Source: Spirochaetales bacterium (GTDB lineage: Bacteria > Spirochaetota > Spirochaetia > SZUA-6 > RPPD01). From it: a stretch of DNA of 64,000 nt. The notes under the pieces are model-generated. The model was not told the DNA's origin. It saw only the letters and a list, made by a program, of their open reading frames with translations, and ran no database searches. Of the stretch, positions 1-64,000 are shown piece by piece (position 1 is the stretch's first letter; every line of letters starts with the position of its first letter). Made by a program: the position numbers and the translations under genes. The stretch lies in NCBI GenBank assembly GCA_016934415.1, contig JAFGSW010000025.1, positions 1 through 64,000 on the forward strand. The letters are read 5' to 3'.

Positions 1-142
1 ATTACGGTCACCCTCTCGCGCAAGACTCGCTTCCGGTCGCTGGTCAGGCGTTACCGGACGGGTTTCTCACCCGCTGGATCGCATTAAAGGATTTCAGAAC
101 TTCTGCTCTTCCTTCCTTTCCAGGTTTATCCTGGCGCAATGG
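1..142 (-). other. Possible 5' end of a group II intron (domain I), truncated by window edge
   Basis: Read on the minus strand, this stretch is a chain of short hairpins. They are a CAGG/CCTG stem just after position 142, a CAGAA/TTCTG stem, CGGGTGAGAAACCCG, CCGGT...ACCGG, and then GGAAGCGAGTCTTGCGCG followed by GGGTGACC. The word GAAGCGAGTCTTGCG with this hairpin order is what I remember from domain I of bacterial group II introns. The apparent 5' boundary reads TTGCGCC, one base away from the usual GTGYG. No protein reads through the stretch. The maturase/reverse transcriptase would lie to the left of the window, so this is recognition by memory and not proof. A structured RNA of another class is possible. 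Confidence 0.42.
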
Positions 143-158
143 TTCCCTCTCCCCTCCC

Positions 159-188
159 TTGACGCCGGAACGAAATTGGAATTACATT
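159..188 (+). promoter_or_regulatory. Sigma-70-like promoter of the thi operon
   Basis: TTGACG (159-164) and TACATT (183-188) are separated by 18 bases. The predicted transcript would start near 195, just where the TPP aptamer begins, and this supports the call. The -10 box is weak (4 of 6). Confidence 0.5.
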
Positions 189-194
189 AAAGCC

Positions 195-290
195 ACCATG
201 GGGTGGCCGACCGGCAGGCAAGAGTCCGCCGGAACGCCTGAGATTATACCCGTTGAACCTGATCTGGATAATGCCAGCGAAGGGACGATA
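195..290 (+). promoter_or_regulatory. TPP (thi-box) riboswitch
   Basis: The conserved thi-box elements are all present. There is a GGGGTG 5' strand at 200-205, a variable P3 hairpin, CTGAGA at 238-243, ACCCGTTGAACCTGATCTGG from 248, and ATAATGCCAGCGAAGGGA ending near 285. This aptamer binds thiamine pyrophosphate and turns down thiamine genes, which fits the four thi genes that follow. No strong intrinsic terminator is visible between it and thiM. Instead CTCCA at 316-320 can pair with TGGAG at 355-359, which overlaps the thiM ribosome binding site. Control by hiding that site is therefore plausible (inference). Confidence 0.93.
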
Positions 291-365
291 TCAACATCGT
301 ATTATAATCTTCATACTCCATGAAACAGGGGGAACCATACCCGGCTTGTTTTTTTGGAGGGTCAC

Positions 366-1160
366 GTGAACATCGGATTGCATCTCGAACAGGTGCGGTT
401 GCAACAGCCATTGGTGCACCATATCACCAACTGGGTGACGATCTACGACTGCGCCCAGATTGTCAAGGCCTTCGGGGCCTCCCCGGTGATGGCCCACGCC
501 AGGGAGGAGGCGGCGGAGATGACCCGGGAGCACGCCGGAGCGCTCGTCCTCAACATCGGCACGCTCACTGCGGACGTCATCGAGTCCATGCTCCTGGCGG
601 GCAGGGCCGCCAACGACAAAGGCGTGCCGGTCGTGCTCGACGCCTGCGGGACGGGCGCCACGAGGTACCGCAACCGGGAAACGATGCGCCTGCTCGACAA
701 GCTCAAGATTAACATCCTCAAGGGCAACGCCTCGGAGATCGCCTTCGTTGCCGGACAAAAGGTGAAGACGAAGGGCGTCGACGCCGGTGCGGTGGCGGGA
801 GATCCGGCCGCCACCGCCGCGGGATTGGCTCACGAGCGGGCCTGTACTGTCGTCATCACCGGCAAACAGGACGTGGCGGCCGGCCCCGACGGCCGGGTCT
901 ACCGGGTCGACAATGGGCACGCGCTCATGACCCGGGTGGTGGGCACGGGCTGCATGGCCGCCTCGGTCATCGGAACCTTCGCCGCCGTCGGCGAGAACGG
1001 GGCCGAAGCGGCCGCGGCCGGACTCGCCTGTTACGGAATCGCGGCCGAGCTCGCGGCCGCCAAGGCGAAGGCGCCGGGGACCTTCAAAACCCTGCTTTTC
1101 GACCGGGTGTCCGATCTGACGCCGCGGCGGGCGGACAAGCTCGCGAGGATCACGTCGTGA
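366..1160 (+). CDS. thiM: Hydroxyethylthiazole kinase ThiM
   Basis: Phosphorylates 4-methyl-5-(2-hydroxyethyl)thiazole with ATP, which salvages the thiazole half of thiamine in the cytoplasm. The 264-residue protein has the family length. It contains KGNASEIAFVAG near residue 120 and the anion-hole/catalytic stretch VGTGCMAASVIGTFAAVG near residue 190. I chose the GTG at 366 because GGAGG at 356-360 sits five bases upstream. A TTG twelve bases earlier lies inside that site and is unlikely to be used. The gene is first in the thi operon behind the TPP riboswitch and overlaps thiE by four bases. A salvage kinase leading the operon suggests that thiazole uptake matters for this organism. Confidence 0.95.
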   Translation: MNIGLHLEQVRLQQPLVHHITNWVTIYDCAQIVKAFGASPVMAHAREEAAEMTREHAGALVLNIGTLTADVIESMLLAGRAANDKGVPVVLDACGTGATRYRNRETMRLLDKLKINILKGNASEIAFVAGQKVKTKGVDAGAVAGDPAATAAGLAHERACTVVITGKQDVAAGPDGRVYRVDNGHALMTRVVGTGCMAASVIGTFAAVGENGAEAAAAGLACYGIAAELAAAKAKAPGTFKTLLFDRVSDLTPRRADKLARITS

Positions 1161-1777
1161 AAGACCGTTTTCGGAAACGGGGCTATTATTTCATCACGGA
1201 CGGAAACCTTTCGCGGCGCGGCAACCGGGAAGACATGCGGATCGCCGTCGAGGCCGGTGTGGGAGTGATCCAGTATCGTGAAAAAGCCTTCGCCTCCGGC
1301 GCGCTCTACGAGGAGGCGGCGCGCCTGAAAGCGGCGTGTGAAGGGCGCCTGTTTCTGGTCAACGACAGGATTGATATCGCCCTGGCCGTCGGCGCCGACG
1401 GCGTACACATCGGCGGCTCCGATCTCCCCCTCCCCCTCGCCCGGCGGCTCCTGGGCCCAGGGGCCGTCATCGGCGTGTCGGTAGGCTCGCTCGGGGAAGC
1501 GATCGGGGCCGAATCCGCCGGGGCGGACTACCTGGGCGTCGGTCCCGTCTTCCCCACCGCCACCAAGGCCGACGCCGGTCCGGCGACGGGGACGGAGCTC
1601 ATCCGGCGGATCAAGCGGTCCGTCGGCCTGCCGGTGGTGGCCATCGGCGGCATCACGCCCGAGAACGCGGCCGACGTCATCGCGGCCGGCGCCGATATGG
1701 TGTGCGCCATCAGCGCGGTACTGGCCGCCAAGGACCCCAAGCGGGTCATGCTTCAATTTGAAGGATTATTTTTATGA
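1157..1777 (+). CDS. thiE: Thiamine-phosphate synthase ThiE
   Basis: Joins hydroxymethylpyrimidine diphosphate and thiazole phosphate to make thiamine phosphate. The 206-residue TIM barrel shows IQYREKA near residue 37, FLVNDRIDIALAVGADGVHIG from about 65, GVGPVFPTATK near 128 (the phosphate and pyrophosphate region) and VVAIGGITPENAADVIAAG near 160. All are ThiE signatures. The GTG start overlaps the thiM stop (GTGA), and the stop overlaps the ATG of thiC, so the genes are probably translationally coupled. With ThiM, ThiC and ThiL it covers most of the route from HMP and thiazole to TPP. An HMP-phosphate kinase (ThiD) is needed as well but is not in this window. Confidence 0.95.
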   Translation: MKDRFRKRGYYFITDGNLSRRGNREDMRIAVEAGVGVIQYREKAFASGALYEEAARLKAACEGRLFLVNDRIDIALAVGADGVHIGGSDLPLPLARRLLGPGAVIGVSVGSLGEAIGAESAGADYLGVGPVFPTATKADAGPATGTELIRRIKRSVGLPVVAIGGITPENAADVIAAGADMVCAISAVLAAKDPKRVMLQFEGLFL

Positions 1778-3072
1778 CACAACTCGAATACGCGAAAAAG
1801 CGAATCGTCACCGACGACATGGCGTTCGTCGCCCGGCGGGAGGGCGTCTCGCCCGTTACGCTCCGCCGCGACGTCCGGCGCGGACGCACCGTCATTCTCA
1901 AGCGGGCGGGCTCGCCGCGGGCGCCTGTGGGCGTCGGCCGGGGCCTGAGCGTGAAAATCAACGCCAACCTCGGCACCTCTCCGCTGCGCGCCGACCAAAA
2001 TCTCGAGCTCGAGAAACTGGCGGCGGCCGTGAAATACGGCGCCGACGCCGTCATGGACCTGAGCACCGGCGGAGACATCGCGGGCATGCGCCGTAAGGTG
2101 CTTGTGGCCTCGGCCGTGCCGGTGGGAACGGTGCCCGTTTACGAGGCCGTCACCCGGCGCCGGGAGGCCACCGCGGTCACGGCCGACGACATTCTCGATT
2201 CGATCCGGACGCACATCGAGGACGGCGTGGATTTCGTCACCATGCACTGCGGCGTGAGGCGCGCCCATATCCCGCTCCTCGAAAGCCGGATCATGGGCGT
2301 GGTGTCCCGCGGCGGCAGCTTCCTCGTCAAGTGGATGCTCGCGCACGGCCGCGAAAACCCGCTCTACGAGCGATTCGACGAAGTGCTTGAGCTGGCCCGC
2401 GCCCGCGACGTGGTCTTGAGCCTGGGCGACGGGCTGCGGCCCGGCTGCCTGCATGACGCCACCGACCGGGCCCAGCTCGCGGAGCTCAAGACCCTCGGCG
2501 AACTCGCCCGTCGGGCCCGGGCCGCCGGCGTACAGGTCATGATCGAGGGGCCGGGCCACGTTCCCCTGCACCAGGTGGAAGAGAATATCAGGCTCGAGAA
2601 AAAACTGTGCCGCGGCGCGCCCTTCTACGTGCTCGGGCCGCTCGTGACCGACGTTTCCCCGGGCTACGATCACATCGCCGGGGCCATCGGCGGGGCATTG
2701 GCCGCGCGCGCCGGGGCGGACTTCCTGTGCTACCTCACGCCCAAGGAGCATCTCGGCCTTCCAAATCTGGAGGATGTGGTGGAGGGCGTCATCGCCTCGA
2801 AAATCGCCGCCCACGCCGCCGACCTGGCCCGCGGGCAACCCGGCCGCGGCCGGACAGACGACGAGATGGCCGAGGCGAGGAGCAGGCTCGATTGGGAGAA
2901 AATGCTCTCGCTCGCCCTGAATCCCGACAAGGCGCGCGCCATGCGGGGCGAGAGTCTGCCCGAAGACGAGGATATCTGCTCGATGTGCGGCGAATTCTGC
3001 TCGGCCAAGGCCAACCGGGATATCTGTGAAAAGGTGAAAATGTCGGCTGTACGCCGCAGGGTCGGTGCATGA
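1774..3072 (+). CDS. thiC: Phosphomethylpyrimidine synthase ThiC (short form)
   Basis: Radical-SAM enzyme that rearranges aminoimidazole ribotide into HMP phosphate. The protein is 432 residues, well below the roughly 600 of the enterobacterial form, and matches the compact ThiC type. It contains VKINANLGTSPLR near residue 50, DAVMDLSTGGDI near 90, VMIEGPGHVPLHQ near 255 and LTPKEHLGLPNLEDV near 325. The C-terminal iron-sulphur motif reads CSMCGEFC, spaced CX2CX3C. As I recall, short ThiCs carry this spacing and the long form has CX2CX4C. The start codon overlaps the thiE stop and the stop overlaps the thiL start, so all four thi genes form one tight operon. Confidence 0.96.
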   Translation: MTQLEYAKKRIVTDDMAFVARREGVSPVTLRRDVRRGRTVILKRAGSPRAPVGVGRGLSVKINANLGTSPLRADQNLELEKLAAAVKYGADAVMDLSTGGDIAGMRRKVLVASAVPVGTVPVYEAVTRRREATAVTADDILDSIRTHIEDGVDFVTMHCGVRRAHIPLLESRIMGVVSRGGSFLVKWMLAHGRENPLYERFDEVLELARARDVVLSLGDGLRPGCLHDATDRAQLAELKTLGELARRARAAGVQVMIEGPGHVPLHQVEENIRLEKKLCRGAPFYVLGPLVTDVSPGYDHIAGAIGGALAARAGADFLCYLTPKEHLGLPNLEDVVEGVIASKIAAHAADLARGQPGRGRTDDEMAEARSRLDWEKMLSLALNPDKARAMRGESLPEDEDICSMCGEFCSAKANRDICEKVKMSAVRRRVGA

Positions 3073-4028
3073 CGATAGCGGAAATCGGGGGCGAGTTCGA
3101 GCTCCTCCGCCGCTTGACGCGGCGCGATCTGGCCGATCCGGCGCTCAAGGTCGGCGTGGGCGACGACTGTGCGCTTCTCGCATACACGAAAGACCTTGAT
3201 CTCCTGGTGACGACCGACATGATGGTCGAGGACGATCATTTCTCACTTCACTGGCAGACGCCTTTTCAGATCGGGATGAAGCTCATGGAAGCGAACGTGT
3301 CCGACGTTGTGTGCAAGGGCGGAAAACCGAAGTTCGCCTTTCTTTCAATCTGTCTGAAAAAAGACACAAGCTACGATTTTATCGAGGGATTTTACAGGGG
3401 CGTGTACGCCTCGGCGGAAAAACACGGCGTGCTTCTCGTCGGCGGCGACACCACCCACGGCAGTCAATTGGTATTCAACATCGCCTTGCTGGGCGAAGTG
3501 GAGCCCGCTCTTTTCCGGCCGAGATCCGGCGCCCGACCGGGAGACCTCATCGGCGTAACGGGGACTCTCGGCGGAAGCGCGGCCGGCCTTGAATTGTTGC
3601 GGAATAACAGACACGGTCATACTCTGGATCATCTTGAGCCCAAATCCCGTCTGGCGGAAGAGGGCCGAGCCGTCTGCCGCCGCGCCCGCGCCACCATCGA
3701 CGTCTCGGACGGGCTGGCGAGCGAGGTGACGCACCTGGCCCGGGAGAGCGGGACCGGGGCGGTGGTTTATTACGAGAATATTCCCTGCTCCGCCGCGACG
3801 ATCGAAACGGCCCGCCTCCTGGGGCGGAATCCGAAGGATTTCGCCCTCTACGGCGGCGAGGATTTTCAGATCGTCTTCGCCATTCCCGAAGACGCCGTGT
3901 CCGATTTACGCCGGGAATTCGACGACTTCAGCATCGTGGGGGAAATGACGGCGAGTGACGGCGGCATCAGGCTTGAGCGGAACGGCAAATTCGAGCCCTT
4001 CGGAAAAGGCTTCGATCACTTCGCCTGA
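3069..4028 (+). CDS. thiL: Thiamine-monophosphate kinase ThiL
   Basis: Phosphorylates thiamine monophosphate to thiamine pyrophosphate, the coenzyme and also the ligand of the upstream riboswitch. The 319-residue protein has the PurM-like ATP-binding fold motifs GVGDDCALL near residue 28, the metal-binding VGGDTTHG near 131, DVSDGLASEVTHLA near 216 and YGGEDFQIVFA near 261. It is the last gene of the thi operon and begins inside the thiC stop codon (ATGA). A convergent ATPase gene ends 49 bases downstream. I see no convincing terminator in that gap. Confidence 0.95.
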   Translation: MTIAEIGGEFELLRRLTRRDLADPALKVGVGDDCALLAYTKDLDLLVTTDMMVEDDHFSLHWQTPFQIGMKLMEANVSDVVCKGGKPKFAFLSICLKKDTSYDFIEGFYRGVYASAEKHGVLLVGGDTTHGSQLVFNIALLGEVEPALFRPRSGARPGDLIGVTGTLGGSAAGLELLRNNRHGHTLDHLEPKSRLAEEGRAVCRRARATIDVSDGLASEVTHLARESGTGAVVYYENIPCSAATIETARLLGRNPKDFALYGGEDFQIVFAIPEDAVSDLRREFDDFSIVGEMTASDGGIRLERNGKFEPFGKGFDHFA

Positions 4029-4076
4029 CGCCGTCTGGAACGCCTTCGCGGCGCGGAACCCCGCTGCCGCGATCCG

Positions 4077-6560
4077 TCAACGGCGGGACGGGGGAAGCAC
4101 CTCCAGATTGAGAAGCTTGCGGACGCCCAGCTTGACCAGATCCTCGATGAAAAACCAGAAGAGCGCGTATCCCCACACCGCCAGGGCCCACAGCCAGCCG
4201 ATGGGCGTCATGAACACCCCGAAGGCGGTGATGAAGGTGGCGATGAGCTGGGTGACGACGACGGCGAAAAACAATGCGGCCGACGGCCGGTAGGACCAGA
4301 AATGGCCCCTGGTCCGTGTGACGAAAATGGTGAGGTGTCCCGATATCGACAGCTTGAGGTAGATGAGCGTTTGGATGAACTCCCGGTTGAAGTGGAAGAC
4401 GCGTTCCCCGAGATAGAAGAGCAGGAAGGTCTCGATCACCCCCATTATGCCGAGCACAGTCGCCAATCCCAGCACGGCTTTCATGTTCCAAGCCACGGGC
4501 CGGCCGGCTTCATGAGCCCGGTCGAAGGCGATCGAGAGGATGGCGCCGTCGTTCAAGAGGGCGAGGAGCACGATCATGACGGGCGTCACAGGATAAAAGC
4601 TGAACACCATGATCGAGAGGGTCATGAACAACAGTACGCGGATAGTCTCCGTGATGCGGTAGGTGGCGTAACTCGTCATGCGCGCGAATATCTTTCGGCT
4701 CTCCTTGACGGCGTCGATGATGACCGACAGGCCGGGCGAGAGGAGCACGATGTCGGACGCGGCCCGGGCGGCGTCGGTGGCGCCCGAAACGGCGACGCCC
4801 ACATCCGCCTTTTTCAGCGCGGGCGCGTCGTTCACCCCGTCGCCGGTCATGCCCACGATGTGCTTTTTGCGCTGCAGGGTCTCGACAATATGGTACTTGT
4901 GCTCCGGGAACACCTGGGCGAAACCGTCGGCCTTCTCGATGTCGTCGGCCAGCCGGGCCGTCTCGTGGTGGGCGGTGTCGGCGAAGCCCGAAGCGTCGAC
5001 GATGTTCGAACCCAGTCCCAGCTGGCGGGACGTTTCCCCGGCGATCGGAAGCTGGTCGCCGGTGACCATCTTGACTTTGATTCCCATGCGGCCGGCGGTC
5101 TCTATCGTTTCTCGTGAGTCGGCGCGCGGCGGATCGAAGATGGGGATGATGCCAAGCACATTCCACCCGCCGCCGTCGTCCCGCGCCACCGCCAACGACC
5201 GGAAACCGCGTCCGGCGAATCCCTCCACCGTCTGGGCAAGACGCCCGCCGATCGAAGAATCCGGGCCGGCCAGGTCGAGTACGACCTGCACCGCTCCCTT
5301 GGTTACCTTGAACCGTTTTCCGTCAGGGGCCTCCACCGTCGCCTCGGTGCGCTTGCGCACCGGATCGAACGGCTGAAAATGCGCCACGCGGTGTGAGGAA
5401 AGCGCTTTTTTGTCCTTGACGCCGCCAAGCACAGCCAGATCGATGAGATCCTGATCCTCCTCCCGGCTGGCCAGACCCGCCATGGCCATTACCTCGTCAG
5501 CCGTGTGCGGTTCGACGGCGAAGCACTCTCCCACGGTGAGCTTGTTCTGGGTGAGGGTGCCGGTTTTATCCGAGCAGAGCACGTCGACGCCGGCCAACTC
5601 CTCAATGGAAGCGAGACGGCTGACGATGGCCTGCTTGGCGGCCAGGACGCGGGCCCCGACCGCCATGGTGACGGAGAGGACGGTCGGCATGGCCACGGGC
5701 ACGGCGGCGATGGTGAGCACGAGAGCGAAAAGCAGGGTAGTGAGAATCGGCTCCTCGCGGAAGAGGGAAAGGGCGATGATGAGAACCACGAGAACCGCGG
5801 CGATCATGATGAGGTAATTGCCGATCTGGAGAACGGCCCGCTGAAAATGGCTCTGCGTGCGGGCCTTTTCGACGAGTTCGGCGGTTCTCCCGAAATACGT
5901 GTTGGCGCCCGTTCCAACGACGAAGGCGTCGGCTTCTCCCTGCCGGAGTATGGATCCCGAGTAGACGGCCTCGCCCTCGGCCTTCGTCACCGGCAGGGAC
6001 TCGCCGGTCAGGGCCGACTGGTCGACCTCGACGGGGTCGCCCTGAAGGAGGCGGGCGTCCGCGGGCACGATGTCTCCCAGGCGGACGCGGATGACGTCGC
6101 CGGGCACGAGCTCGGCCGCCGGCAGCGAAATCCAGCCGCCGTCGCGCTTCGCCCGGGCGGCGAGCGCCAGCTTGGCCTTGAGCGCCTCGATGGTGTTTCC
6201 CGCCTGGAATTCCTCCCAGAAGCCTATGAGGCCGTTGGCGAGGAGCAGCACCAGAATGATGATGAAATCCTCCCAGTGCCGCACCAGACCGGCGAACAGC
6301 GCCGCCGCCTCGATCATCCAGGGGATCGGCCCCCAGAAGTAGGAGAGGAATTTGAGAATCGGATTTTTCTTTTCTTCCACCAACCGATTGGGGCCGAATC
6401 GTTCGAGACGTTCCTTGGCTTGGGCGAAGGAAAGTCCGTCCGGTCCCGCAGCAAGGCGTTTGAACACGTCCTCCAGGGGAGCTTCCGAGAGCGTTTTCGC
6501 GTCGATCTCCACGTTGCCGTCGGTCCGAATCTTCGGGTTGTCGTTTTTCCTGCCGTTCAT
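4077..6560 (-). CDS. P3A-type (plasma-membrane proton) P-type ATPase
   Basis: An ATP-driven cation pump of the inner membrane, most like plant, fungal and archaeal proton ATPases. The 827 residues show, in order, a cation-ATPase N-terminal domain, paired TM helices, the actuator motif LTGESLPVT, the TM4 motif AAVPVAMPTVLSV, the phosphorylation loop SDKTGTLTQNK, KGAVQVVLDLAG in the nucleotide domain, MVTGDQLPIAGE, and GMTGDGVNDAPALKKADVG. Further TM helices follow. The unwound TM4 sequence and the TM6 stretch LLNDGAILSIAFD point to protons over calcium, but the ion is inferred. No C-terminal regulatory domain is present. It stands alone, converges on thiL, and is separated from tyrS by 216 bases in which I see no clear promoter. 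Confidence 0.88.
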   Translation of the reverse strand: MNGRKNDNPKIRTDGNVEIDAKTLSEAPLEDVFKRLAAGPDGLSFAQAKERLERFGPNRLVEEKKNPILKFLSYFWGPIPWMIEAAALFAGLVRHWEDFIIILVLLLANGLIGFWEEFQAGNTIEALKAKLALAARAKRDGGWISLPAAELVPGDVIRVRLGDIVPADARLLQGDPVEVDQSALTGESLPVTKAEGEAVYSGSILRQGEADAFVVGTGANTYFGRTAELVEKARTQSHFQRAVLQIGNYLIMIAAVLVVLIIALSLFREEPILTTLLFALVLTIAAVPVAMPTVLSVTMAVGARVLAAKQAIVSRLASIEELAGVDVLCSDKTGTLTQNKLTVGECFAVEPHTADEVMAMAGLASREEDQDLIDLAVLGGVKDKKALSSHRVAHFQPFDPVRKRTEATVEAPDGKRFKVTKGAVQVVLDLAGPDSSIGGRLAQTVEGFAGRGFRSLAVARDDGGGWNVLGIIPIFDPPRADSRETIETAGRMGIKVKMVTGDQLPIAGETSRQLGLGSNIVDASGFADTAHHETARLADDIEKADGFAQVFPEHKYHIVETLQRKKHIVGMTGDGVNDAPALKKADVGVAVSGATDAARAASDIVLLSPGLSVIIDAVKESRKIFARMTSYATYRITETIRVLLFMTLSIMVFSFYPVTPVMIVLLALLNDGAILSIAFDRAHEAGRPVAWNMKAVLGLATVLGIMGVIETFLLFYLGERVFHFNREFIQTLIYLKLSISGHLTIFVTRTRGHFWSYRPSAALFFAVVVTQLIATFITAFGVFMTPIGWLWALAVWGYALFWFFIEDLVKLGVRKLLNLEVLPPSRR

Positions 6561-6776
6561 AAACGTTTTGCCCTGCCTTTTCTCGTTTTATACTTTCACA
6601 ACGCCTTCTCACGATCGGCGTGCCCGTGAGGTTTAGGTTTTCTTGTTTAATACTAAACGTCGTCGTTCGGTCGGGGCATTGACTGATTTCGCCTGATTGT
6701 GTGCCTTCGGTATCGATCAATGTCTTGTGAGGTGTGTGGTGGCAGAAAAAAAACGCAAGTGGGAAGTGGATGGGAA

Positions 6777-8063
6777 TTACTCGGAACTATTATCGGAAGA
6801 AATAAAAATCATTCGCGCATAACGCTTTTTACCTGCACGAAAAATTACTGAATCGCCCATCACATAAATGGCATTATCCTCTTTTTCGGTCGGGATTTGA
6901 TCGACATAAATGACTTTTGTTTCAGGATTTGCCACGGACGTATCATTGATCGTAGCGCCTCCCCCGGAAATAAGCCGTCTTGCTTCGCTTTTAGAATTAC
7001 AGAGTGGAGTACGAGAAAATAACTCGACAGCAGAACTGCCTTTTTTCATTTCTTCTTGAGAAATCTTTACAGTCGGCATTCCGGCCAATTCCCCTCCCCC
7101 GCCCCCGAACAGGGCCTTGGCCGCGTCGCGCGCCTTCTCGGCTTCGGCCTCGCCGTGCACGGTGGTCGTGATCTCGAAGGCCAGGATCTCTTTCGCCTTG
7201 TTCAAGCCCGCGCCTTCGGCCGCGGTGAGTTTTTTCACCTCCGCCGGGGGTAAAAAGGTGAAGATCAGGAGGAATTTCTCCACGTCCGCGTCGGGAATAT
7301 TGATCCAGTACTGGTAGAAATCGTACGGCGAAGTGAGGTCCGGGTTGAGGAAAATCGAACCCTTTTCCGTCTTCCCCATCTTTTTGCCGTCCGAACGGGT
7401 GATGAGGGCGAAGGTGAGGGCCTGGGCGTCCTTGCCGTCCACCCGGCGGATGAGCTCCATGCCGGAGACAATGTTGCCCCACTGGTCGTCGCCGCCGAGC
7501 TGGAGGAAGCAGCCGTATTGACGGCTCAAGACGAGAAAGTCGTACGACTGGAGAAGCTGGTAGTTGAATTCGATGAACGACAGCCCGGTCTCCAGTCGCA
7601 TCTTGTACGTCTCGAACGACAGCATCCGGTTCACCGAGAAGTGCTTCCCGATGTCCCGGAGAAATTCAATATAGTTGAGCGGGGAGAGCCAGTCGTAGTT
7701 GTTGAGCATGATCGCCTTGTCCGCGCCGAAGTCGATGAAGCGGGCGATCTGTTTTTTGATGAATTCGGCGTTGCGCATGATCTCCTCCACGGAGATCATT
7801 TTCCGCATTTCGGTTTTGCCCGAGGGATCGCCGATGCAGGCCGTGCCGCCGCCCACCAGGGCGATGGGCCGGTGCCCGGCGCGCTGCAGGTGCGCCATGG
7901 CGAAGAGCGGCACCATGTGCCCCACGTGCAGGGAGGGACCGGTGGGGTCGAAGCCCGTGTAAAAGGTGACCGGCCCGGCGTCGAGCAGTTTTTTCACCAC
8001 CGCCTCGTCCGAGCATTGCTTGATGAATCCGCGTTCTTTCAGTACGTCGAACCCGCCGGGCAT
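6777..8063 (-). CDS. tyrS: Tyrosine--tRNA ligase
   Basis: Charges tRNA-Tyr with tyrosine. The 428-residue class I synthetase has GFDPTGPSLHVGH near residue 40 (HIGH box), the tyrosine-pocket stretch QLGGDDQWGNIVSG near 190, KMGKTEKGSIF near 230 (KMSKS box), and a C-terminal S4-like RNA-binding domain from about 345 with SKSEARRLISGGGATIND. It lies three bases downstream of glyS, so the two are probably co-transcribed. The last 300 bases (roughly 6777-7075, the S4 part) are strikingly AT-rich compared with the catalytic part, and the boundary is sharp. The reading frame is intact throughout. Confidence 0.95.
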   Translation of the reverse strand: MPGGFDVLKERGFIKQCSDEAVVKKLLDAGPVTFYTGFDPTGPSLHVGHMVPLFAMAHLQRAGHRPIALVGGGTACIGDPSGKTEMRKMISVEEIMRNAEFIKKQIARFIDFGADKAIMLNNYDWLSPLNYIEFLRDIGKHFSVNRMLSFETYKMRLETGLSFIEFNYQLLQSYDFLVLSRQYGCFLQLGGDDQWGNIVSGMELIRRVDGKDAQALTFALITRSDGKKMGKTEKGSIFLNPDLTSPYDFYQYWINIPDADVEKFLLIFTFLPPAEVKKLTAAEGAGLNKAKEILAFEITTTVHGEAEAEKARDAAKALFGGGGGELAGMPTVKISQEEMKKGSSAVELFSRTPLCNSKSEARRLISGGGATINDTSVANPETKVIYVDQIPTEKEDNAIYVMGDSVIFRAGKKRYARMIFISSDNSSE

Positions 8064-8066
8064 GAG

Positions 8067-9398
8067 CTAACTCCTTTTATAATTCTTGATTTCCGACCGG
8101 ATGCGGGCGGACAGCTCGCCGACCTTGACTCGCACCTGTTCCATCGAATCCCGGAAGCGCAGGGTGACGGTGTCGTCCTCCTTGGTCTGGTAGTCGATCG
8201 TAATGCCGTAGGGGGTGCCCGCCTCGTCCTGGCGCCGGTAGCGCCGTCCGATGGCGCCGCTTTCGTCGTAGAAGGTCGGATAATCCTCGCGGAGCCCGAG
8301 CTCGATTGTGCGAGCGAGCTCGGCCAGGCCGTCCTTTTTCACGAGCGGGAACACGCCCACGGTGACCGGGGCGATCGAGGGATGCAGGCGCAGGACGACG
8401 CGCTTCTCGCCCTGGGCCTCGTCCTCGTCGTAGGCGTCGCAGAGCGCCACGAGCACCTGCCGCGTCAGGCCGGCGGAGGTTTCGATGATGAACGGGAGGA
8501 AGCGTTCCTTGGTCTCCTCGTCGAGCCAGGTGAGGTCTTTGCCGGAGTACTCGGTGTGCTGCTGGAGGTCGTAGTCGGTCCGGTTGTGTATGCCCTCGAT
8601 CTCATTCCAGCCGAAGGGGAATTCGTAATACACGTCCACCGCCCTCCTCGCGTAAAAGGCGAGCTCGTCCTTGCCGTGCTCGTGAAACTGGAGCTTGGCG
8701 GCCCTCACGCCGATTTTTTCATAGTACTTGATCCGTTCGTTCTTCCAGTAGTCGAACCATTTTGCGTCCTCGTTCGGCCGGATAAAATACTGCATTTCCA
8801 TCTGCTCGAATTCGCAGGTGCGGAAGATGAAATTTTTCGTCGTGATCTCGTTCCGGAAGGCCTTGCCGATCTGGGCGATTCCGAAGGGAATCTTCACCCG
8901 GGTGGTGTTGGTCACGTTCTTGAAGTTGACGTAGATCCCCTGGGCGGTTTCGGGCCTCAGGTACACGATCGAGGCGGCGTCCTCCAGCGGGCCGATGTGG
9001 GTCTTGAACATGAGGTTGAATTTGCGGGGCTCGGTGAGATCCTTGCCGCAGTTCGGACACTTTTTTGAGATCCGGTTTTCCTCCGGGAGCTGGTCCTCGC
9101 GGAAGCGCATCTTGCAGCCCTTGCACTCGACGAGGGGATCGGAAAAGTTGGCCACGTGGCCCGAAGCCTCCCAGACGCGGGGGTGCATCATGATGGCGGC
9201 GTCGATGCCGACGATGTTGTCGTGGAGCTGGGTCATCTCCTTCCACCAGAACTGGGCGATGCGGTTCTTGAGCTCGACGCCGAGCGGGCCGTAATCCCAG
9301 GCCGAGGACAGGCCCCCGTAGATTTCAGAAGACTGGTAGATGTAGCCCCTGCGCTTGCAGAGAGAGACGAGCTTGTCCATCGTGACGACCGGTTCCAT
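8067..9398 (-). CDS. glyS: Glycine--tRNA ligase (single-chain, dimeric type)
   Basis: Charges tRNA-Gly. This is the homodimeric class II enzyme, not the alpha/beta form. It has YGGLSSAWDYGPLG near residue 22 and a CKGCKMRF/CPNCGKDL zinc knuckle near 90-120. PETAQGIYVNFKN and GIAQIGKAFRNEI form motif 2, and an anticodon-binding domain lies at the C-terminus. I chose the ATG at 9398, giving MEPVVTMDKLVSL, because CGAGGAGT lies a few bases before it and homologues begin with this sequence. A longer reading would add 25 unrelated residues. It is followed immediately by tyrS, and gltX lies 183 bases upstream on the same strand. Confidence 0.95.
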   Translation of the reverse strand: MEPVVTMDKLVSLCKRRGYIYQSSEIYGGLSSAWDYGPLGVELKNRIAQFWWKEMTQLHDNIVGIDAAIMMHPRVWEASGHVANFSDPLVECKGCKMRFREDQLPEENRISKKCPNCGKDLTEPRKFNLMFKTHIGPLEDAASIVYLRPETAQGIYVNFKNVTNTTRVKIPFGIAQIGKAFRNEITTKNFIFRTCEFEQMEMQYFIRPNEDAKWFDYWKNERIKYYEKIGVRAAKLQFHEHGKDELAFYARRAVDVYYEFPFGWNEIEGIHNRTDYDLQQHTEYSGKDLTWLDEETKERFLPFIIETSAGLTRQVLVALCDAYDEDEAQGEKRVVLRLHPSIAPVTVGVFPLVKKDGLAELARTIELGLREDYPTFYDESGAIGRRYRRQDEAGTPYGITIDYQTKEDDTVTLRFRDSMEQVRVKVGELSARIRSEIKNYKRS

Positions 9399-9581
9399 AC
9401 TGACTCCTCGAAGGCGGCGGCTTTGCGCAGGCGCCGCAATTTCGTAACGCGAGCTTCTATTCGGAAGCGCCAATCGGGTGGAAGGCGGGAAGAGAGCTCC
9501 ATATCGGTTTTTTCGCTTTGTGATCCGGCGGCGCGGCGGCAGGCGATTTCGCCCAACGCCGCGAGGCCATCGGGAGCGATT

Positions 9582-11057
9582 TTACACTTTTTCGCCTAGC
9601 AATGCAATCGCGGCGGAAAGGCGCGCCTCGACCTTGTCCTTTCCCAGGATCAGCATGGACCCCATGAGCGGCGGCGACTTGGTGGTCCCGGTGAGCGCCA
9701 CGCGGAGCGGCATGAGGAGGTCGCCGAGCTTGACGCCCAGCTTCTCGGCGAGGGCCTTGAAATCGGATTCAAGCTCCTCTTCGGACTTCCCCTCGAAGCC
9801 CGCGAGACTCGTGTTGAGAGCCGTGAGGGTCTCGAGCGTCTTTTCGGGCGTGCCTTTCTTGGGCACCAATTCGGCCGGATCCGCAATTGAAACGTCCTCG
9901 AAGAAGAACGACGTCCAGGACGCGCAGTCGGAGAGCAAGGTGAGACGTTCACGGATAAGCGGTACGATGTCCAGCAGGGTCTTCCTTTCCGCCTCCGTCG
10001 GGGGAGAAGCGAAGAGGCCGGCTTGCTGCATGAAAGGCACCAGCCGGTCGCGGAGGTCGGCCGGCTCAAGCTTCCTCATGTACTGGCCGTTGAACCAGTC
10101 GAGCTTTTTGTAATCGAACACCGCGGAAGACTTGGAAAGCTTGTCGAGGGTAAAGAGCTTCTCGAACTCCTCGCGCGAGAAAAACTCCCTCGTGTCGTCG
10201 TACGACCAGCCCAGGAGCGTGACGTAGTTGACGATCGCCTCCGGGAGGTAGCCCTTCTCCCGGAATTCGTCCAGGGTCGTACTTCCGTGACGCTTGGCGA
10301 GTTTGTGCCCGTCCTTCCCCAGGATGAGGGGCGGATGGTAGTACTTGGGCGGTTCCCAGCCGAAGGCCTGGTAAAGATGCAGGTGGATTGGGCCCGAGGA
10401 GAGCCACTCCTGAGATCGGATGACGTGAGTTATTTCCATCAGGTGATCGTCGATGACATTGGCGAGATGATAGGTCGGGAATCCGTCTGATTTGAGGAGC
10501 ACGGGATCGGGGTTGATATCGATATTCGCTTTCTCAATGTCGCCCAGAATCTCGTCGCGAAAGACGGTGACGCTCTCGAGCGGAATCCGCAGACGAATGA
10601 CGGGCTTGAGGCCTTGTTCATCGTACTCCGCCCGTTGCGTTTCGGTGAGATCCCTGCAATGGCGGTCGTAGCCGATAACGGGGAGCTTCTTCTCAGTCTG
10701 CTCCTTGCGGACGGCCTCGAGGCGCTCGGGACTGCAATAACAGCGGTAGGCGTGGCCAGCCGACACGAGCTTCGCGGCGTAATCGCCGTAGACGGCATTG
10801 CGCTCCGACTGGACGTACGGCCCGAACGGGCCGCCGACGTCAGGCCCCTCGTCCCAGGACAGGCCGAGCCAGCGCAAAGTGTCGTAGATGTTTTGGATCG
10901 AACCTTCGGTCGAGCGGCCCTGGTCGGTGTCCTCGATTCTAAGCAGGAACTTCCCTCCCGTGGCCCGGGCGTAGAAATAGTCGAAAAAGGCATTGCGCAG
11001 GTTGCCGATATGCATTTTTCCCGTCGGAGACGGGGCGAAGCGGACACGAACGGTCAT
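9582..11057 (-). CDS. gltX: Glutamate--tRNA ligase
   Basis: Charges tRNA-Glu. The same enzyme may also mischarge tRNA-Gln if the cell uses the transamidation route, which cannot be judged here. The 491-residue class I synthetase starts MTVRVRFAPSPTGKMHIGN, containing the HIGH box, and has KLAKRHGST near residue 253 as its KMSKS box, followed by the helical anticodon-binding domain. An AGAAGGACC ribosome site precedes the ATG. It forms a synthetase group with glyS and tyrS on the same strand. The region upstream of its start holds an inverted repeat element shared with divergent bioY. Confidence 0.95.
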   Translation of the reverse strand: MTVRVRFAPSPTGKMHIGNLRNAFFDYFYARATGGKFLLRIEDTDQGRSTEGSIQNIYDTLRWLGLSWDEGPDVGGPFGPYVQSERNAVYGDYAAKLVSAGHAYRCYCSPERLEAVRKEQTEKKLPVIGYDRHCRDLTETQRAEYDEQGLKPVIRLRIPLESVTVFRDEILGDIEKANIDINPDPVLLKSDGFPTYHLANVIDDHLMEITHVIRSQEWLSSGPIHLHLYQAFGWEPPKYYHPPLILGKDGHKLAKRHGSTTLDEFREKGYLPEAIVNYVTLLGWSYDDTREFFSREEFEKLFTLDKLSKSSAVFDYKKLDWFNGQYMRKLEPADLRDRLVPFMQQAGLFASPPTEAERKTLLDIVPLIRERLTLLSDCASWTSFFFEDVSIADPAELVPKKGTPEKTLETLTALNTSLAGFEGKSEEELESDFKALAEKLGVKLGDLLMPLRVALTGTTKSPPLMGSMLILGKDKVEARLSAAIALLGEKV

Positions 11058-11165
11058 GCAGATGGTCCTTCTTTTCTAACAATGTTTTTTATCCGCGGCT
11101 TTTCCCGGAACAAGCAGACTCTATCCCGGAAAGGAGCTTTCGGCAAGGGCGATATATTGAGAAAG

Positions 11166-11345
11166 GGACACGAAGAGCACCCCTCGGCTCGTTGGAAGCT
11201 TCGCTACGCGACACGCTCGGGGCAGGCCCCGGAAACGAAGAATATGGAGAAAAAAAGAAATCAAAAACGAGAAGCGGCCTAAAGCATCGCATTCCCCTTT
11301 TTCTTTCTCCGTGATCTTCTTCTTTTCTTCGTGGTCTTCGTGTCC
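11166..11345. repeat. Long interrupted inverted repeat (ACACGAAG family) with nested GC-rich repeat
   Basis: The outer ends are GGACACGAAGA (11166) and its complement TCTTCGTGTCC ending at 11345. The inner arms GAAGAA-ATGGAGAAAAAAAG and CTTTTT-CTTTCTCCGTG also pair, so the whole could fold into one long hairpin. The left arm is split after GAGCAC by a second element at about 11180-11235 that begins CCCCTCGG, contains CGCTCGGGGCAGG and ends CCGGAAAC. It lies between divergent gltX and bioY, in a 419-base gap without any gene I would call. Confidence 0.8.
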
Positions 11346-11386
11346 TCTTCATGCAGGTGCGGAAACAGCAAGGTCAAGCGGAAAAG

Positions 11387-11401
11387 TTAGGCCTTGCCTA
11401 A
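11387..11401. promoter_or_regulatory. Palindromic operator candidate overlapping the bioY -35 box
   Basis: TTAGGC-CTT-GCCTAA is a perfect 6-3-6 inverted repeat that overlaps the -35 hexamer of the bioY promoter, the classical position for a repressor site. The regulator is unknown. It does not look like the BirA operator I know. Confidence 0.45.
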
Positions 11402-11422
11402 TGGCGGAAAAAACGCTATAAA
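11394..11422 (+). promoter_or_regulatory. bioY promoter
   Basis: TTGCCT (11394-11399) and TATAAA (11417-11422) are separated by 17 bases, about 55 bases before the bioY start. A CCGGTC/GACCGG hairpin lies in the leader next to the ribosome site. Confidence 0.6.
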
Positions 11423-11476
11423 TCTTCCTAAAATTGCTTAGTCCGGTCCCGGAAATGACCGGAAGGGGGTTACCGA

Positions 11477-12055
11477 ATGTTCGCAATGAAAACCTATGCA
11501 GATATCGTTCGTCCCGCCCACAAGGCGAAGGCCCTGGCTTACGACGTTATCCTCATTGTGGGAGCTTCGCTTCTCATATCGCTTTCGAATTTCATCATCC
11601 GTATTCCCATTGCCGGCACCCCGGTCCCGATCACCGGTCAGACCTTCTCGGTACTACTCCTGGCCGCGCTCCTGGGCCCGAAACGCGGGCCGGCCGCGGT
11701 CGTCCTGTACCTGGCTTACGGGATCGCCGGCCTGCCCTTTTATTCGGGCGGCGCAATCGCCGGTCCGACCGGCGGTTATCTCCTGGGGTTCGTTTTCTCA
11801 GCGTTCGTGGTCGGCTTCCTGTGCGAACAGGGCCTTGATCGCCGTTGCCACACCGTAATCGCGGCCATGCTCGTCGGGAACGTCGTTCTCTACGTTCCCG
11901 GCATCATCTGGCTTTCCTTTTACACGCCCCAGAACGCGTTTGTACTCGGCCTCTTCCCCTACGTGCCGGGCGACCTCCTCAAGATCGCTTTGGCGGCGGC
12001 GATTCTGCCCACCGGCTGGAAGTTGATCCGGAAACTCAAGCAAAATCGATCTTAA
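11477..12055 (+). CDS. bioY: BioY, biotin-specific S component of an ECF transporter
   Basis: Membrane protein that captures biotin and passes it to an energy-coupling module. The 192 residues form about six TM helices and carry the BioY signatures RIPIAGTPVPITGQTF near residue 42, LLLAALLGPKRGP and YLAYGIAGLPFYSGG near 68-90, GPTGGYLLGF near 97, and PYVPGDLLKIALA near 162. No EcfA or EcfT genes are adjacent, so it would act alone or with a shared module encoded elsewhere. AAGGGGG lies eight bases before the ATG. A palindrome over the promoter suggests repression. A terminator follows inside the next repeat element. Confidence 0.93.
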   Translation: MFAMKTYADIVRPAHKAKALAYDVILIVGASLLISLSNFIIRIPIAGTPVPITGQTFSVLLLAALLGPKRGPAAVVLYLAYGIAGLPFYSGGAIAGPTGGYLLGFVFSAFVVGFLCEQGLDRRCHTVIAAMLVGNVVLYVPGIIWLSFYTPQNAFVLGLFPYVPGDLLKIALAAAILPTGWKLIRKLKQNRS

Positions 12056-12067
12056 GAAAAAAAATCG

Positions 12068-12265
12068 ATAAGGAATCCAAGAAACCAGGAAAGAACGAAA
12101 AGAGAGAAATCTAAGCGAATTTACGCTTCTTTCACTGTTGCTTATGTAAAAGAAAGCCACCGCGGCTATGACGGTGGCTTTCTTTTTTTTAAAGAAAAAA
12201 TATATTAGAAAATTATTTCTATGTATTTTCCTGGATTCCTGCTCCTGGATTCCTGGTTTCCTTAT
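12068..12265. repeat. Inverted repeat, GGAATCC/AAACCAGGAA type, enclosing the bioY terminator
   Basis: The left arm ATAAGGAATCCAAGAAACC (12068) pairs imperfectly with the right arm ending CCTGGTTTCCTTAT (about 12228-12265). The right arm itself repeats TCCTGGATTCC. The bioY terminator hairpin lies between the arms. The element fills the convergent gap between bioY and the aminotransferase gene and ends about 20 bases from the latter's stop codon. Confidence 0.7.
12148..12190 (+). terminator. Intrinsic terminator after bioY
   Basis: AAAGAAAGCCACCG and CGGTGGCTTTCTTT form a long perfect stem with a nine-base loop, followed by a run of T. The flanking A-run makes it able to work for the convergent aminotransferase gene too. 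Confidence 0.9.
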
Positions 12266-12285
12266 AGCTCCTTTTCCTGTCGAAG

Positions 12286-13503
12286 TCAATCCTGCGAGTA
12301 GTGCGAGAAAAAGTGGCCGATGCGCTCCATTGCTATTTTCAAATCGTCGACCGGCGGCAGGAAAACGATCCGGAAGTGATCGGGCGACGGCCAGTTGAAA
12401 CCGCTGCCCTGGACGAGGAGCACCTTCTCCTGCAGGAGGAGATCGAGGATCATTTTTGAATCGTCCTTGATCCTGAAGCGCGTCTGATCGACCTTCGGGA
12501 AGAGATACAGGGCGCCTTTGGGCTTGACGCAGCTTATGCCGGGGACGGAGGAGATCATCTGATGGCAGAGGTCCCGCTGTTCACGAAGTCGGCCGCCGGG
12601 GAGCACCAGGTCATTGATGCTCTGATATCCGCCTAAAGACGTCTGGATGGCGAGCTGAGCCACGACATTGCTGCATAACCGCATGGAGGCGAGGATTTCA
12701 AGCCCCTCGATGTATTCCTTCGCCTTGGCTTTATCGCCGCTTAAAATCATCCAACCGGAGCGGAAGCCCGCCAGCCGGTAGGCCTTGGACAGCCCGTTCA
12801 AGGTGACGAAGAATACGTCCTCGGCCAGCGAAGCGAGCGGTACGTGCACTGCGTCGTCGTACAGGATCTTCTCGTAGATTTCGTCCGCGAAGACGATGAG
12901 ATTGTGCCGGCGTGCGATTTCGACGATATCCTCGAGCACCCGGCGGGAGTAGACGGCGCCGGTGGGATTGTTCGGATTGATGACGACAATGCCCTTGGTG
13001 CGCGGGGTGATTTTTTTGCGGATATCGGCCGTATCGGGAAGCCAGTCGGCTTCCTCGTCGCACAGGTAATGAATGGGCCGCCCGCCGGAGAGGTTTACAG
13101 CCGCGGTCCAGAGGGGGTAGTCGGGCGCCGGCACGAGCAGCTCGTCGCCGTTGTTGAGGAGCCCCTGCATGCACATGACGATGAGCTCGCTCACGCCGTT
13201 GCCGGTGTAGACGTCCTCGGTTTCGACTCCCCGAATCCCGATGCTCTGACAATGCTGCATCACCGCCTTGCGCGCGGCGAACAGGCCCTTGGAATCACTG
13301 TAGCCTTCCGCGTCCTTGAGGTTTATGATGACGTCGTGAATGATCTCGTCCGGCGCGTACAGGCCGAAGGGTGCGGGATTGCCGATATTGAGTTTAAATA
13401 TTCGGAACCCTTCCTCCTCAAGCGCCTGGGCGTTCTTGAGCACGGGACCGCGGATGTCATAGCACACGTCCTTGAGCTTGTCCGCCTGCTTGAATTGTTT
13501 CAT
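12286..13503 (-). CDS. AlaA-like pyridoxal-phosphate aminotransferase (class I fold)
   Basis: Probably makes alanine from pyruvate with glutamate as donor, as AlaA (YfbQ) does. Substrate specificity is inferred from overall similarity. It shows the fold type I landmarks KLNIGNPAPFG near residue 35, YSDSKGLFAARKAV near 67, VINPNNPTGAVYS near 165, the cofactor Asp in FADEIYEKILYDD near 198, and the lysine that binds PLP in LNGLSKAYRLAGFRSGW near 228. I chose the ATG at 13503 (MKQFKQADK) because GAGGTG lies six bases upstream. The longer reading adds 13 residues without a ribosome site. It converges on bioY and diverges from the ABC1 kinase. Confidence 0.85.
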   Translation of the reverse strand: MKQFKQADKLKDVCYDIRGPVLKNAQALEEEGFRIFKLNIGNPAPFGLYAPDEIIHDVIINLKDAEGYSDSKGLFAARKAVMQHCQSIGIRGVETEDVYTGNGVSELIVMCMQGLLNNGDELLVPAPDYPLWTAAVNLSGGRPIHYLCDEEADWLPDTADIRKKITPRTKGIVVINPNNPTGAVYSRRVLEDIVEIARRHNLIVFADEIYEKILYDDAVHVPLASLAEDVFFVTLNGLSKAYRLAGFRSGWMILSGDKAKAKEYIEGLEILASMRLCSNVVAQLAIQTSLGGYQSINDLVLPGGRLREQRDLCHQMISSVPGISCVKPKGALYLFPKVDQTRFRIKDDSKMILDLLLQEKVLLVQGSGFNWPSPDHFRIVFLPPVDDLKIAMERIGHFFSHYSQD

Positions 13504-13632
13504 ATCTGGCACCTCAATGAGTGTATCGGTATCGGGAATCAAGAGTACGGGTAATTAATTCGAAAATCAAGGGGGTGTTTGGTTGCAAGCTCTCACCTCT
13601 TGATCTATAGTGAAAGAGGAGTCAAGAGAGTG

Positions 13633-15321
13633 ATGTGGGGCGCGATTCCTTCCATGAAAAAACGCGTGATCGCCCGCCGGTCGGGGGAGATCATTTCCGT
13701 GCTCTTCAAGTACGGGTTTGCCGAGCTCTTAAACCGGTTGCGGGCCCATTCCCGCCTTCCCTTCCGTTTCCGAAAGAAGGCGCGCGAGCAGGTCAGGGAA
13801 AACATCGACAAGCCGTTCGCCGTCCGTTTGCGCCTCGTCTGCGAGGAACTCGGCACGACCTTCATCAAGTTCGGGCAGATGCTTTCCATGCGTCCCGATA
13901 TTCTCCCGAAAAACGTCATCCTCGAGCTGGAAAAGCTCCAGGACCAGGTTCCTCCGTTCGACCTGAAGACTGTCCGGGAGACGATCGGGATCCAATTCGG
14001 GAAGCCGTTTACGGAGGTGTTCCGCTCCTTTGAGGAGGCCCCCGAGGCCGCCGCCTCCATCGCGCAGGTGCATCGGGCGACGCTTCTCTCGGGTGAAGAG
14101 GCGGCCGTGAAAATACAGCGGCCGGGCGTCCGCAATTTGGTGGCCGTCGACCTGGAGATACTTTCCCACCTCGCCCAACTGGCCGAACGCCACATTCCCG
14201 AGCTTTCGCTCTTCAATCCCGGGGCCGTGGTGGCGGAGTTCGCGGCCAACATCCAGCACGAGCTCGATTTTCTCAAAGAGGCGCGGAACATCGAGAGCTT
14301 CCGTAAGAATTTCATGAACGACCCGACCGTGCACATTCCGACGGTCTACTGGGATTACTGCACGGAAAAAGTGATCTGCATGGAATTTATCCACGGCATC
14401 AAGATCTCGGAGTTGGACACGCTCAAGCGGACGGACTGCGACCTGCCGCTCATCGCCCGTCGCGGGCTGGACGTAGTATTCAAGCAGATCTTCCGGGACG
14501 GTTTTTTCCACGCCGATCCGCACTCGGGCAACCTCTTCATCCTCCCCGGCAATATCATCGTGCCCATCGACTTCGGGCAGGTCGGTTTCGTGAGCGAGTT
14601 CCTGCGGGAGCGTTTAGGCCGCGCCCTGGCCGCCTTCGTCAATCGGGACGCCCGCTCGCTCGTCAAGGTGCTCCACGACCTGGAGCTCATCGAGGACGGA
14701 ACCGTCACCCGTGAGCTCACCTTCGACCTCGAGCACCTTATCAATTACTACCATGACATTTCACTCGCCCAGCTCAACTTGGGCACGGTCATCCTCGAGC
14801 TCATCGACCTCATCCGACGGCACCGCATGCGAATCCCGGTTGACATGATCCTCCTCGGGAAGGCGGTGGCCACCATGGAGGCGCTCGGCAAGGAGCTCGA
14901 TCCAAGCATCGACATAGGCGAAGTGGCCGGGCCGTACGTCCGGAAACTCGTGCTTTCCTCCGTCGATCCTTTAAAAACAACGAAGGAAATCGGCCGGTTC
15001 CTTTCCGACTCCCACGACCTGTTCCGGACCCTGCCGGACGACGCGTCGGCTATTCTGAAAAAAATGCGGAACGATCGTTTGAAAATCAAATTCGAGCATG
15101 CCGGGCTGGATCCGTACGTGAAGGATCTCGACAAAGTGGGAAACAGACTCTCGGCGAGCGTCATCATCGCCGCTTTTCTCATCGGCTCTTCGCTCATCAC
15201 CTACGTGAGCAAGGGCCCGACGATTCTCGGCATTCCCGTCATCGGCTTCGTCGGCTACACCATAGCCGGCCTGCTCGGCATTTGGCTCATCATCGGCATC
15301 ATCCGCTCGGGCAGACTATAG
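13633..15321 (+). CDS. ABC1/UbiB-family atypical protein kinase-like protein
   Basis: A member of the family that supports ubiquinone or other isoprenoid lipid metabolism, probably on the inner membrane. The KxGQ-type motif TTFIKFGQMLSMRPDILP lies near residue 75 and the alanine-rich loop PEAAASIAQVHRA near 140. These are followed by the nucleotide lysine in AAVKIQRPGV, FFHADPHSGNLFI near 295 and the metal Asp in VPIDFGQVGF near 310. Two hydrophobic helices end the protein. AGGAG lies 11 bases before the ATG used here, and a GTG one codon earlier is equally possible. No ubiquinone genes are nearby, so the lipid it serves is unknown. Confidence 0.85.
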   Translation: MWGAIPSMKKRVIARRSGEIISVLFKYGFAELLNRLRAHSRLPFRFRKKAREQVRENIDKPFAVRLRLVCEELGTTFIKFGQMLSMRPDILPKNVILELEKLQDQVPPFDLKTVRETIGIQFGKPFTEVFRSFEEAPEAAASIAQVHRATLLSGEEAAVKIQRPGVRNLVAVDLEILSHLAQLAERHIPELSLFNPGAVVAEFAANIQHELDFLKEARNIESFRKNFMNDPTVHIPTVYWDYCTEKVICMEFIHGIKISELDTLKRTDCDLPLIARRGLDVVFKQIFRDGFFHADPHSGNLFILPGNIIVPIDFGQVGFVSEFLRERLGRALAAFVNRDARSLVKVLHDLELIEDGTVTRELTFDLEHLINYYHDISLAQLNLGTVILELIDLIRRHRMRIPVDMILLGKAVATMEALGKELDPSIDIGEVAGPYVRKLVLSSVDPLKTTKEIGRFLSDSHDLFRTLPDDASAILKKMRNDRLKIKFEHAGLDPYVKDLDKVGNRLSASVIIAAFLIGSSLITYVSKGPTILGIPVIGFVGYTIAGLLGIWLIIGIIRSGRL

Positions 15322-15382
15322 TTCATAGTCAACTTCGTTGAGGACAGCGTCTGAATAGTCGGAAGGACTAAAATTGCGAAGA

Positions 15383-15537
15383 GGGCACGAAGAGGAAGAA
15401 GTACACGAGGCAAGAGAAAAAAGGAAAATATTCAACTCAAGCCGTCTTCATTTTCCCTGTTTTTTCCTTCGTGTTCTTCGACTGCTTCGGGTTCGGAGCC
15501 TGCCCCGAGCGTAGCCAAGGGGTGTCCTCTTTTCTCC
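15383..15537. repeat. Interrupted inverted repeat (ACACGAAG family) with nested GC-rich repeat
   Basis: The left arm begins GGCACGAAGAGGAAG, with ACACGAGG further in. The right arm reads CCTTCGTGTTCTTCG and, after an interruption, GTGTCC. The interruption (about 15479-15532) is the GC-rich second repeat, which on the minus strand begins CCCCTTGGCTACGCTCGGGG. It thus sits directly inside the GGACAC end, as in the copy near 11.2 kb but in the opposite arm. It fills the 253-base gap between two convergent genes and ends 38 bases from the stop of the one to its right. Confidence 0.75.
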
Positions 15538-15574
15538 TTATTTGGGGCGACAGTCGATTGCTGTTGTGTGCCGC

Positions 15575-17008
15575 TCAAAGCCCGCCGGCCGCTCTCTGTG
15601 GCCGGCTCAGGTCCCGGTACACGACGAGCATTTTGCGCACCCCGATGCCCGCCATCACCTCGTCGACGCGGAAGAACCGGTTGCGGCCGATCATGCTCAC
15701 TCCGTCGAGGTAGCGCAATTCATTGGCCTTCCATTCGCCCGGGATGGCGTCATAGACGATAAAGTATTTCCGGTCCAGGCTGTAGCCCTTGATGAGGAGG
15801 TAATGGCCGGTGGCGTCCGGGTAATAGCGGTCGAAAAAATCCGTCGTTTTGTCGCGGACCGTGTGGCGGATGGCTCCGCAGTTGAAGCTGACGATGACGA
15901 GCCCGCCGCGGTCGATGGCGCCGAAGACGTCGGCGGCGTCCGTGAGCGGAAGGACGGCGGACGGCACGGAGTGGCGGACGAGGTTGTCGAGCAGGTTGTT
16001 GTGGTCCACGGCGCCGTTCGAGTACGGCATGCCTATTTCCGCCCGGATCGCCTCGACCGTGAAGTCCTTGCCGATTGACCATTTGATGGCCGAGCCGATG
16101 GCGGCCGGGCCGCAATTGCCGTACATGCCGGTGTCGAACTGCGTCTTGTACCAATCGTATTCCGGCTCGGCGGAGAGCCGCGCCGGCAGCGGACTCACGA
16201 AGAGATAGAACTCAAAAACACCGCCGTCTTTTTCGAGACGGACGCGGGAAAAACCGGAATGCCGGGCAACGAGCCTGTTTGTAGCGAAATACTCGAGAAG
16301 CGCCGGGGATTGGTCGATCTTTCCGGTTTTGTCGAAGTCGATCGCGGCGCCGTCGGGACCCCAGAGCCGGCCCGCAACGTCAACCAGGTCTCCCACCCGA
16401 TTGACCGTCATGTAAGGCAGGCCCGAATACTCGGCGATCAGGTCGGTGACATCGATATCAAGGGTGTTGGAAGACGCGTACCGGCCCGCGCCGTCGACGG
16501 TGACGAGGCGCACCCGGTAGTGTCCGGGACGGACGTAGAAGGCGGTGGGTTTGGCCTTGAAGCTGAAGCGGTTGTTCCCCAGGTCCCAGACGAAGCGGAG
16601 ACCCGAGTCGGCGAAGGCGAAATCCGAGGTCAGGGGTGCGGCGTGCGGAGCCGGCCCGCGAGTCGCGTCGGTGTGGATGGTCACCGGGGACCGGGAGCGG
16701 TCGGTCGTTTCGACGTAGACGGGGATTTTCAGGACCGTTCCCTCGGCCAGCGGCGTTTCACCGTGAAGACGGTTTTCTATGACGAGATCGTAGAACGGAA
16801 TTCCGAGACGGCGCGCGACGTCGTAGATCGTCTCCCCGTTCAAGACCGCGCAGGTGGCGGGCGGATTGAAGTTCGTCCGCGTCGTGTACTCGCCTTCCAG
16901 GCTCCCGGTCGGAGGCCTGTCGAACGGGTCCGAGAAGACCGCGGTCAGGAAGACGACGCTCGCGGCCAGCGTGAAAATTCCTAGGATGATAAAAATACGC
17001 TTTTTCAT
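15575..17008 (-). CDS. Exported LysM-like protein with C39-like peptidase domain
   Basis: Probably a secreted or membrane-anchored cysteine peptidase or transglutaminase-like enzyme of the periplasm. The N-terminal hydrophobic segment IFIILGIFTLAASVVFLTAVF is a signal or anchor. A LysM-like segment (GETIYDVARRLGIPF...GTVLKIPVY) lies near residues 55-95 and a PKD-like beta domain near 135-195. The last third carries YGNCGPAAIGSAIKWSIG with the candidate catalytic Cys, ATGHYLLIKGYS with His, and FIVYDAIPGEW with Asp, which is the Peptidase_C39_2 order. I chose MKKRIFII at 17008 because GGGGA precedes it. LysM suggests peptidoglycan contact. The substrate is unknown. Confidence 0.7.
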   Translation of the reverse strand: MKKRIFIILGIFTLAASVVFLTAVFSDPFDRPPTGSLEGEYTTRTNFNPPATCAVLNGETIYDVARRLGIPFYDLVIENRLHGETPLAEGTVLKIPVYVETTDRSRSPVTIHTDATRGPAPHAAPLTSDFAFADSGLRFVWDLGNNRFSFKAKPTAFYVRPGHYRVRLVTVDGAGRYASSNTLDIDVTDLIAEYSGLPYMTVNRVGDLVDVAGRLWGPDGAAIDFDKTGKIDQSPALLEYFATNRLVARHSGFSRVRLEKDGGVFEFYLFVSPLPARLSAEPEYDWYKTQFDTGMYGNCGPAAIGSAIKWSIGKDFTVEAIRAEIGMPYSNGAVDHNNLLDNLVRHSVPSAVLPLTDAADVFGAIDRGGLVIVSFNCGAIRHTVRDKTTDFFDRYYPDATGHYLLIKGYSLDRKYFIVYDAIPGEWKANELRYLDGVSMIGRNRFFRVDEVMAGIGVRKMLVVYRDLSRPQRAAGGL

Positions 17009-17261
17009 GAATCCCCGTGTCTGCATAAAGATAATCCGAATCGGGAGGACGACCGGCGGCGACGGGACGGCGACGCTTTCGTATCCACGTCCGAAGGAAC
17101 AAAATCGCTGCTTATCGCTATTAAAAATACATGATATCGGTTGACAATGGCAAGTGGTCGAGCGCGCGGCGCACGCTGTTTCGGGAAACGTCGCCTTTGC
17201 CGCGAGCGGTTTTTTTCGTATTTTGATATCAGCAAAAATCTATTGTGGATTGGAGGCGGCT

Positions 17262-17714
17262 ATGATACAAACCGGAACAAAAGCACCCGGATTTGAGCTG
17301 GCGGACGATTCCGGCCGGACGGTGGCGCTGAAGGATTTTCTCGGAAAAAAAGTGGTGCTGTATTTCTATCCCAAGGACGATACTCCCGGTTGCACGACCG
17401 AGGCGTGCGCGTTTCGAGACGCCTACGATGAAATCCTGGCCGGGGGAGCTGTGGTGATCGGGATTTCGTCCGATTCCGCCGCTTCGCACGCCGGCTTTAA
17501 AGCGAAATACCGGCTGCCGTTCTTCCTGCTGGCCGATCCCGAGAAACGCGCCCTCCAAGCCTACGGCGCCTGGGGTGAAAAAACTTTCATGGGAAAAAAG
17601 TCCATGGGCACGCTTCGCATGACGTTCATCATCGACGAAAAGGGAATTGTCACCCGGATTTTTCCGGATGTGAATCCAAAGGAGCATGCGGTCGAGGTTC
17701 TGGCCGCGCTTTGA
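17262..17714 (+). CDS. bcp: Peroxiredoxin, Bcp/PrxQ type
   Basis: Thioredoxin-dependent thiol peroxidase that reduces hydrogen and organic peroxides. The 150-residue protein contains FYPKDDTPGCTTEACAFRD, with the peroxidatic Cys and the second Cys five residues on as in PrxQ. It also has GISSDSAASHAGFKAKYRLPF and a C-terminal RMTFIIDEKGIV. The ATG at 17262 follows TGGAGG by five bases. Longer readings have no ribosome site. The 253 bases upstream to the divergent C39-like gene contain a TTGACA at about 17140 without a matching -10 box. The convergent Nudix gene ends 15 bases downstream. Confidence 0.93.
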   Translation: MIQTGTKAPGFELADDSGRTVALKDFLGKKVVLYFYPKDDTPGCTTEACAFRDAYDEILAGGAVVIGISSDSAASHAGFKAKYRLPFFLLADPEKRALQAYGAWGEKTFMGKKSMGTLRMTFIIDEKGIVTRIFPDVNPKEHAVEVLAAL

Positions 17715-17729
17715 AGCTGGGGAAACCAT

Positions 17730-18170
17730 TTAGGAGCAATAGCCGAGCGCGCGCAAGGTCCGTCGCGCACGTTTGAGGCGGGTGCGGTAGTTTCTGAAGG
17801 AGACCAGCCTGACGGCTTCCCGGTAGCGGCACCAGCGCCAATCCCTGCCCTCCGGCGCCCGTTCCTCATTGCCGCCGGTTTTTTCAACGAGAAAGAACTT
17901 GATGCGAACGAACTTTCCCCCTTGCCGGTAGCGAACCGTTCCGAGGTCGGCGATGATCCTGCCTTCGAGGCCGGCTTCTTCCGCGACTTCACGCAGCGCC
18001 GTTTCCTCCTGCGATTCGCCGTCTTCGATATGCCCGCGGGGCAGGATCCAATGGGGGGGACTTGTCCGGGACTGATTCGTCTTGCTGGTAAGAACGAAGA
18101 ATTCCGACGCGCCGTCCTCCGTCAAACGATAGACGACCGCGCCCGCGTGGGTATATGTCGTCGCTTTCAT
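17730..18170 (-). CDS. Nudix hydrolase
   Basis: Hydrolyses a nucleoside diphosphate linked to another group; the substrate cannot be told. The Nudix box is complete: G-HIEDG-E, seven residues, then REVAEEAGL near residue 50-70. It is preceded by HWILPRG, an arrangement often seen in Ap4A or diphosphoinositol-type Nudix proteins (HWxLPKGH-like). The protein begins MKATTYTHAGAVVYR in my choice of start. A longer form would add 19 basic residues. The C-terminus is Arg-rich. It is the last gene of a minus-strand set with two genes of unknown function. Confidence 0.82.
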   Translation of the reverse strand: MKATTYTHAGAVVYRLTEDGASEFFVLTSKTNQSRTSPPHWILPRGHIEDGESQEETALREVAEEAGLEGRIIADLGTVRYRQGGKFVRIKFFLVEKTGGNEERAPEGRDWRWCRYREAVRLVSFRNYRTRLKRARRTLRALGYCS

Positions 18171-18235
18171 TTCAATCCGCTTTCTTTGCCTTTCCCTCAG
18201 ACCGTGTTTTGTTAACTCATGGAACACTGCGGAGC

Positions 18236-18679
18236 TCAGATATCGACCAATTTGTCCTCTGAGTCCTCCTTCACGTAGATTTCATCAAAACGACCCGAAT
18301 GGTCGTGCAGGTTCTTGTCCGGGAAATAGGTGGAGGAAAAAAAGTAGAGGATGTCGCTCATGTCCTTGTACGAATCGGACGGCGCGTACCGATAATAGCA
18401 GTCCCTGGTGGACAGTATCTGCCGACGTGACGGGTTGTCCTCCAGCTCCGGGTCCGTCCGTTTGCGGATTTCGTTCATGAGCCCGCCGTAGAAGGCTTTG
18501 GCAACGTAGAGCAAATTCAGCTTTTTCTTTTCGTCCTCGTAGTAGAGCTCGAAGATGCCGGAGACGGATGGCACCTTGGCGACGATGTCATACTTTTCCG
18601 CCTTGCGGAGGCGCGACCAGAAAATCGTGTAATAAACGGCCGCCCCGTCGACGGCTTTGGTGATGCTCGGTTCTCTCAC
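18236..18679 (-). CDS. Hypothetical protein, 147 residues
   Basis: I do not recognise this protein. It starts at a GTG preceded by CGGAG at eight bases, has no signal peptide or TM segment, and is rich in Tyr, Asp and Lys. It reads as an alpha/beta cytosolic protein (for example GIFELYYEDEKKKLNLLYVA in the middle). It begins 18 bases after the gene for the secreted PSPA-repeat protein and ends 65 bases before the Nudix gene, so the three are probably one transcript. That link is the only hint to its role. Confidence 0.7.
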   Translation of the reverse strand: MREPSITKAVDGAAVYYTIFWSRLRKAEKYDIVAKVPSVSGIFELYYEDEKKKLNLLYVAKAFYGGLMNEIRKRTDPELEDNPSRRQILSTRDCYYRYAPSDSYKDMSDILYFFSSTYFPDKNLHDHSGRFDEIYVKEDSEDKLVDI

Positions 18680-18697
18680 ACTCTGACTCCGAAGCCG

Positions 18698-19777
18698 CTA
18701 TTCGTCGGACGTGACGTTCCCGTCCCGGTCGTATGACGTCACTCGGATCTGTTCCGCGCCGTTCTTGTACCCGATGATGCGGACCGCGGTGAGGAGATTG
18801 TCGCCGTCGTACTCATTGATGCGGACCAGCCTGCCGCGTTCGTCCTGATGGAATGTGGCGAAACCGGCACTTTTCTTGTTGTTCTCCTTGTCGATTTCGA
18901 ACAGGAAACGACATAATACCCGCTCCTCTCCCTCGCTCAATTCGGTGTTTCCGGCGGGTTGGGTTTCCAATATTTTCTCAAAGGGAAAACTCGACAACTT
19001 CTCGACGACGAGGGAGCCGTAGGAAGAGGAGGCTGCCTGCGGAGTTCCGGTCAATGCGCATATCCTTTCGGCTTCTTTCACGAGTGAGGTTGTGTCTGGC
19101 GCAGGCGATGGCGCAGGCGATGGTGCAGGCGATGGTGCAGGCGATGGTGCAGGCGATGGTGCAGGCGATGGTGCAGGCGATGGTGCAGGCGATGGTGCGC
19201 TTGCGGTGTCTACGTCGGAGGAGTGGAGAAGCACAATAGTCGTCTCGACTTTGGCCGCTTCAACGGGCAGCGCATGAGGAGTGAGCACGATCCATTGGTC
19301 TTTGAATCGCCCGGAATAATCGCCGTATTTCTTTGCGAACAGGCGGGCATTGATCCTGACGCCCTCTCCGATTTTCATCTTCCCCTGGCGCGCCCACGGG
19401 TAGCCGAAGACGACTTCGTTCGTCAGGAAAAAATGGTAGAAATCCCCGATCGTGCCGATTTTTTCAGGGGTGGAATCGATGAGGTAAATCGTCGCATCGC
19501 GGGTTTTTATCGGTTTTCCATTCAGGATACGTTTTTCGGAGGCGTTGACCGTATTTTTAGCGACAGAACGAAGGCTGTAGGAGGTGACCTTGAACGAGGG
19601 GTCCCGCTGGGATTCGGTGAGGATGATCGAACCCAAACCGGGAAGTTTTTTTATATAGAGATCCCAGCCGCCCTCGCCTTTTACGAAATAAATGGAGTTC
19701 GGGGGAATGTCGGGGATCTGGGCGTGGAGGATGAGGGCGGAAAAAGAAAACAACAGGAGAAGGATATTTTTTTTCAC
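18698..19777 (-). CDS. Exported protein with a (PSPA)n linker
   Basis: The protein is not recognised. It has a signal peptide (KKNILLLLFSFSALILHAQ), so it should be periplasmic or outer-membrane associated. An N-terminal domain of about 180 residues is followed by a tract of roughly eight Pro-Ser-Pro-Ala repeats near residues 194-227, then a C-terminal domain that ends in short beta-like units (YDGDNLLTAVRIIGYKNG, SYDRDGNVTSDE). These resemble the units of the secreted protein at 42.8 kb. Proline-rich linkers of this kind usually span or space domains. The linker is encoded by a perfect 12-base tandem repeat and could vary in length. A promoter is visible 80 bases upstream. Confidence 0.72.
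   Translation of the reverse strand: MKKNILLLLFSFSALILHAQIPDIPPNSIYFVKGEGGWDLYIKKLPGLGSIILTESQRDPSFKVTSYSLRSVAKNTVNASEKRILNGKPIKTRDATIYLIDSTPEKIGTIGDFYHFFLTNEVVFGYPWARQGKMKIGEGVRINARLFAKKYGDYSGRFKDQWIVLTPHALPVEAAKVETTIVLLHSSDVDTASAPSPAPSPAPSPAPSPAPSPAPSPAPSPAPSPAPDTTSLVKEAERICALTGTPQAASSSYGSLVVEKLSSFPFEKILETQPAGNTELSEGEERVLCRFLFEIDKENNKKSAGFATFHQDERGRLVRINEYDGDNLLTAVRIIGYKNGAEQIRVTSYDRDGNVTSDE
19099..19199. repeat. 12-base tandem repeat, eight units plus a partial
   Basis: The unit GTGCAGGCGATG (plus-strand reading) runs six times perfectly, preceded by two copies of GCGCAGGCGATG. It encodes PSPA on the minus strand. The unit is a multiple of three, so copy changes keep the frame. Confidence 0.95.
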
Positions 19778-19860
19778 GGTTGTCTCCTCGCGACTGCCGC
19801 GGCGGATCGCCTGAGCATGTCTCCTTTTTCGATCGGACCGGTTTCCCGCCGACGCTTCCC

Positions 19861-19888
19861 ACTATACACGAGACAAGATTTTTATCAA
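19861..19888 (-). promoter_or_regulatory. Promoter of the PSPA-protein gene set
   Basis: On the minus strand TTGATA (19888-19883) and TATAGT (19866-19861) are separated by 16 bases. The -35 box overlaps the last codons of the upstream kinase gene. Confidence 0.6.
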
Positions 19889-20814
19889 GATCGCGCCGCA
19901 GGCTCCTCGCTGAGAAACCCGGGGCGAAGGGTAAGGGCGCTGCGCGCGGCGCAATGGACGGCAAAGCGGACCGCCTCGTCCATGCTCTTCGTTTTCAGAA
20001 ACGACGAGGCGAATCCGGCGGCGAACGCGTCCCCGCAGCCGGTGGTGTTGACGGGGGTGACGGGCTCGGGAAACATCCCCTTGAGCGTCGTATCGTCCGT
20101 ATACATGACGCGCCCGCCTCCGTCCGTGACGACGGATAAAACCATCATGCTGGTAGCCAGTCCGATCATTTTTTCTCCCGCCAGTGCCATGACGGACTCG
20201 TCCCGGCTCGAGGGATCGACGTCGGGAAAAAACGTTTCCAGGAATTCCGAGAGATTGGGCTTAATGACAAGAGGTCCGAAAGGCAGCGAGCGAACGAGAT
20301 CGCTCCCCCGGAAATCTGCCAGCACGAAGGCGCCCGCTTCCCGGGCCATCCGCACCATCTCGGGGAAAAGCCCCTCCGAATAGCCCTTCGATTTTGCGCC
20401 CGACAGGATGACCGCGCCGACCTTCGGCAACAGGCTTCGGTATTCTTTTCTGATTTTCGATTCAGTCGATTTATCGACGGGAAAACCTTCCTCGACCATT
20501 TCGGTCACCCGGCGGGTTTTTTTGTCGATCGCGGTGACGCAGAATCTTATTTCCGCTTGGCACGAGACGGCCTTCAAGCTGAGTCCTTCGACCCTCGCCC
20601 TGTTTTTGAGAAAAACGGCGAACGCGCCTCCCGCGTGAGTCAGGTGAACCGCTTTTTCACCCAAGGCGTGAAGCGCTCGTGTGACATTTATGCCTTTCCC
20701 CGAAATATCGAGCGATGACTGCGAGGTACGATTGACCGAACCGGTACGATAATCTTCATAAATATATGTTTTCTGTATGGTTGGATTGAGGCAGATGGTG
20801 AGGAACCGAGGCAT
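19885..20814 (-). CDS. PfkB-family sugar-phosphate kinase (FruK/LacC-like)
   Basis: Phosphorylates a sugar phosphate with ATP. The 309-residue ribokinase-fold protein begins ICLNPTIQKTY and continues LDISGKGINVTRALHALG near residue 35, as in 1-phosphofructokinase and tagatose-6-phosphate kinase. The anion hole and catalytic Asp lie in PVNTTGCGDAFAAGF near residue 255. The exact sugar is not determinable. It starts 13 bases after a 46-residue ORF with a very strong ribosome site, so the two are likely co-transcribed. The region beyond that ORF is shared with divergent glpK, which hints at common control of carbon metabolism (inference). Confidence 0.85.
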   Translation of the reverse strand: MPRFLTICLNPTIQKTYIYEDYRTGSVNRTSQSSLDISGKGINVTRALHALGEKAVHLTHAGGAFAVFLKNRARVEGLSLKAVSCQAEIRFCVTAIDKKTRRVTEMVEEGFPVDKSTESKIRKEYRSLLPKVGAVILSGAKSKGYSEGLFPEMVRMAREAGAFVLADFRGSDLVRSLPFGPLVIKPNLSEFLETFFPDVDPSSRDESVMALAGEKMIGLATSMMVLSVVTDGGGRVMYTDDTTLKGMFPEPVTPVNTTGCGDAFAAGFASSFLKTKSMDEAVRFAVHCAARSALTLRPGFLSEEPAARS

Positions 20815-20827
20815 CGATCAGCCGGAA

Positions 20828-20968
20828 TTACGCAGTGGTATCGATTGTGTTTCCGGTGTTCTCTTCGGTGATGACTTCCTGTTCCTGGGCGGGAGCAGGC
20901 TTTTCTTCCGGCGGCGGCGTCGCTGCCGGCGGTATGGCAAAGTACGGATCAATCCCTTCGATCGCCAT
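20828..20968 (-). CDS. Small Pro/Glu-rich protein, 46 residues
   Basis: This is a short ORF that general gene finders may miss. Its ATG follows AAGGAGGTAGTT, one of the best ribosome sites in the window, and it reads MAIEGIDPYFAIPPAATPP and onward through an acidic Pro/Gln/Glu-rich tail to IDTTA. It has no signal peptide or TM segment. It lies directly upstream of the PfkB kinase on the same strand. I do not know the family. The strong initiation site and the balanced amino acid use support real translation. Confidence 0.65.
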   Translation of the reverse strand: MAIEGIDPYFAIPPAATPPPEEKPAPAQEQEVITEENTGNTIDTTA

Positions 20969-21115
20969 AACTACCTCCTTCTTCAAAGTATATCCATTTT
21001 TTTCTTTTTAATCAATGACCGGCTGAAAATAACATAAAAATAGCAAACCTCCGCCGGAAGCGGTAGTTGTATGTAAAATACGACAGTACCGGTTAATTCG
21101 CGGAACGGTATAAAG

Positions 21116-21230
21116 TTGTATACGTCTTTAAAATCGGAGAAATATAATTATTACTTATAATGTATACAAAAAGATTCAATTTTTGTGTCTTTTTTTGACT
21201 GAAAAAACATACATCTTTGAATTGTATACA
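21116..21230. promoter_or_regulatory. Three TGTATAC palindromic boxes upstream of glpK
   Basis: TTGTATAC (21116-21123), TGTATACAA (21161-21169) and TTGTATACA (21222-21230) share the palindrome TGTATACA or most of it. They lie in the AT-rich gap between divergent glpK and the small-ORF/kinase pair. The middle copy directly overlaps a perfect TATAAT at 21156-21161. Repeated palindromes over a promoter look like operators for a carbon-source regulator. Which regulator is unknown. The gap of about 300 bases holds no further gene. Confidence 0.5.
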
Positions 21231-21269
21231 CGCATTGCGCGACGCATAATGCTTTTATATACTGACGCC

Positions 21270-22754
21270 ATGAAGCAATATATTCTGGCATTGGATCAGG
21301 GGACGACGAGCTCTCGGGCGATTGTCTTCGGTCTCAATGGAAATGTTTGCGCCAAGGCGCAGAAGGAATTGAGACAATTTTATCCCAAGCCGGGATGGGT
21401 CGAACATGATCCGGAGGAAATCCTAAAAAGTCAGATTGAGATGGCCAAAAGAGCCGCGAATGACGCTTTGAAGGGTAAGGGAAAAATAGCGGCCATTGCC
21501 ATCACCAATCAGCGGGAAACGATCGTGGTCTGGGAACGCGCCACCGGCCGGCCGGTGGCGCCGGCCATCGTCTGGCAATGCCGGCGCACGTCGGATTTAT
21601 GTGAAAAACTGAAAAAGGCGGGAATGGAAAAAGAGATTCGGAAGAAGACCGGGCTCCTGATCGATCCCTACTTTTCGGCGACAAAACTCATGTGGCTGTT
21701 CGACAATGTCCCGGGCTTGCGGAAACGAGCGGAGAACGGGGAGATCGCGTTTGGCACTATCGATTCCTGGCTTCTTTTTCACCTCACCGGGGTGCACGCC
21801 ACAGAACCGTCGAACGCAAGCCGGACCATGTTATTCAATATCCATAGCGGCGAATGGGATGAAGAGATTCTTCAGGAATTGAAAATACCCCGGAACGTCC
21901 TTCCCGCCGTTTTTCCCACTTCCGGCGTCTTCGGCTACACCGAGAAGATCACCGGCTCTCCCCTCCCCGTCTCGGGAGTGGCGGGAGACCAGCAGGCGGC
22001 TCTCTTCGGACAAGGTTGTATCCGCCCGGGGAACGCCAAGAACACCTACGGCACGGGCTGCTTCCTCCTCATGCACACGGGGAAAGCCCCCGTCCTTTCC
22101 AGGAACGGGCTCCTTGCCACCGTTGCCTGGGACCTGGGCAAGGGATTGGAGTACGCGCTCGAAGGCTCCATCTTCGTCGCAGGCGCCGCGTTGCAATGGC
22201 TTCGCGACGAAGTGGGGATTCTCGACGACGTCGAGGAAAGCGGACGCATTGCCGCGGCCGTGCCCGACACGGGCGGCTGTTACCTGGTGCCCGCCTTTGT
22301 CGGGCTGGGCGCGCCGCGCTGGAGGCCCGACGTCCGCGGCGCACTCGTGGGACTGACCCGCGGCACGGGCCGGGGCCAGATCGTGCGTGCGGCGCTGGAA
22401 AGCATCGCCTTCCAAACAAAAGATCTCGTCGGGGCCATGGAAAAAGCCGGCGGGCGCATGATGGATTCGCTCAAGGCCGACGGAGGCGCCTGCCGGAACG
22501 ATTTTCTCATGCAGTTCCAGGCTGATATTTTAGGACGCCCGGTGGCCCGCCCGCGTGTTTTCGAGTCAACAGCGCTGGGAGCCGCCTTCCTCGCCGGTCT
22601 GGGCGTGAGCTTATGGAATCGCCTCTCCGATGTCGAACGCTTGTGCGCTTTGGGAGATGTCTTCAAGCCGAGTCTGGAGGCCGCCTCGGCCGATAAAAAA
22701 TACCGGCTCTGGAAAAAAGCCGTCGCCGCCGCGGAGGCCTTCGCCGGAGGATGA
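21270..22754 (+). CDS. glpK: Glycerol kinase
   Basis: Phosphorylates glycerol to glycerol 3-phosphate for catabolism and phospholipid synthesis. The 494-residue FGGY-family kinase starts MKQYILALDQGTTSSRAIVF and has GWVEHDPEEI near 45, ITNQRETIVVWERATGRP near 82, TGLLIDPYFSATKLMW near 130, the FGGY-type GVAGDQQAALFGQGC near 260 and ALESIAFQTKDLV near 375. Upstream in-frame readings lack coding character. No glpF or glpD is adjacent. The preceding gap carries repeated TGTATAC boxes, so regulated expression is likely. Confidence 0.95.
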   Translation: MKQYILALDQGTTSSRAIVFGLNGNVCAKAQKELRQFYPKPGWVEHDPEEILKSQIEMAKRAANDALKGKGKIAAIAITNQRETIVVWERATGRPVAPAIVWQCRRTSDLCEKLKKAGMEKEIRKKTGLLIDPYFSATKLMWLFDNVPGLRKRAENGEIAFGTIDSWLLFHLTGVHATEPSNASRTMLFNIHSGEWDEEILQELKIPRNVLPAVFPTSGVFGYTEKITGSPLPVSGVAGDQQAALFGQGCIRPGNAKNTYGTGCFLLMHTGKAPVLSRNGLLATVAWDLGKGLEYALEGSIFVAGAALQWLRDEVGILDDVEESGRIAAAVPDTGGCYLVPAFVGLGAPRWRPDVRGALVGLTRGTGRGQIVRAALESIAFQTKDLVGAMEKAGGRMMDSLKADGGACRNDFLMQFQADILGRPVARPRVFESTALGAAFLAGLGVSLWNRLSDVERLCALGDVFKPSLEAASADKKYRLWKKAVAAAEAFAGG

Positions 22755-22860
22755 TATACTCAATAAACCATTTGGTTTTCAGCATAGCTCGCGCGCGAAT
22801 CGATCTCCTGTACTTTTTCGCAGATTGTCGTTATGTTAATACGGCGCAACAAATTTTCGT

Positions 22861-24759
22861 ATGAACGATTTTCTGCCGATCTCAATAGACGATATGAATC
22901 GCCGCGGCTGGGACGAGCTCGATTTCGTGATGGTGACCGGGGACGCGTACGTCGACCATCCATCCTTCGGCGCCGCCGTCATTTCGCGTATCCTCGACAA
23001 ACACGATTATCGGGTTGGCGTGATCGCCCAGCCGGACTGGACGGGCGCCGCCGCATTCCGTAAACTCGGCCGGCCCCGACTCGGTTTCCTCGTCACCGCC
23101 GGCAACATCGATTCGATGGTCAACAATTACACCGCCGCAAAAAAACGCAGGAGCGACGACATATACGCCCCGGGACGACGGGGGGGGCTCCGCCCTGACC
23201 GGGCCGCCATCAGCTACGCCATCCGAGTGCGCGAGGCGTACGGCCGCATACCGATCATTCTCGGAGGTCTCGAAGCCTCCCTGCGCCGATTCGCCCATTT
23301 CGATTACTGGCAGGAAAAGGTGAGGCGCTCGCTTCTCATCGATTCCGGGGCGGATATCATCGTTTACGGCATGGGCGAACGCGCGATGCTCGAGATCGCG
23401 GCCGCGCTCGCCGCGGATCGGCCGGTAGCCGGAATCAGCGAAGTGCCCGGAACGGTCTACCGGACGAAAGAGCTGCCATCGGACGTGGACTCCGTCCGGT
23501 TGCCTTCGTTTGTAAGAGTCGAGTCCGACGCGCGCGCTTTCGCCGAGAGTTTCCTTATCCAATATCGAAACTCAGACGCGCATTCGGGACGGATCCTCAT
23601 CGAGGAATACGATGATTGTCTTATCGTGCAGAACCCGCCTTCCCCGCCGCTCGAGCCGCGCGAGCTTGACGAAGTAAACGAGCTCCCATACGCACGCGCA
23701 GCCCATCCGGTCTACGAGGCTGCGGGGGGAGTACGCGCGATAGAGGAAGTGCGCTTCAGTCTGGTCTCCAGCCGCGGATGCTTCGGCAATTGCAGCTTCT
23801 GTTCACTTACCTTCCACCAGGGGAGGACGGTGCAGGCGCGGACTCCTGAGTCCCTGGTGCGGGAGGCGGTCGAGCTTACCAGACTCCCCGATTTCAAGGG
23901 ATATATCCACGACGTGGGCGGTCCGACCGCCGATTTCTTCGGCCCGGCCTGCGCGCGCCAAACGCGCGGTTCGGCGTGTTCCGACCGCGAGTGCCTTTTC
24001 CCTTCGCCTTGCCCCAAACTCAATACCGATCATTCGCGATACCTCGAGCTCCTTCGTCGTCTCCGCTCCCTTCCCGGCGTGAAAAAGGTGTTCATCCGCT
24101 CCGGTCTGCGCTTCGATTTCATTCTCGCGGATCAAAGCGGGGAATTCTTCACAGAGCTCGTGGAGCACCACGTGAGCGGGCAACTCAAGGTGGCCCCCGA
24201 GCACGTGTGCGACGAGGTGCTGACGCTCATGCGCAAGCCGCCGCACCGTGTCTACCTCACATTCAAAAAAAAATTCGACGCGCTCAACCGCAAGCTCGGG
24301 AAAAAGCAGTTCCTCCTCCCCTATTTCATTTCGAGTCACCCGGGCTCCACCCTCGCCCACGCCGTGGCACTCGCCTGCTTTTTCCGCGACCACCGATTCG
24401 CGCCCGAACAGGTCCAGGATTTTTACCCCACGCCCGGAACTCTCTCCACGTGCATGTATCACACGGGGCTTGATCCCTTTACCATGAGGCCCTTATGCGT
24501 CGCCAAAAGCAGACATGAGAAAGCCCTGCAACGCGCCCTTCTCCAGTACCGCAATCCGAAAAACCGCAGGCTTGTCGAAGAGGCGTTGCGCCGGGCCGGC
24601 CGGCCGGATCTCATTGGTTTCGGGCCCCAGTGCCTGATTCAGCCTCTCCGCGGGGAATCCTCTGAAGCCTTCCGTTCCGAAAACACTCGTTCGTTGAAGT
24701 GGACACGAAACGCACGAAGAAAGAAAAAGAACACGAAGAGAAGAAGGAAAAAAAACTAA
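22861..24759 (+). CDS. YgiQ-family radical SAM protein with a repeat-derived C-terminal tail
   Basis: A radical SAM enzyme of the YgiQ (UPF0313) family whose reaction is unknown. The 632 residues start MNDFLPISIDDMNRRGWDELDF, with the N-terminal cobalamin-like domain and FGAAVISRILDKHDYRVGVIAQPDW. The cluster motif CFGNCSFCS lies near residue 310, followed by the family's QVQDFYPTPGTLSTCMYHTG near 520. The ribosome site is poor. The last 19 residues (WTRNARRKKKNTKRRRKKN) are encoded by the left arm of an intergenic inverted repeat, so the original stop codon has probably been lost or displaced and the protein carries a strongly basic foreign tail. Confidence 0.9.
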   Translation: MNDFLPISIDDMNRRGWDELDFVMVTGDAYVDHPSFGAAVISRILDKHDYRVGVIAQPDWTGAAAFRKLGRPRLGFLVTAGNIDSMVNNYTAAKKRRSDDIYAPGRRGGLRPDRAAISYAIRVREAYGRIPIILGGLEASLRRFAHFDYWQEKVRRSLLIDSGADIIVYGMGERAMLEIAAALAADRPVAGISEVPGTVYRTKELPSDVDSVRLPSFVRVESDARAFAESFLIQYRNSDAHSGRILIEEYDDCLIVQNPPSPPLEPRELDEVNELPYARAAHPVYEAAGGVRAIEEVRFSLVSSRGCFGNCSFCSLTFHQGRTVQARTPESLVREAVELTRLPDFKGYIHDVGGPTADFFGPACARQTRGSACSDRECLFPSPCPKLNTDHSRYLELLRRLRSLPGVKKVFIRSGLRFDFILADQSGEFFTELVEHHVSGQLKVAPEHVCDEVLTLMRKPPHRVYLTFKKKFDALNRKLGKKQFLLPYFISSHPGSTLAHAVALACFFRDHRFAPEQVQDFYPTPGTLSTCMYHTGLDPFTMRPLCVAKSRHEKALQRALLQYRNPKNRRLVEEALRRAGRPDLIGFGPQCLIQPLRGESSEAFRSENTRSLKWTRNARRKKKNTKRRRKKN

Positions 24760-24835
24760 GGAAATCTTCAATATTTCCTGACTTTTTTTTATTTTTTCTT
24801 CGTGATCTTCGGTTTTCTTCGTGAACTTCGTGTCC
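24701..24835. repeat. Long inverted repeat (ACACGAAG family) overlapping the ygiQ-like 3' end
   Basis: The left arm runs GGACACGAAACGCACGAAGA, then AAGAACACGAAGAGAAG. The right arm ends CTTCGTGAACTTCGTGTCC at 24835 after ATTTTTTCTTCGTGATC. The arms are built from the same word, ACACGAAGA or TCACGAAGA, with A-rich spacers, and would fold into a hairpin of about 55 imperfect pairs. It sits across the stop codon of the radical SAM gene and before the FHA gene. Confidence 0.85.
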
Positions 24836-24871
24836 TTTTATAAAGGACAAAAAAGCAGATAGAGGGTACTA

Positions 24872-24900
24872 TGGATTATTTAAACCGGTTTTGCTATAAT
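24872..24900 (+). promoter_or_regulatory. Extended -10 promoter for the FHA gene set
   Basis: TGCTATAAT ends at 24900, a perfect -10 with the extended TG. The -35 (TGGATT, 24872-24877, spacing 17) is weak. The FHA start codon lies 20 bases downstream. Confidence 0.6.
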
Positions 24901-24920
24901 CGAAACGGGAGGGAAGCAGT

Positions 24921-25265
24921 ATGGATAAATCATCGACCATAATTTCCGATTCAAATTTCGGAAAACGGCTGTCGCAGATCAAGAAACACGGCGCGCTGGT
25001 GCTTTCCTATGCCGGGAAAAACCTGCCCGTCACGGGGCAAATCACCATCGGCCGGGAGCCCGAGAACACGATTCATATTGAAGACAGTATGGTCTCCCGC
25101 TATCATGCGCTGGTGCAGAAAATCAAGAACGCCTATTTCATCAAGGACCTCGACAGCACGAACGGCACGTTCGTCAACGGTCATGAAATTCCCAAGGGCA
25201 GCTACGTCAAGCTCAACAAATCCGATATCATCCGTATCGGCAGGACGGATATCGTCATCCAGTAA
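24921..25265 (+). CDS. FHA-domain protein
   Basis: A phosphothreonine-binding adaptor. Almost the whole 114-residue protein is one FHA domain, with TIGREPENTIHIEDSMVSRYHALV near residues 42-67 containing the GR and SxxH motifs, and DLDSTNGTFVNG near 79-90. The first 25 residues are a polar, Ser-rich leader (STIISDSNFGKRLSQIKK) that could itself be phosphorylated. GGGAGGG precedes the ATG. No Ser/Thr kinase lies within reach, so the partner is unknown. The macro-domain gene follows on the same strand after 71 bases. Confidence 0.88.
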   Translation: MDKSSTIISDSNFGKRLSQIKKHGALVLSYAGKNLPVTGQITIGREPENTIHIEDSMVSRYHALVQKIKNAYFIKDLDSTNGTFVNGHEIPKGSYVKLNKSDIIRIGRTDIVIQ

Positions 25266-25336
25266 AAGACGGCGGCGCTCTCGTTCCATCGACGACCCTA
25301 CCTTCTTCTTATTTCGGCGATGGTAAAGCACACGTG

Positions 25337-25897
25337 ATGAGTACGAACAGGATCATAAAAACAATGCTCGCCGGCAGGATCGAAGTCGTCGTCGGCGACA
25401 TCACCCTCCTCAAGGTGGACGCGATCGTCAACGCCGCCAACTCGAGTCTTCTGGGCGGAGGCGGCGTCGACGGCGCAATCCACCGAGCCGCCGGGCCGGA
25501 TCTGCTGGCTGATTGTCGAAAGATCCGCACCGAACGTTATCCGGAAGGCCTTCCCACCGGACAGGCCGTGATAACAGGCGCGGGCCGTCTCCCGGCCCGC
25601 TTCGTGATCCACACGGTCGGTCCCGTGTACCGCAAGGATGACGAGACCTGCCCGCAGCTTCTCTCCTCCTGCTACGCGAACAGCCTGAGGCTGGCCCGGG
25701 AAGCCGGCTGCTCGGCCGTCGCCTTCCCCGCCCTCTCTACTGGGGTCTACGGGTATCCCAGGGACGAAGCCGCCGACGTTGTCTGGGGAGAGGTGAAAAG
25801 GCACGTCAGTTCCGGCGAAAGGCCGGAAAAGATCGCGCTTGTTTTTTTCGCCGCCTCTGATGCGGACATTTTTCTACGCGCGGCTGGTGACGGATGA
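25337..25897 (+). CDS. Macro-domain protein (O-acetyl-ADP-ribose deacetylase-like)
   Basis: Binds and probably hydrolyses ADP-ribose derivatives, as YmdB/MacroD proteins do. The signature VVVGDITLLKVDAIVNAANS with SSLLGGGGVDGAIHRAAGP lies near residues 18-55. GQAVITGAGRLPARFVIHTVGP follows near 75-95 and FPALSTGVYGYPRDEAA, which holds the second ligand loop, near 130. It may start at ATG 25337 or at the GTG one codon earlier; both lack a good ribosome site. Its stop overlaps the ATG of rqcH (ATGA), so the two are coupled. Confidence 0.9.
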   Translation: MSTNRIIKTMLAGRIEVVVGDITLLKVDAIVNAANSSLLGGGGVDGAIHRAAGPDLLADCRKIRTERYPEGLPTGQAVITGAGRLPARFVIHTVGPVYRKDDETCPQLLSSCYANSLRLAREAGCSAVAFPALSTGVYGYPRDEAADVVWGEVKRHVSSGERPEKIALVFFAASDADIFLRAAGDG

Positions 25898-27339
25898 GCC
25901 TCGAGCAACGTTCGCTCAATTACCGTGAAATCAACCTGCTCCTCGCGGAAACCGACCTGATCGGCGCCACGGTGCGGGAAATTCACCAGCCCAGGCCGGA
26001 AGAACTCATGCTCGCGCTTTACCGCGAGGATATGAGACGGGCGCTTCTTTTTTGCCTGAGCCGGAAGACCTGCCGGTTCCATTTCTTGTCCGGCCCGTTC
26101 AAAAAAAGCGCCGTGCGACAGCGCTTCGAAAGCTTCCTCGTCGCCCGCGCCCGGGACGCGGTCATTCGCGGAATCGAGCACGTGGCCGAGGAGCGGATTC
26201 TCAAGATCACTCTCGAACGCGGCGGCCGGAGGTCGTTCCTCTGGGTGCGGCTGTGGGCGAGCGCCCCCAATGTCATTTACACGGACGAGTCCGGGACGAT
26301 CGGCGACGCTCTGTTCAGGCGGCCCAGGAAGGGCGAAGTCTCCGGAGGCCGGTATAATCCTGAGGAAGAGTTCAGCCGATTCCCGCCCCGTCCGAAAGAC
26401 CCGGAACGGTATCCCGTACGCAATTTCGGCGGTGACCTTCAGGCGAGCCTGCACGAGCGGGTGGAGGCCTATTTCCGAGAGGCCGACGAGGCTTCGGTCG
26501 ATACCGACGTACGCGCCCGGCTGCTTAACAAGCTTTCGGTTGAGGAGAATCGCCTTCTTTTTTCCCTGGCCGCGTCGGAGAAATGGCTCGCGGAAAACGC
26601 CGATGTCGAACGAATCAGGGAATACGGCGACCTCATCATGGCCGCAATCTCGGAAATAAGAAAAGGGGACGAGTGGTTTCGAGGAAACGATTTTTTCCAT
26701 GACGACGCTCCCATCGAAATCCGTCTCGATGCAAATCTATCGCCTGCGCAGAACGCAGAGAACTATTATCGCCGCTATAAGAAAACAAAGGCAGCGCGGA
26801 AACGGGCCGAGGAAGAGCGTGCGGCGCTCTCTCTCAAACTGCAGGCGGTCAGAAAACGCATCGCGGAAGCGACCGGAGCCGACGCAGCCCGGATCGGGGA
26901 GCTGGCCGCGAAAACGTTCGCGCCCAAGACGCGGGAGACGGAGAACAACATACCCGGACTCGTGTTTCAATCCGGGGGATTCGTGATGTACGTGGGACGT
27001 ACGGCGAAGGAAAACGACGTGTTGTATCGTCGACACGTGCGCGGGAACGATTACTGGCTGCACGCGCGCGATTTCCCGGGCGCGTCGGTCTTCATCAAGA
27101 GCCGAAAAGCGAAGAGCGTGCCCCTCGACGTGCTCCTGGATGCGGGCAACCTGGCCCTCTTCTACAGCAAGGCGAAGAACTCGGCGCGCGCCGATCTGTA
27201 TTACACCCAGGTCAAGTACTTGAAAAAGGCTGGCGTGAAACCGGGGCTTTTCCTTCCCACCCATGAGAAAAATCTCGCCGTCCGGCTCGAACCGGAGCGG
27301 ATTAATCGATTGAAGCGGCGCATGGAAACATTCGATTGA
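25894..27339 (+). CDS. rqcH: RqcH/NFACT-family ribosome quality-control protein
   Basis: Homologue of Rqc2/Tae2. In other bacteria RqcH binds stalled 50S subunits and adds alanine tails that mark the unfinished chain for proteolysis. The 481 residues comprise an NFACT-N domain from the start (YREINLLLAE...GATVREIHQPRPEELML), a central helical and coiled-coil segment near residues 285-335, and the NFACT-R RNA-binding domain (NDYWLHARDFPGASVFIKSR, DAGNLALFYSKAKNSARADL, VKYLKKAGVKPG). It is somewhat shorter than the usual 560-570 residues. Together with the ClpC system encoded at 35 kb it would give the cell a degradation route for such tails (inference). Confidence 0.87.
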   Translation: MSLEQRSLNYREINLLLAETDLIGATVREIHQPRPEELMLALYREDMRRALLFCLSRKTCRFHFLSGPFKKSAVRQRFESFLVARARDAVIRGIEHVAEERILKITLERGGRRSFLWVRLWASAPNVIYTDESGTIGDALFRRPRKGEVSGGRYNPEEEFSRFPPRPKDPERYPVRNFGGDLQASLHERVEAYFREADEASVDTDVRARLLNKLSVEENRLLFSLAASEKWLAENADVERIREYGDLIMAAISEIRKGDEWFRGNDFFHDDAPIEIRLDANLSPAQNAENYYRRYKKTKAARKRAEEERAALSLKLQAVRKRIAEATGADAARIGELAAKTFAPKTRETENNIPGLVFQSGGFVMYVGRTAKENDVLYRRHVRGNDYWLHARDFPGASVFIKSRKAKSVPLDVLLDAGNLALFYSKAKNSARADLYYTQVKYLKKAGVKPGLFLPTHEKNLAVRLEPERINRLKRRMETFD

Positions 27340-27402
27340 AAATCGGAAGTGAAAGAACTAAGCTTGAGGCAGACGGGAGGGCGATGACAGCGCAGATGTG
27401 CC

Positions 27403-28257
27403 ATGAGCCGCATCCTCAGTGAACACTATTCCATGATCAAGGTCCGCGAACCGATCGTTGAGGGAATCTTTTATCCTTCCGACCGGCAAAAACTGAAAAG
27501 ACTCGTGACGTCGCTCCTGGCGACGGCCCCCCCCACGGGAGGGTCGGCCTGGGGCATTCTTTCGCCGCACGCCGGGTATCGGTATTCGGGCGCCATCGCC
27601 GCGGCCGCCTATAGCGCGGCGCGAGACCGAAAGGTTAAAACAGCGGTCATACTCGCACCGCTCCACCGCACCGAGAAGGACGAAGTGATTCTCCCCGAGT
27701 CGGAAAAATTCAAGATTCCCTTGGGACTTCTTGACGTGGACCGGCGGGCGGTCGACGAGCTCGTGAGCTTCAGCACCAGGTTCGTCAAGGACGATATCCC
27801 GCACCTTGAAGAGCACAGCATTGAGGTGCAGCTTCCTTTCCTGCCCGTCCTTTTCCCCGGAGCGGCGATCGTCCCCGTACTCGTCGGGAGGATAGGCCGA
27901 AAAACTGTTGCCGCCCTGGCCAACGCCCTGGAGATCATTTTCGGAAAAAGATCAGATTCCACTCTCTTCATCGTTTCCGCAAACCTCACGTCCTTCATGC
28001 AGGGCGGAGCGGCGAAAACCGAGGCCGAAACATTCATCCGCCTCATTTTAGAAGGTGACACGGAAGGCTTGCTCTCGTCTTTCGAAGAGGGTACAATCAA
28101 CTCATGCGGTGTTCCGGCGTTGGCCGCGCTTATGCTATTGGCCGGGACATCCTGCGACAGGCGGCTCCTCTCGAGCGGCAACTCGGCGGAAGTGAATCGA
28201 GATTACCGGGAACTGGTGCATTACGCCGCCGTCGGATTTTTTAAAAATAAGGCGTAA
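27403..28257 (+). CDS. amrB: AmmeMemoRadiSam system protein B (Memo-like)
   Basis: Memo-family metal-binding protein. The system is widespread but its reaction is not established in my knowledge. Family landmarks are IVEGIFYPSD near residue 18, GILSPHAGYRYSGAIAAAAY near 50 with the first metal His, VILAPLHRTEKDEV, and DIPHLEEHSIEVQLPFLPVLFP near 130. Start choice is uncertain: the second Met at 27433 (MIKVREPIVEG) fits the family better, and neither has a clear ribosome site. The AMMECR1 gene follows after three bases. The third member, a radical SAM enzyme, is not in the window. Confidence 0.88.
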   Translation: MSRILSEHYSMIKVREPIVEGIFYPSDRQKLKRLVTSLLATAPPTGGSAWGILSPHAGYRYSGAIAAAAYSAARDRKVKTAVILAPLHRTEKDEVILPESEKFKIPLGLLDVDRRAVDELVSFSTRFVKDDIPHLEEHSIEVQLPFLPVLFPGAAIVPVLVGRIGRKTVAALANALEIIFGKRSDSTLFIVSANLTSFMQGGAAKTEAETFIRLILEGDTEGLLSSFEEGTINSCGVPALAALMLLAGTSCDRRLLSSGNSAEVNRDYRELVHYAAVGFFKNKA

Positions 28258-28260
28258 TCC

Positions 28261-28848
28261 GTGGCTTTTACCCTTACCGACGACGAGAAAAAAATCCTCC
28301 TGGAAACGGCGCGCCTTTCAATCGCTTCGCGTCTCAAGCGAACGTCCCTTTCATTACCTGAAGCGCCCGCCCACCTTCAAGAAAAATGCGGTGCGTTCGT
28401 CAGCCTGCACATTGGAGAATACCTGAGGGGATGTATCGGTTACATTACCGCTGTAAAGCCGCTGATTGAGACGATAAAAGAGATGGCCGAATGCGCCGCC
28501 TTTTCCGACCCCAGGTTCCCTCCCCTGGCGCATGAAGAATTGGAGAAAGTGGAAATTGAAATTTCTGTGCTTTCTCCATTCGAAAAAATAACCGATTTGA
28601 GCACAATAAAGGTGGGAACGCACGGCATCATGGTGCGGAAGGGCCTGCAGTCGGGACTCCTGCTTCCTCAAGTGGCCGTCGAATACGACTGGGATCGCGA
28701 GCAATTTCTTTCTCATACCTGCCAAAAAGCGGGACTCCCCTCCTCGGCCTGGCGCTCGGGAAACCTGGAAGTGGAAATTTTCAGCGCCGTGGTCTTCAGT
28801 GAACGGCAATTCGGGCAAAAATCCCGATCCCGTTCGGAAGAGCGCTGA
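28261..28848 (+). CDS. amrA: AmmeMemoRadiSam system protein A (AMMECR1 domain)
   Basis: AMMECR1-domain protein of about 195 residues. Typical features are GAFVSLHIGEYLRGCIGYI near residue 42, containing the LRGCIG hexapeptide conserved from bacteria to man. MAECAAFSDPRFPPLAHEEL follows near 77, with IEISVLSPFEKI and LLPQVAVEYDWDREQFL near 135. The start is a GTG three bases after the Memo-like gene. The C-terminal tail is basic and low in complexity (QKSRSRSEER). The pair is co-transcribed with the DEDDh exonuclease gene. The function of the system is unknown. Confidence 0.9.
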   Translation: MAFTLTDDEKKILLETARLSIASRLKRTSLSLPEAPAHLQEKCGAFVSLHIGEYLRGCIGYITAVKPLIETIKEMAECAAFSDPRFPPLAHEELEKVEIEISVLSPFEKITDLSTIKVGTHGIMVRKGLQSGLLLPQVAVEYDWDREQFLSHTCQKAGLPSSAWRSGNLEVEIFSAVVFSERQFGQKSRSRSEER

Positions 28849-28861
28849 AAAAGAGCCGATC

Positions 28862-29494
28862 ATGTTCAAGTTCATAGACGCCGCTCCATTGATTAAGGCG
28901 ATCGACGGGATGACGGATTTCGTCGCCGTCGACCTGGAAACGACGGGGCTTGATCCGGCGTACGACCGCATCACGGAAATCGGAGCCGTCCGGTTTACAC
29001 TGACCGGAAGCGGATCGGTTTACGAGACGCTGGTGGACCCCGGAATGCCGATCTCTCCCGACGCCTCGAGCGTCTCCGGCATCACGGACGGGATGGTGCG
29101 CGGGAAGCCGACGATCGGGGAGAAAATCGGCGAATTTTTAAGCTTCATCGGAGACTCCCCGCTCGTCGCCCACAACGCCCGCTTTGACGGCGGGTTCCTG
29201 CGCGCCGCCTACTTGCGTGAAGGATTGTCTCTTCACCGCAATCCCATCTTTGACACGCGCCTGCTCGCCAAACGCCTCTGGCCCGAGTGGCGGAAATACA
29301 ACCTCGCCAAAGCGCTCGAATTCCTCGGCCTCCGCCGCAACGACCTGCACCGCGCCCTGGGAGACGCGCTCGCCTGCCGGGACCTGTTTCTCGCGTGCCT
29401 CGGCAAGCTCGGCGCTGGAAGGCGCCTTGCTCAGTACGAGGGGAAGAGGATCGCCATTGTATTAACGGAAGATGATATCGACGAGACGATTTAA
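28862..29494 (+). CDS. DEDDh 3'-5' exonuclease (DnaQ/PolC-epsilon like)
   Basis: A stand-alone proofreading-type exonuclease. ExoI is FVAVDLETTGLDP near residue 22 (Asp, Glu), ExoII is PLVAHNARFDGGFL near 105 (Asp), and ExoIII is NDLHRALGDALACRDLFL near 160 (His, Asp), so all DEDDh residues are present. The 210-residue protein lacks polymerase or BRCT domains. I chose ATG 28862 (MFKFIDAAPL). A longer reading would run back into the AMMECR1 gene. Its 3' end overlaps the convergent flgH-like gene by 33 bases. It may be the polymerase III epsilon subunit or a repair nuclease. Confidence 0.85.
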   Translation: MFKFIDAAPLIKAIDGMTDFVAVDLETTGLDPAYDRITEIGAVRFTLTGSGSVYETLVDPGMPISPDASSVSGITDGMVRGKPTIGEKIGEFLSFIGDSPLVAHNARFDGGFLRAAYLREGLSLHRNPIFDTRLLAKRLWPEWRKYNLAKALEFLGLRRNDLHRALGDALACRDLFLACLGKLGAGRRLAQYEGKRIAIVLTEDDIDETI

Positions 29495-30136
29495 GTAAAG
29501 GAGGAGGAGCTCCTTCTTTTTTTGGTCGGTGAGTTGGACGGTGGTCTGGGTGGTGGGGCCGCCGCTCGGGCCGGCCTCAAGCTCCTTTACGATCTCCTGG
29601 ATGTCTTGCGTGGTGAGGGTGGCGGCAGACGGTTGGAGGAGGCTCGTGAAGGTGAGGCGGGAACCCTCGATCTGTGAAAAATTGAACCGCCCCGAGGAGT
29701 CCACCGCCTTCGGGTCCACCCGGCCGGAGACGGTAACCGCTTCCCGTTTTCCCCCGAGTTGAACGGTCCGGGTGCCGGTAATGAGAAGCTTTCCCGAGGG
29801 GTCGACGGCCGTGACTCCGGCCGCCAGTTCGGTCTTGAGCGAGTAATTCTCCTTCCCGTTCACCGACCGGTCGTCGCCGGTGCGGCCGTTCGGCAGAAAC
29901 GAAAAAAGACCTCCGTATTGGCCGCCCGAGAACTCGAAGGTGATCGATTTGGCATTCTTGCTCGCGGCAGCGAAATTGAGGCTCAAGCTCGAGTCGATGA
30001 CGATCGTGACGATATCGCCCGCCCGGAAAGCGCTGCTTCCGGAGATATACCCCTGGAACTGATCGTCCCAAAGGCTATCCGCCGAAAGCAGGCCGCCTGA
30101 GAAAAAGAGGGCAATGATGAAAAATGACCATTTCAT
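29462..30136 (-). CDS. flgH: FlgH-like flagellar L-ring protein without lipobox
   Basis: FlgH forms the outer-membrane L-ring of the flagellar basal body. The 224-residue protein shows the family pattern SLWDDQFQGYISGSSAFRAGDIVTIVIDSS near residues 21-50, LAAGVTAVDPSGKLLITGTRTVQLGGK near 105, VSGRVDPKAVDSSGRFNFSQI near 135, and a C-terminal helix ending in RLVDIIF. FlgH is normally a lipoprotein. Here the signal peptide (FFIIALFFSGGLLSADS) has no cysteine. No flgI, flgA or flgJ is adjacent. This is odd, and in a spirochaete, whose motors lie in the periplasm, it could be a modified ring protein. The ribosome site is AGGAG. Confidence 0.75.
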   Translation of the reverse strand: MKWSFFIIALFFSGGLLSADSLWDDQFQGYISGSSAFRAGDIVTIVIDSSLSLNFAAASKNAKSITFEFSGGQYGGLFSFLPNGRTGDDRSVNGKENYSLKTELAAGVTAVDPSGKLLITGTRTVQLGGKREAVTVSGRVDPKAVDSSGRFNFSQIEGSRLTFTSLLQPSAATLTTQDIQEIVKELEAGPSGGPTTQTTVQLTDQKKKELLLLYLNRLVDIIFR

Positions 30137-30383
30137 ATTTATCGCGCTCCTGTCTTTATTATCAGCAGGAACGAGCGGAAAAATTACCGTAATTTTTTCT
30201 TGTGTCGATTTTTCCTGAGCTTTTTCTTGCGCTTATGCGTCGCAATCTTATGGCGCTTTCTTTTTCTTCCGCATGGCACCCGGCATCACCCCCTTCCTCC
30301 TTGGCTGCTGAATTGTCTTTTAATAAAAACTGGACGCCATTATGGGCAAAGAATGATTGCGAGTCAAGGGCTTCAATTGATGG

Positions 30384-30676
30384 GGACACGGAGAACACGG
30401 AGAAAACGAAGCACACGGAGGGGGAGGAAGGATTTATAAGGAAACCAGGAAACGAGGAGAAGGAAGGAAAAAAACCACGGATGATGAAAGAAAAAAGGGA
30501 GTAGAACTTTCACGGAGAGTAGTCGAGGTGAACGGCGACAAGATGTTTGATTACACATATTCTATTGTTGAATCGCTTATTCTTTACCTCGTACGTCCTC
30601 CGCCTTTCCTTTCCCGTTTTTCTTCATTCCTGGGTTCCTGGTTTCCTCATTTTTCCTTCCTTACTTCTCCGTGTCC
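30384..30676. repeat. Long inverted repeat (ACACGGAG plus AAACCAGGAA) before the miaA stop
   Basis: The left arm reads GGACACGGAGAACACGGAG, then GGAAACCAGGAAACGAGG. The right arm reads CCTGGTTTCCTCATTTTTCC and ends CTTCTCCGTGTCC at 30676, four bases before the miaA stop codon. It combines the ACACGGAG word with the CCAGGAA word found at 12 kb. About 110 unpaired bases separate the inner arms. This is most of the 544-base gap between flgH and miaA. I see no convincing gene there. Confidence 0.8.
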
Positions 30677-30680
30677 TTAT

Positions 30681-31616
30681 TTAAGCCAGGTCCGCGAGAA
30701 AATCATCCGCCGCCGCCCGGACGGCTGCCCGCTCAGAAGGATGGAACCAGTTCGTCCCGGGAAAACTTCTGAAGAACGTCATCTGACGTTTGGCGTATTG
30801 CATGGTGTGGAGCACGATGAGCTCCTTGACGCGAGGCAGGGGATGGCCGGGGGTGTCGAGCAGGAAAAGTTCACGGTAGCCGATACCGCGCATTCCCGGG
30901 GACGATTCACCGTAGCCTCGGGCGACAAGCGACCTGAATTCATCGATCAAACCGGACGCAAACATCCGCTCCACGCGGCGGGTCACGCGGGACAATGACT
31001 CAGCACGCGAGAGGGAGAGCCCGATGAGAAGAAAATCGTATCCGGAGCGAAATTCGGTTCCGAGGCGGAACGAGGAGAGCGGGCGCCCGGTCTGTCGGAT
31101 CACCTCCAGGGCGCGGGTGAGGCGGTACAGATCGCGGGGGCTGATTTTAACGGCGCCGTCCGGATCGACCCGTTCGAGCTCGGCGTGAAGGGCGGCCTCC
31201 CCCTTTTCGGCGAGCTCGCGCTTGATCGCGGCCCGCACCTCGGGATCGCTGGGAGGCGCCCCGGGGAGGCCGAAGGCGAAGTGTTTGAGGTAATAGGCGG
31301 TGCCGCCCGACACGACCGGGACCCGGCCGCGGGACGCGATCTCCCCCGCGAGGCGGTCGGCGGCGCGCACGAAATCACCGACCGTGAACTGCTCGTCCGG
31401 GTCGGCGACGTCCAGCAGGTGATGCGGGAGACGCGCGCGTAGGGCGGCGTCCGGCTTGGCCGTGCCCACGTCGAGCCCGCGGTATACCTGTTCCGAGTCG
31501 GCGTTGATGATTTCGAATTTGTCCGGGAACGCCTCGGCAAGGAGATCGGTTTTCCCCGCCGCGGTCGGCCCGAAGAGCAGAACGACGGGTAGATTACTCT
31601 TCGAGCTTGTACTCAA
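30681..31616 (-). CDS. miaA: tRNA dimethylallyltransferase MiaA
   Basis: Transfers a dimethylallyl group to A37 of tRNAs that read codons starting with U. The 311 residues contain the P-loop VVLLFGPTAAGKTDL near 11, INADSEQVYRGLDVGTAKPD near 38, PHHLLDVADPDEQFTVGDF near 65, PVVSGGTAYYLKHFAFGLP near 100 and TMQYAKRQMTFFR near 278. The start is a TTG that overlaps the 3' end of rpoZ by 23 bases, and no good ATG is available. The downstream side is occupied by an inverted repeat four bases after the stop. Confidence 0.94.
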   Translation of the reverse strand: MSTSSKSNLPVVLLFGPTAAGKTDLLAEAFPDKFEIINADSEQVYRGLDVGTAKPDAALRARLPHHLLDVADPDEQFTVGDFVRAADRLAGEIASRGRVPVVSGGTAYYLKHFAFGLPGAPPSDPEVRAAIKRELAEKGEAALHAELERVDPDGAVKISPRDLYRLTRALEVIRQTGRPLSSFRLGTEFRSGYDFLLIGLSLSRAESLSRVTRRVERMFASGLIDEFRSLVARGYGESSPGMRGIGYRELFLLDTPGHPLPRVKELIVLHTMQYAKRQMTFFRSFPGTNWFHPSERAAVRAAADDFLADLA

Positions 31617-31785
31617 TTTTCTTTTCGAGGATCTGCTTGATCGCCAGGGACACGATTTTCCCGTGATAGCGGGTGAGGTCTTCGTCTCCGGCTACGGAAA
31701 GCTGGAGGACTCGCTTCATGGCCGCGCAGGTAAGCGCGTACATGTTGCCTTTTTCTCCGACCAGCTCCTTGAACGGTATTATCAA
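31594..31785 (-). CDS. rpoZ: RNA polymerase omega subunit (short form)
   Basis: Small subunit that helps assemble the beta-prime subunit of RNA polymerase. I read 63 residues from a TTG (IIPFKELVGEKGNMYALTC...) because AAGGAG lies eight bases before it, and because the upstream in-frame sequence is repeat-derived. LTCAAMKRVLQLS with KIVSLAIKQILEKKIEYKL matches the conserved core of omega. It overlaps miaA by 23 bases, a coupling that ties a transcription subunit to a tRNA modification enzyme. Being short, it is easily missed or misannotated with a longer N-terminus. Confidence 0.75.
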   Translation of the reverse strand: MIIPFKELVGEKGNMYALTCAAMKRVLQLSVAGDEDLTRYHGKIVSLAIKQILEKKIEYKLEE

Positions 31786-31872
31786 CTGAATGCTCCTTGC
31801 GCGATGGCGTACGTATCGCTTTGTATCATATTCGGGCCTTTCTGTAAAGGAGAGGGAACAGCAGAGGAGGAA

Positions 31873-32076
31873 GAACCGCGGATAAGACGCGGATGAACGC
31901 GGATAAAAAGAGGGGAACAAAAAAAAGACATTTTTGATGCCTACAAAACATCGCCTCTCTCCTTGCAGTTCTTCGGGATGAGATATTTCAAGAGTCGAAT
32001 CCTTTTGGGATACATTAGTCCTTTTTCCTTATCCGCGTCTTATCCGTAGTTTCTCTTCTTCCCTCTTTCTCCGCAG
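31873..32076. repeat. Inverted repeat of the CGCGGATAA type
   Basis: The left arm carries ACCGCGGATAAGACGCGGAT, then GAACGCGGATAAAAAG. The right arm carries CTTATCCGCGTCTTATCCG and ends in CTTTCTCCGCAG at 32076, one base before the stop codon of the downstream kinase gene. The words CGCGGATAA and GACGCGGAT are repeated in both arms. It occupies the 292-base gap between rpoZ and the CMK-like gene. Confidence 0.8.
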
Positions 32077-32077
32077 A

Positions 32078-32611
32078 TTAAGCAAGACCACGGGATTTCA
32101 CGAAATCGAGGATAACCCCGGCCACGTAGTATTGATCACCTTTTTCAGTGTCGATCACGAGGTCGGCGAAGCGATAATCGTCGTTGTCGATATTATAGAG
32201 CTTGTGATATCGCTGGTGATCATTGGCGTCGCGGACCTGAGTCTCCCGCATCGTCGTCTCCACGTCCTTGCCCTCGCGGCGGGCGACCCGTTCGGCCCGC
32301 ACCCGGAGCGATGCGTCGAGGTAGACCTTGACCGGCGCTTCCTTCAATAGCCAGATGGCGAGCCGTGATCCCAGGACGCAGCTCGACTCCCGGGCCAGGG
32401 CCAGCTGTTTTCTATCGAGCTCGAGGTCGTAGGTCGGATCTTTTTCGGCTCGCGCCAGAAGCTCCGTAAAGGGGATGCCCAGGTCCTCGGCATAGTTGTG
32501 AAACGTGTAATTGATCAGTCGCAGGCCGAGACGGTCCGCGACGATCCGTGATGACGATGTATTGCCGCAGCCGGATTTACCGGACACCGCTATGAGAAGG
32601 TTATTCGACAT
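32078..32611 (-). CDS. Cytidylate kinase-like P-loop kinase
   Basis: Probably a nucleoside monophosphate kinase of the cytidylate kinase-like family (compact, archaeal-style). The P-loop reads AVSGKSGCGNTSSSRIV near residue 8, with Asn where the Walker lysine normally stands. The archaeal CMKs I recall also lack this lysine. RESSCVLGSRLAIWLL near 72, KVYLDASLRVRAERVARREG near 95 and the lid-region RDANDHQRYHKLYNID near 125 follow. The ATG overlaps the 3' end of yicC by 11 bases, so it belongs to the murC-yicC operon. It may instead be a kinase of unknown substrate. Confidence 0.7.
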   Translation of the reverse strand: MSNNLLIAVSGKSGCGNTSSSRIVADRLGLRLINYTFHNYAEDLGIPFTELLARAEKDPTYDLELDRKQLALARESSCVLGSRLAIWLLKEAPVKVYLDASLRVRAERVARREGKDVETTMRETQVRDANDHQRYHKLYNIDNDDYRFADLVIDTEKGDQYYVAGVILDFVKSRGLA

Positions 32612-33467
32612 TGCGCAGCAGCTCCCTCAACCTCTCGATGGTTTCCTTGCATTCGATGACGCTCGTATTGACCTCGGTCACGTAGCTTTTGGCGCCGATG
32701 GTGTTGACCTCCCGCCCCAACTCCTGGCAGAAGAAATCGAGCTTCTTGCCCACCGCACCCTCCCCCGCGTACATGGCGCGGAAGCTCGAAAGATGCGAGT
32801 CGAGACGCGCGATCTCCTCGTGGATGTCGCTTTTAAGAAATAAAACCGCGATTTCCTCCATGACCCGGTTTTCCGCGACCTCGTTCCCAAGCACCTCGTG
32901 GAAGCGGTCTCGGACGAAGGCGGTGATTTTTTCCTTGTAGGCGGGTTCCTGGAGCTTTATTTTTCCAAGTTCCCGTTCGAAGTCGTCCAGAAGCTTCCCG
33001 ACGACAGCTTCCGTATTCGCGCCCTCGGTGCGGCGGGACTCGTCGAAACGGGTGAAGGACTCCTCCACCAGCGGCTCCAGGAACGACCAGTACCGCTCGA
33101 TGTCGGCCACGGAATACGATTTGATGATTCCCTCAAGCCTGAGGAGGTGTGACAGGTGCACCGGCTCATCGAGGCCGGCCAGCTCGACGACGCGGCGCAA
33201 GGCGGCCGCGTTCGCCTTAACCGCCTCGCCATTGACTCCCACCTCCACCGTCTCCGTGAAATCGCGCAGGCGGACGTATACGTCAACACGGCCGCGTAGA
33301 ACCCGTTCGCTGACGTAGCGTCTCAGCCTTTCCTCGAGTTTGGAAAGCGCGGACGGCAGATTGAATTCGAGCTCAAGGTAGCGGTTGTTGTAGGATTTAA
33401 ATTCCACGGAGGCCGCCCATTCGGCGGTCACCTTCTCGGCGAATCCGAAGCCGGTCATACTTTTCAC
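32601..33467 (-). CDS. YicC-family endoribonuclease
   Basis: YicC proteins are RNases that cleave structured RNA. The 288-residue protein has the family N-terminus MTGFGFAEK, then SVEFKSYNNRYLELEFNLP near residue 20, the central YicC_N domain, and the C-terminal DUF1732 block GREVNTIGAKSYVTEVNTSV with IECKETIERLRELLRNVE. The start is a GTG inside the murC stop codon, with AGGAG seven bases upstream. It is coupled to murC on one side and overlaps the CMK-like gene on the other. Confidence 0.92.
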   Translation of the reverse strand: MKSMTGFGFAEKVTAEWAASVEFKSYNNRYLELEFNLPSALSKLEERLRRYVSERVLRGRVDVYVRLRDFTETVEVGVNGEAVKANAAALRRVVELAGLDEPVHLSHLLRLEGIIKSYSVADIERYWSFLEPLVEESFTRFDESRRTEGANTEAVVGKLLDDFERELGKIKLQEPAYKEKITAFVRDRFHEVLGNEVAENRVMEEIAVLFLKSDIHEEIARLDSHLSSFRAMYAGEGAVGKKLDFFCQELGREVNTIGAKSYVTEVNTSVIECKETIERLRELLRNVE

Positions 33468-34918
33468 GAAACACTCCTTTGCGATGAGAAATGGAGGTAC
33501 AGGTCGCGGCCGAGCTTCCAGTTGTCTCCCGCCCCCATGGTGACGAACAGGTCGCCCTTTTTGAGGGATACGGCCAGAGAGGAGAACGCGTCGTCCGGCT
33601 CCTCGAAATAGCGCGCGGCCGGGTGAACGGCGGACACCCCCTCGAAGAGGGTCCGGCCGCTTACCGTGCCGTCGTTCGTCTCCCGCGCCGATGCGTAGAT
33701 TTTGTGGAGGACGACCTCGTCGGCCAGGCTGAAGCTTCCCGCGAACGCCTCGAGGAGGGCGCTGGTGCGGGAATAGGTGTGCGGCATGAAATCGACGACC
33801 AGCCGCCGGTGCGGGTGGTAGTCTTTCAGGCCGGCCAGGGTGGCGGCGATGGCGGTCGGATGGTGGGCGTAATCGTCAATGAACAGGATCCCCGCCGCCT
33901 CGCCCACGATCTCGGATCGTCGGCGCGTGCCCGTGAATCCTTCCAGCGCCCGGCGGCAGGACGCGATGAGCCCCGGGTCAACCGGTCGCCCGGCGTCGGC
34001 TGCGATACGCAAGGCCAGGGCCAGGGCGGCGGCGGCGTTTCTCACGGTGTGCCTGCCGGGCACGTGCAGGGTGAACTCACCGTCGAAGCCCGACAGCCGG
34101 AAGCGCGTGGTACCTGAGGAAAAGCGCTCTTCTGAGATGCGGAAATCGCCCTCGGCTTGAAAACCATAGGGGACCAATACGATGTCGGGCCTTTCGGATT
34201 TTACCCGCCCCGCGACCCGGCTCGCCCCGTCGTCGTCCGCGCAGTAAATGAGAATCCCGTTCGATTTCAGTTTCAAGGCGTAGGATTCGAACGCGCCTCG
34301 GATGTCGTCGAGATCCCGGAAATAATCCTGGTGGTCCATTTCAACGCTTGTCATCACGATCCGCGTCGGTGAGAAATTGAGGAAATGGCGCTTGTACTCG
34401 CACGTTTCGGCCACCAAGTAGCGGTCTCCGCCTACGGAGGTTGCACGGTCGCCGAAGCCGGGCACGGCCGAGCCCACGAGCACGGTGACCGGCAGAGCCG
34501 CCTCACGGCAGAGAACACCCGTGAGGGCGGTCGTCGTCGTCTTGCCGTGTACGCCGCTGACGCCGGATGAGTCGAAGAGCGTCGAGAGCTCGCCGAGCGC
34601 CTCGGGATAGCTCACGCGGGGAATGCCGAGCTCGCCGGCACGCAGGAGCTCCGGGTGACGCTCGGGATCGTACGCCGCCGAGTAGACGACGAAGTCGGTG
34701 CCGGGGGCGAGATTTTCGGCCGCGAATCCCTCGGTGACGGGAATCCCGAGGCCGCGCAGGATGTCATCGGTGAAGAATTTTTCGCTCGTGTCCGAGCCTT
34801 CAACGTCGGCGCCGCGGGAAAAAAAAATCTCCGCCAAGGCCGCCATCCCCACCCCCTTGATGCCGGTGAAATGAACGCGGCGGCCTCGCAGGCCGTGCGT
34901 CAGAAGACGTTCGGGCAT
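33464..34918 (-). CDS. murC: UDP-N-acetylmuramate--L-alanine ligase MurC
   Basis: Adds L-alanine to UDP-MurNAc, the first amino acid of the peptidoglycan stem. The 484 residues begin with the UDP-binding FTGIKGVGMAALAEIF near residue 18, then the ATP loop GVSGVHGKTTTTALTG near 116, VAETCEYKRHFLNFSP near 168, VEMDHQDYF near 190, and ILFIDDYAHHPTAI near 335. The EYKRHF and YAHHP motifs fit MurC or the related Mpl ligase. MurC is preferred because no other candidate is nearby. It lies 63 bases after clpC on the same strand. Confidence 0.88.
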   Translation of the reverse strand: MPERLLTHGLRGRRVHFTGIKGVGMAALAEIFFSRGADVEGSDTSEKFFTDDILRGLGIPVTEGFAAENLAPGTDFVVYSAAYDPERHPELLRAGELGIPRVSYPEALGELSTLFDSSGVSGVHGKTTTTALTGVLCREAALPVTVLVGSAVPGFGDRATSVGGDRYLVAETCEYKRHFLNFSPTRIVMTSVEMDHQDYFRDLDDIRGAFESYALKLKSNGILIYCADDDGASRVAGRVKSERPDIVLVPYGFQAEGDFRISEERFSSGTTRFRLSGFDGEFTLHVPGRHTVRNAAAALALALRIAADAGRPVDPGLIASCRRALEGFTGTRRRSEIVGEAAGILFIDDYAHHPTAIAATLAGLKDYHPHRRLVVDFMPHTYSRTSALLEAFAGSFSLADEVVLHKIYASARETNDGTVSGRTLFEGVSAVHPAARYFEEPDDAFSSLAVSLKKGDLFVTMGAGDNWKLGRDLYLHFSSQRSVS

Positions 34919-34981
34919 GATTTCAATCCTTGTCGGGCTTCGTCACGAAGGATCAAAGCTGTTTTCGCGCGTCGCCTTACA

Positions 34982-37477
34982 TCAGTTGTTGATCTTTTCG
35001 AGCGATAATTCTTCCCGCTTCTTCTTGGAAGGCTTGAGGCGGAAGAAGATTTCATTCTCCTTCACGTCGATCGAGACCGCGTCCCCGGCGGAGAATACGC
35101 CTTTGAGAATCTTGGTGGAAAGGGGGTCTTCGATCTCCTTTTGGAGCGTGCGACGCAGGGGCCGAGCGCCGAACTTCTCGTCGTAGCCCTTCTCGATGAG
35201 ATATTCCTTCGCCTTCTTCTTGAATTCGACGGCGATTTTCACCTCGCGCAGCCGCTCCTCCATTTCCTTGATGAGAATCTCGAGGATCTGGCGCAGGTGA
35301 TCCTTTTTCAGGCTGTGGAAGACGACGATCTCGTCCACGCGATTGATGAACTCGGGATTGAACAGCCGCTTGAGCTCGCTCAAGGCGCTGTTCTTGATGT
35401 CGGCGTAGTTCATGATGCCGTCCTCGTGCCGGAAGCCCAGCGCGGAGTCGCGGTTGATGTCGCGTGCGCCGGCGTTCGAGGTCATGATGAGAACGGTATT
35501 GCGGAAAGACACCATGTGGCCCAGGTTGTCCTGCAGCTGGCCCTCTTCCAGTATCTGAAGGAGGATGTTGAACACATCCGGGTGAGCCTTCTCGATTTCG
35601 TCCAGAAGCACGACGCTGTACGGCCGGCGCCGGATTTTCTCGGTGAGAAGTCCGCCCTCCTCGTAGCCGATGTAGCCCGGGGGCGCCCCGACGAGCCGGC
35701 TCACGTTGTGCTTTTCCATGAAGTCGGACATGTCGATGCGGATGAGAGCGTCCTGGTCGCCGAAAAGGAACTCGGCCAGCGTTTTGGCGAGGAGGGTCTT
35801 GCCGACGCCCGTCGGCCCGAGGAAGATGAAAGAGCCCAGGGGCCGGCGAGGCGAGGAGAGGCCCGTCCGCGAGCGGCGGATGGCGGCGGCCACCGCGGAA
35901 ATGGCCTCGTCCTGGGCGATGATTTTTTCGTGGAGCTCCCGCTCGATGTTGAGGAGCCGGTCCGACTCGGCCTGGGCGATGCGGGAGAGCGGGATGTCGG
36001 TCATGTCGGAGATGACGACCTGGATGTCGTCCTGGCTGACGACATTCTCCTCGGAGGCCAGGTTCGTCTCCCACTTCGTCTTGAGCTGGGCCACCTTCTC
36101 CTTCAGGGAATGAACGGTGTCGCGGATGGAGGCGGCCTTCTCGTAATCCTGGGAATTGACGAGATTGATCTTTTCGATGGTAAGGCGTTCAATCTCTTTT
36201 TCCAGGTCGAGGAGCTCCTGGGGCCGGACGCTGTTTTTCAGGCGCTTGCGCGCGCCCGCCTCGTCAATAAGGTCGATGGCTTTGTCCGGCAGGTGGCGGT
36301 CGGTGACGTAGCGGTTGGAGAGCACGGCCGCGGCTTCGATCGCGGCGGGCGTGTACACCACGTGATGGTGCTCCTCGTACTTGCTCTTGATCCCTTCGAG
36401 GATCTTGATCGTCTCCTCGACCGACGGCTCCCTGATGAAGATCGTCTGGAAGCGGCGCTCGAGGGCCGCGTCCTTCTCGATGTATTTCTTATACTCGTTC
36501 AGGGTGGTGGCGCCGATGCACTGGATCTCGCCGCGTGAGAGCGAGGGCTTGAGCATGTTCGAGGCGTCGATGGCCCCCTCGGCTCCGCCCGCGCCGATGA
36601 TGGTGTGCAGCTCGTCGATGAAGAGGATGATGTTCTCGGAGGCCGAAATCTCCTTCATGACGCGCTTCAGGCGCTCCTCGAATTCGCCCCGGTACTTGGT
36701 GCCGGCCACGAGCGAGGCGATGTCGAGAATAAGGACGCGCTTTCCGATGAGCACCTCGGGCGCCGAAGCGTCCACAATGCGCTGGGCGAGGCCCTCGACG
36801 ATGGCGGTCTTCCCCACCCCCGGATCGCCGATGAGAACCGGGTTGTTCTTGGTGCGCCGGGCGAGAATTTGGATGACTCGCTGGATTTCCTTGGCGCGGC
36901 CGATGACCGGGTCGAGCTTCTGCTCGCGAGCCAGCTCGGTGAGGTCGCGGGAAAATTCGTCCAGGGTGGGCGTCACCCGTTTACCGGAGGAGACGGGTTT
37001 CTTCTTAAAAGGGCCGATTTTTTCGCGGATGTCCGCGATCCCGGAAATGCGCAGGATTGCCTCCCGGACGGCGGCGGCGTCGACATTGTACTTGTTCAAG
37101 AATCGGGCCGTAACGCTTCCAGTTTCCTTGACGGCCGCGAGAAGAAGGTGTTCGGTGCCGATATACTCGTGTCCCATCGTCTTGGCCTCTTCGGCCGAGA
37201 TCTCGAGGAGTTTTTTCCCCCGCTTCGAGGGGCCGATGGTGCCCACCGTGAGCGCGCCCTTCTTCTTGGGCAGACTCTGCTCGATCTCGACCTGCATTTC
37301 ATCGAGGTCGATCTTGAGCCGCTGTATCACTTTAATGGCCATGCCTTCGCCGTCGCGCAAAAGAGCCAAGACCACATGCTCGGGCAGGAGCTGGTCGGAA
37401 TTGAAGCGTTTGGCTTCTTCGTGGGAAAGGATGGTGAGTATGCGCCGCGCCCTTTCCGTCAAACCCTTAAACATCAT
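34982..37477 (-). CDS. clpC: ClpC-type AAA+ unfoldase
   Basis: HSP100 unfoldase that feeds substrates to ClpP and, in Gram-positive bacteria, recognises phosphoarginine. The 831 residues contain a double Clp-N domain (FKGLTERARRILTILSHEEA...), a first Walker A GDPGVGKTAIVEG near residue 215, and a UVR-type middle coil LVNSQDYEKAASIRDTVHSL near 430. A second Walker A, LGPTGVGKTLLAK, lies near 560, then VVLLDEIEKAHPDVF near 625 and a D2-small domain with FGARPLRRTLQKEIEDPLS. Start is ATG-ATG after GGAGGTGA. It overlaps mcsB by four bases, so mcsA-mcsB-clpC is one operon. Confidence 0.95.
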   Translation of the reverse strand: MMFKGLTERARRILTILSHEEAKRFNSDQLLPEHVVLALLRDGEGMAIKVIQRLKIDLDEMQVEIEQSLPKKKGALTVGTIGPSKRGKKLLEISAEEAKTMGHEYIGTEHLLLAAVKETGSVTARFLNKYNVDAAAVREAILRISGIADIREKIGPFKKKPVSSGKRVTPTLDEFSRDLTELAREQKLDPVIGRAKEIQRVIQILARRTKNNPVLIGDPGVGKTAIVEGLAQRIVDASAPEVLIGKRVLILDIASLVAGTKYRGEFEERLKRVMKEISASENIILFIDELHTIIGAGGAEGAIDASNMLKPSLSRGEIQCIGATTLNEYKKYIEKDAALERRFQTIFIREPSVEETIKILEGIKSKYEEHHHVVYTPAAIEAAAVLSNRYVTDRHLPDKAIDLIDEAGARKRLKNSVRPQELLDLEKEIERLTIEKINLVNSQDYEKAASIRDTVHSLKEKVAQLKTKWETNLASEENVVSQDDIQVVISDMTDIPLSRIAQAESDRLLNIERELHEKIIAQDEAISAVAAAIRRSRTGLSSPRRPLGSFIFLGPTGVGKTLLAKTLAEFLFGDQDALIRIDMSDFMEKHNVSRLVGAPPGYIGYEEGGLLTEKIRRRPYSVVLLDEIEKAHPDVFNILLQILEEGQLQDNLGHMVSFRNTVLIMTSNAGARDINRDSALGFRHEDGIMNYADIKNSALSELKRLFNPEFINRVDEIVVFHSLKKDHLRQILEILIKEMEERLREVKIAVEFKKKAKEYLIEKGYDEKFGARPLRRTLQKEIEDPLSTKILKGVFSAGDAVSIDVKENEIFFRLKPSKKKREELSLEKINN

Positions 37478-38547
37478 TCACCTCCGGGCGTCTGGACGCC
37501 CTCCAGGCGTTCGCGTATCAGCTTCGCCCTAGTATAATCTATTAGCTTCGTGTCGATTTCGTCAATATTGTCCAGGAGGGACTGGATGTGGTATTTCTGG
37601 CATAAAAACAGGAGTGAGGTCACGTTCTCGAGGGAGACGCCGGAAAGGATTCCCAAGGAAAGTCCGAGCCGGACAAGCGAGAGCAGGTTCATGGCTTCCT
37701 TGGAGCCGACGCTCCTGGCGTAGAGAAGCGTGCCGAGCGCGCGGAAGACTTTGTCCTTGACCGTGATCGGCTCGCGGTCCAGGATCTCGTCCCTCGCCCG
37801 CCTTTCGTACTGAACGATCTGCAGCACGATCTCCTCGAGGTTGTCCATGATTTCCTTCTCGGTCATGCCGATCGAGATTTGGTTCGAGACCTGGTAGATG
37901 TCGCCGAGCGATTCCTCGCTGTCTGAGAAAAAACCCTTGATGGACAGGCCGAAAGAGGCGATGGTTTTCACGGCTTTGTGGATGAGCGAAGTGAAGACGA
38001 GCGCCGGCAGGTGAAGCATGAACGAGACCCGGATCTGCGTTCCCACGTTCGACAGGAAGGGCGAGAGATAGCCCAACTCGAGCGTGGCGGCGAAATCGAG
38101 ATGCTGCTCGAGCCGGGAGTCGATCTCGTCCACCTCGGCGTAGGCGCGCGCGAGGTCGAATCCGGGGCGTAAGGCGACCAGCTTGACGTGGTCACTCTCG
38201 TTCACCAGGAGAGACACCGACCCGTCCTGGGAGAGCGCAAGCGCCTTGTTCTGCTGCAGTGAAAAATCCTGAGAAATGATATTCCGCTCGAGAAGCAGCT
38301 TGCGCTCGAGTGCGTTCATGGCGTCCAGCTGAAAGACGCTGAGTGAGGCGGGCCCGGGGATATTTTCCAATGCGGTGAGGACCTGCTGTTTGGTTTTTTC
38401 CTCCTCTTCCGGAGTCATCTGAAAGGGGAAGGAAAAACCGGACAGGTTCCGGCCCAAGCGGGCGCGGCTCGAGATGACGACGTCCTGGTTCGGGCCCTGT
38501 TGCGTAAACCAGAAGGCTTTTTTTTCGAAATCAAACCGACGCTTCAT
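37474..38547 (-). CDS. mcsB: Protein-arginine kinase McsB
   Basis: Phosphorylates arginines on proteins, marking them for ClpC-ClpP in Bacillus. The 357-residue guanido-kinase fold shows VVISSRARLGRNLSGFSFP near residue 23, ISQDFSLQQNKALALSQDGSVSLLVNESDHV near 90-120 with the acidic catalytic region, and DEIDSRLEQHLDFAATLELGYLSPF near 140. The C-terminus reads LIDYTRAKLIRERLEG. In Bacillus the matching allosteric phosphoarginine pocket is RDxxRA, so the first Arg is replaced by Ile here. It overlaps mcsA by 17 bases and clpC by four. Confidence 0.92.
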   Translation of the reverse strand: MKRRFDFEKKAFWFTQQGPNQDVVISSRARLGRNLSGFSFPFQMTPEEEEKTKQQVLTALENIPGPASLSVFQLDAMNALERKLLLERNIISQDFSLQQNKALALSQDGSVSLLVNESDHVKLVALRPGFDLARAYAEVDEIDSRLEQHLDFAATLELGYLSPFLSNVGTQIRVSFMLHLPALVFTSLIHKAVKTIASFGLSIKGFFSDSEESLGDIYQVSNQISIGMTEKEIMDNLEEIVLQIVQYERRARDEILDREPITVKDKVFRALGTLLYARSVGSKEAMNLLSLVRLGLSLGILSGVSLENVTSLLFLCQKYHIQSLLDNIDEIDTKLIDYTRAKLIRERLEGVQTPGGE

Positions 38548-39058
38548 CTTTTCCCTCTCCCAATCGGGTGATCATTTCCTTGATGCGGTCGCGCAGGGAG
38601 GCTGCCTGCTCGTAATCCTCAAGGGCGATGGCCGTTTTCAACTCCTCCTTCATGGCTTCCAGGCCGTCCATCGAGGACTGTTTGGTTCTCATTTTCCCCG
38701 GCAGTTTCCCCTTGTGCTGGATTTTCCCGTACATCTTATAGAGAAAATCTCTCACCGGTTTGGCGAAGGCTGTATAACACTCGCTGCAGCCCAACTTTCC
38801 GAGTTTCTTGAATTTATTGAGCGTGAAGCCGCAGGCCGGGCACTCCGCCGCGGCGGCGCCGCTTTTCTTCACGATGGACTTGGTGTCCACCAGTCCGGTA
38901 AGAAGCTGGGAGATCGAGAAATCCATGGTGTTTTCGTTCTTGGTGATTCCGCGCAGCCGGGCGCATTTTTCGCATAAATGCAGCTCTATTTCATCCTTTC
39001 CGATAACCTGCTTGATGTGAAAAACCGCTTCATTGGCGGAGCAAATCTCGCACAGCAT
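38531..39058 (-). CDS. mcsA: McsA, activator of McsB (UVR motif protein)
   Basis: Zinc-binding partner that activates McsB. The protein starts MLCEICSANEAVFHIKQVIG at 39058, with AAGGA eight bases before it. CEIC near residue 3 pairs with CEKC near 30, and CPAC near 78 pairs with CSEC near 94, giving two zinc knuckles. A UVR motif (MKEELKTAIALEDYEQAASLRDRIKEM) closes the chain near 140-166. A ten-residue longer start exists without support. The repressor gene ctsR, which precedes mcsA in Bacillus, is absent. The gap upstream contains an inverted repeat. Confidence 0.92.
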   Translation of the reverse strand: MLCEICSANEAVFHIKQVIGKDEIELHLCEKCARLRGITKNENTMDFSISQLLTGLVDTKSIVKKSGAAAAECPACGFTLNKFKKLGKLGCSECYTAFAKPVRDFLYKMYGKIQHKGKLPGKMRTKQSSMDGLEAMKEELKTAIALEDYEQAASLRDRIKEMITRLGEGKDEASV

Positions 39059-39268
39059 TCTCTCGTCCTTATCAATAAGTATATACAAACCGGGGTGAAA
39101 TTCCCCTCAAAACCGCCCAAAAAAAAGAATAGATTTCGGGTCGCTTATGAAGTGTAATAGTTATTTCAATGCATCGCAACTCACGGCTTTCAATCGGGCG
39201 GGATTGAATGCGGCGACTGTAATATACATACGAATTTCGATTTCGTGAACTGATACATCAATATGATA

Positions 39269-39379
39269 GGACACGGAGATCACCCCTCGGCGGAGTTTTT
39301 CCCGAGTCCTTCGGCAAGCTCACAACAAGCTCCGTCGAGGGGCTCGGGGTAGACTCCGGAAACGGAGCGCTCCGTGTCC
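39269..39379. repeat. Short inverted repeat (ACACGGAG) almost filled by a nested GC-rich repeat
   Basis: The outer ends are GGACACGGAGATCAC at 39269 and its partner GCTCCGTGTCC ending at 39379. Between them lies a GC-rich element (about 39284-39361) that begins CCCTCGGCGGAG, contains GTCGAGGGGCTCGGGG and ends ACTCCGGAAAC, with its own inverted structure. It sits in the 339-base gap between mcsA and a permease gene, 18 bases from the permease stop. Nothing else is recognisable in the gap. Confidence 0.75.
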
Positions 39380-39397
39380 TCTTTCAGCGACCGGCAA

Positions 39398-40735
39398 TCA
39401 GTGTTTCCGGATCACCTCCAGAGGCCGAATCCGGCCGGCTATGAAGGCGGGGAAAATCGAGAAAAAGACCGCCAATCCGACGGTGAACAGGCTCACGCCC
39501 AGGACTTCCCAGAAACCGATCCGGATGGGGATGACTTCCAGATAATATTCCGGATTGAGCACCTGCACCTGTTCCACGGGGAACGGGCCTGTAAAGGGCG
39601 ATGCGATCAGACTCGCGATGCGATTGCCGGCCGTCATGACGACGTCGATCCCCTTGAAAATTTCATTGATGTTGACGGCGACGAGGAGGCCCGCCCCCAC
39701 CCCGATCGCCGTGCTGAAGAGTCCGGCGAGCAGCCCGACACAGAGAAATGAAAAGGTGATCGAACCGGGAGAGGCGCCGAGACTCTTGAGGATGCCGATC
39801 TCCTGCAGCCGGTCGAGATACATCATGATCATCGAGGAGATGATGTTGAAGGCCGCCACCACCACGATGAGGAGCATGATGAAGAGGAGCAGAACTTTCG
39901 TGCTCTCGTATGCTTGGTAATAATTACCGTACATCTCCCGCCACGTCAGAAGACGCCAGTACACGGCATCCGGGTCGATGAAACGCTCCCAGTGCGACGC
40001 CTGCCGGTCGATATGGGTGAAGGGATCGGCGACTTTGAGCTTCAGTTGGATGTAGGAATTTTCGGACGAAAGGTCGCGCTCACCGGCGGCGAATTGGATA
40101 AAGACCGTGCTTTTGTCCAATTCCTGGTAGCCGATCGAATAAATGCCGGTGATGGTATAGCGGTTGGGCCGGGCCTGGATCACCGTCTCCCGTCCCACCC
40201 GTTTTGTTCGGTGCGTGAACACGGTCACCGTTTGCCCGACCGTGAGGCCGTACTCTTCCGCCAGGGCCTTGCCGATGACGATCGAATTTTTCCGTGAAAG
40301 ATCGAAAGCGCCCCGGGTGATTTTGGTAAAGCGGGCGAAACCCGGATCGTCCCGGTCAAGGCCGGGATCGACGGCCCGAATATTCACGAAGGAGCGCTTG
40401 CCGCCGGCAAAAAGGAGCCCGCCGCCGCGGATCTCGAGTGACGCGTAGACGATGCCCGGCGCTTTTTTCAATTCCGGGAGGCGCTTTTTAACGACGTCGA
40501 CGTCATACCCCCCCCCGGAAAGCGTCATGCGCAGGTGTCCCGTGTCGAATTCGATGTATCGCTGGGTGATGCCCTCGATCATGCCGTTCGCCACCGTGAG
40601 AATCACGATCACCGGGATCAGGCTTAAGGCGATGCTGACGATCGGCAGAAGAAGATGCGAGCGGCGCCTCTCGTCCGCCCGTTTGCGGCCGACGAAATTT
40701 CTGAGACCGTAGTAGAGGGAAACACGAAGGTTCAT
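39398..40735 (-). CDS. Lol-type ABC transporter permease (FtsX domain), second copy
   Basis: Inner-membrane permease of a LolCDE-like complex that extracts lipoproteins for the outer membrane. The 445-residue protein has a TM helix at residues 30-52 (LLPIVSIALSLIPVIVILTVA), a large MacB-like periplasmic domain to about 280, then three helices of the FtsX domain (VLLLFIMLLIVVVAAFNIISS, FLCVGLLAGLFSTAIGVGAG and one near 410). LGASPGSITFSFLCVGLL is the LolC/E-like coupling region. It overlaps lolD by four bases. The other permease precedes lolD, so the order is permease, ATPase, permease. Confidence 0.85.
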   Translation of the reverse strand: MNLRVSLYYGLRNFVGRKRADERRRSHLLLPIVSIALSLIPVIVILTVANGMIEGITQRYIEFDTGHLRMTLSGGGYDVDVVKKRLPELKKAPGIVYASLEIRGGGLLFAGGKRSFVNIRAVDPGLDRDDPGFARFTKITRGAFDLSRKNSIVIGKALAEEYGLTVGQTVTVFTHRTKRVGRETVIQARPNRYTITGIYSIGYQELDKSTVFIQFAAGERDLSSENSYIQLKLKVADPFTHIDRQASHWERFIDPDAVYWRLLTWREMYGNYYQAYESTKVLLLFIMLLIVVVAAFNIISSMIMMYLDRLQEIGILKSLGASPGSITFSFLCVGLLAGLFSTAIGVGAGLLVAVNINEIFKGIDVVMTAGNRIASLIASPFTGPFPVEQVQVLNPEYYLEVIPIRIGFWEVLGVSLFTVGLAVFFSIFPAFIAGRIRPLEVIRKH

Positions 40736-41433
40736 AGATCGCGCAGCGCCCCGTGTTCCAGGACGTAGCTTCGATCGGCCTTCCGGCTGACGGAGCGGTC
40801 GTGGGTGACCATGATCATCGTCTTCTTCATTTTCCGGACGAGGTCGAAGAGAAGGGCGAGCACCACCGAGGCGTTCCGCTCGTCCAGATTGCCGGTCGGC
40901 TCGTCGGCCAGAATAAGCTCGGGCGAATTGATGAGCGCCCTGGCCACGGCCGCACGCTGACGCTCGCCGCCCGAAAGCTCGGCCGGGGAGTGATCGCTTC
41001 GGTGGGCGAGCCCGACTTCGGCAATGAGTGCGGCCGCCTCGCGGCGCGCTACGGCGGCCGCACGCCCGGCGATCAAGGCGGGTATCATCACGTTCTCAAG
41101 CGCGGTGAAGTCCTTGAGGAGATAATGGAATTGGAAGATGAACCCGATGATCGCATTTCGGTAGCCTGAAAGATGGCGCTCCGCTACGGTACTGATCCTG
41201 TTCCCGGACACCTCGATGACGCCGTCGGTAGGAGAATCCAGGCCGCCGATAAGGTTTAAAAGCGTGCTCTTGCCCGAGCCGGATTCGCCGAGCACGAGCA
41301 CCGTCGTTCCCTCGGCGACCCGCAGGTTCACGTTTTCGAGCACCACCACGTCCTCGGGACCCATGCGGTAGATTTTTTTAAGCCTGCTCACCGCCACGAT
41401 GTCCCGGCCGTTCCTTTTGGTTTCATTCATCAT
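40732..41433 (-). CDS. lolD: LolD-type ABC transporter ATP-binding protein
   Basis: ATPase of the lipoprotein-releasing complex. The 233 residues have Walker A VLGESGSGKSTLLN near 50, the Q-loop FIFQFHYLLKDFTALENVM near 95, the signature LSGGERQRAAVARALINS near 152, and Walker B ELILADEPTGNLDERN near 172. The Q-loop wording FQFHxLLxxFTALENVMxP is typical of LolD over the related MacB. It overlaps both flanking permease genes, by 11 and 4 bases, and the three form one unit. Confidence 0.9.
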   Translation of the reverse strand: MMNETKRNGRDIVAVSRLKKIYRMGPEDVVVLENVNLRVAEGTTVLVLGESGSGKSTLLNLIGGLDSPTDGVIEVSGNRISTVAERHLSGYRNAIIGFIFQFHYLLKDFTALENVMIPALIAGRAAAVARREAAALIAEVGLAHRSDHSPAELSGGERQRAAVARALINSPELILADEPTGNLDERNASVVLALLFDLVRKMKKTMIMVTHDRSVSRKADRSYVLEHGALRDL

Positions 41434-42787
41434 GAAGCACCTCCGACGGTTTGATCTCGGAGATCTTCAACGAGGCCAGGAAAGCGGCCCCGACGGCCGA
41501 AATGACGGCGAATAAAAACATGAACAATACCTCCTCGAAAATGACGACGCTCGGCACCTCTCGGAAATAGAAGACGCGGGGCGAAAAGGGAGACTCGACA
41601 TACCCCAGATGCGCGGAGAGACCGAAGAGGGAAAGCGCCTCCTCGACGAACCGGATAACAGCGTTTGCGGCGTCGGTGACGAGGCTGAAGACCGAGTTGA
41701 TGTTGGCAGCGACGAGCAGCCCCACCAGGATGCCGATCACCCCGCCCGAAAGTCCTATCAGCAGGCCTTCGAACATGAAAATCGTCCGGATTTGGGCGGG
41801 CGAGGCCCCCGTGGCCTTGAGAAGTGCGATCTCTTCGAATTTTTCATACACGACGCGGCGCAGAGAGTTGTAGATCATGAAACCGACGACGATAAAAATC
41901 AATCCGACCAGGAACAGCATGATGTTTTTTTCCATGAGAAGGGCGCCGAAATAACTGCGGTTGAAATCGCGCCAGGTTTTCACCGTATCGCCCGCATCCA
42001 AAACAAGCGGTTCGACGAGCGCCTTGACGGAAAGATCTTGAAACCTGTCTTTGAGCTTTATGCCGTAATACAACGGCACGGTGACGCCGGGAGCGACAAG
42101 CGGTTCCGAGTTATCAAGGGACATGAAAAGGTACGACTGGTCGATGTCCCGGTACCCGCTCTTGAAAATACTCGAGATCCGGTAACGGCGGCTCACCGCT
42201 TCACCGCCCGGGGAGCCGCCGCGTAGGGAAATCTGGTCGACGGAGGTGATGACGATCTGCGATCCCTCCCGGACGCCAAGGTACTGGGCGAGGAGGTATC
42301 CCGCCATGACCGACCCCGGAGATCCGATGCCGAAATCGGCCTTCATGATCGAGAGCTCGTTTTTGCCGTATTTCAAGCCGAAGAGATGGCGGATGAAGCT
42401 TTCATCCTTGAGCGCGGCGGAGGGATCGACCGCCCTGACCGTGCCCGGCGTGGTCTCTGAATGTCCGTCGGCCCGGTCAAAAATGACCTGGAACTGGCGG
42501 AACGGTACCACCGCCGCCACCTGCGGCAGAGAGGCGATCCGCTCGCGCGTCGCGGGAGCGAGGGGATTCCCCGCGGGAGATTCGATTTGCAGGTGGTAGG
42601 AGGAAAGCTCGAGGAGGTTGTTGATGTAATTGAGCTGAAAGCCGTTCATGACGCCGATGACGGTCGTCAGCGTGATGAGGCCGAGCACCAGGCCGAAGAT
42701 GGAAAGGAGGGTCAGGGCGAAACCCTTGCTGCGGCGGAGCGCCTTGAAATAACGCAATGCGGTAAACGCGATGAAATACTGCTTCAC
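41423..42787 (-). CDS. Lol-type ABC transporter permease (FtsX domain), first copy
   Basis: A partner permease of 454 residues. The N-terminus FALTLLSIFGLVLGLITLTTVIGVMNGF resembles the LolC/LolE consensus. A periplasmic domain to about 285 precedes three further helices (MLFLVGLIFIVVGFMIYNSLRR, LLIGLSGGVIGILVGLLVAA and one near 425). ALLKATGASPAQIRTIFMFEGLLIG is the cytosolic coupling helix. It lies one base after the secreted repeat-protein gene and overlaps lolD. That neighbour may be a lipoprotein-pathway client or helper, but it has no visible lipobox itself. Confidence 0.85.
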   Translation of the reverse strand: MKQYFIAFTALRYFKALRRSKGFALTLLSIFGLVLGLITLTTVIGVMNGFQLNYINNLLELSSYHLQIESPAGNPLAPATRERIASLPQVAAVVPFRQFQVIFDRADGHSETTPGTVRAVDPSAALKDESFIRHLFGLKYGKNELSIMKADFGIGSPGSVMAGYLLAQYLGVREGSQIVITSVDQISLRGGSPGGEAVSRRYRISSIFKSGYRDIDQSYLFMSLDNSEPLVAPGVTVPLYYGIKLKDRFQDLSVKALVEPLVLDAGDTVKTWRDFNRSYFGALLMEKNIMLFLVGLIFIVVGFMIYNSLRRVVYEKFEEIALLKATGASPAQIRTIFMFEGLLIGLSGGVIGILVGLLVAANINSVFSLVTDAANAVIRFVEEALSLFGLSAHLGYVESPFSPRVFYFREVPSVVIFEEVLFMFLFAVISAVGAAFLASLKISEIKPSEVLHDE

Positions 42788-42788
42788 T

Positions 42789-43868
42789 TCAATATTCTTT
42801 CGTCCGGATCATCCGGCCGTCCTGAATGAATTCCTCCTTCACTTTTTTCTGCTTCTGGTAATACACCCGGATGACGACTTCCTCGTCCCGAAAAATTTCC
42901 TCGTGCCAGGAGTCCGCGTTCGTATAGGTGGTGCGCATTTCGAGGAGACCGCGCCGGTAATAGTCTTCGTGTTCGAGGCCGCCGTCGCCCTTGTAAAAGT
43001 ACCTCCACTCCTCGACGCCGATCTCGCTCTTCTTGCGCATCGTCTTTTTCCGGTCGCCCTCGTACGTGTAGGTGACCACGACTTCTTCGCCCGAGGCGCC
43101 GGTCGTCGTCTCCGCGACTATATTGCCGTCTTCGTCGTATGTTCGGTCGGTTTTTGTTTTGGCCGAAGGATTTTTAACGGTTTCCTTTACGAGTTTTCCC
43201 GACTGCGTGTCGTACGTGTAGTCCTGTACGTCCAGAAGCTCGTCCTTGTTCCACTCTTCGCGATGAAGCGGTTGGCCGTTTTCATTATTTGTGGTTTCAA
43301 CGATCCGCCCGTCGCGGTATTCCCACTCCCCGACGAGCATCCCTTCGCCGTAGGTAAAATGTATGACGACCACCGAATTATCGGGAAAAATCCGGCGCAT
43401 GCTTCGCAGGCGCCCCGCGGGAGAGAGCTCGTATTCGTCCGTATAGAGGCGCTCATCCTTGGCGTCGACGGTGTCAACGAAATCGATGCCGCGCGCGGAA
43501 TAGGAATACGTCTTCTTCTGAGTGAGAACTCCCTTTTCGTGGATATATTCGAATTTCATGCGGCCCTTGTTGTCGAAGAGACTGTGTGCGACGAGCTTTT
43601 TATCCTCGTAGTCGAATTCTTCCGTCTTTCGGCCGTGTTCGTCGAAGAGTATTTCCCAACGCTTCCATTCTTTTTTTGAATGAAGCAGCGTTCTCGTTTC
43701 TTTCGTCCCGTCGCGCTTCACAACGAGCACGTATTCAAATTCATCCATCCGGTAGCGGTCGATCGGCTGGAGAGAGACGCCCACCCAATCCGAACGGTAA
43801 TATTCCGTGTCTGCGAAGGACGGAAAGAAGGAAAGAAGGAGGATGGAAGAAAGAATTATAATCTTCAT
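42789..43868 (-). CDS. Exported protein with repeated YxxxG-type units
   Basis: The protein is not recognised by name. A signal peptide (KIIILSSILLLSFFPSFADT) indicates export. The remaining 340 residues are a chain of short beta units such as LFDEHGRKTEEFDYEDKKL, LFDNKGRMKFEYIHEKGVL, TYDEDGNIVAETTTGASGE and YFYKGDGGLEHEDYYRRG. These resemble the bacterial toxin_YwqK/MORN-like or RHS-like repeats that build a long beta sheet. It overlaps ftsY by four bases and precedes the Lol-type operon by one base. The same style of repeat ends the secreted protein at 18.7 kb. Confidence 0.72.
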   Translation of the reverse strand: MKIIILSSILLLSFFPSFADTEYYRSDWVGVSLQPIDRYRMDEFEYVLVVKRDGTKETRTLLHSKKEWKRWEILFDEHGRKTEEFDYEDKKLVAHSLFDNKGRMKFEYIHEKGVLTQKKTYSYSARGIDFVDTVDAKDERLYTDEYELSPAGRLRSMRRIFPDNSVVVIHFTYGEGMLVGEWEYRDGRIVETTNNENGQPLHREEWNKDELLDVQDYTYDTQSGKLVKETVKNPSAKTKTDRTYDEDGNIVAETTTGASGEEVVVTYTYEGDRKKTMRKKSEIGVEEWRYFYKGDGGLEHEDYYRRGLLEMRTTYTNADSWHEEIFRDEEVVIRVYYQKQKKVKEEFIQDGRMIRTKEY

Positions 43869-44764
43869 ATTTCGCCAAACAATGATGAAAGATAAGTATC
43901 GGTTCGGAACGGTTCAATGTCTTCGAGCCTCTCACCGTTCCCCACGAACGATACGGGCAATCCCAGCTCTTTCCCGACGGCCACCGCGATACCGCCTTTC
44001 GCCGAGGAATCGAATTTGGCAAGGGCGATGGAGTCGATCCCGGGCGAAGCCTTGAAGACTTCCGCCTGACGCAATGCGTTTTGTCCGGTGGTGGCGTCGA
44101 TGACGAGCATTCTATGATACAGCCCGGCGGAATCGCGTCGGCCGGTCGCAATTCGATCGATTTTCACCAACTCCCTCACCAGTTGCTCCTTGTTATGCAT
44201 CCTGCCTGACGTATCAATGAATAGGAGCTGCGCGTGCCTGCTTTTGGCGCTTTCCAGGCTGTCATACACCACCGCCCCGGGATCGGCGCCCTGAGCCTGA
44301 CGCACTACTTTCAGACCCAGGCGTTCGCCCCAGAGGGCCAGCTGTTCTGCAGCCGCGGCGCGGAACGTATCGGCCGCCGCGAGGACGATGTCGTCGAGCC
44401 CGTAATGCTTGCGGAAAAAGGAGGCGAGCTTGGCGATGGTCGTCGTTTTTCCCACCCCGTTGACGCCGAGTACGAGAACGACGTTCAAGGCGTCCTTCAC
44501 CGGAACTATGTCGGCCGCGGAGATCCAGGAGCGCATCATATCTTTGCATAGAGCGACCAGGGTTTCCTCATCGGAGGCGCGGCGTTCGCGAGACTCACGC
44601 TTGACGTCGGCAACGATCGCGGAGGCGACCGCGGCGCCGACGTCGGCTTCGATGAGGAGGTCCAGAAGATCGTCGAAGCGGGCGTCGTCGCCCTCGGGCC
44701 GGCGGAAGAGCGAACGCAACCGCTCGCCCAGACTGGATTTTTTCACTGCTCTGCGCTCCTTCAT
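43865..44764 (-). CDS. ftsY: Signal recognition particle receptor FtsY
   Basis: Docks SRP-ribosome complexes at the inner membrane. The 299-residue SRP GTPase keeps a short N domain and the G domain: VLVLGVNGVGKTTTIAKLA near residue 97 (G1), LAAADTFRAAAAEQLALWGERLG near 127 (G2), LLFIDTSGRMHNKEQLVREL near 180 (G3), LAKFDSSAKGGIAV near 248 and VSFVGNGERLEDIEPF near 272. The usual FtsY word is TKLDGTAKGG; here it is AKFDSSAKGG, an unusual G4. The acidic A domain is missing, as in many non-enterobacterial FtsY. It follows the PEGA gene after 12 bases. Confidence 0.94.
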   Translation of the reverse strand: MKERRAVKKSSLGERLRSLFRRPEGDDARFDDLLDLLIEADVGAAVASAIVADVKRESRERRASDEETLVALCKDMMRSWISAADIVPVKDALNVVLVLGVNGVGKTTTIAKLASFFRKHYGLDDIVLAAADTFRAAAAEQLALWGERLGLKVVRQAQGADPGAVVYDSLESAKSRHAQLLFIDTSGRMHNKEQLVRELVKIDRIATGRRDSAGLYHRMLVIDATTGQNALRQAEVFKASPGIDSIALAKFDSSAKGGIAVAVGKELGLPVSFVGNGERLEDIEPFRTDTYLSSLFGEI

Positions 44765-44776
44765 GCGGCGCCGCCG

Positions 44777-46195
44777 TTACCCGACGGTCTGGTCGCGGCT
44801 GTTGAGGTAGCGGAAGAGTTCATAGAACATGTTGACGAACAGCGCACCGGTAATGAAAAAGGTGAACATATAGGACGCGCTGAAAAATTCGAACTCACCC
44901 AACTTATTCGCGTCATAAAAATCGCGCATCAGCCCGTAGCTGAAGGCCGGAAACGGAACCGAAAGGATAAAGGCCGCCAAAGAGGTATAATAGCGCCAGC
45001 GCTTGGAGGACTTGAGCGCGTCATAATCGATGACCGTCTTTACCAGGGCGATATTGAGCGTGGCGGCGGCGGCCGGGCCGATTCGCTCGTAGACATTCTG
45101 AAAACCTTCAAGGCGGATTTCGAGCCGGGTGAGGATGGCGGGCATTTCGGCGACGAGAGGCGTTGTCCCCATCCAGAGCGAATTGAAATAGACGTTCGCC
45201 GACGGCGGAAGGGTGTTGACGACGATGAATTTCTCTTCGCTCTTCTCAAGATGGTACTTCAGCGACTTCAGTTCAAGGTTGGCGACGCGGGTTTTTTCCC
45301 TCAGGCTCTTATATCCGGGCGATTCAATATCGAGCGTGATTTCACCGGGCGGCAGATCGGGAATCTCGACCGTCCCCATTCCCGCGAAGGCGCCGTTTAT
45401 TTTTATGTACGAAAACGTCGGCTCGACGTCGACGAGGAGGTCAGCCCACTCTCGTCCCACGATCGCCGTGATGAGAGCGGGAACGGATTTGTCCAGAGAT
45501 TCGAACAGCTCCTGAGGCTTGCCCGCTTCCTTGAATGTGAAGACGTTCTTTTCCATGATCCGGTCGAAGAGATACAATTCGCAGTAGAGGTAGCCCTGGA
45601 TTTCTTCGACCGAGCCCCATAGCAATGCATCGACGCCGATTTCATCGCAGTACTGGAGGGCGGAGAAAGGAGGCGCGGGGAAAAGTTGGCCGTTCTGGTC
45701 TTTGAACACAATGGGTTTTTCGTTACCGACCACGACCGTGCGGACGTCAAGATCGCGTAAAAAAGAGATGCGCTTTCGGATCAACTCGCTCGACGTGATG
45801 TAATCCTCGTTAATTTTACGTTTTTGGAATTCCTTCGTTTCGGCGAAGAGGGACTCATCCCTCGTTTTCTGGAGCGCCAGAAGCTTGTCGATTTCTTTTT
45901 TCAACTCCGTATTGACGATGAGCGTCTTCAGGGAAACGAGCTCCTCTCCGTCCAGGCGGTGCGTGCGGTAGTGGAGTATTTTTTCACGCAGCTGCAAGGG
46001 GAAACTGGACGCCAGGTACATGTTCTGCTTGCTGACATTGACTGTTCGAAACTGGCTGACGCCGAGCGTCCAATTGAGATGGGTATCGATCGGCACCGTA
46101 TCGACTGGCGTCTGCTGGGCCTGAAGCGGAAACGCAGTCGCGACCGCGAAGATGAAACCTGCTATAATGCGCACGGGACGGCGGGAGGCGTTCAT
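44777..46195 (-). CDS. Exported or membrane protein with PEGA domains
   Basis: The protein is of unknown role. A signal segment (IIAGFIFAVATAFPLQAQ) is followed by an N-terminal domain with a helical stretch near residues 70-130. Two PEGA-type beta units follow (SYIKINGAFAGMGTVEIPDLPPGEITLDIE near 265, VVNTLPPSANVYFNSLWMGTTPLV near 325). The C-terminus has two TM helices (YYTSLAAFILSVPFPAFSYG, ASYMFTFFITGALFVNMFYE). PEGA units occur in surface proteins and often bind other envelope parts. It starts inside the prfB stop codon (ATGA), so expression is tied to release factor 2. Longer readings belong to prfB in another frame. Confidence 0.78.
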   Translation of the reverse strand: MNASRRPVRIIAGFIFAVATAFPLQAQQTPVDTVPIDTHLNWTLGVSQFRTVNVSKQNMYLASSFPLQLREKILHYRTHRLDGEELVSLKTLIVNTELKKEIDKLLALQKTRDESLFAETKEFQKRKINEDYITSSELIRKRISFLRDLDVRTVVVGNEKPIVFKDQNGQLFPAPPFSALQYCDEIGVDALLWGSVEEIQGYLYCELYLFDRIMEKNVFTFKEAGKPQELFESLDKSVPALITAIVGREWADLLVDVEPTFSYIKINGAFAGMGTVEIPDLPPGEITLDIESPGYKSLREKTRVANLELKSLKYHLEKSEEKFIVVNTLPPSANVYFNSLWMGTTPLVAEMPAILTRLEIRLEGFQNVYERIGPAAAATLNIALVKTVIDYDALKSSKRWRYYTSLAAFILSVPFPAFSYGLMRDFYDANKLGEFEFFSASYMFTFFITGALFVNMFYELFRYLNSRDQTVG

Positions 46196-47302
46196 GACGA
46201 TTGCCCCTTGATCCAAACGGAATGCAGATAGGCCTCGATGAACTGATCGATTTTCCCGTCCATCACCGCCTGGATATTGCCCGTCTCGTGTTTGGTCCGG
46301 TGGTCTTTCACCAGATTGTAGGGCTGGAAAACGTAGGAGCGGATCTGGTTGCCCCACGATATATCCTTTTTTTCGCTTTCGACTTTCTTTTTCTCCTCGT
46401 CCTGCTGATCTTTGAAATATTCGTAGAGGCGGGAGCGGAGAACTTTCATGGCCGTGGCTTTATTCGAGAACTGGCTGCGCTCGTTCTGGCATTGTACGAC
46501 AATACCGGTCGGAAAATGGGTGATCCGCACGGCCGAATCGGTCTTGTTCACCTTCTGGCCGCCGGCGCCGCCCGCGCGGTAGGTGTCGATGCGGATGTCC
46601 TCGTGTTTTATGTCGATCTCGATCTGCTCGTCCAGTACGGGAGAGGCGAAGACCGAGGCGAACGAGGTGTGGCGACGTTTGTTGGCGTCGAATGGCGATA
46701 TGCGCACGAGACGATGGATACCCGTTTCGGACTTGAGAAACCCGTAGGCGTAATCGCCTTCCACCTGCAGGGTGACGGACTTGACGCCGCCTTCCGCCTC
46801 CTGGATATCGATGAGCGTTTTCTTGTACGCGTGCTGCTCGCACCAACGAGTGTACATGCGAAGCAGCATGCTCACCCAGTCGCAGGCCTCCGTTCCTCCG
46901 GCGCCGGAGTGAATGGACAAAAAAGCCGGGGCGGAATCGTGAGCGCCGCCCAGGAATTCCACCACCCGCGCCTCCTCGTATTCGGTCTCCAGCTTCTCGA
47001 ATTGACCGCGGATGTCGGATTCCAGATCGGTTTCCTCTTCGGCTGCGGCGAGTTCGGCGAGCTCTTTGAGTTGGTGGAAATCCTTGAGGATGGTCTCCCA
47101 CGACTGCAGGCGGCGCGACTGTTGTTTCAGACTAGAAAGAACGCTTTCGGCGTGTTCGCGGTTTTTCCAAAAATCAGGGTTAACGGTCTCCTGTTCGAGC
47201 GAGGCGATGGATGTCTTCAGTTTTTCCGGGTCAAAGGCCCCTCCAGGTTTTTTCCAATTCTTCGCCCAGAGCGGCTAATTTCGGCTGTAAATCCTCGAGC
47301 AT
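46192..47302 (-). CDS. prfB: Peptide chain release factor 2, made by programmed +1 frameshift
   Basis: Ends translation at UGA and UAA. The gene is in two frames. ATG 47302, behind GGGAGAAG, encodes 23 residues (MLEDLQPKLAALGEELEKTW...) up to CTT-TGA. The +1 frame then continues DPEKLKTSIASLEQ to the end, for about 369 residues in all. The body has the GTEACDW region, the GGQ motif in YRAGGAGGQKVNKTDSAVRI and the NERSQFSNKATAM stretch that follow RF2. A gene model starting only at 46965 would miss about 110 residues. The stop overlaps the PEGA gene. Confidence 0.95.
47231..47244 (-). promoter_or_regulatory. Programmed +1 frameshift site of prfB
   Basis: On the minus strand the bases read GGAGG-GGC-CTT-TGA-C. 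A Shine-Dalgarno-like GGAGG lies three bases before the slippery CTT, followed by the in-frame TGA and a C. This is the classic RF2 autoregulation arrangement: a shortage of RF2 lets the ribosome slip. Confidence 0.93.
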
Positions 47303-47342
47303 GATCTTCTCCCGGCGGAAGGCGACATCGACCGAACGCCCC

Positions 47343-47615
47343 TCAGGCGCGGACAACCAATTTTCGCCATTTTTTGTCTTTCAGCGTGCTGATCTGAAGT
47401 GTTTTTTCAAGCGGGTATTGGTACATGCGGACCGCGTCGTAAGAATCGGTCAGCCTGTCGATATCGCGCTTGAGCCGCTTCAGGTATTCTTCATTGATCG
47501 ACGTATGTTCGTAGACGTGAGCCTGCATTTTGGAGAATCCGTACTGCTTCAGCAAAGCCCCCACGGCCTGCTCGTGGTCGCTTGAGGACAGGTCACAGCA
47601 CACGGATACGAACAT
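47343..47615 (-). CDS. Cas2-like ferredoxin-fold protein, not next to CRISPR
   Basis: A 90-residue protein with the Cas2/VapD layout. The first strand ends in Asp (MFVSVCCDLSSSDHEQ), followed by a helix HEQAVGALLKQYGF, a strand SKMQAHVYEHTSI, a helix EEYLKRLKRDIDRLTDS, and a strand YDAVRMYQYPL. That is the order and spacing of Cas2. There is no repeat array, no cas1 and no other cas gene in the window. It lies between prfB and a hypothetical gene in a translation operon. An upstream TTG would add 12 residues. It could be a nuclease or a structural relative with another job. Confidence 0.6.
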   Translation of the reverse strand: MFVSVCCDLSSSDHEQAVGALLKQYGFSKMQAHVYEHTSINEEYLKRLKRDIDRLTDSYDAVRMYQYPLEKTLQISTLKDKKWRKLVVRA

Positions 47616-47669
47616 GCACCTGAATTTATAGATATCGATTGAACGTGTCAAACCCCATGAAGCCCAGGC

Positions 47670-48023
47670 TTATTTATCGCCGAAGAGCTCGTCGAAAGAA
47701 GGGACGTAATTGGGATCCTTTTTTTTGGATTCTATGGCTTGCGCAGCCGACGATGTCTGGGCGGCGGTTTCCTCGGCGTCCAATTTCGCCTTGGTTCTGT
47801 CGTAAATATCTTCAAGGTTTTTCCCGCCGAACAGTTTCCGCAGGTCGGCGGCCACGGCGAACGAAAGGCTTTCCCGTTTCTGCTTGTCTTTTACCCGCCA
47901 AATGCTTCTCATGGCCGCTCCGAAGAGGCCTTCCAGATCGGTCAGCGTGCCCGTTATTTTCGGCAGGCCCTGCTTCATCAGGAACGCGTTCAATCTGGCG
48001 GCAATTTGTTCGAAGTTGGCCAT
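47670..48023 (-). CDS. Hypothetical protein, 117 residues
   Basis: The protein is not recognised. It starts MANFEQIAARLNAFLMKQGL behind GGGAG. The longer reading would run through the tRNA gene and is rejected. The first 85 residues look helical and mildly basic. The C-terminal 35 are an acidic, Ala/Lys/Asp-rich flexible tail ending SFDELFGDK. No signal peptide is present. It is located between tRNA-Arg and the Cas2-like gene, all transcribed from the promoter at 48.2 kb. Confidence 0.72.
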   Translation of the reverse strand: MANFEQIAARLNAFLMKQGLPKITGTLTDLEGLFGAAMRSIWRVKDKQKRESLSFAVAADLRKLFGGKNLEDIYDRTKAKLDAEETAAQTSSAAQAIESKKKDPNYVPSFDELFGDK

Positions 48024-48049
48024 ATTCGGCTCCCGTGAAAAACGATGAT

Positions 48050-48122
<73 letters not shown>

Positions 48123-48128
48123 TAGCAC

Positions 48129-48189
48129 AAGCTGTTGAATAAACCGCGTTTTCCGCAGAGCGGAAAACCAGCGGTATTTTCAACAGCTT
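48129..48189. repeat. Near-perfect inverted repeat in the tRNA-Arg leader
   Basis: AAGCTGTTGAATAAACCGCG and its continuation GTTTTCCGC pair with GCGGAAAAC and CAGCGGTATTTTCAACAGCTT around a three-base loop. The arms are about 29 bases long with few mismatches. It lies between the minus-strand promoter at 48.2 kb and the tRNA, so it would be transcribed as a very stable hairpin. The ends (AAGCTGTTGAA) resemble mobile-element termini, but there is no gene inside. Confidence 0.85.
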
Positions 48190-48211
48190 CCATAAACGTA
48201 AAGCGATACTA

Positions 48212-48240
48212 ACAATAGTGATTTGCGGGGAATAAGTCAA
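48212..48240 (-). promoter_or_regulatory. Promoter of the tRNA-Arg/prfB transcript
   Basis: On the minus strand TTGACT (48240-48235) and TATTGT (48217-48212) are separated by 17 bases. The -35 box lies only five bases from that of the divergent promoter. Confidence 0.75.
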
Positions 48241-48245
48241 TGTCC

Positions 48246-48273
48246 TTGACACTCAGCCGGGGCCCGTTATAAT
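48246..48273 (+). promoter_or_regulatory. Promoter of the DUF4321-maf transcript
   Basis: TTGACA (48246-48251) and TATAAT (48268-48273), both perfect, are separated by 16 bases. The predicted transcript begins near 48280, about six bases before the ATG at 48286. Confidence 0.85.
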
Positions 48274-48285
48274 GCTTTCCACCGT

Positions 48286-48525
48286 ATGGTGCTCAACAAA
48301 AAAAACCTTGCTCAATTCATAGGATTATTGGTATTGGGATCTCTGGCGGGGAGCCTGGCCTGGGAAATCGTCGAACGGATCGTTAATGTCGCAGGGAATG
48401 CGCTCTCCCTGTCCCTGGCCGCGCCCCTCTCCGTCGATCTCCATGTCATCGCCCTCTCCTTCCGTCCGAATATCGGAACGCTGTCGGGAGCCGCGGCGGG
48501 AATCGTCCTTTTTTTCCTTTTATGA
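48286..48525 (+). CDS. DUF4321 small membrane protein
   Basis: A 79-residue protein with two hydrophobic segments (FIGLLVLGSLAGSLAWEIV and IGTLSGAAAGIVLFFLL), matching the DUF4321 family, which is often found next to maf. Function is unknown. The promoter lies so close that the mRNA would have almost no leader, and no ribosome site is visible. Either the message is leaderless or the start is internal. maf follows after 37 bases. Confidence 0.8.
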   Translation: MVLNKKNLAQFIGLLVLGSLAGSLAWEIVERIVNVAGNALSLSLAAPLSVDLHVIALSFRPNIGTLSGAAAGIVLFFLL

Positions 48526-48562
48526 TGAATGGCGCTGCGCGATAGACAGGAGTCAGTACGTA

Positions 48563-49144
48563 ATGGAAACAGTCATCCTCGCCTCGGGTTCTCCCAGACG
48601 GCGGGAATTGCTGACACGAATAGGGATACCGTTCAAGATTGAGATCCCGGATTTCGACGAGTCCGCTCTCCTTCACGGGGCGGAGCCTGCCGTCGTCTCC
48701 GCAATCGCCGCGAAAAAGGTCGAGATTGTGGCCGGGAGGCTGGACCGAGAATCGACGAAATGGGTCATCGGCGCCGATACGGTGGTCGAAATCGAAGGTC
48801 TGCTCCTCGGGAAACCGACGGGAAGCGCTGAAGCGTACGAATTCCTGAGCCTGCTTTCGGGAAAGGTGCATCGGGTGCATACCGGAATCGCTCTTCTTCC
48901 GGATCATGATAGTCAAATGATCGTCCGGATGTGTACGACCGAAGTCAAATTCAAGTCTCTGAGCGCGGCTGAAATCGATTTTTACCATCAGTCCAGGGAA
49001 TGGGCGGGGGCGGCCGGAGCTTATCGTATTCAGGAACGCGGCGGTCTTTTCGTCGAATGGGTGAAAGGCTCGTACAGCAATGTGGTCGGCCTGCCGCTGG
49101 AAACGCTTTACCTGATGCTTACGAACGCGGGATATATTTTTTGA
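48563..49144 (+). CDS. maf: Maf-family nucleotide pyrophosphatase
   Basis: Hydrolyses non-canonical or methylated nucleoside triphosphates. The 193-residue protein starts METVILASGSPRRRELLTRIG, the family's nucleotide-binding N-terminus. It has SAIAAKKVEIVA near residue 48, VIGADTVVEIEGLLLGKP near 70 with the catalytic Asp, FLSLLSGKVHRVHTGIALL near 95, and AGAYRIQERGGLFVEWVKGSYSNVVGLPL near 150. ATG 48563 follows GGAG by ten bases. A longer frame would overlap the DUF4321 gene. Confidence 0.92.
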   Translation: METVILASGSPRRRELLTRIGIPFKIEIPDFDESALLHGAEPAVVSAIAAKKVEIVAGRLDRESTKWVIGADTVVEIEGLLLGKPTGSAEAYEFLSLLSGKVHRVHTGIALLPDHDSQMIVRMCTTEVKFKSLSAAEIDFYHQSREWAGAAGAYRIQERGGLFVEWVKGSYSNVVGLPLETLYLMLTNAGYIF

Positions 49145-49253
49145 GTGTCGATTTTCAGTCGTCGCGCGTTTTTCGATATTGAAAAACCGTGAATTCGGTC
49201 TGCATCGGGCAATTTGTATAAGCGGCTGATGGAAATCGGATTGGGAGGGGGGA

Positions 49254-49282
49254 TAGACAGAAAAAGACGAATTGGGTATATT
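49254..49282 (+). promoter_or_regulatory. rpsB-tsf promoter
   Basis: TAGACA (49254-49259) and TATATT (49277-49282) are separated by 17 bases. They lie in the 437-base gap between maf and rpsB. The implied leader is about 290 bases, room for the ribosomal protein S2 autoregulation known in other bacteria. It holds a GCGAAGC...GCTTCGC hairpin just before the ribosome site. Confidence 0.6.
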
Positions 49283-49581
49283 AGGGTCAATATTTTGAAG
49301 CCGTTAAGCCGTTTTCGTACGGGATTTTAAAAAAATCCTATAGTTGAAAAAAGGTAATGTGTAATTGCGACTTCTCAACAACCGCCGGTTTTGAAGTTGC
49401 TCTCAATACCGAAGATCGAATTGTTTTCTCATCGGTCATGAACAGGGAAATGATTATTCTTCGGTGGAGGCGGTGGGGGCGTTTCACCGGGCCGTCACTA
49501 TGACACGGCCCATGGCGTACGCCTTACTACGCAAGCGAAGCGCATATCGCGATACGCGGTTGCTTCGCCGAGGAGGACAAT

Positions 49582-50556
49582 ATGGCAGTCGTTACCATGA
49601 AGAACCTGCTGGAGTCCGGAGTTCATTTCGGGCACCAGACCAAGCGCTGGGATCCGCGCATGAAACGTTTCATCTTCGCCGAGAGAAACGGGATCCACAT
49701 CATCGACCTGCAGAAAACAATCAATGCCATCAAGGATGCGTATGAAGCCGTCAGGAAGACGGTGCTCGCGAACAAGACAGTGCTCTTCGTCGGCACTAAA
49801 AAGCAGGCGCAGCAGGCGATCGAACGCGAGGCCAAGCGATGCAACATGTTTTACGTCAACAACCGTTGGTTGGGCGGCATGCTCACCAACTTTTACACCA
49901 TTAAAAAATCGATTTTGCGGCTTAAAAAAATCGAAAAAATGGAAGTTGACGGCACGTACGAGAACTTGACGAAAAAGGAAGTCGCGCGGCTCAACAAGGA
50001 AAAGGTGAAGCTGGAAAAGAACCTGGGCGGGATCAAGGAAATGAAGGATCTCCCCGGAATCGTTTTCGTCATCGACACCAAAAAGGAAACGAACGCCGTG
50101 GAAGAGGCGAAGATAATGGAAATCCCGATCGTCGCGGTCGTCGATACCAACTGCAATCCGCAGGGGATCGATTTCCCGATTCCCGGGAACGACGACGCCA
50201 TCCGCGCCATCACCCTCTTCACCCAGATCATCGCCAATGCAGTGGTCGAAGCCGAGAACGAGGCCGGTTTGGAAGTGATCGAATCGCTCCAGGATGAGGA
50301 AACGACCGAATCCGAAACCCAGTCGGTCGGCACAAGCCTGGACGCCGCAGCGTACGACGGCGGGGAAACCTTGATCGAGGAGGAGACGAAAGAGAAACCG
50401 GCGGTTGAGGAGGAGTACGCCGATTATCTGGTCAAGGAAGAAGAACCGTCGGAAGCCGCCGTGGAAGCGGAGCAGTCGCCGGAATCGCCCTCGGCTGAAA
50501 CTTCACAGGCTTCGGAAACGCCGGAGGCTGAAAAATCGCCGTCTTCGGCCGAATGA
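49582..50556 (+). CDS. rpsB: 30S ribosomal protein S2 with long acidic tail
   Basis: S2 helps S1 bind the 30S subunit. Residues 1-235 are a standard S2: [46 protein letters not shown] near 72, [18 protein letters not shown] near 93, [20 protein letters not shown] near 157, [20 protein letters not shown] near 200. A further 90 residues are Glu/Ser/Ala-rich and probably disordered. Ribosome site GAGGAGG. It is first in the order rpsB-tsf-frr-uppS-cdsA-dxr-rseP. This order is common in bacteria except that pyrH, normally between tsf and frr, is missing. Confidence 0.96.
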
Positions 50557-50635
50557 GGAAGCACCGAGACAAGACGTCCTCACGAGAGGGACGCATTTAT
50601 TTTCATGGATCAACATCATCCGAAAGGAGTATCAT

Positions 50636-51481
50636 GTGGAAATAGCAGCGATTGAAGTTAAAAAATTGAGGGATAAAACAGGCGCGGGCATGATGGACTG
50701 CAAGAGGGCCCTGCAGGAAGCGGAAGGAGACGCCGCCCGCGCTCTAAAAATACTCAAGGAGCTCGGGCTGGCCGCCGCCGCGAAACGGGCGGATCGTGCC
50801 ACCAGGGAAGGCAGGGTGTTCGCCGCGGTGACTCCAACCGTCGCCGGCTGCGTCGAGGTTTCCTGCGAAACGGATTTCGTCGCCAAAAACACCGATTTCA
50901 AAGAGCTCGGCGCGACCCTGGCTGATTACATCGTCACACACAAACCGACGGAGATTACTCCGGGCATGAACGAGGCGGTGGCCGGCGCCATCGGCAAGAT
51001 CAAGGAAAACATCACCATCCGCCGCTTTAAAACCATCGAAGCCGGCGCCCGGGAATTTTTTACGGAATACATTCACGGGGAGGGCAAAATCGGCGTCATC
51101 GTGAAAATGAGCGTCGAGAAGGACGAAGCGCTTCAGAACGATGCCGTCAAGGAACTCGCCTTCAACCTCGCCCTGCACATCGCCGCGTTCGCGCCGCGTT
51201 TCATTTCAGAGGAGAACGTGTCTCCCGAATTCAAGAAAGAACAGGAAGAGATCGCCCTCAAACAGGCTGAACAACTGGGCAAGCCGGAGAACGTCACCAA
51301 GGGCATCGCCCAGGGCAAGGTGAAAAAAGTGCTGGCCGAGGTCTGCCTCCTTGAACAGGGATTCGTCAAGGACGAGAAGCTTCCCGTCAGGAAGGTTCTG
51401 GAGGAAGTCGGCAAGACCGTCGGCGCGAAGCTGGCGGTTACCGATTACATTTATTTTAAAACGGGAGAAGAACTGGAATAA
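50636..51481 (+). CDS. tsf: Elongation factor Ts
   Basis: Exchanges GDP for GTP on EF-Tu. The 281-residue protein starts VEIAAIEVKKLRDKTGAGMM from a GTG with AAAGGAG seven bases before it. The overlapping ATG two bases earlier runs into a stop after two codons. DCKRALQEAEGD near residue 22, CVEVSCETDFVAKN near 78 and the core domain with HIAAFAPRFISEENV near 180 are typical. Longer readings would overlap the S2 tail. Confidence 0.96.
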   Translation: MEIAAIEVKKLRDKTGAGMMDCKRALQEAEGDAARALKILKELGLAAAAKRADRATREGRVFAAVTPTVAGCVEVSCETDFVAKNTDFKELGATLADYIVTHKPTEITPGMNEAVAGAIGKIKENITIRRFKTIEAGAREFFTEYIHGEGKIGVIVKMSVEKDEALQNDAVKELAFNLALHIAAFAPRFISEENVSPEFKKEQEEIALKQAEQLGKPENVTKGIAQGKVKKVLAEVCLLEQGFVKDEKLPVRKVLEEVGKTVGAKLAVTDYIYFKTGEELE

Positions 51482-51538
51482 CGAAAGCGGCGCTCCGTAA
51501 CCGTCTTTCGTCTTGTGGCATATAGAAGGAGGAATCGT

Positions 51539-52096
51539 ATGGTCGAAGAGGTGAAAAAGAGTTCGGAGGAGAAAATGAAGAAGGCGATCGCCGCGCTTCA
51601 CTACGAATTCAACACCCTGCGTACGGGCCGCGCCTCAGCCAGTCTTTTTGACGCGATCAAGGTCGATTATTACGGTCAGAAGACCCCGTTGAACCAAGTG
51701 GCGACGATTTCCGTCCCCGAGGCCCGTCTCGTGGTGATCCAGCCGTGGGACAAATCGGTGTTATCGGAAATCGAAAAGGCGATCCAGAAATCGGAACTGT
51801 CAATAAATCCAAATAATGACGGCAAGGTGGTGCGGATCAGCATTCCGCCCCTGACCGAGGAACGCCGCAAGGAACTCGTCAAACTCGCCAAAGGCAAGGC
51901 GGAACAAAGCCGGGTAACGGTCCGCAACGTCCGTCGGGACGCAAACGAGGAATACAAGAACCTACAGAAATCGTCGAAAATAAGCGAAGATGATTTGAAG
52001 CGCGGCGTTGATGAAATCCAAAAATTGACGGACAAATACATCGAAGAAATCAACCAAGTGCTGGAGGCCAAGGAGAAAGAGATCCTTGAAGTCTAG
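51539..52096 (+). CDS. frr: Ribosome recycling factor
   Basis: Splits post-termination ribosomes together with EF-G. The 185-residue protein has EKMKKAIAALHYEFNTLRTGRAS near 12-34, VDYYGQKTPLNQVATISVPEARLVVIQPWD near 45-75, PLTEERRKELVKLAKGKAEQSRVTVRNVRRDA near 104, and a C-terminal helix DEIQKLTDKYIEEINQVL. GGAGGAATCGT precedes the ATG. It follows tsf after 57 bases. Confidence 0.97.
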   Translation: MVEEVKKSSEEKMKKAIAALHYEFNTLRTGRASASLFDAIKVDYYGQKTPLNQVATISVPEARLVVIQPWDKSVLSEIEKAIQKSELSINPNNDGKVVRISIPPLTEERRKELVKLAKGKAEQSRVTVRNVRRDANEEYKNLQKSSKISEDDLKRGVDEIQKLTDKYIEEINQVLEAKEKEILEV

Positions 52097-52163
52097 TCCG
52101 TTGTCATCCTCGTCTGCGGCAGTACCGAAGGTGGTGGAAGATACAAACAGCCACGGTGATACA

Positions 52164-52182
52164 CTTCGGCTTCGCTCAGGAC
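52164..52182. repeat. GC-rich intergenic repeat fragment, CTTCGGCTTCGCTCAGGAC
   Basis: This word lies in the 119-base gap between frr and uppS. It resembles the CGGCT..CGCTCGGGGCAGG core of the nested repeats at 11.2, 15.5 and 39.3 kb, and an interspersed repeat type I know from many bacterial genomes. Confidence 0.5.
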
Positions 52183-52215
52183 GGGCGCCGTTCACAGAGA
52201 AGAAATAAAGAGTAT

Positions 52216-52938
52216 ATGAAAAAGAAATCCGACGCCACGGGGAAAGAAAACGCGCAACGCCTCCCCCGCCACGTGGGGATCATCATGGACGGCAATGGTC
52301 GCTGGGCCAGGAAAAGGGGCAAACCGCGATCCTTGGGGCATAAAGAAGGATTGGAAGCCGCCAAACGCGTCGTGAAAACGGCCGCCGATATCGGGTTGCG
52401 TTACTTGTCCGTGTTCGCATTTTCAACGGAAAATTGGAGCCGCACCGAAAAAGAAGTCAGTTATCTCATGTTTCTGGTGAAAAAGCACCTGCGCGCCGAA
52501 TACGAATTTTATAAAGCGAACAACATACGCCTCGTGTATTCAGGCGATCTCACCGGCCTCCGGCGGGACATAGCCGCCGACATCCGGGCCGCCACCGAGG
52601 AGACGGCTCATTTTCAAGGCTTGACCCTCAACATCGTGCTCAATTACGGCGGACGCGACGAGATCGTCCGGGCGGTCAAGCGCTGGCGGAAGGCCGGCCA
52701 GCCGCCGCTTACAGAGCGAAATTTTTACCGCTACCTTGACCAGCCGACCATGCCCGATCTCGATCTTCTCATCAGGAGCGGCGGCGAAAAAAGGATCAGC
52801 AATTTCCTTCTGTGGCAGTCAAGCTACGCCGAACTTTATTTCAGCGATAAGCTGTGGCCGGATTGGCAGGGAGACGACCTACGGGAGGCGATACGGGATT
52901 TTCAGAAAAGGGAACGCCGATTCGGGAGGGTTTCATGA
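52216..52938 (+). CDS. uppS: Undecaprenyl diphosphate synthase (isoprenyl transferase)
   Basis: Condenses isopentenyl diphosphates into the C55 lipid carrier for peptidoglycan. The 240-residue cis-prenyltransferase has RHVGIIMDGNGRWARKRGKPR near 18, GHKEGLEAAKRVV near 40, FAFSTENWSRTEKEVSYLM near 67, LNIVLNYGGRDEI near 140, and DLLIRSGGEKRISNFLLWQSSYAELYF near 180. The ATG used here follows a weak GAGAAG-type site. It overlaps cdsA by four bases. Confidence 0.95.
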   Translation: MKKKSDATGKENAQRLPRHVGIIMDGNGRWARKRGKPRSLGHKEGLEAAKRVVKTAADIGLRYLSVFAFSTENWSRTEKEVSYLMFLVKKHLRAEYEFYKANNIRLVYSGDLTGLRRDIAADIRAATEETAHFQGLTLNIVLNYGGRDEIVRAVKRWRKAGQPPLTERNFYRYLDQPTMPDLDLLIRSGGEKRISNFLLWQSSYAELYFSDKLWPDWQGDDLREAIRDFQKRERRFGRVS

Positions 52939-53789
52939 AAAATTTCTGGGCGCGCGTCCTCACCCTCGTGATCTTTTTTCCGCTCCTCGCCGTCGTGATC
53001 GTTCCATTGGGGTTCCTGCACCACCTGATTTTCAACGTCCTCGTGACGGCCGTGGCCTTCCTGGGGGCGCTGGAAATGAGGAAAATGTTCGAAAAAAAGA
53101 AGATGCCCGTGATGCGCGTGGTGAGCCCCATTCTCGCCGCGACGCTGCCGGCCGTGGTGTACCTGGAAGGAATGGATATCCTCCCTGAGGGATTCCTGAC
53201 GTTCTGGATTGCGGTTGTTCTCGGAGCCTTTTTCGTCATCACCGTGTGCGTCAACCGGAAAGAGATCCTGATCCAGCGTCTGCCGCTTCTCGCCTCGTCT
53301 GTGGTGGTATTGTTCATCCCCGCCTTTTTCCTCACGTTCATCGTGAGGATCACGTCCCTGAAGCATCCAGACATCGCCCTCCTCTTTTTCCTGGCGGCGG
53401 TTTTTTTCAATGACATCCTGGCCTACCTCGCCGGCTTGATCGCCAGGGGAAAAACGAGGCTCAACCTGCTCGTGAGCCCGAACAAGTCCCTCATCGGCTT
53501 CATCTTCGGTTTTGCCGCCTCGGTGGGAACGGTGGTGGCCGGATCTTTTATCTTTAAGAAATTTTTCGTCATGTCCGTGCCGGCGGCGATCCTCCTGGGG
53601 AGCCTGCTCGCCCTCACCTCTTTCGCCGGCGACCTGTTCGAATCGGCGCTCAAGCGTTCGTGCCAAATCAAGGATTCGGGCGTCGTGATGGCCGGGCGCG
53701 GTGGAATCATGGACGCCATCGACTCACTCCTCTTGAGCGCCCCCCTTTTCCTCTTCCTGTTTCCCTTGCTCGCCGCGTCGGTTCCGTGA
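52935..53789 (+). CDS. cdsA: Phosphatidate cytidylyltransferase CdsA
   Basis: Makes CDP-diacylglycerol for phospholipid synthesis in the inner membrane. The 284 residues contain about eight TM helices. The C-terminal CDS signature reads SALKRSCQIKDSGVVMAGRGGIMDAIDS, and the metal-binding Asp residues are kept. The common form of this signature has PGHGG and DRxDS; this protein has AGRGG and DAIDS. Start ATG overlaps the uppS stop, and dxr follows after 12 bases. Confidence 0.9.
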   Translation: MKNFWARVLTLVIFFPLLAVVIVPLGFLHHLIFNVLVTAVAFLGALEMRKMFEKKKMPVMRVVSPILAATLPAVVYLEGMDILPEGFLTFWIAVVLGAFFVITVCVNRKEILIQRLPLLASSVVVLFIPAFFLTFIVRITSLKHPDIALLFFLAAVFFNDILAYLAGLIARGKTRLNLLVSPNKSLIGFIFGFAASVGTVVAGSFIFKKFFVMSVPAAILLGSLLALTSFAGDLFESALKRSCQIKDSGVVMAGRGGIMDAIDSLLLSAPLFLFLFPLLAASVP

Positions 53790-53801
53790 CGGACGTCCGC
53801 C

Positions 53802-54965
53802 ATGCTTCATAGGCGCCGTCAGAAAAGGATCATCCTTCTCGGAAGCACAGGTTCAATCGGCCGGCAAACACTGGACATCGTCCGCGCATTCCCGCAGGAC
53901 TTCCGAATCGTCGCGCTCTCGGGACACAGCCGTCCGGATGAGCTTGCGCGCCAGATCGAGGAATTCGAACCGATCGCCGCCGCCTTGACGAACGGCACGG
54001 TGGAGCCCCCGCCGGGACCGATCGTCCGCTGGTATCGCGGAGGGAACGGGGCGGAGAGGATGATCAGGGAAATCGGCGCGGACATCGTCCTCAACGGCAT
54101 CGCCGGCGCCGCCGGCCTCCTTCCCTCCTTCGCCGCGCTCGAATCCGGCAAAGATCTGGCCTTGGCCAACAAGGAGACGATGGTGATGGCCGGTGAGATC
54201 GCTCTCGACCTGGCCCGCCGGCGCCGGCGCCGTATCCTGCCGGTGGACTCCGAGCACTCCGCCGTGTACAATCTGCTCGCCCGATTTCCCGGGGAGCCCG
54301 CCGAAATTATACTAACCGCTTCGGGCGGAGCTTTCCGCGACCGACCGCTTTCGGATCTCGGGCGGGTGACCGTCGAGGACGCCCTGCGCCATCCCACCTG
54401 GAGCATGGGGAAGAAAATCACGGTCGATTCGGCGACCATGGCCAACAAAGCGCTCGAGGTGATGGAAGCCTGCCGCTTTTTCGGCCTGCCGCCGAGACGC
54501 GTCAAGGTCGTCATTCACCCCCAGAGTTGCGTTCATGCCCTGGTCCGGGCCGCCGACGGAGCCCTGTACGCCCACATGAGCCGCCCCGACATGCGATTGC
54601 CCATCCTTGCCGCGCTCACCGCTCCCCGGGTGGCGGAGTCCGATTTCGGAAGGCTGGATCTCGAGAACTGCCGGCTCGATTTTTCGCCCGTTGACCCGGC
54701 CCGCTACCCGCTCCTCGAACTCGGCTATCGGGCCGCCGAAGAGGGCGGCGCCCTGCCGGTGGTCTTCAACGCCGCCAATGAAATCGCGGCGGCCGCCTTC
54801 ATCGAGGGCGAGATTTCCTTTCTCGATATCGAGCGCGTCGTGGACGGCACGATGACTCTGGGGTGGCCTAACTTGAATCGCAGTTTGGATGATGTTATAT
54901 TTAATGACAATTTGGCGCGGCGGAAAGCACGCGCCGTCATGAGCGATATCCGTAATGCGAGGTAA
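53802..54965 (+). CDS. dxr: 1-deoxy-D-xylulose 5-phosphate reductoisomerase
   Basis: First committed enzyme of the MEP isoprenoid pathway, which supplies precursors to UppS. The 387 residues have the NADPH loop IILLGSTGSIGRQTLDIV near 12, LALANKETMVMAG near 118, PVDSEHSAVYNLL near 147, TASGGAFRDRPLSDL near 172, HPTWSMGKKITVDSATMANKALEV near 193, and a helical C-terminal domain. The ATG lies 12 bases after cdsA. Confidence 0.96.
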   Translation: MLHRRRQKRIILLGSTGSIGRQTLDIVRAFPQDFRIVALSGHSRPDELARQIEEFEPIAAALTNGTVEPPPGPIVRWYRGGNGAERMIREIGADIVLNGIAGAAGLLPSFAALESGKDLALANKETMVMAGEIALDLARRRRRRILPVDSEHSAVYNLLARFPGEPAEIILTASGGAFRDRPLSDLGRVTVEDALRHPTWSMGKKITVDSATMANKALEVMEACRFFGLPPRRVKVVIHPQSCVHALVRAADGALYAHMSRPDMRLPILAALTAPRVAESDFGRLDLENCRLDFSPVDPARYPLLELGYRAAEEGGALPVVFNAANEIAAAAFIEGEISFLDIERVVDGTMTLGWPNLNRSLDDVIFNDNLARRKARAVMSDIRNAR

Positions 54966-54968
54966 AGC

Positions 54969-56351
54969 GTGCCAATTGGAACGATGATTGCGGACATTCT
55001 GGTCGGTATTCTCGGTCTCTTTATCATGATTCTCGTGCACGAGTTCGGTCACCTGGTCGCCGGCAAGCTACTCAAAGTGAAGGTCGAGACCTTTTCACTG
55101 GGATACGGCAAGAAACTGTGGGGTTTCAAGTGGCGCGGCACAACCTACCAGATCGCGGTGTTCCCGCTCGGCGGATTCACTAAATTCAGCGGGGAGCATC
55201 TGTTCGCGAAAGCTATCGAGCAAAACCTCGACCGGATACCCGAAGATGCCGACAGCTACTACAACCAGCCCCCCTGGAAACGCGTGCTCATCTCGTTCGC
55301 CGGGCCCCTGGCGAACATTCTCTTCGCGCTTGTATTTTTTACAATTGTTTATTGGATCGGGTTCAACCAATACAGCTACGGCAACCGCATTATTCTGGCT
55401 TCGGAAATGAACAAAGTGATTACCGGCGCTTCAGCCGTCATGAATCCGGCGGATACCGCGGGCTTGGAAAACGGGGACCGGATCACGGCCATCGACGGCA
55501 AACCGACCATGCATTTTTCGGAAATACAGACCGCGTTGGGAATGGCACCGGATCGGAAACTTGCCCTGACCGTGGCGGGAAGCGACAATACGATTCGACA
55601 CATCGAGATTACGCCTCAACTGAACAAAGATTACGCAACGGGATTCGTCGGCATTTATCCGGATGCGGATCTTGTCGTCGACCAATTGAACGCGACAACG
55701 GCTGTCATGAATCCTTGGCTTCAATCAGGCGACCTGATCACCGAGGCTGGCGGCGTACCGGTGTCGAGCCGGCTCGACCTTGTCCGAGAGTGCCTTCAAA
55801 AACCGACGTCTTTGCCGATGACGGTGCGGAGGGACGGTACAAGCGTCTCCGATACGTTCTATCCGGATTATACGGACAAATCCATGCCGCTCGGACTGTA
55901 TTTTCAACCGCAGGCATTCCGTACACCGAGTTATACGATCGGAGAAGCCCTGGGGAAGGGCTTCGAGAATATCGGCCAGATGGTGTATTCGATCGGCCTA
56001 TTGATCAGGAACATCCCGCGGATTAATCTCGGAAATTCCGTCAGCGGACCGATCCGTACGACGTTTTTCATCGGCCAGGCTGCGATCGAGGGATTCAAGC
56101 ACAGCTTCGACCAGGGACTCGTCCAGTTTGTCATCATTCTCTGCTACCTGTCGATCATTCTGGCGATCATCAATCTTCTCCCGCTGGGGATCATGGACGG
56201 AGGGTTCATCGTCCTTTTTTTAATCGAGGCGATCCGGCGTAAACCGTACCGTCCGAGATTTCTCTACATTTTCCAACTCGTCGGATTCGTGGTATTATTG
56301 GGGATCGGTCTGTTCGTCATCATTAATGATATATTTCATCTGCCGATGTAA
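54969..56351 (+). CDS. rseP: Site-2 metalloprotease RseP
   Basis: Intramembrane zinc protease that cuts signal peptide remnants or anti-sigma factors. The 460 residues open with FIMILVHEFGHLVAGKLLKV, carrying the HEFGH zinc motif, then SLGYGKKLWGFKWRGTTYQIAVFPLGGFTKFSG. Two PDZ-like segments span about residues 150-330 (LENGDRITAIDGKP, LQSGDLITEAGGVP). NLLPLGIMDGG near 400 is the second catalytic motif with its Asp. The start is GTG three bases after dxr. No rseA or sigma factor is adjacent. Confidence 0.93.
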   Translation: MPIGTMIADILVGILGLFIMILVHEFGHLVAGKLLKVKVETFSLGYGKKLWGFKWRGTTYQIAVFPLGGFTKFSGEHLFAKAIEQNLDRIPEDADSYYNQPPWKRVLISFAGPLANILFALVFFTIVYWIGFNQYSYGNRIILASEMNKVITGASAVMNPADTAGLENGDRITAIDGKPTMHFSEIQTALGMAPDRKLALTVAGSDNTIRHIEITPQLNKDYATGFVGIYPDADLVVDQLNATTAVMNPWLQSGDLITEAGGVPVSSRLDLVRECLQKPTSLPMTVRRDGTSVSDTFYPDYTDKSMPLGLYFQPQAFRTPSYTIGEALGKGFENIGQMVYSIGLLIRNIPRINLGNSVSGPIRTTFFIGQAAIEGFKHSFDQGLVQFVIILCYLSIILAIINLLPLGIMDGGFIVLFLIEAIRRKPYRPRFLYIFQLVGFVVLLGIGLFVIINDIFHLPM

Positions 56352-56365
56352 GGCGGAAGGAAACC

Positions 56366-56992
56366 ATGAAAAAATCCATCACCTGCATGTGCGAACATCG
56401 TTTCGAGGCTGATATTCCGGACAAGGTGGATCTTGAAAAAAGCGCCGACTCGATTGCCTCGATCATCGACGGGTCTTTCATGACCGTCTCATGTCCCTCC
56501 TGCGGTAAACTGCTGAAACCGGAATTCCCGTTTACGCTCGTTCACGGGGGACAAGGCTGGGAAATACGTTTCGTTCCGGAACTCGCCCGTCAGAAAACCA
56601 TGCGTCAACCGCCGATCGTCAAGGGCAAAAAAACGGCGCGCGTCGTCATCGGCTATTCCGAATTGCTGGAAAAGGTCAAGATTTTCGAGGAGCAGCTCGA
56701 CGATCGGGTTATCGAGTATTTGAAATATTTCATCATGTCGAAAGTGATGGAGAAAACCGAGGACGAAGAAAAAAACGTTGATGTCTATTACCATGAACGG
56801 CAGGGAGACGTTTTGGAATTTCACATTCAGGGCCTCAAGAGCGATGAAGTCGGCGTGTTCAAGCTGCCGATGGCCACGTATCGGAAGGCCCTCGCTGACA
56901 TCGACCGGCACTCGAGCGAAGAACCGTTCCGCGATTTTCTCACGCCGCCCTACGTCTCCCTTAACAAATTTTATTCCTGGGACGACGGATGA
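56366..56992 (+). CDS. CpXC-domain protein
   Basis: The 208-residue protein begins KKSITCMCEHRFEADIPDKVD and has TVSCPSCGKLLKPEFPFTLVHGG near residue 46. Its zinc-binding Cys pairs CMC and CPSC mark the CpXC domain. The remaining 140 residues are alpha/beta with no further motif. Function is not known in the family. The WD40-protein gene starts inside its stop codon, so the two are coupled, and both follow rseP in the same direction. Confidence 0.75.
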   Translation: MKKSITCMCEHRFEADIPDKVDLEKSADSIASIIDGSFMTVSCPSCGKLLKPEFPFTLVHGGQGWEIRFVPELARQKTMRQPPIVKGKKTARVVIGYSELLEKVKIFEEQLDDRVIEYLKYFIMSKVMEKTEDEEKNVDVYYHERQGDVLEFHIQGLKSDEVGVFKLPMATYRKALADIDRHSSEEPFRDFLTPPYVSLNKFYSWDDG

Positions 56993-59064
56993 AAAAGCAT
57001 GTCCTCGCTTTCGCTTTCTTTATAAGCGCGGCCTGTTTCGCATTCGCTCAGCCGAGTTACCTCGTCCAGACGGGACACTGCGGTCCCGTCAACTCACTCG
57101 CCTTCCACCCGACGGTTCACGCGCTTGTGACCGCCGGAGAAGACGGAATGGTAAAGGTGTGGGAAACCGGCCGCTTCACCATTCTGTTCGCGCGACGGAC
57201 CGCGCCCCGAGCGGTTTCACTCTTGGCGGTCCATCCCGTCACATCCAGATTCGCCGCGGCTTTCGAGAGTGACGGAAAATACAAGGTCTCGGTATGGGAT
57301 TGGACCGACAACCGTGAGTTGTATTCAGTTGATCTTCCCCAAAAGCCGCTGTTCGTCGATTTTTCTCCTCGCGGAACATACCTGGCTGTATGCGTCGAAG
57401 CCTGGAACAGCCTGAAATTGTTCAACGCGGAAAAAGGCAATCCCATTGATTTTCCCGCGTCCGGTTCGGGCATCATATCATACGCCACGTTTTCGAGCAG
57501 GGAAACAACGATCATGACGTACCAGCCTTCGGGGAAAATCACGTATTATGAATTGAGTTCAGCGAAAAAAATCGGGGAGTTGAAATCCCGGGGCGGACTC
57601 GTGCCGGTGGCGCTCATGAACAACAAGCGTTCATTGGTCTGTATGAACCTCGAGGGGTTCGTTTTTCTGGATGCCGTGTCAGGCAAACAGTCGGCCACCG
57701 CCGACATCCCCGGTCTGATAATAAGCGGCAGCGATCAACAGGGCGCGACAATCGCTTCTCTCACCCGCGTTCCTGGAGGCAGGGAGACTATTACCGTTTT
57801 TTCAGCCGTTGAAAACGCGGCAAAGGAATTGTATTCGACCGTGCTGACCGGGGATTCGCCCGTCACCGCCCTGGTGGCAGCCGGGGAGACGGACGTCTAC
57901 GCGGGAACCCGGGCCGGAGAAATATTTCGGATTATGCAGTCAGGTGCCCGGCGGGTGGTGAAGAATGCCCTGCTCCCCGTGTCTGACCTGGCGCTGTGCG
58001 GAGACAAGCTCGTTCTGGCCGCGCCGGATCGACTGCTCGTTTTGAAGAGTGATTTCTTCGCACCGGACGTTTCCGCTCCGACCGTCCCCTCCGGTATTGA
58101 ATTCGCGACCTTCACTCAGCCTTTCGCCGGAAACAGGGTCGGGCTCGCTTTCCACCAGAAAAACGGCTTGTTCATTTGGAGGTTGGGCGGCGATCAGGGC
58201 GCACTCAACCTCCTCAATGCGCATACGTTTTCTTTGATGAAGGAGACCGCCGTCTTTTCCTCCGCCCTGCGCAGCCTTTCGATCGGAGACTCATACTATC
58301 TGTCGATAGAACAAAGCGGCGTCTGTAAAGTCAATGGGTTGAACGACCCGAATGTGGCGTTCGAATACCAAACTGCCGGTTTGAACAATGCCGTCTTCAT
58401 CCCGCCGGGAAAACTCGTTCTCGGACGAAGCAACCTCTCGTCATACGAAAGTTCCCTGGCGATCGTCGCCGGCCGGACGGGAGAGACAACCTATCCTCCC
58501 GAACCCGATATCATGGTCTACGACCTTGCGTACGATGATCGCAAAAAAAACCTTTATTACGCGGGAATTGAAAAAATAAGAGATACCGCCGCCACGGTCG
58601 TGAAAGTACGTTCACAGGACCTGATGGCTTATCCCACCGCCATTTCAGCAAAGCCGGGCAGATTCCTGTTCGCCGATCTCGCCTGCGATTCCGACCGGGG
58701 ACTTTTATATTTTTCCATCGAGGATTCTTCGGTCAGCGTCTGGGACGGATCATCGGTTCTGAAGTTCGAAGACGGAGAGCAGAAGGTAAGAAAAATCGTT
58801 CCCTCCGGAAACACCGTCTACGCCCTCAATGACGACGCTTCCATTACGGCCTGGAACGCGTCCTCGCGGCTCCTGAGATTCATCCTGTACGTCTTCGGAA
58901 ACGGCGCCTGGCTGCTCATCACCCGGAACGGGCACTATTGCAGCGGCGGAGGAGCGATCGACCGATATCTTCAACTAACCGAGGGCGGCAACTCCTCCGC
59001 GGATCTTTTGGACCGCTATCGGCTCGGCGTGCCCGTGACTAACTATGTGAAGGATTCGCCTTGA
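56989..59064 (+). CDS. Exported WD40/beta-propeller protein
   Basis: A 691-residue protein with a signal peptide (HVLAFAFFISAACFAFAQ). The mature part begins QTGHCGPVNSLAFHPTVHALVTAGEDGMVKVWETG, a good WD40 unit, then RFAAAFESDGKYKVSVWDWTDN. Further degenerate propeller blades run to the end (LYFSIEDSSVSVWDGSSV). Likely a periplasmic scaffold; the partner is unknown. It overlaps the CpXC gene by four bases at the start and, convergently, the ComFB-like gene by 26 bases at the end. Confidence 0.82.
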   Translation: MKKHVLAFAFFISAACFAFAQPSYLVQTGHCGPVNSLAFHPTVHALVTAGEDGMVKVWETGRFTILFARRTAPRAVSLLAVHPVTSRFAAAFESDGKYKVSVWDWTDNRELYSVDLPQKPLFVDFSPRGTYLAVCVEAWNSLKLFNAEKGNPIDFPASGSGIISYATFSSRETTIMTYQPSGKITYYELSSAKKIGELKSRGGLVPVALMNNKRSLVCMNLEGFVFLDAVSGKQSATADIPGLIISGSDQQGATIASLTRVPGGRETITVFSAVENAAKELYSTVLTGDSPVTALVAAGETDVYAGTRAGEIFRIMQSGARRVVKNALLPVSDLALCGDKLVLAAPDRLLVLKSDFFAPDVSAPTVPSGIEFATFTQPFAGNRVGLAFHQKNGLFIWRLGGDQGALNLLNAHTFSLMKETAVFSSALRSLSIGDSYYLSIEQSGVCKVNGLNDPNVAFEYQTAGLNNAVFIPPGKLVLGRSNLSSYESSLAIVAGRTGETTYPPEPDIMVYDLAYDDRKKNLYYAGIEKIRDTAATVVKVRSQDLMAYPTAISAKPGRFLFADLACDSDRGLLYFSIEDSSVSVWDGSSVLKFEDGEQKVRKIVPSGNTVYALNDDASITAWNASSRLLRFILYVFGNGAWLLITRNGHYCSGGGAIDRYLQLTEGGNSSADLLDRYRLGVPVTNYVKDSP

Positions 59065-59332
59065 TTTTTTTCACGGCGTCCGTAACAGCTTTCTTTATCT
59101 TTTTGATATAGGCATCGTCATTATCCTTGGCCTGGGCGTAAAGTTTCCCCAGAAGCGACACTCGGTACGACGGAAGCGAGTGGTTGAGAGCGTATGCGGC
59201 CATATCAAGCACGCAATCCTCGCAGCGGCAGACGTCCGGATCGGCGTTGACCGCTTCTTCCAGATATTCGATGACGAAACGCTCGGTTTCGTTTTCCAGA
59301 TCCTTGAAATTATAATCGTCCTTGAACGCCAT
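59039..59332 (-). CDS. ComFB-like (late competence protein) domain
   Basis: A 97-residue protein matching the ComFB family: YNFKDLENETERFVIEYLEEAVN near residue 7, the zinc-type motif DVCRCEDCVLDMAAYALNHSLPSYRVS near 33, and a basic C-terminus. In Bacillus ComFB belongs to the competence operon. Related proteins elsewhere bind cyclic dinucleotides, which I mention only as a possibility. It overlaps the convergent WD40 gene and lies downstream of dnaB on the same strand after 76 bases. Confidence 0.8.
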   Translation of the reverse strand: MAFKDDYNFKDLENETERFVIEYLEEAVNADPDVCRCEDCVLDMAAYALNHSLPSYRVSLLGKLYAQAKDNDDAYIKKIKKAVTDAVKKIKANPSHS

Positions 59333-59408
59333 GGCGCTTCTCCTTCTCTCTCAAATCTAGCGAAAGAACGACGAAAAATCAAGCCAAACGACTCATGCGG
59401 GGGACGAC

Positions 59409-60755
59409 CTAGGAGGGAGCCTTTTCCTTTGCCAACTGCTCGAAGCGGGTATACTCGGGAATAAAAGCAAGCTTCATGGTCCCCACCGGGCCGTTGCGCT
59501 GCTTGGCTATGATGAGCTCCGTCTCCACGTCATTCGTCATGTCGTCGGCGAATTTATCGCTCATTCTCTCCCGATGCAGGAAAATGACGACGTCGGCGTC
59601 CTGTTCGATCGACCCGGACTCGCGTAGATCCGCCAGGGACGGCCGCTTGCCTTCGGTTTCGCGTTTCACCTGGGAAAGCGCGACGACCGGAATGTCGAGT
59701 TCCCGGGCGAGCGCCTTGAGTGATCGTGATATTTCGGCGATCTGCTCGTGGCGCGGGATGTCGATGTTTTCAGACTGAATCAGCGTCAGATAATCGATGA
59801 AAATAATCTGGATGTGATGCTGGAATTTCATGCGGCGCGCCAGAGCACGAAGGTCGAGCAGCTTGAGATTGGGCAAATCCTCTATATACAATTCGGCTTC
59901 ATAGATTTTACCCGCCGCCTCGGTGATGGAGTGGAAATCGGCCGGGCGCAGCAGACCGCTGCGGAGCTTTCGCGAGCTCAACCGCGCTTCGCTCGACAGC
60001 AAGCGTTGGATGAGCGCCATCCCGGACATTTCAAGCGTAAAAAAACCGACCGGACGGCGCTGCGCGATCGAAATGTTGGCGGCCATGGAGAGAGCCAAAG
60101 CGGTTTTCCCGACCGACGGTCGGGCGCCGATGACGATGAATTCGGATTTCTGGAAACCCGACGTGAGTTCGTCGAGCACGTCAAACCCCGAAGGGACGCC
60201 GGTGTAACTCTCCTTGCGATGATAACCGCGTTCGATGGCCTCGATGGTCTTCGGGACGAGCTCGCGGGCGGCGAAAAACGATCCGGTACTCTGCCGCTCG
60301 GTGAGCTCGAAAATCCCCTGCTCGGTTTCCTCGATGAGCAAACGCACGTCGAGGGTGTCTTCATGGGTTTTCGCGATCACGGTGGAGGCGATGCGCGACA
60401 ACTTGCGCCGAATGCTGCACTCCTGTACGATTTTCGCGTAATATTCGACATTGGCGCTCGTCGGGACCTTCGAGGTGAGCGACGAAATATACGCCACCCC
60501 TCCCGATTGGTCGAGCGCATTGGAGGACTTCAATTCTTCGGTAAGGGTAAGGAGATCGACCGCTTCCCCCCGGTTGAAGAGATCGAGAATGGACTGGTAT
60601 ATGCGTTTATGGGCGCCTTTGTAAAAATCATCGGGACGCAGATAGCGGATGACGAGAGTGATCGCTTCAGGTTCGATGAGAACAGCCCCGAGCGTCGCCT
60701 GTTCGGCTTCGTCATGATGAGGAGGAATTTTATCCTTGAGCGTGACCTCAGGCAT
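59409..60755 (-). CDS. dnaB: Replicative DNA helicase DnaB
   Basis: Hexameric helicase of the replication fork. The 448 residues have the N-terminal domain PPHHDEAEQATLGAVLIEPEAI near 11, Walker A IVIGARPSVGKTALALSMAANI near 205, FFTLEMSGMALIQRLLSSEARL near 238, Walker B IQIIFIDYLTLI near 305, and RESGSIEQDADVVIFLHRE near 378. No intein is present. It is last in the order rpsF-ssb-rpsR-rplI-dnaB, which is common in bacteria. rplI lies 42 bases upstream. Confidence 0.96.
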   Translation of the reverse strand: MPEVTLKDKIPPHHDEAEQATLGAVLIEPEAITLVIRYLRPDDFYKGAHKRIYQSILDLFNRGEAVDLLTLTEELKSSNALDQSGGVAYISSLTSKVPTSANVEYYAKIVQECSIRRKLSRIASTVIAKTHEDTLDVRLLIEETEQGIFELTERQSTGSFFAARELVPKTIEAIERGYHRKESYTGVPSGFDVLDELTSGFQKSEFIVIGARPSVGKTALALSMAANISIAQRRPVGFFTLEMSGMALIQRLLSSEARLSSRKLRSGLLRPADFHSITEAAGKIYEAELYIEDLPNLKLLDLRALARRMKFQHHIQIIFIDYLTLIQSENIDIPRHEQIAEISRSLKALARELDIPVVALSQVKRETEGKRPSLADLRESGSIEQDADVVIFLHRERMSDKFADDMTNDVETELIIAKQRNGPVGTMKLAFIPEYTRFEQLAKEKAPS

Positions 60756-60797
60756 GGAGGGGCTGCTCCCGGTATGAACAGAATGGCGAGGGAGGGG

Positions 60798-61445
60798 TTA
60801 CCGGCCTTCCGTTTCCTCCGGAGCGGCGGCGTTTTCTTCCTCGGCTGCGGGCGGCGGCGAAGCTTGATCGGCCGCGGGCGTTTCGGCGTGTGCGGCCTCC
60901 GCTTCCGGCTTGGCTTTCGAACGCGATTTTCCGCGCTCGCCTCTGCCGGCCTTTTCCTTTTTTTCGGACGATTGCTCGACCTTGATTTCCTGCGCCTTGA
61001 CGACGACTTTCAGCATCGCCTCTTCGTCTCCGTACAATTTTACCTTCACGGCATATTCACCGACCATTTTCAGGTGATGATCCGGAACCTCGATCTTCTT
61101 CCGCTCAAGGGAGAAGCCTCTGCGCTGGAGCTCCTCTGCGATATGCCCATTGGTGATGGAACCGAAGAGTTTGCCGTTTTCGCCGGCTTGAAGCGTAAAA
61201 AGGATTTCTTCCTTTTCAATGCGGTCTTTGATATCGCGCGCCAAGATTTTTTTCTCTTCCTTGCGCTTTTCAATCTTACGCTTCTTTTGGCTGAGGATCG
61301 TCAGCGTATGATCGGTGTACAGCACCGCCAGTTTTTTAGGAAAAAGATAGTTTCTGGCGAACCCCGCCGAGACGTCGCGGATATCGCCCTCTTCGCCGAT
61401 ATTGAGTACGTCCTGGTTCATGATGATTTTCACTTTCTTTCCCAT
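60798..61445 (-). CDS. rplI: 50S ribosomal protein L9 with extended tail
   Basis: L9 binds 23S rRNA and limits frameshifting. Residues 1-150 are standard: VKIIMNQDVLNIGEEGDIRDVSAGFARNYLFPKKLA, the long connecting helix, and GKLFGSITNGHIAEELQRRG. A tail of about 65 residues rich in Ala, Glu, Lys and Pro follows and is probably disordered. I chose ATG 61445 (MGKKVKIIM), preceded by GGAGGAG. A 15-residue longer reading is possible but unlikely. Confidence 0.95.
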   Translation of the reverse strand: MGKKVKIIMNQDVLNIGEEGDIRDVSAGFARNYLFPKKLAVLYTDHTLTILSQKKRKIEKRKEEKKILARDIKDRIEKEEILFTLQAGENGKLFGSITNGHIAEELQRRGFSLERKKIEVPDHHLKMVGEYAVKVKLYGDEEAMLKVVVKAQEIKVEQSSEKKEKAGRGERGKSRSKAKPEAEAAHAETPAADQASPPPAAEEENAAAPEETEGR

Positions 61446-61486
61446 CCTGTGTTCTCCTCCGTCAATGGAATAGCGGACAAAACCCT

Positions 61487-61813
61487 TCACCCCTGCTGGG
61501 AAACGTACGGCAGGGTTGCTATGGCACGGGCGCGTTTGATAGCCTGGGCGATTTTTCGTTGATGCTTGGCGCAGGCGCCGGTGATCCGTCGCGGCAGAAT
61601 CTTACCGCGCTCGGAAACGTATTTACGGAGCGTGGCGGCGTCTTTATAGTCTATTTTCATCTTTCCGATGCACGCTTTACACACTTTTTTCTTGAAAAAT
61701 GGGCGACCGCGCTGCCGAGACGAAAATCGACCTTCGCCCTCGCGGTCCTTATCCCTCATATCGCGATCTTTGAATTCTTTTTCTTCCTTTTTTTCGACTT
61801 CCTGGTCAGACAT
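61487..61813 (-). CDS. rpsR: 30S ribosomal protein S18 with charged N-terminal extension
   Basis: The conserved S18 core occupies the last 70 residues: [44 protein letters not shown]. The first 35 residues are a highly charged leader ([20 protein letters not shown]). CKAC and GACAKH keep the Cys/His set of zinc-binding S18. The start is ATG 61813 behind GAGGAGG. Between ssb and this start lies a 106-base gap with a GAACGCC/GGCGTTC hairpin. Confidence 0.95.
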
Positions 61814-61919
61814 GCTTTCGTCCTCCTCAACACTGCTTGAACGCCTTCTTGCCGGCGTTCTCGTTATATTCACGCTGCTCTTTCATGATTATCGATCGAT
61901 ATCATGCATTTTTCCCAGC

Positions 61920-62342
61920 TTAAAACGGAATATCATCCTCGAAATTGTCTTTCGCGGCGCCGGAGTCTCCGGTCGGAGCATCGGCCTCAGTCCGGGGAGC
62001 CCCCTGTCGATCGTTCCTGCCTCCGCCGAGCAATTGGACGTTATTGGCGACGATTTCAACCTTGCTGCGCGGCTGGCCGTCCTGTTCCCATTTGTTTTGC
62101 CGCAGTTCACCTTCGATTCCGACCTGTTTTCCCTTGACCAAATATTGTGCGATCGATTCACCCATTTTTCCCCAGATCGTCACGTCGAAGAAACTGGCTT
62201 CGTCCGTCCATTGCTCGTCGACTTTTCTTCTCCGATTGACGGCGATGGATACTTTGCAGATCGGTGTGCCGGTATTCGTATACTTCATTTCGGCGTCCCT
62301 GGTGAGGCGCCCAACGAGAACGACATGGTTGATATCGGCCAT
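61920..62342 (-). CDS. ssb: Single-stranded DNA-binding protein
   Basis: Coats single-stranded DNA in replication and repair. The 140-residue protein has an OB fold (INHVVLVGRLTRDAEMKYT, SFFDVTIWGKMGESIAQYL, GIEGELRQNKWEQDGQPRSK). A Gly/Asp-rich linker and the acidic tip DNFEDDIPF, which recruits partner proteins, complete it. It lies 26 bases after rpsF in the rpsF-ssb-rpsR operon. Confidence 0.96.
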   Translation of the reverse strand: MADINHVVLVGRLTRDAEMKYTNTGTPICKVSIAVNRRRKVDEQWTDEASFFDVTIWGKMGESIAQYLVKGKQVGIEGELRQNKWEQDGQPRSKVEIVANNVQLLGGGRNDRQGAPRTEADAPTGDSGAAKDNFEDDIPF

Positions 62343-62368
62343 TTTTTCCTCCTCGCGAAATCCTCAGC

Positions 62369-62650
62369 TTATGTATTTTTACGAATAAACATGAATTTGA
62401 GGATTTCGGTTTTAATTTTCAGCGCCTTTTCAAGAGAGACCAAGCTCTGGGGGGGAGCCTCCAATTCGAAAAAAAGGTATTTCCCTCTCCGATTCTTTTT
62501 TATCGGGTAGCTGAGATCCAACTCGCCTTTGTTTTCTTCCTTCAGGATTTTAATCCCGTTCGTATCGAATTCTTTTTTAAGAATGGCCGCGCCTTTTTCG
62601 AAGAGTTCGGAAGCGGGTTGCAGGATGAATGTCGCCTCGTACGTGTACAT
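62369..62650 (-). CDS. rpsF: 30S ribosomal protein S6
   Basis: S6 pairs with S18 on the 30S platform. The 93 residues read YTYEATFILQPASELFEKGA at the start, then IKILKEENKGELDLSYPIKKNRRGKYLFFEL near 32 and LEKALKIKTEILKFMFIRK at the end. AAGGAGGATCC precedes the ATG. It is the first gene of the operon, driven by a strong promoter about 85 bases upstream. Confidence 0.95.
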   Translation of the reverse strand: MYTYEATFILQPASELFEKGAAILKKEFDTNGIKILKEENKGELDLSYPIKKNRRGKYLFFELEAPPQSLVSLEKALKIKTEILKFMFIRKNT

Positions 62651-62732
62651 GGATCCTCCTTATGGTCTGAATGATCCACCGCATGACGAAGAAAGCGAAA
62701 TTCTGCGCATCGATGGATAAAGAGGCTCCGCT

Positions 62733-62761
62733 ACAATACCCATATTTCGCACCAATGTCAA
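62733..62761 (-). promoter_or_regulatory. Promoter of the rpsF-ssb-rpsR-rplI-dnaB operon
   Basis: On the minus strand a perfect TTGACA (62761-62756) and TATTGT (62738-62733) are separated by 17 bases. The leader of about 75 bases could hold the S6/S18 autoregulatory site, but I cannot confirm its fold. Confidence 0.85.
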
Positions 62762-62797
62762 GTGGAAGAAAGATATTCCGATAATAAAACTAACAAT

Positions 62798-63253
62798 ATG
62801 ATAAATATTATACATTATGAAGACGATATTTTTTATCTTACGGCCATGGTGAAGCGGTTGTCGGACGGCGTCAAGCTTGAACTTGATATGTCCCTTTTTC
62901 TCAATAAAATACTTGAAGAAATAGCCTTTCTTTCTCGCTCGATTGAGTATTTCATGGATTCTCTTCAATCATCAAAATTGAAAGTCAACAGGTTGAATTA
63001 TCTCAAGAGCATGTTTAAGCTCAATAAACTGTTCATCGAATTACTTAACGCCATTCTTACGGATCAGGTGGCGTTTGCAAAAAATCTAAAAAACCATTTT
63101 CCCCATTTGGCCGGGCTCAGGGACCGACATATCGAGCATGAGAGCGCCATCAAAGAAGCCTTGCATGTCGGGAAGGGTCCGTCCGGTCAGGAGCACGAGG
63201 TCCTTTCCGAAGAGGAATATAAAATCCTTCTGTCTCCCGATGAAGATGAATGA
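62798..63253 (+). CDS. Hypothetical helical protein
   Basis: The protein is not recognised. It has about 151 residues from MINIIHYEDDIFYL. A GTG at 62762 would add 12 residues but touches the -35 box of the divergent promoter. It is predicted to be almost all helical (LDMSLFLNKILEEIAFLSRS, KVNRLNYLKSMFKLNKL), with an acidic C-terminus ending LLSPDEDE. No signal or TM segment is present. The base composition is AT-richer than its neighbours. It is followed by a 43-residue ORF and a cyclase-like gene on the same strand. Confidence 0.65.
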   Translation: MINIIHYEDDIFYLTAMVKRLSDGVKLELDMSLFLNKILEEIAFLSRSIEYFMDSLQSSKLKVNRLNYLKSMFKLNKLFIELLNAILTDQVAFAKNLKNHFPHLAGLRDRHIEHESAIKEALHVGKGPSGQEHEVLSEEEYKILLSPDEDE

Positions 63254-63274
63254 CACGAAGGCTCTCCGCAGCGA

Positions 63275-63406
63275 ATGAAAAAACGCCGCTTTTATCCGTT
63301 CGGAGCATGCGTCATTGAAAAAGCCGAAGGAGAGGACCGAATTCTATCATTGATGAAAAATTTGCATTTCAGCGATGTTTATAGTATAAATAAATTGGTT
63401 TCATGA
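63275..63406 (+). CDS. Small basic ORF, 43 residues
   Basis: It reads MKKRRFYPFGACVIEKAEGE and ends SINKLVS. Its stop overlaps the start of the next gene (ATGA), the arrangement of coupled genes, and it begins 21 bases after the preceding gene. The ribosome site (GAAGG) is far and weak. It may be a real small protein or a translational coupler. Confidence 0.4.
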   Translation: MKKRRFYPFGACVIEKAEGEDRILSLMKNLHFSDVYSINKLVS

Positions 63407-64000
63407 TGAAAATACCTTCAAAATTCCAGCGTCTCCTCGAAAATTGTCTATCGCAATCCGTTTCGGTTCAGATCATGGTCAAGCTCGCAAGAATGAGCGA
63501 TCCCAATTACGACCTGTACGCACGCACCGGTTTCCCCCTCAACATTCCCATTCCCACCATTAATGCAGCTCGCCAAATCACCCAGGATATCATACGCGAA
63601 GGCAACCTGATCGACTTCGTCACGCACATGATCGACGTCGACACAAACGGGTTGATGGGAAAAAGAACAAATTTCCGTTTTCTGTCGCGCATTATCAAGG
63701 AGCTTGACGATTTCGGCTATACGTACGACGAACGGGAAAGCACGTTCGTGGAGAAGATTGACGTTAAAAAAACGGCCTATTGGGGCGTTCTCCAGGAAGG
63801 AAAAACCTACGAGCTGACGTTTCTCATGTTCGACATCGTAAAAAATTCGGAGCTTGTGCGAAGATACGAGCAGGAGGTCATCACCGAGACGTATCGTCAT
63901 ATCCGGGATATATTTTTCCGCAATGTGGAAAAACGCAACGGGCGCGTATGGTCATGGGAAGGCGACGGCGGCATCGCGGCTTTTTACTTCGAAGATAAAA
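63403..64000 (+). CDS. Class III nucleotidyl cyclase-like protein, truncated by window edge
   Basis: About 199 residues are visible and the frame is open at the edge. It starts MMKIPSKFQRLLENCLSQSV. The first 130 residues are a helical domain. After that comes ELTFLMFDIVKNSELVRRYE, then DIFFRNVEKRNGRVWSWEGDGGIAAFYFED. The spacing of the FDIVxxSELV strand and the EGDGGIAAF hairpin matches the metal-binding strand and second motif of class III adenylate/guanylate cyclases. The catalytic completion lies outside. It may be a true cyclase or a sensor that kept the fold. Confidence 0.6.
   Translation, partial: MMKIPSKFQRLLENCLSQSVSVQIMVKLARMSDPNYDLYARTGFPLNIPIPTINAARQITQDIIREGNLIDFVTHMIDVDTNGLMGKRTNFRFLSRIIKELDDFGYTYDERESTFVEKIDVKKTAYWGVLQEGKTYELTFLMFDIVKNSELVRRYEQEVITETYRHIRDIFFRNVEKRNGRVWSWEGDGGIAAFYFEDK

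Follow-up and report, generated by a model that had tools for sequence, protein, structure and literature searches.

A short REP-like module that probably inserts in one orientation after CAC within palindromic repeats of a Spirochaetales genome

The window (the whole 64,000-nt stretch of DNA that was analysed) carries several inverted-repeat elements, and in one of them, at 11.2 kb, an arm is broken by a GC-rich sequence, here called module U. This raises the question of which repeat lies inside which: whether U is part of the outer element or a separate unit that enters it at a fixed word, and by what kind of reaction. Element 1 is located between two divergent genes, gltX-like (9582-11057, minus strand) and bioY-like (11477-12055, plus strand), both named from reading their translations, and its folding beats that of 200 shuffles (z -3.45). 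One arm reads GGACACGAAGAGCAC at 11166-11180, followed by the insert CCCTCGGCTCG...CGCTCGGGGCAGGCCCCGGAAAC at 11181-11236 and by the host word GAAGAA from 11237, while across 20 nt the opposite arm (11331-11350) shows 85% complementarity to it. The features of the window are the following:

11166..11345, plus strand: outer inverted-repeat element 1 (GGACACGAAG...CTTCGTGTCC)
11178..11180, plus strand: second CAC of the element 1 arm, the target word at the 5' junction
11181..11236, plus strand: module U of element 1, 56 nt, comprising the A half CCCTCGGC (11181-11188), a variable filler (11189-11214), the B half GCTCGGGGCAGGCCCCG (11215-11231) and a tail up to AAC (11234-11236)
11327..11345, minus strand: opposite arm of element 1, GGACACGAAGACCACGAAG, uninterrupted, an internal unoccupied comparison
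15383..15527, minus strand: outer element 2, with ends GGACAC (15522-15527) and degenerate GGGCAC (15383-15388), between convergent frames 13579-15321 (plus) and 15575-17026 (minus)
15489..15521, minus strand: short, 33-nt form of U (CCCTTGGCTACGCTCGGGGCAGGCTCC...), after the first CAC of element 2
24701..24835, plus strand: unoccupied outer element
30384..30676, plus strand: longer outer element free of U, or else a pair of end words belonging to a degenerate element
39269..39379, plus strand: outer element 3, minimal, which with U removed reads GGACACGGAGATCAC GGAGCG CTCCGTGTCC
39284..39363, plus strand: 80-nt, self-nested form of U, after the second CAC of element 3

The preliminary description had reported an arm at 11.2 kb interrupted after CAC by a GC-rich insert, the same insert after the same CAC at 39.3 kb, and another immediately within the GGACAC end at 15.5 kb, in the other arm of that element; all three are borne out, the second starting at 39284 and the third lying on the minus strand. 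Rfam gave no match at the U or outer-element loci; elsewhere in the window, a TPP riboswitch (RF00059) was located at 189-302 (plus strand). The unoccupied element at 24701-24835 overlaps the 3' end of the frame 22861-24759 (plus strand), and may provide its C-terminus and stop.

Both repeats are abundant in this genome, a draft of 102 contigs. With at most one mismatch, the outer word GGACACGRAGNNCACGRAG has 77 matches genome-wide against none for the backwards pattern, and between 0 and 3 per genome across 60 relatives; with at most three mismatches, the U pattern CCCTCGRCTNCGCTCGGGGCAGGCTCCG has 23 matches against none backwards, and none in those relatives. Pairs of the hexamers GGACAC...GTGTCC alone are not enriched over mononucleotide shuffles (27 against 36, with 3 in the reversed sequence), and for this reason the evidence rests on the longer words. 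In non-overlapping stretches amounting to 1.63 Mb of the 4.06 Mb genome, whose contigs were partly picked for U matches, U is present at 30 of 93 outer-element ends, and no interrupted end was found in the reversed sequence. Thus, the GC-rich part is missing from about two thirds of the ends, answering the earlier concern that it might belong to the outer element in every copy. The first CAC of GGACAC precedes U at 22 ends and the second, nine bases inward, at the other 8. None of 16 elements carries U in both arms, but the probability of this by chance, calculated by hand from the counts, is 0.31, so that the result is uninformative.

U is also found in a second host family:

L064, L081, L175, L196, L197 and L213 (same genome): second host family, U at the same word

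These are long inverted repeats, purine-rich and containing CAC (GAACCACGGAT...; GGGAACCACGGATGACACGGAT...), of which 36 copies are unoccupied and 11 carry U at the equivalent CAC^GGAT, with zero for both in the reversed sequence. Taking into account that most outer ends are free of U and that it occupies CAC^GGAT in this unrelated family, U does not belong to the outer element.

Both sides of U are fixed across copies. The 5' junction is CAC^CC(C/T)TCG and the 3' junction CTCC-NNN-(C/A)AC^G. Of 57 catalogued copies, the CACGRAG family accounts for 38 and the GAACCACGGAT family for 9, with 10 others; the triplet 5' of U in these copies is CAC or CGC, the background of CAC being 1.1% of sample positions. 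At the other side, ACG(A/G) follows CTCC by 4 nt in 28 copies and by other offsets (0-8) in 2. Exact excision of U from nine elements restores the register of the arm, the match to the opposite arm reaching 0.53 at offset 0 but only 0.26-0.45 when the offset is shifted elsewhere between -8 and +8. The short target duplication that had been suggested as a check amounts at most to the 3-nt (C/A)AC, which could represent either the last bases of U or a duplicate of the target, two readings that are inseparable here. Beyond CAC/(C/A)AC no duplication was detected, since six flanking columns are jointly no better matched than shuffled pairs; column -6, taken alone, is better matched. The idea that one element targets the other thus holds for the specific, fixed site and has to be modified for the target: as CAC followed by GRAG or GGAT is common to at least two unrelated palindromic host families, the target of U is this short word and not one particular element.

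The plan of U consists of an A half, CC(C/T)TCG(A/G)C, a variable filler, a B half, GCTC(A/G)GGGCAGGCTCC, three free positions and (C/A)AC, with overall lengths of 33, 56-57 or 80 nt. The filler of the 33-nt form is about 3 nt. Some longer forms have a hairpin filler, for example around GCATACATGC. In the 57-nt form the filler is another U, in reverse orientation and of an ATAAA subtype that differs slightly, and in the 80-nt form (at 39284 and also at L193) the reverse U inside is itself broken by a further U-like piece. A nesting series is thus observed, from palindromic host to U, reverse U and further U. The short form folds no better than shuffles (z +1.06, 171 of 200 shuffles folding equally well), and strong folding (z -4.94) is confined to the form of U that has GCATACATGC in its filler. 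By inspection, U has no terminal inverted repeats, its A and B ends not being inverted copies.

From this evidence it is proposed that U is probably a short, asymmetric, non-autonomous, REP-like mobile module that has inserted many times, in one orientation, 3' of CAC. It would move as a discrete unit, entering immediately 3' of CAC in the CAC^GRAG or CAC^GGAT arm words of the two palindromic families. U has no inverted ends, a single orientation, a position 3' of a triplet, a target-like end and no long duplication, the pattern that single-strand HUH-type transposition would leave, judging from IS200/IS605 (PMC6006769). The best model would be such a single-strand HUH (Y1)-type reaction, in which an element that has no terminal inverted repeats is joined to the 3' side of a short word, no long target duplication arises and the element ends in a sequence resembling the target ((C/A)AC against CAC). 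An enzymatic step of this type is tentatively put forward as a possibility. No clean orthologous empty site was found for this genome, the outer family and U being nearly absent from the 60 relatives. This weighs against the proposal, as do the ragged ortholog pairs in other genomes, the weak folding of short U, the shortcomings of the candidate enzyme and the flanking words other than CAC in other phyla.

As to the enzyme, one candidate was considered:

L101:1354-1830, minus strand: REP-associated tyrosine transposase-like gene (RAYT-type), beside a mutM-like gene (L101:1912-2857)

This is the sole Y1 gene found in the draft genome; it is of the REP-associated type, with a score under the curated cut-off, and it has the motif DDQIH where six aligned relatives have NHxH, so that the first HUH histidine is missing. 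Copies of GGGGACGGAGC and GCTCCGTCCCC occur in and around both genes, and one GGGGACGGAGC hairpin near the Y1 gene contains the B half of U (15 of 17 bases; about 0.002 expected for an unrelated match), yet only that half: no complete U was found beside the gene. The RAYT as cognate enzyme of U was consequently rejected, owing to the missing histidine and to the lack of a complete adjoining U, and L101 does not present the intact RAYT gene flanked by cognate repeats of a REPtron, although a draft may lack a further copy. In six other genomes that carry U, the Y1 loci contain no complete U either, and no Y1 gene was detected in three of nine other U-bearing drafts, including the richest in U.

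Since the Y1 gene looks damaged and none was detected in those three drafts, a process with no dedicated enzyme has to be taken as a serious rival. While hairpin-forming DNA is being replicated, U would pass from one repeat arm to another by gene conversion or a switch of template, at short words that the arms have in common (CAC, GGAG/CTCC). Palindromic sequences stall replication, and the hosts of U are palindromic; the self-nested A-B'-A'-B forms resemble fold-back products, the U of Prevotellaceae stands where the GGAG word of the host would be, and the failed RAYT association points the same way. However, this process does not readily account for a single orientation and a single-base register at both junctions across two host families, and the reverse U on the inside belongs to the separate ATAAA subtype instead of copying the outer one. 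We regard it as unlikely, though worth keeping in mind.

Independent entry of U would also be mimicked by a few ancestral insertions, after which the occupied arm was amplified or gene-converted as a composite repeat. U variants are indeed partly sorted by host, family 1 having CCCTCG...CTCGGGG...CTCCG and family 2 CCTTCG...CTCAGGG...CTCCT, and two copies on the contig, at 11.2 kb and 123.4 kb, have the same filler and site. Yet occupied arms resemble each other no more closely in the host DNA adjacent to U (0.43) than arms lacking U do (0.55; selection favours the latter), which gives no indication that a single composite was amplified, and U stands at two different CACs in many internal forms. 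Amplification of a composite is accordingly quite improbable. Taken together, the empty ends, the second host family and the lack of extra likeness among occupied arms argue that U repeatedly entered pre-existing arms.

That U might instead be a dispensable component of the outer element, on the pattern of BOX and other modular repeats, would fit a third of the outer ends carrying it at a fixed place, but its occurrence in an unrelated second family largely refutes the idea, and its two positions in the arm and its presence in other phyla without the outer family leave it very little probability. A chance resemblance or an assembly artefact, conceivable in a draft of so many contigs, is refuted by dozens of copies on many contigs with zero in the reversed controls.

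The reading of U as a mobile module has precedents among known systems. The insertion of REPs into longer palindromes was already on record in 2013, the cases being GTAG-15 dimers in A. variabilis, GTAG-23 in T. roseum, for which hundreds of empty targets are known, and CGTC-1 in H. neapolitanus (PMC3733652, section 7); CGTC REPs are said to have no dedicated transposase (PMC3733652). These share with U the short, high-copy repeat within a longer palindrome and, in T. roseum, the empty targets, but their sequences differ, and U stands in one arm at CAC^GR(A), uses two host families, nests in itself and has no stable hairpin in its short form. As in REP/RAYT (TnpA-REP) and TIRYT systems (PMC2817692, PMC6006769, PMC3733652), U is a non-autonomous, short, high-copy repeat in a genome with a RAYT-like gene; the gene lacks the first HUH histidine and, as in the TIRYT class, has repeats on its flanks, here GGGGACGGAGC. 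However, no complete U adjoins that gene, short U is not the stable stem-loop of 20-40 nt typical of REPs, and in place of a GTAG/CGTC foot U ends in CC(C/T)TCG and CTCC-NNN-(C/A)AC.

IS200/IS605 elements and PATEs (PMC7290912, PMC3119063) are likewise devoid of terminal inverted repeats, lie 3' of a short word with no long duplication and have an end resembling the target word; for U these words are CAC^ at the 5' side and (C/A)AC^ at the 3' side, a resemblance in mode that is not proof of membership. U is much shorter, no transposase or full-length parent was found for it, and any guide-sequence pairing on its part would be hypothetical. Classical MITEs, derived from DDE transposases, are also short, dispersed and non-coding, but U has no terminal inverted repeats and a duplication of at most 3 nt; it is the outer elements that have inverted-repeat ends. 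The sequence words returned nothing relevant in open-access full-text literature, although they may have been described elsewhere. Thus, REPs within palindromes were already known, and what appears to be new, as far as could be found, is the rule for the site, the use of another host family and the occurrence of U in several phyla.

The interest of this system is that the entry of one short bacterial repeat into another follows a rule that can be counted: the site is CAC^GR(A), the orientation is single and the ends are fixed. One genome offers targets by the dozen, both filled and empty; therefore, the question of how CGTC-type and other RAYT-less repeats move can be put to a direct test. A further suggestion is that smaller repeats find safe landing sites in palindromic ones.

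In other species, the exact U 28-mer (with a few positions degenerate) occurs in 49 genome stretches, from Acidobacteria, Gemmatimonadetes, Planctomycetota, Nitrospinota, Prevotellaceae and Proteobacteria, mostly embedded in dispersed repeats of other kinds. GGACAC again stands before it in one acidobacterium, with CACAAAGG after it. The flanking word in other phyla is often not CAC, and the CAC-anchored U pattern matches only three other genomes of 296 in the wider phylum. It is a rather doubtful, more speculative extension that U represents a class of miniature modules common to many phyla and moved by some non-RAYT activity, which would recognise CAC^GR(A) in palindromic arms; the modules would therefore parasitise other miniature repeats and themselves, and not genes.

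Related Nitrospinota-like genomes (L134 against L172, L137 against L163) differ in their intergenic regions by whole blocks of nested repeats, U included; these orthologous pairs are ragged, multi-repeat blocks, and no clean single insertion was found among them. In other genomes (L268-L272 and L157) U occurs head to tail, with CCTTCGACTTCGCTCAGGGCAGGCT repeated, which suggests a unit of about 25 nt that is also able to form tandem runs.
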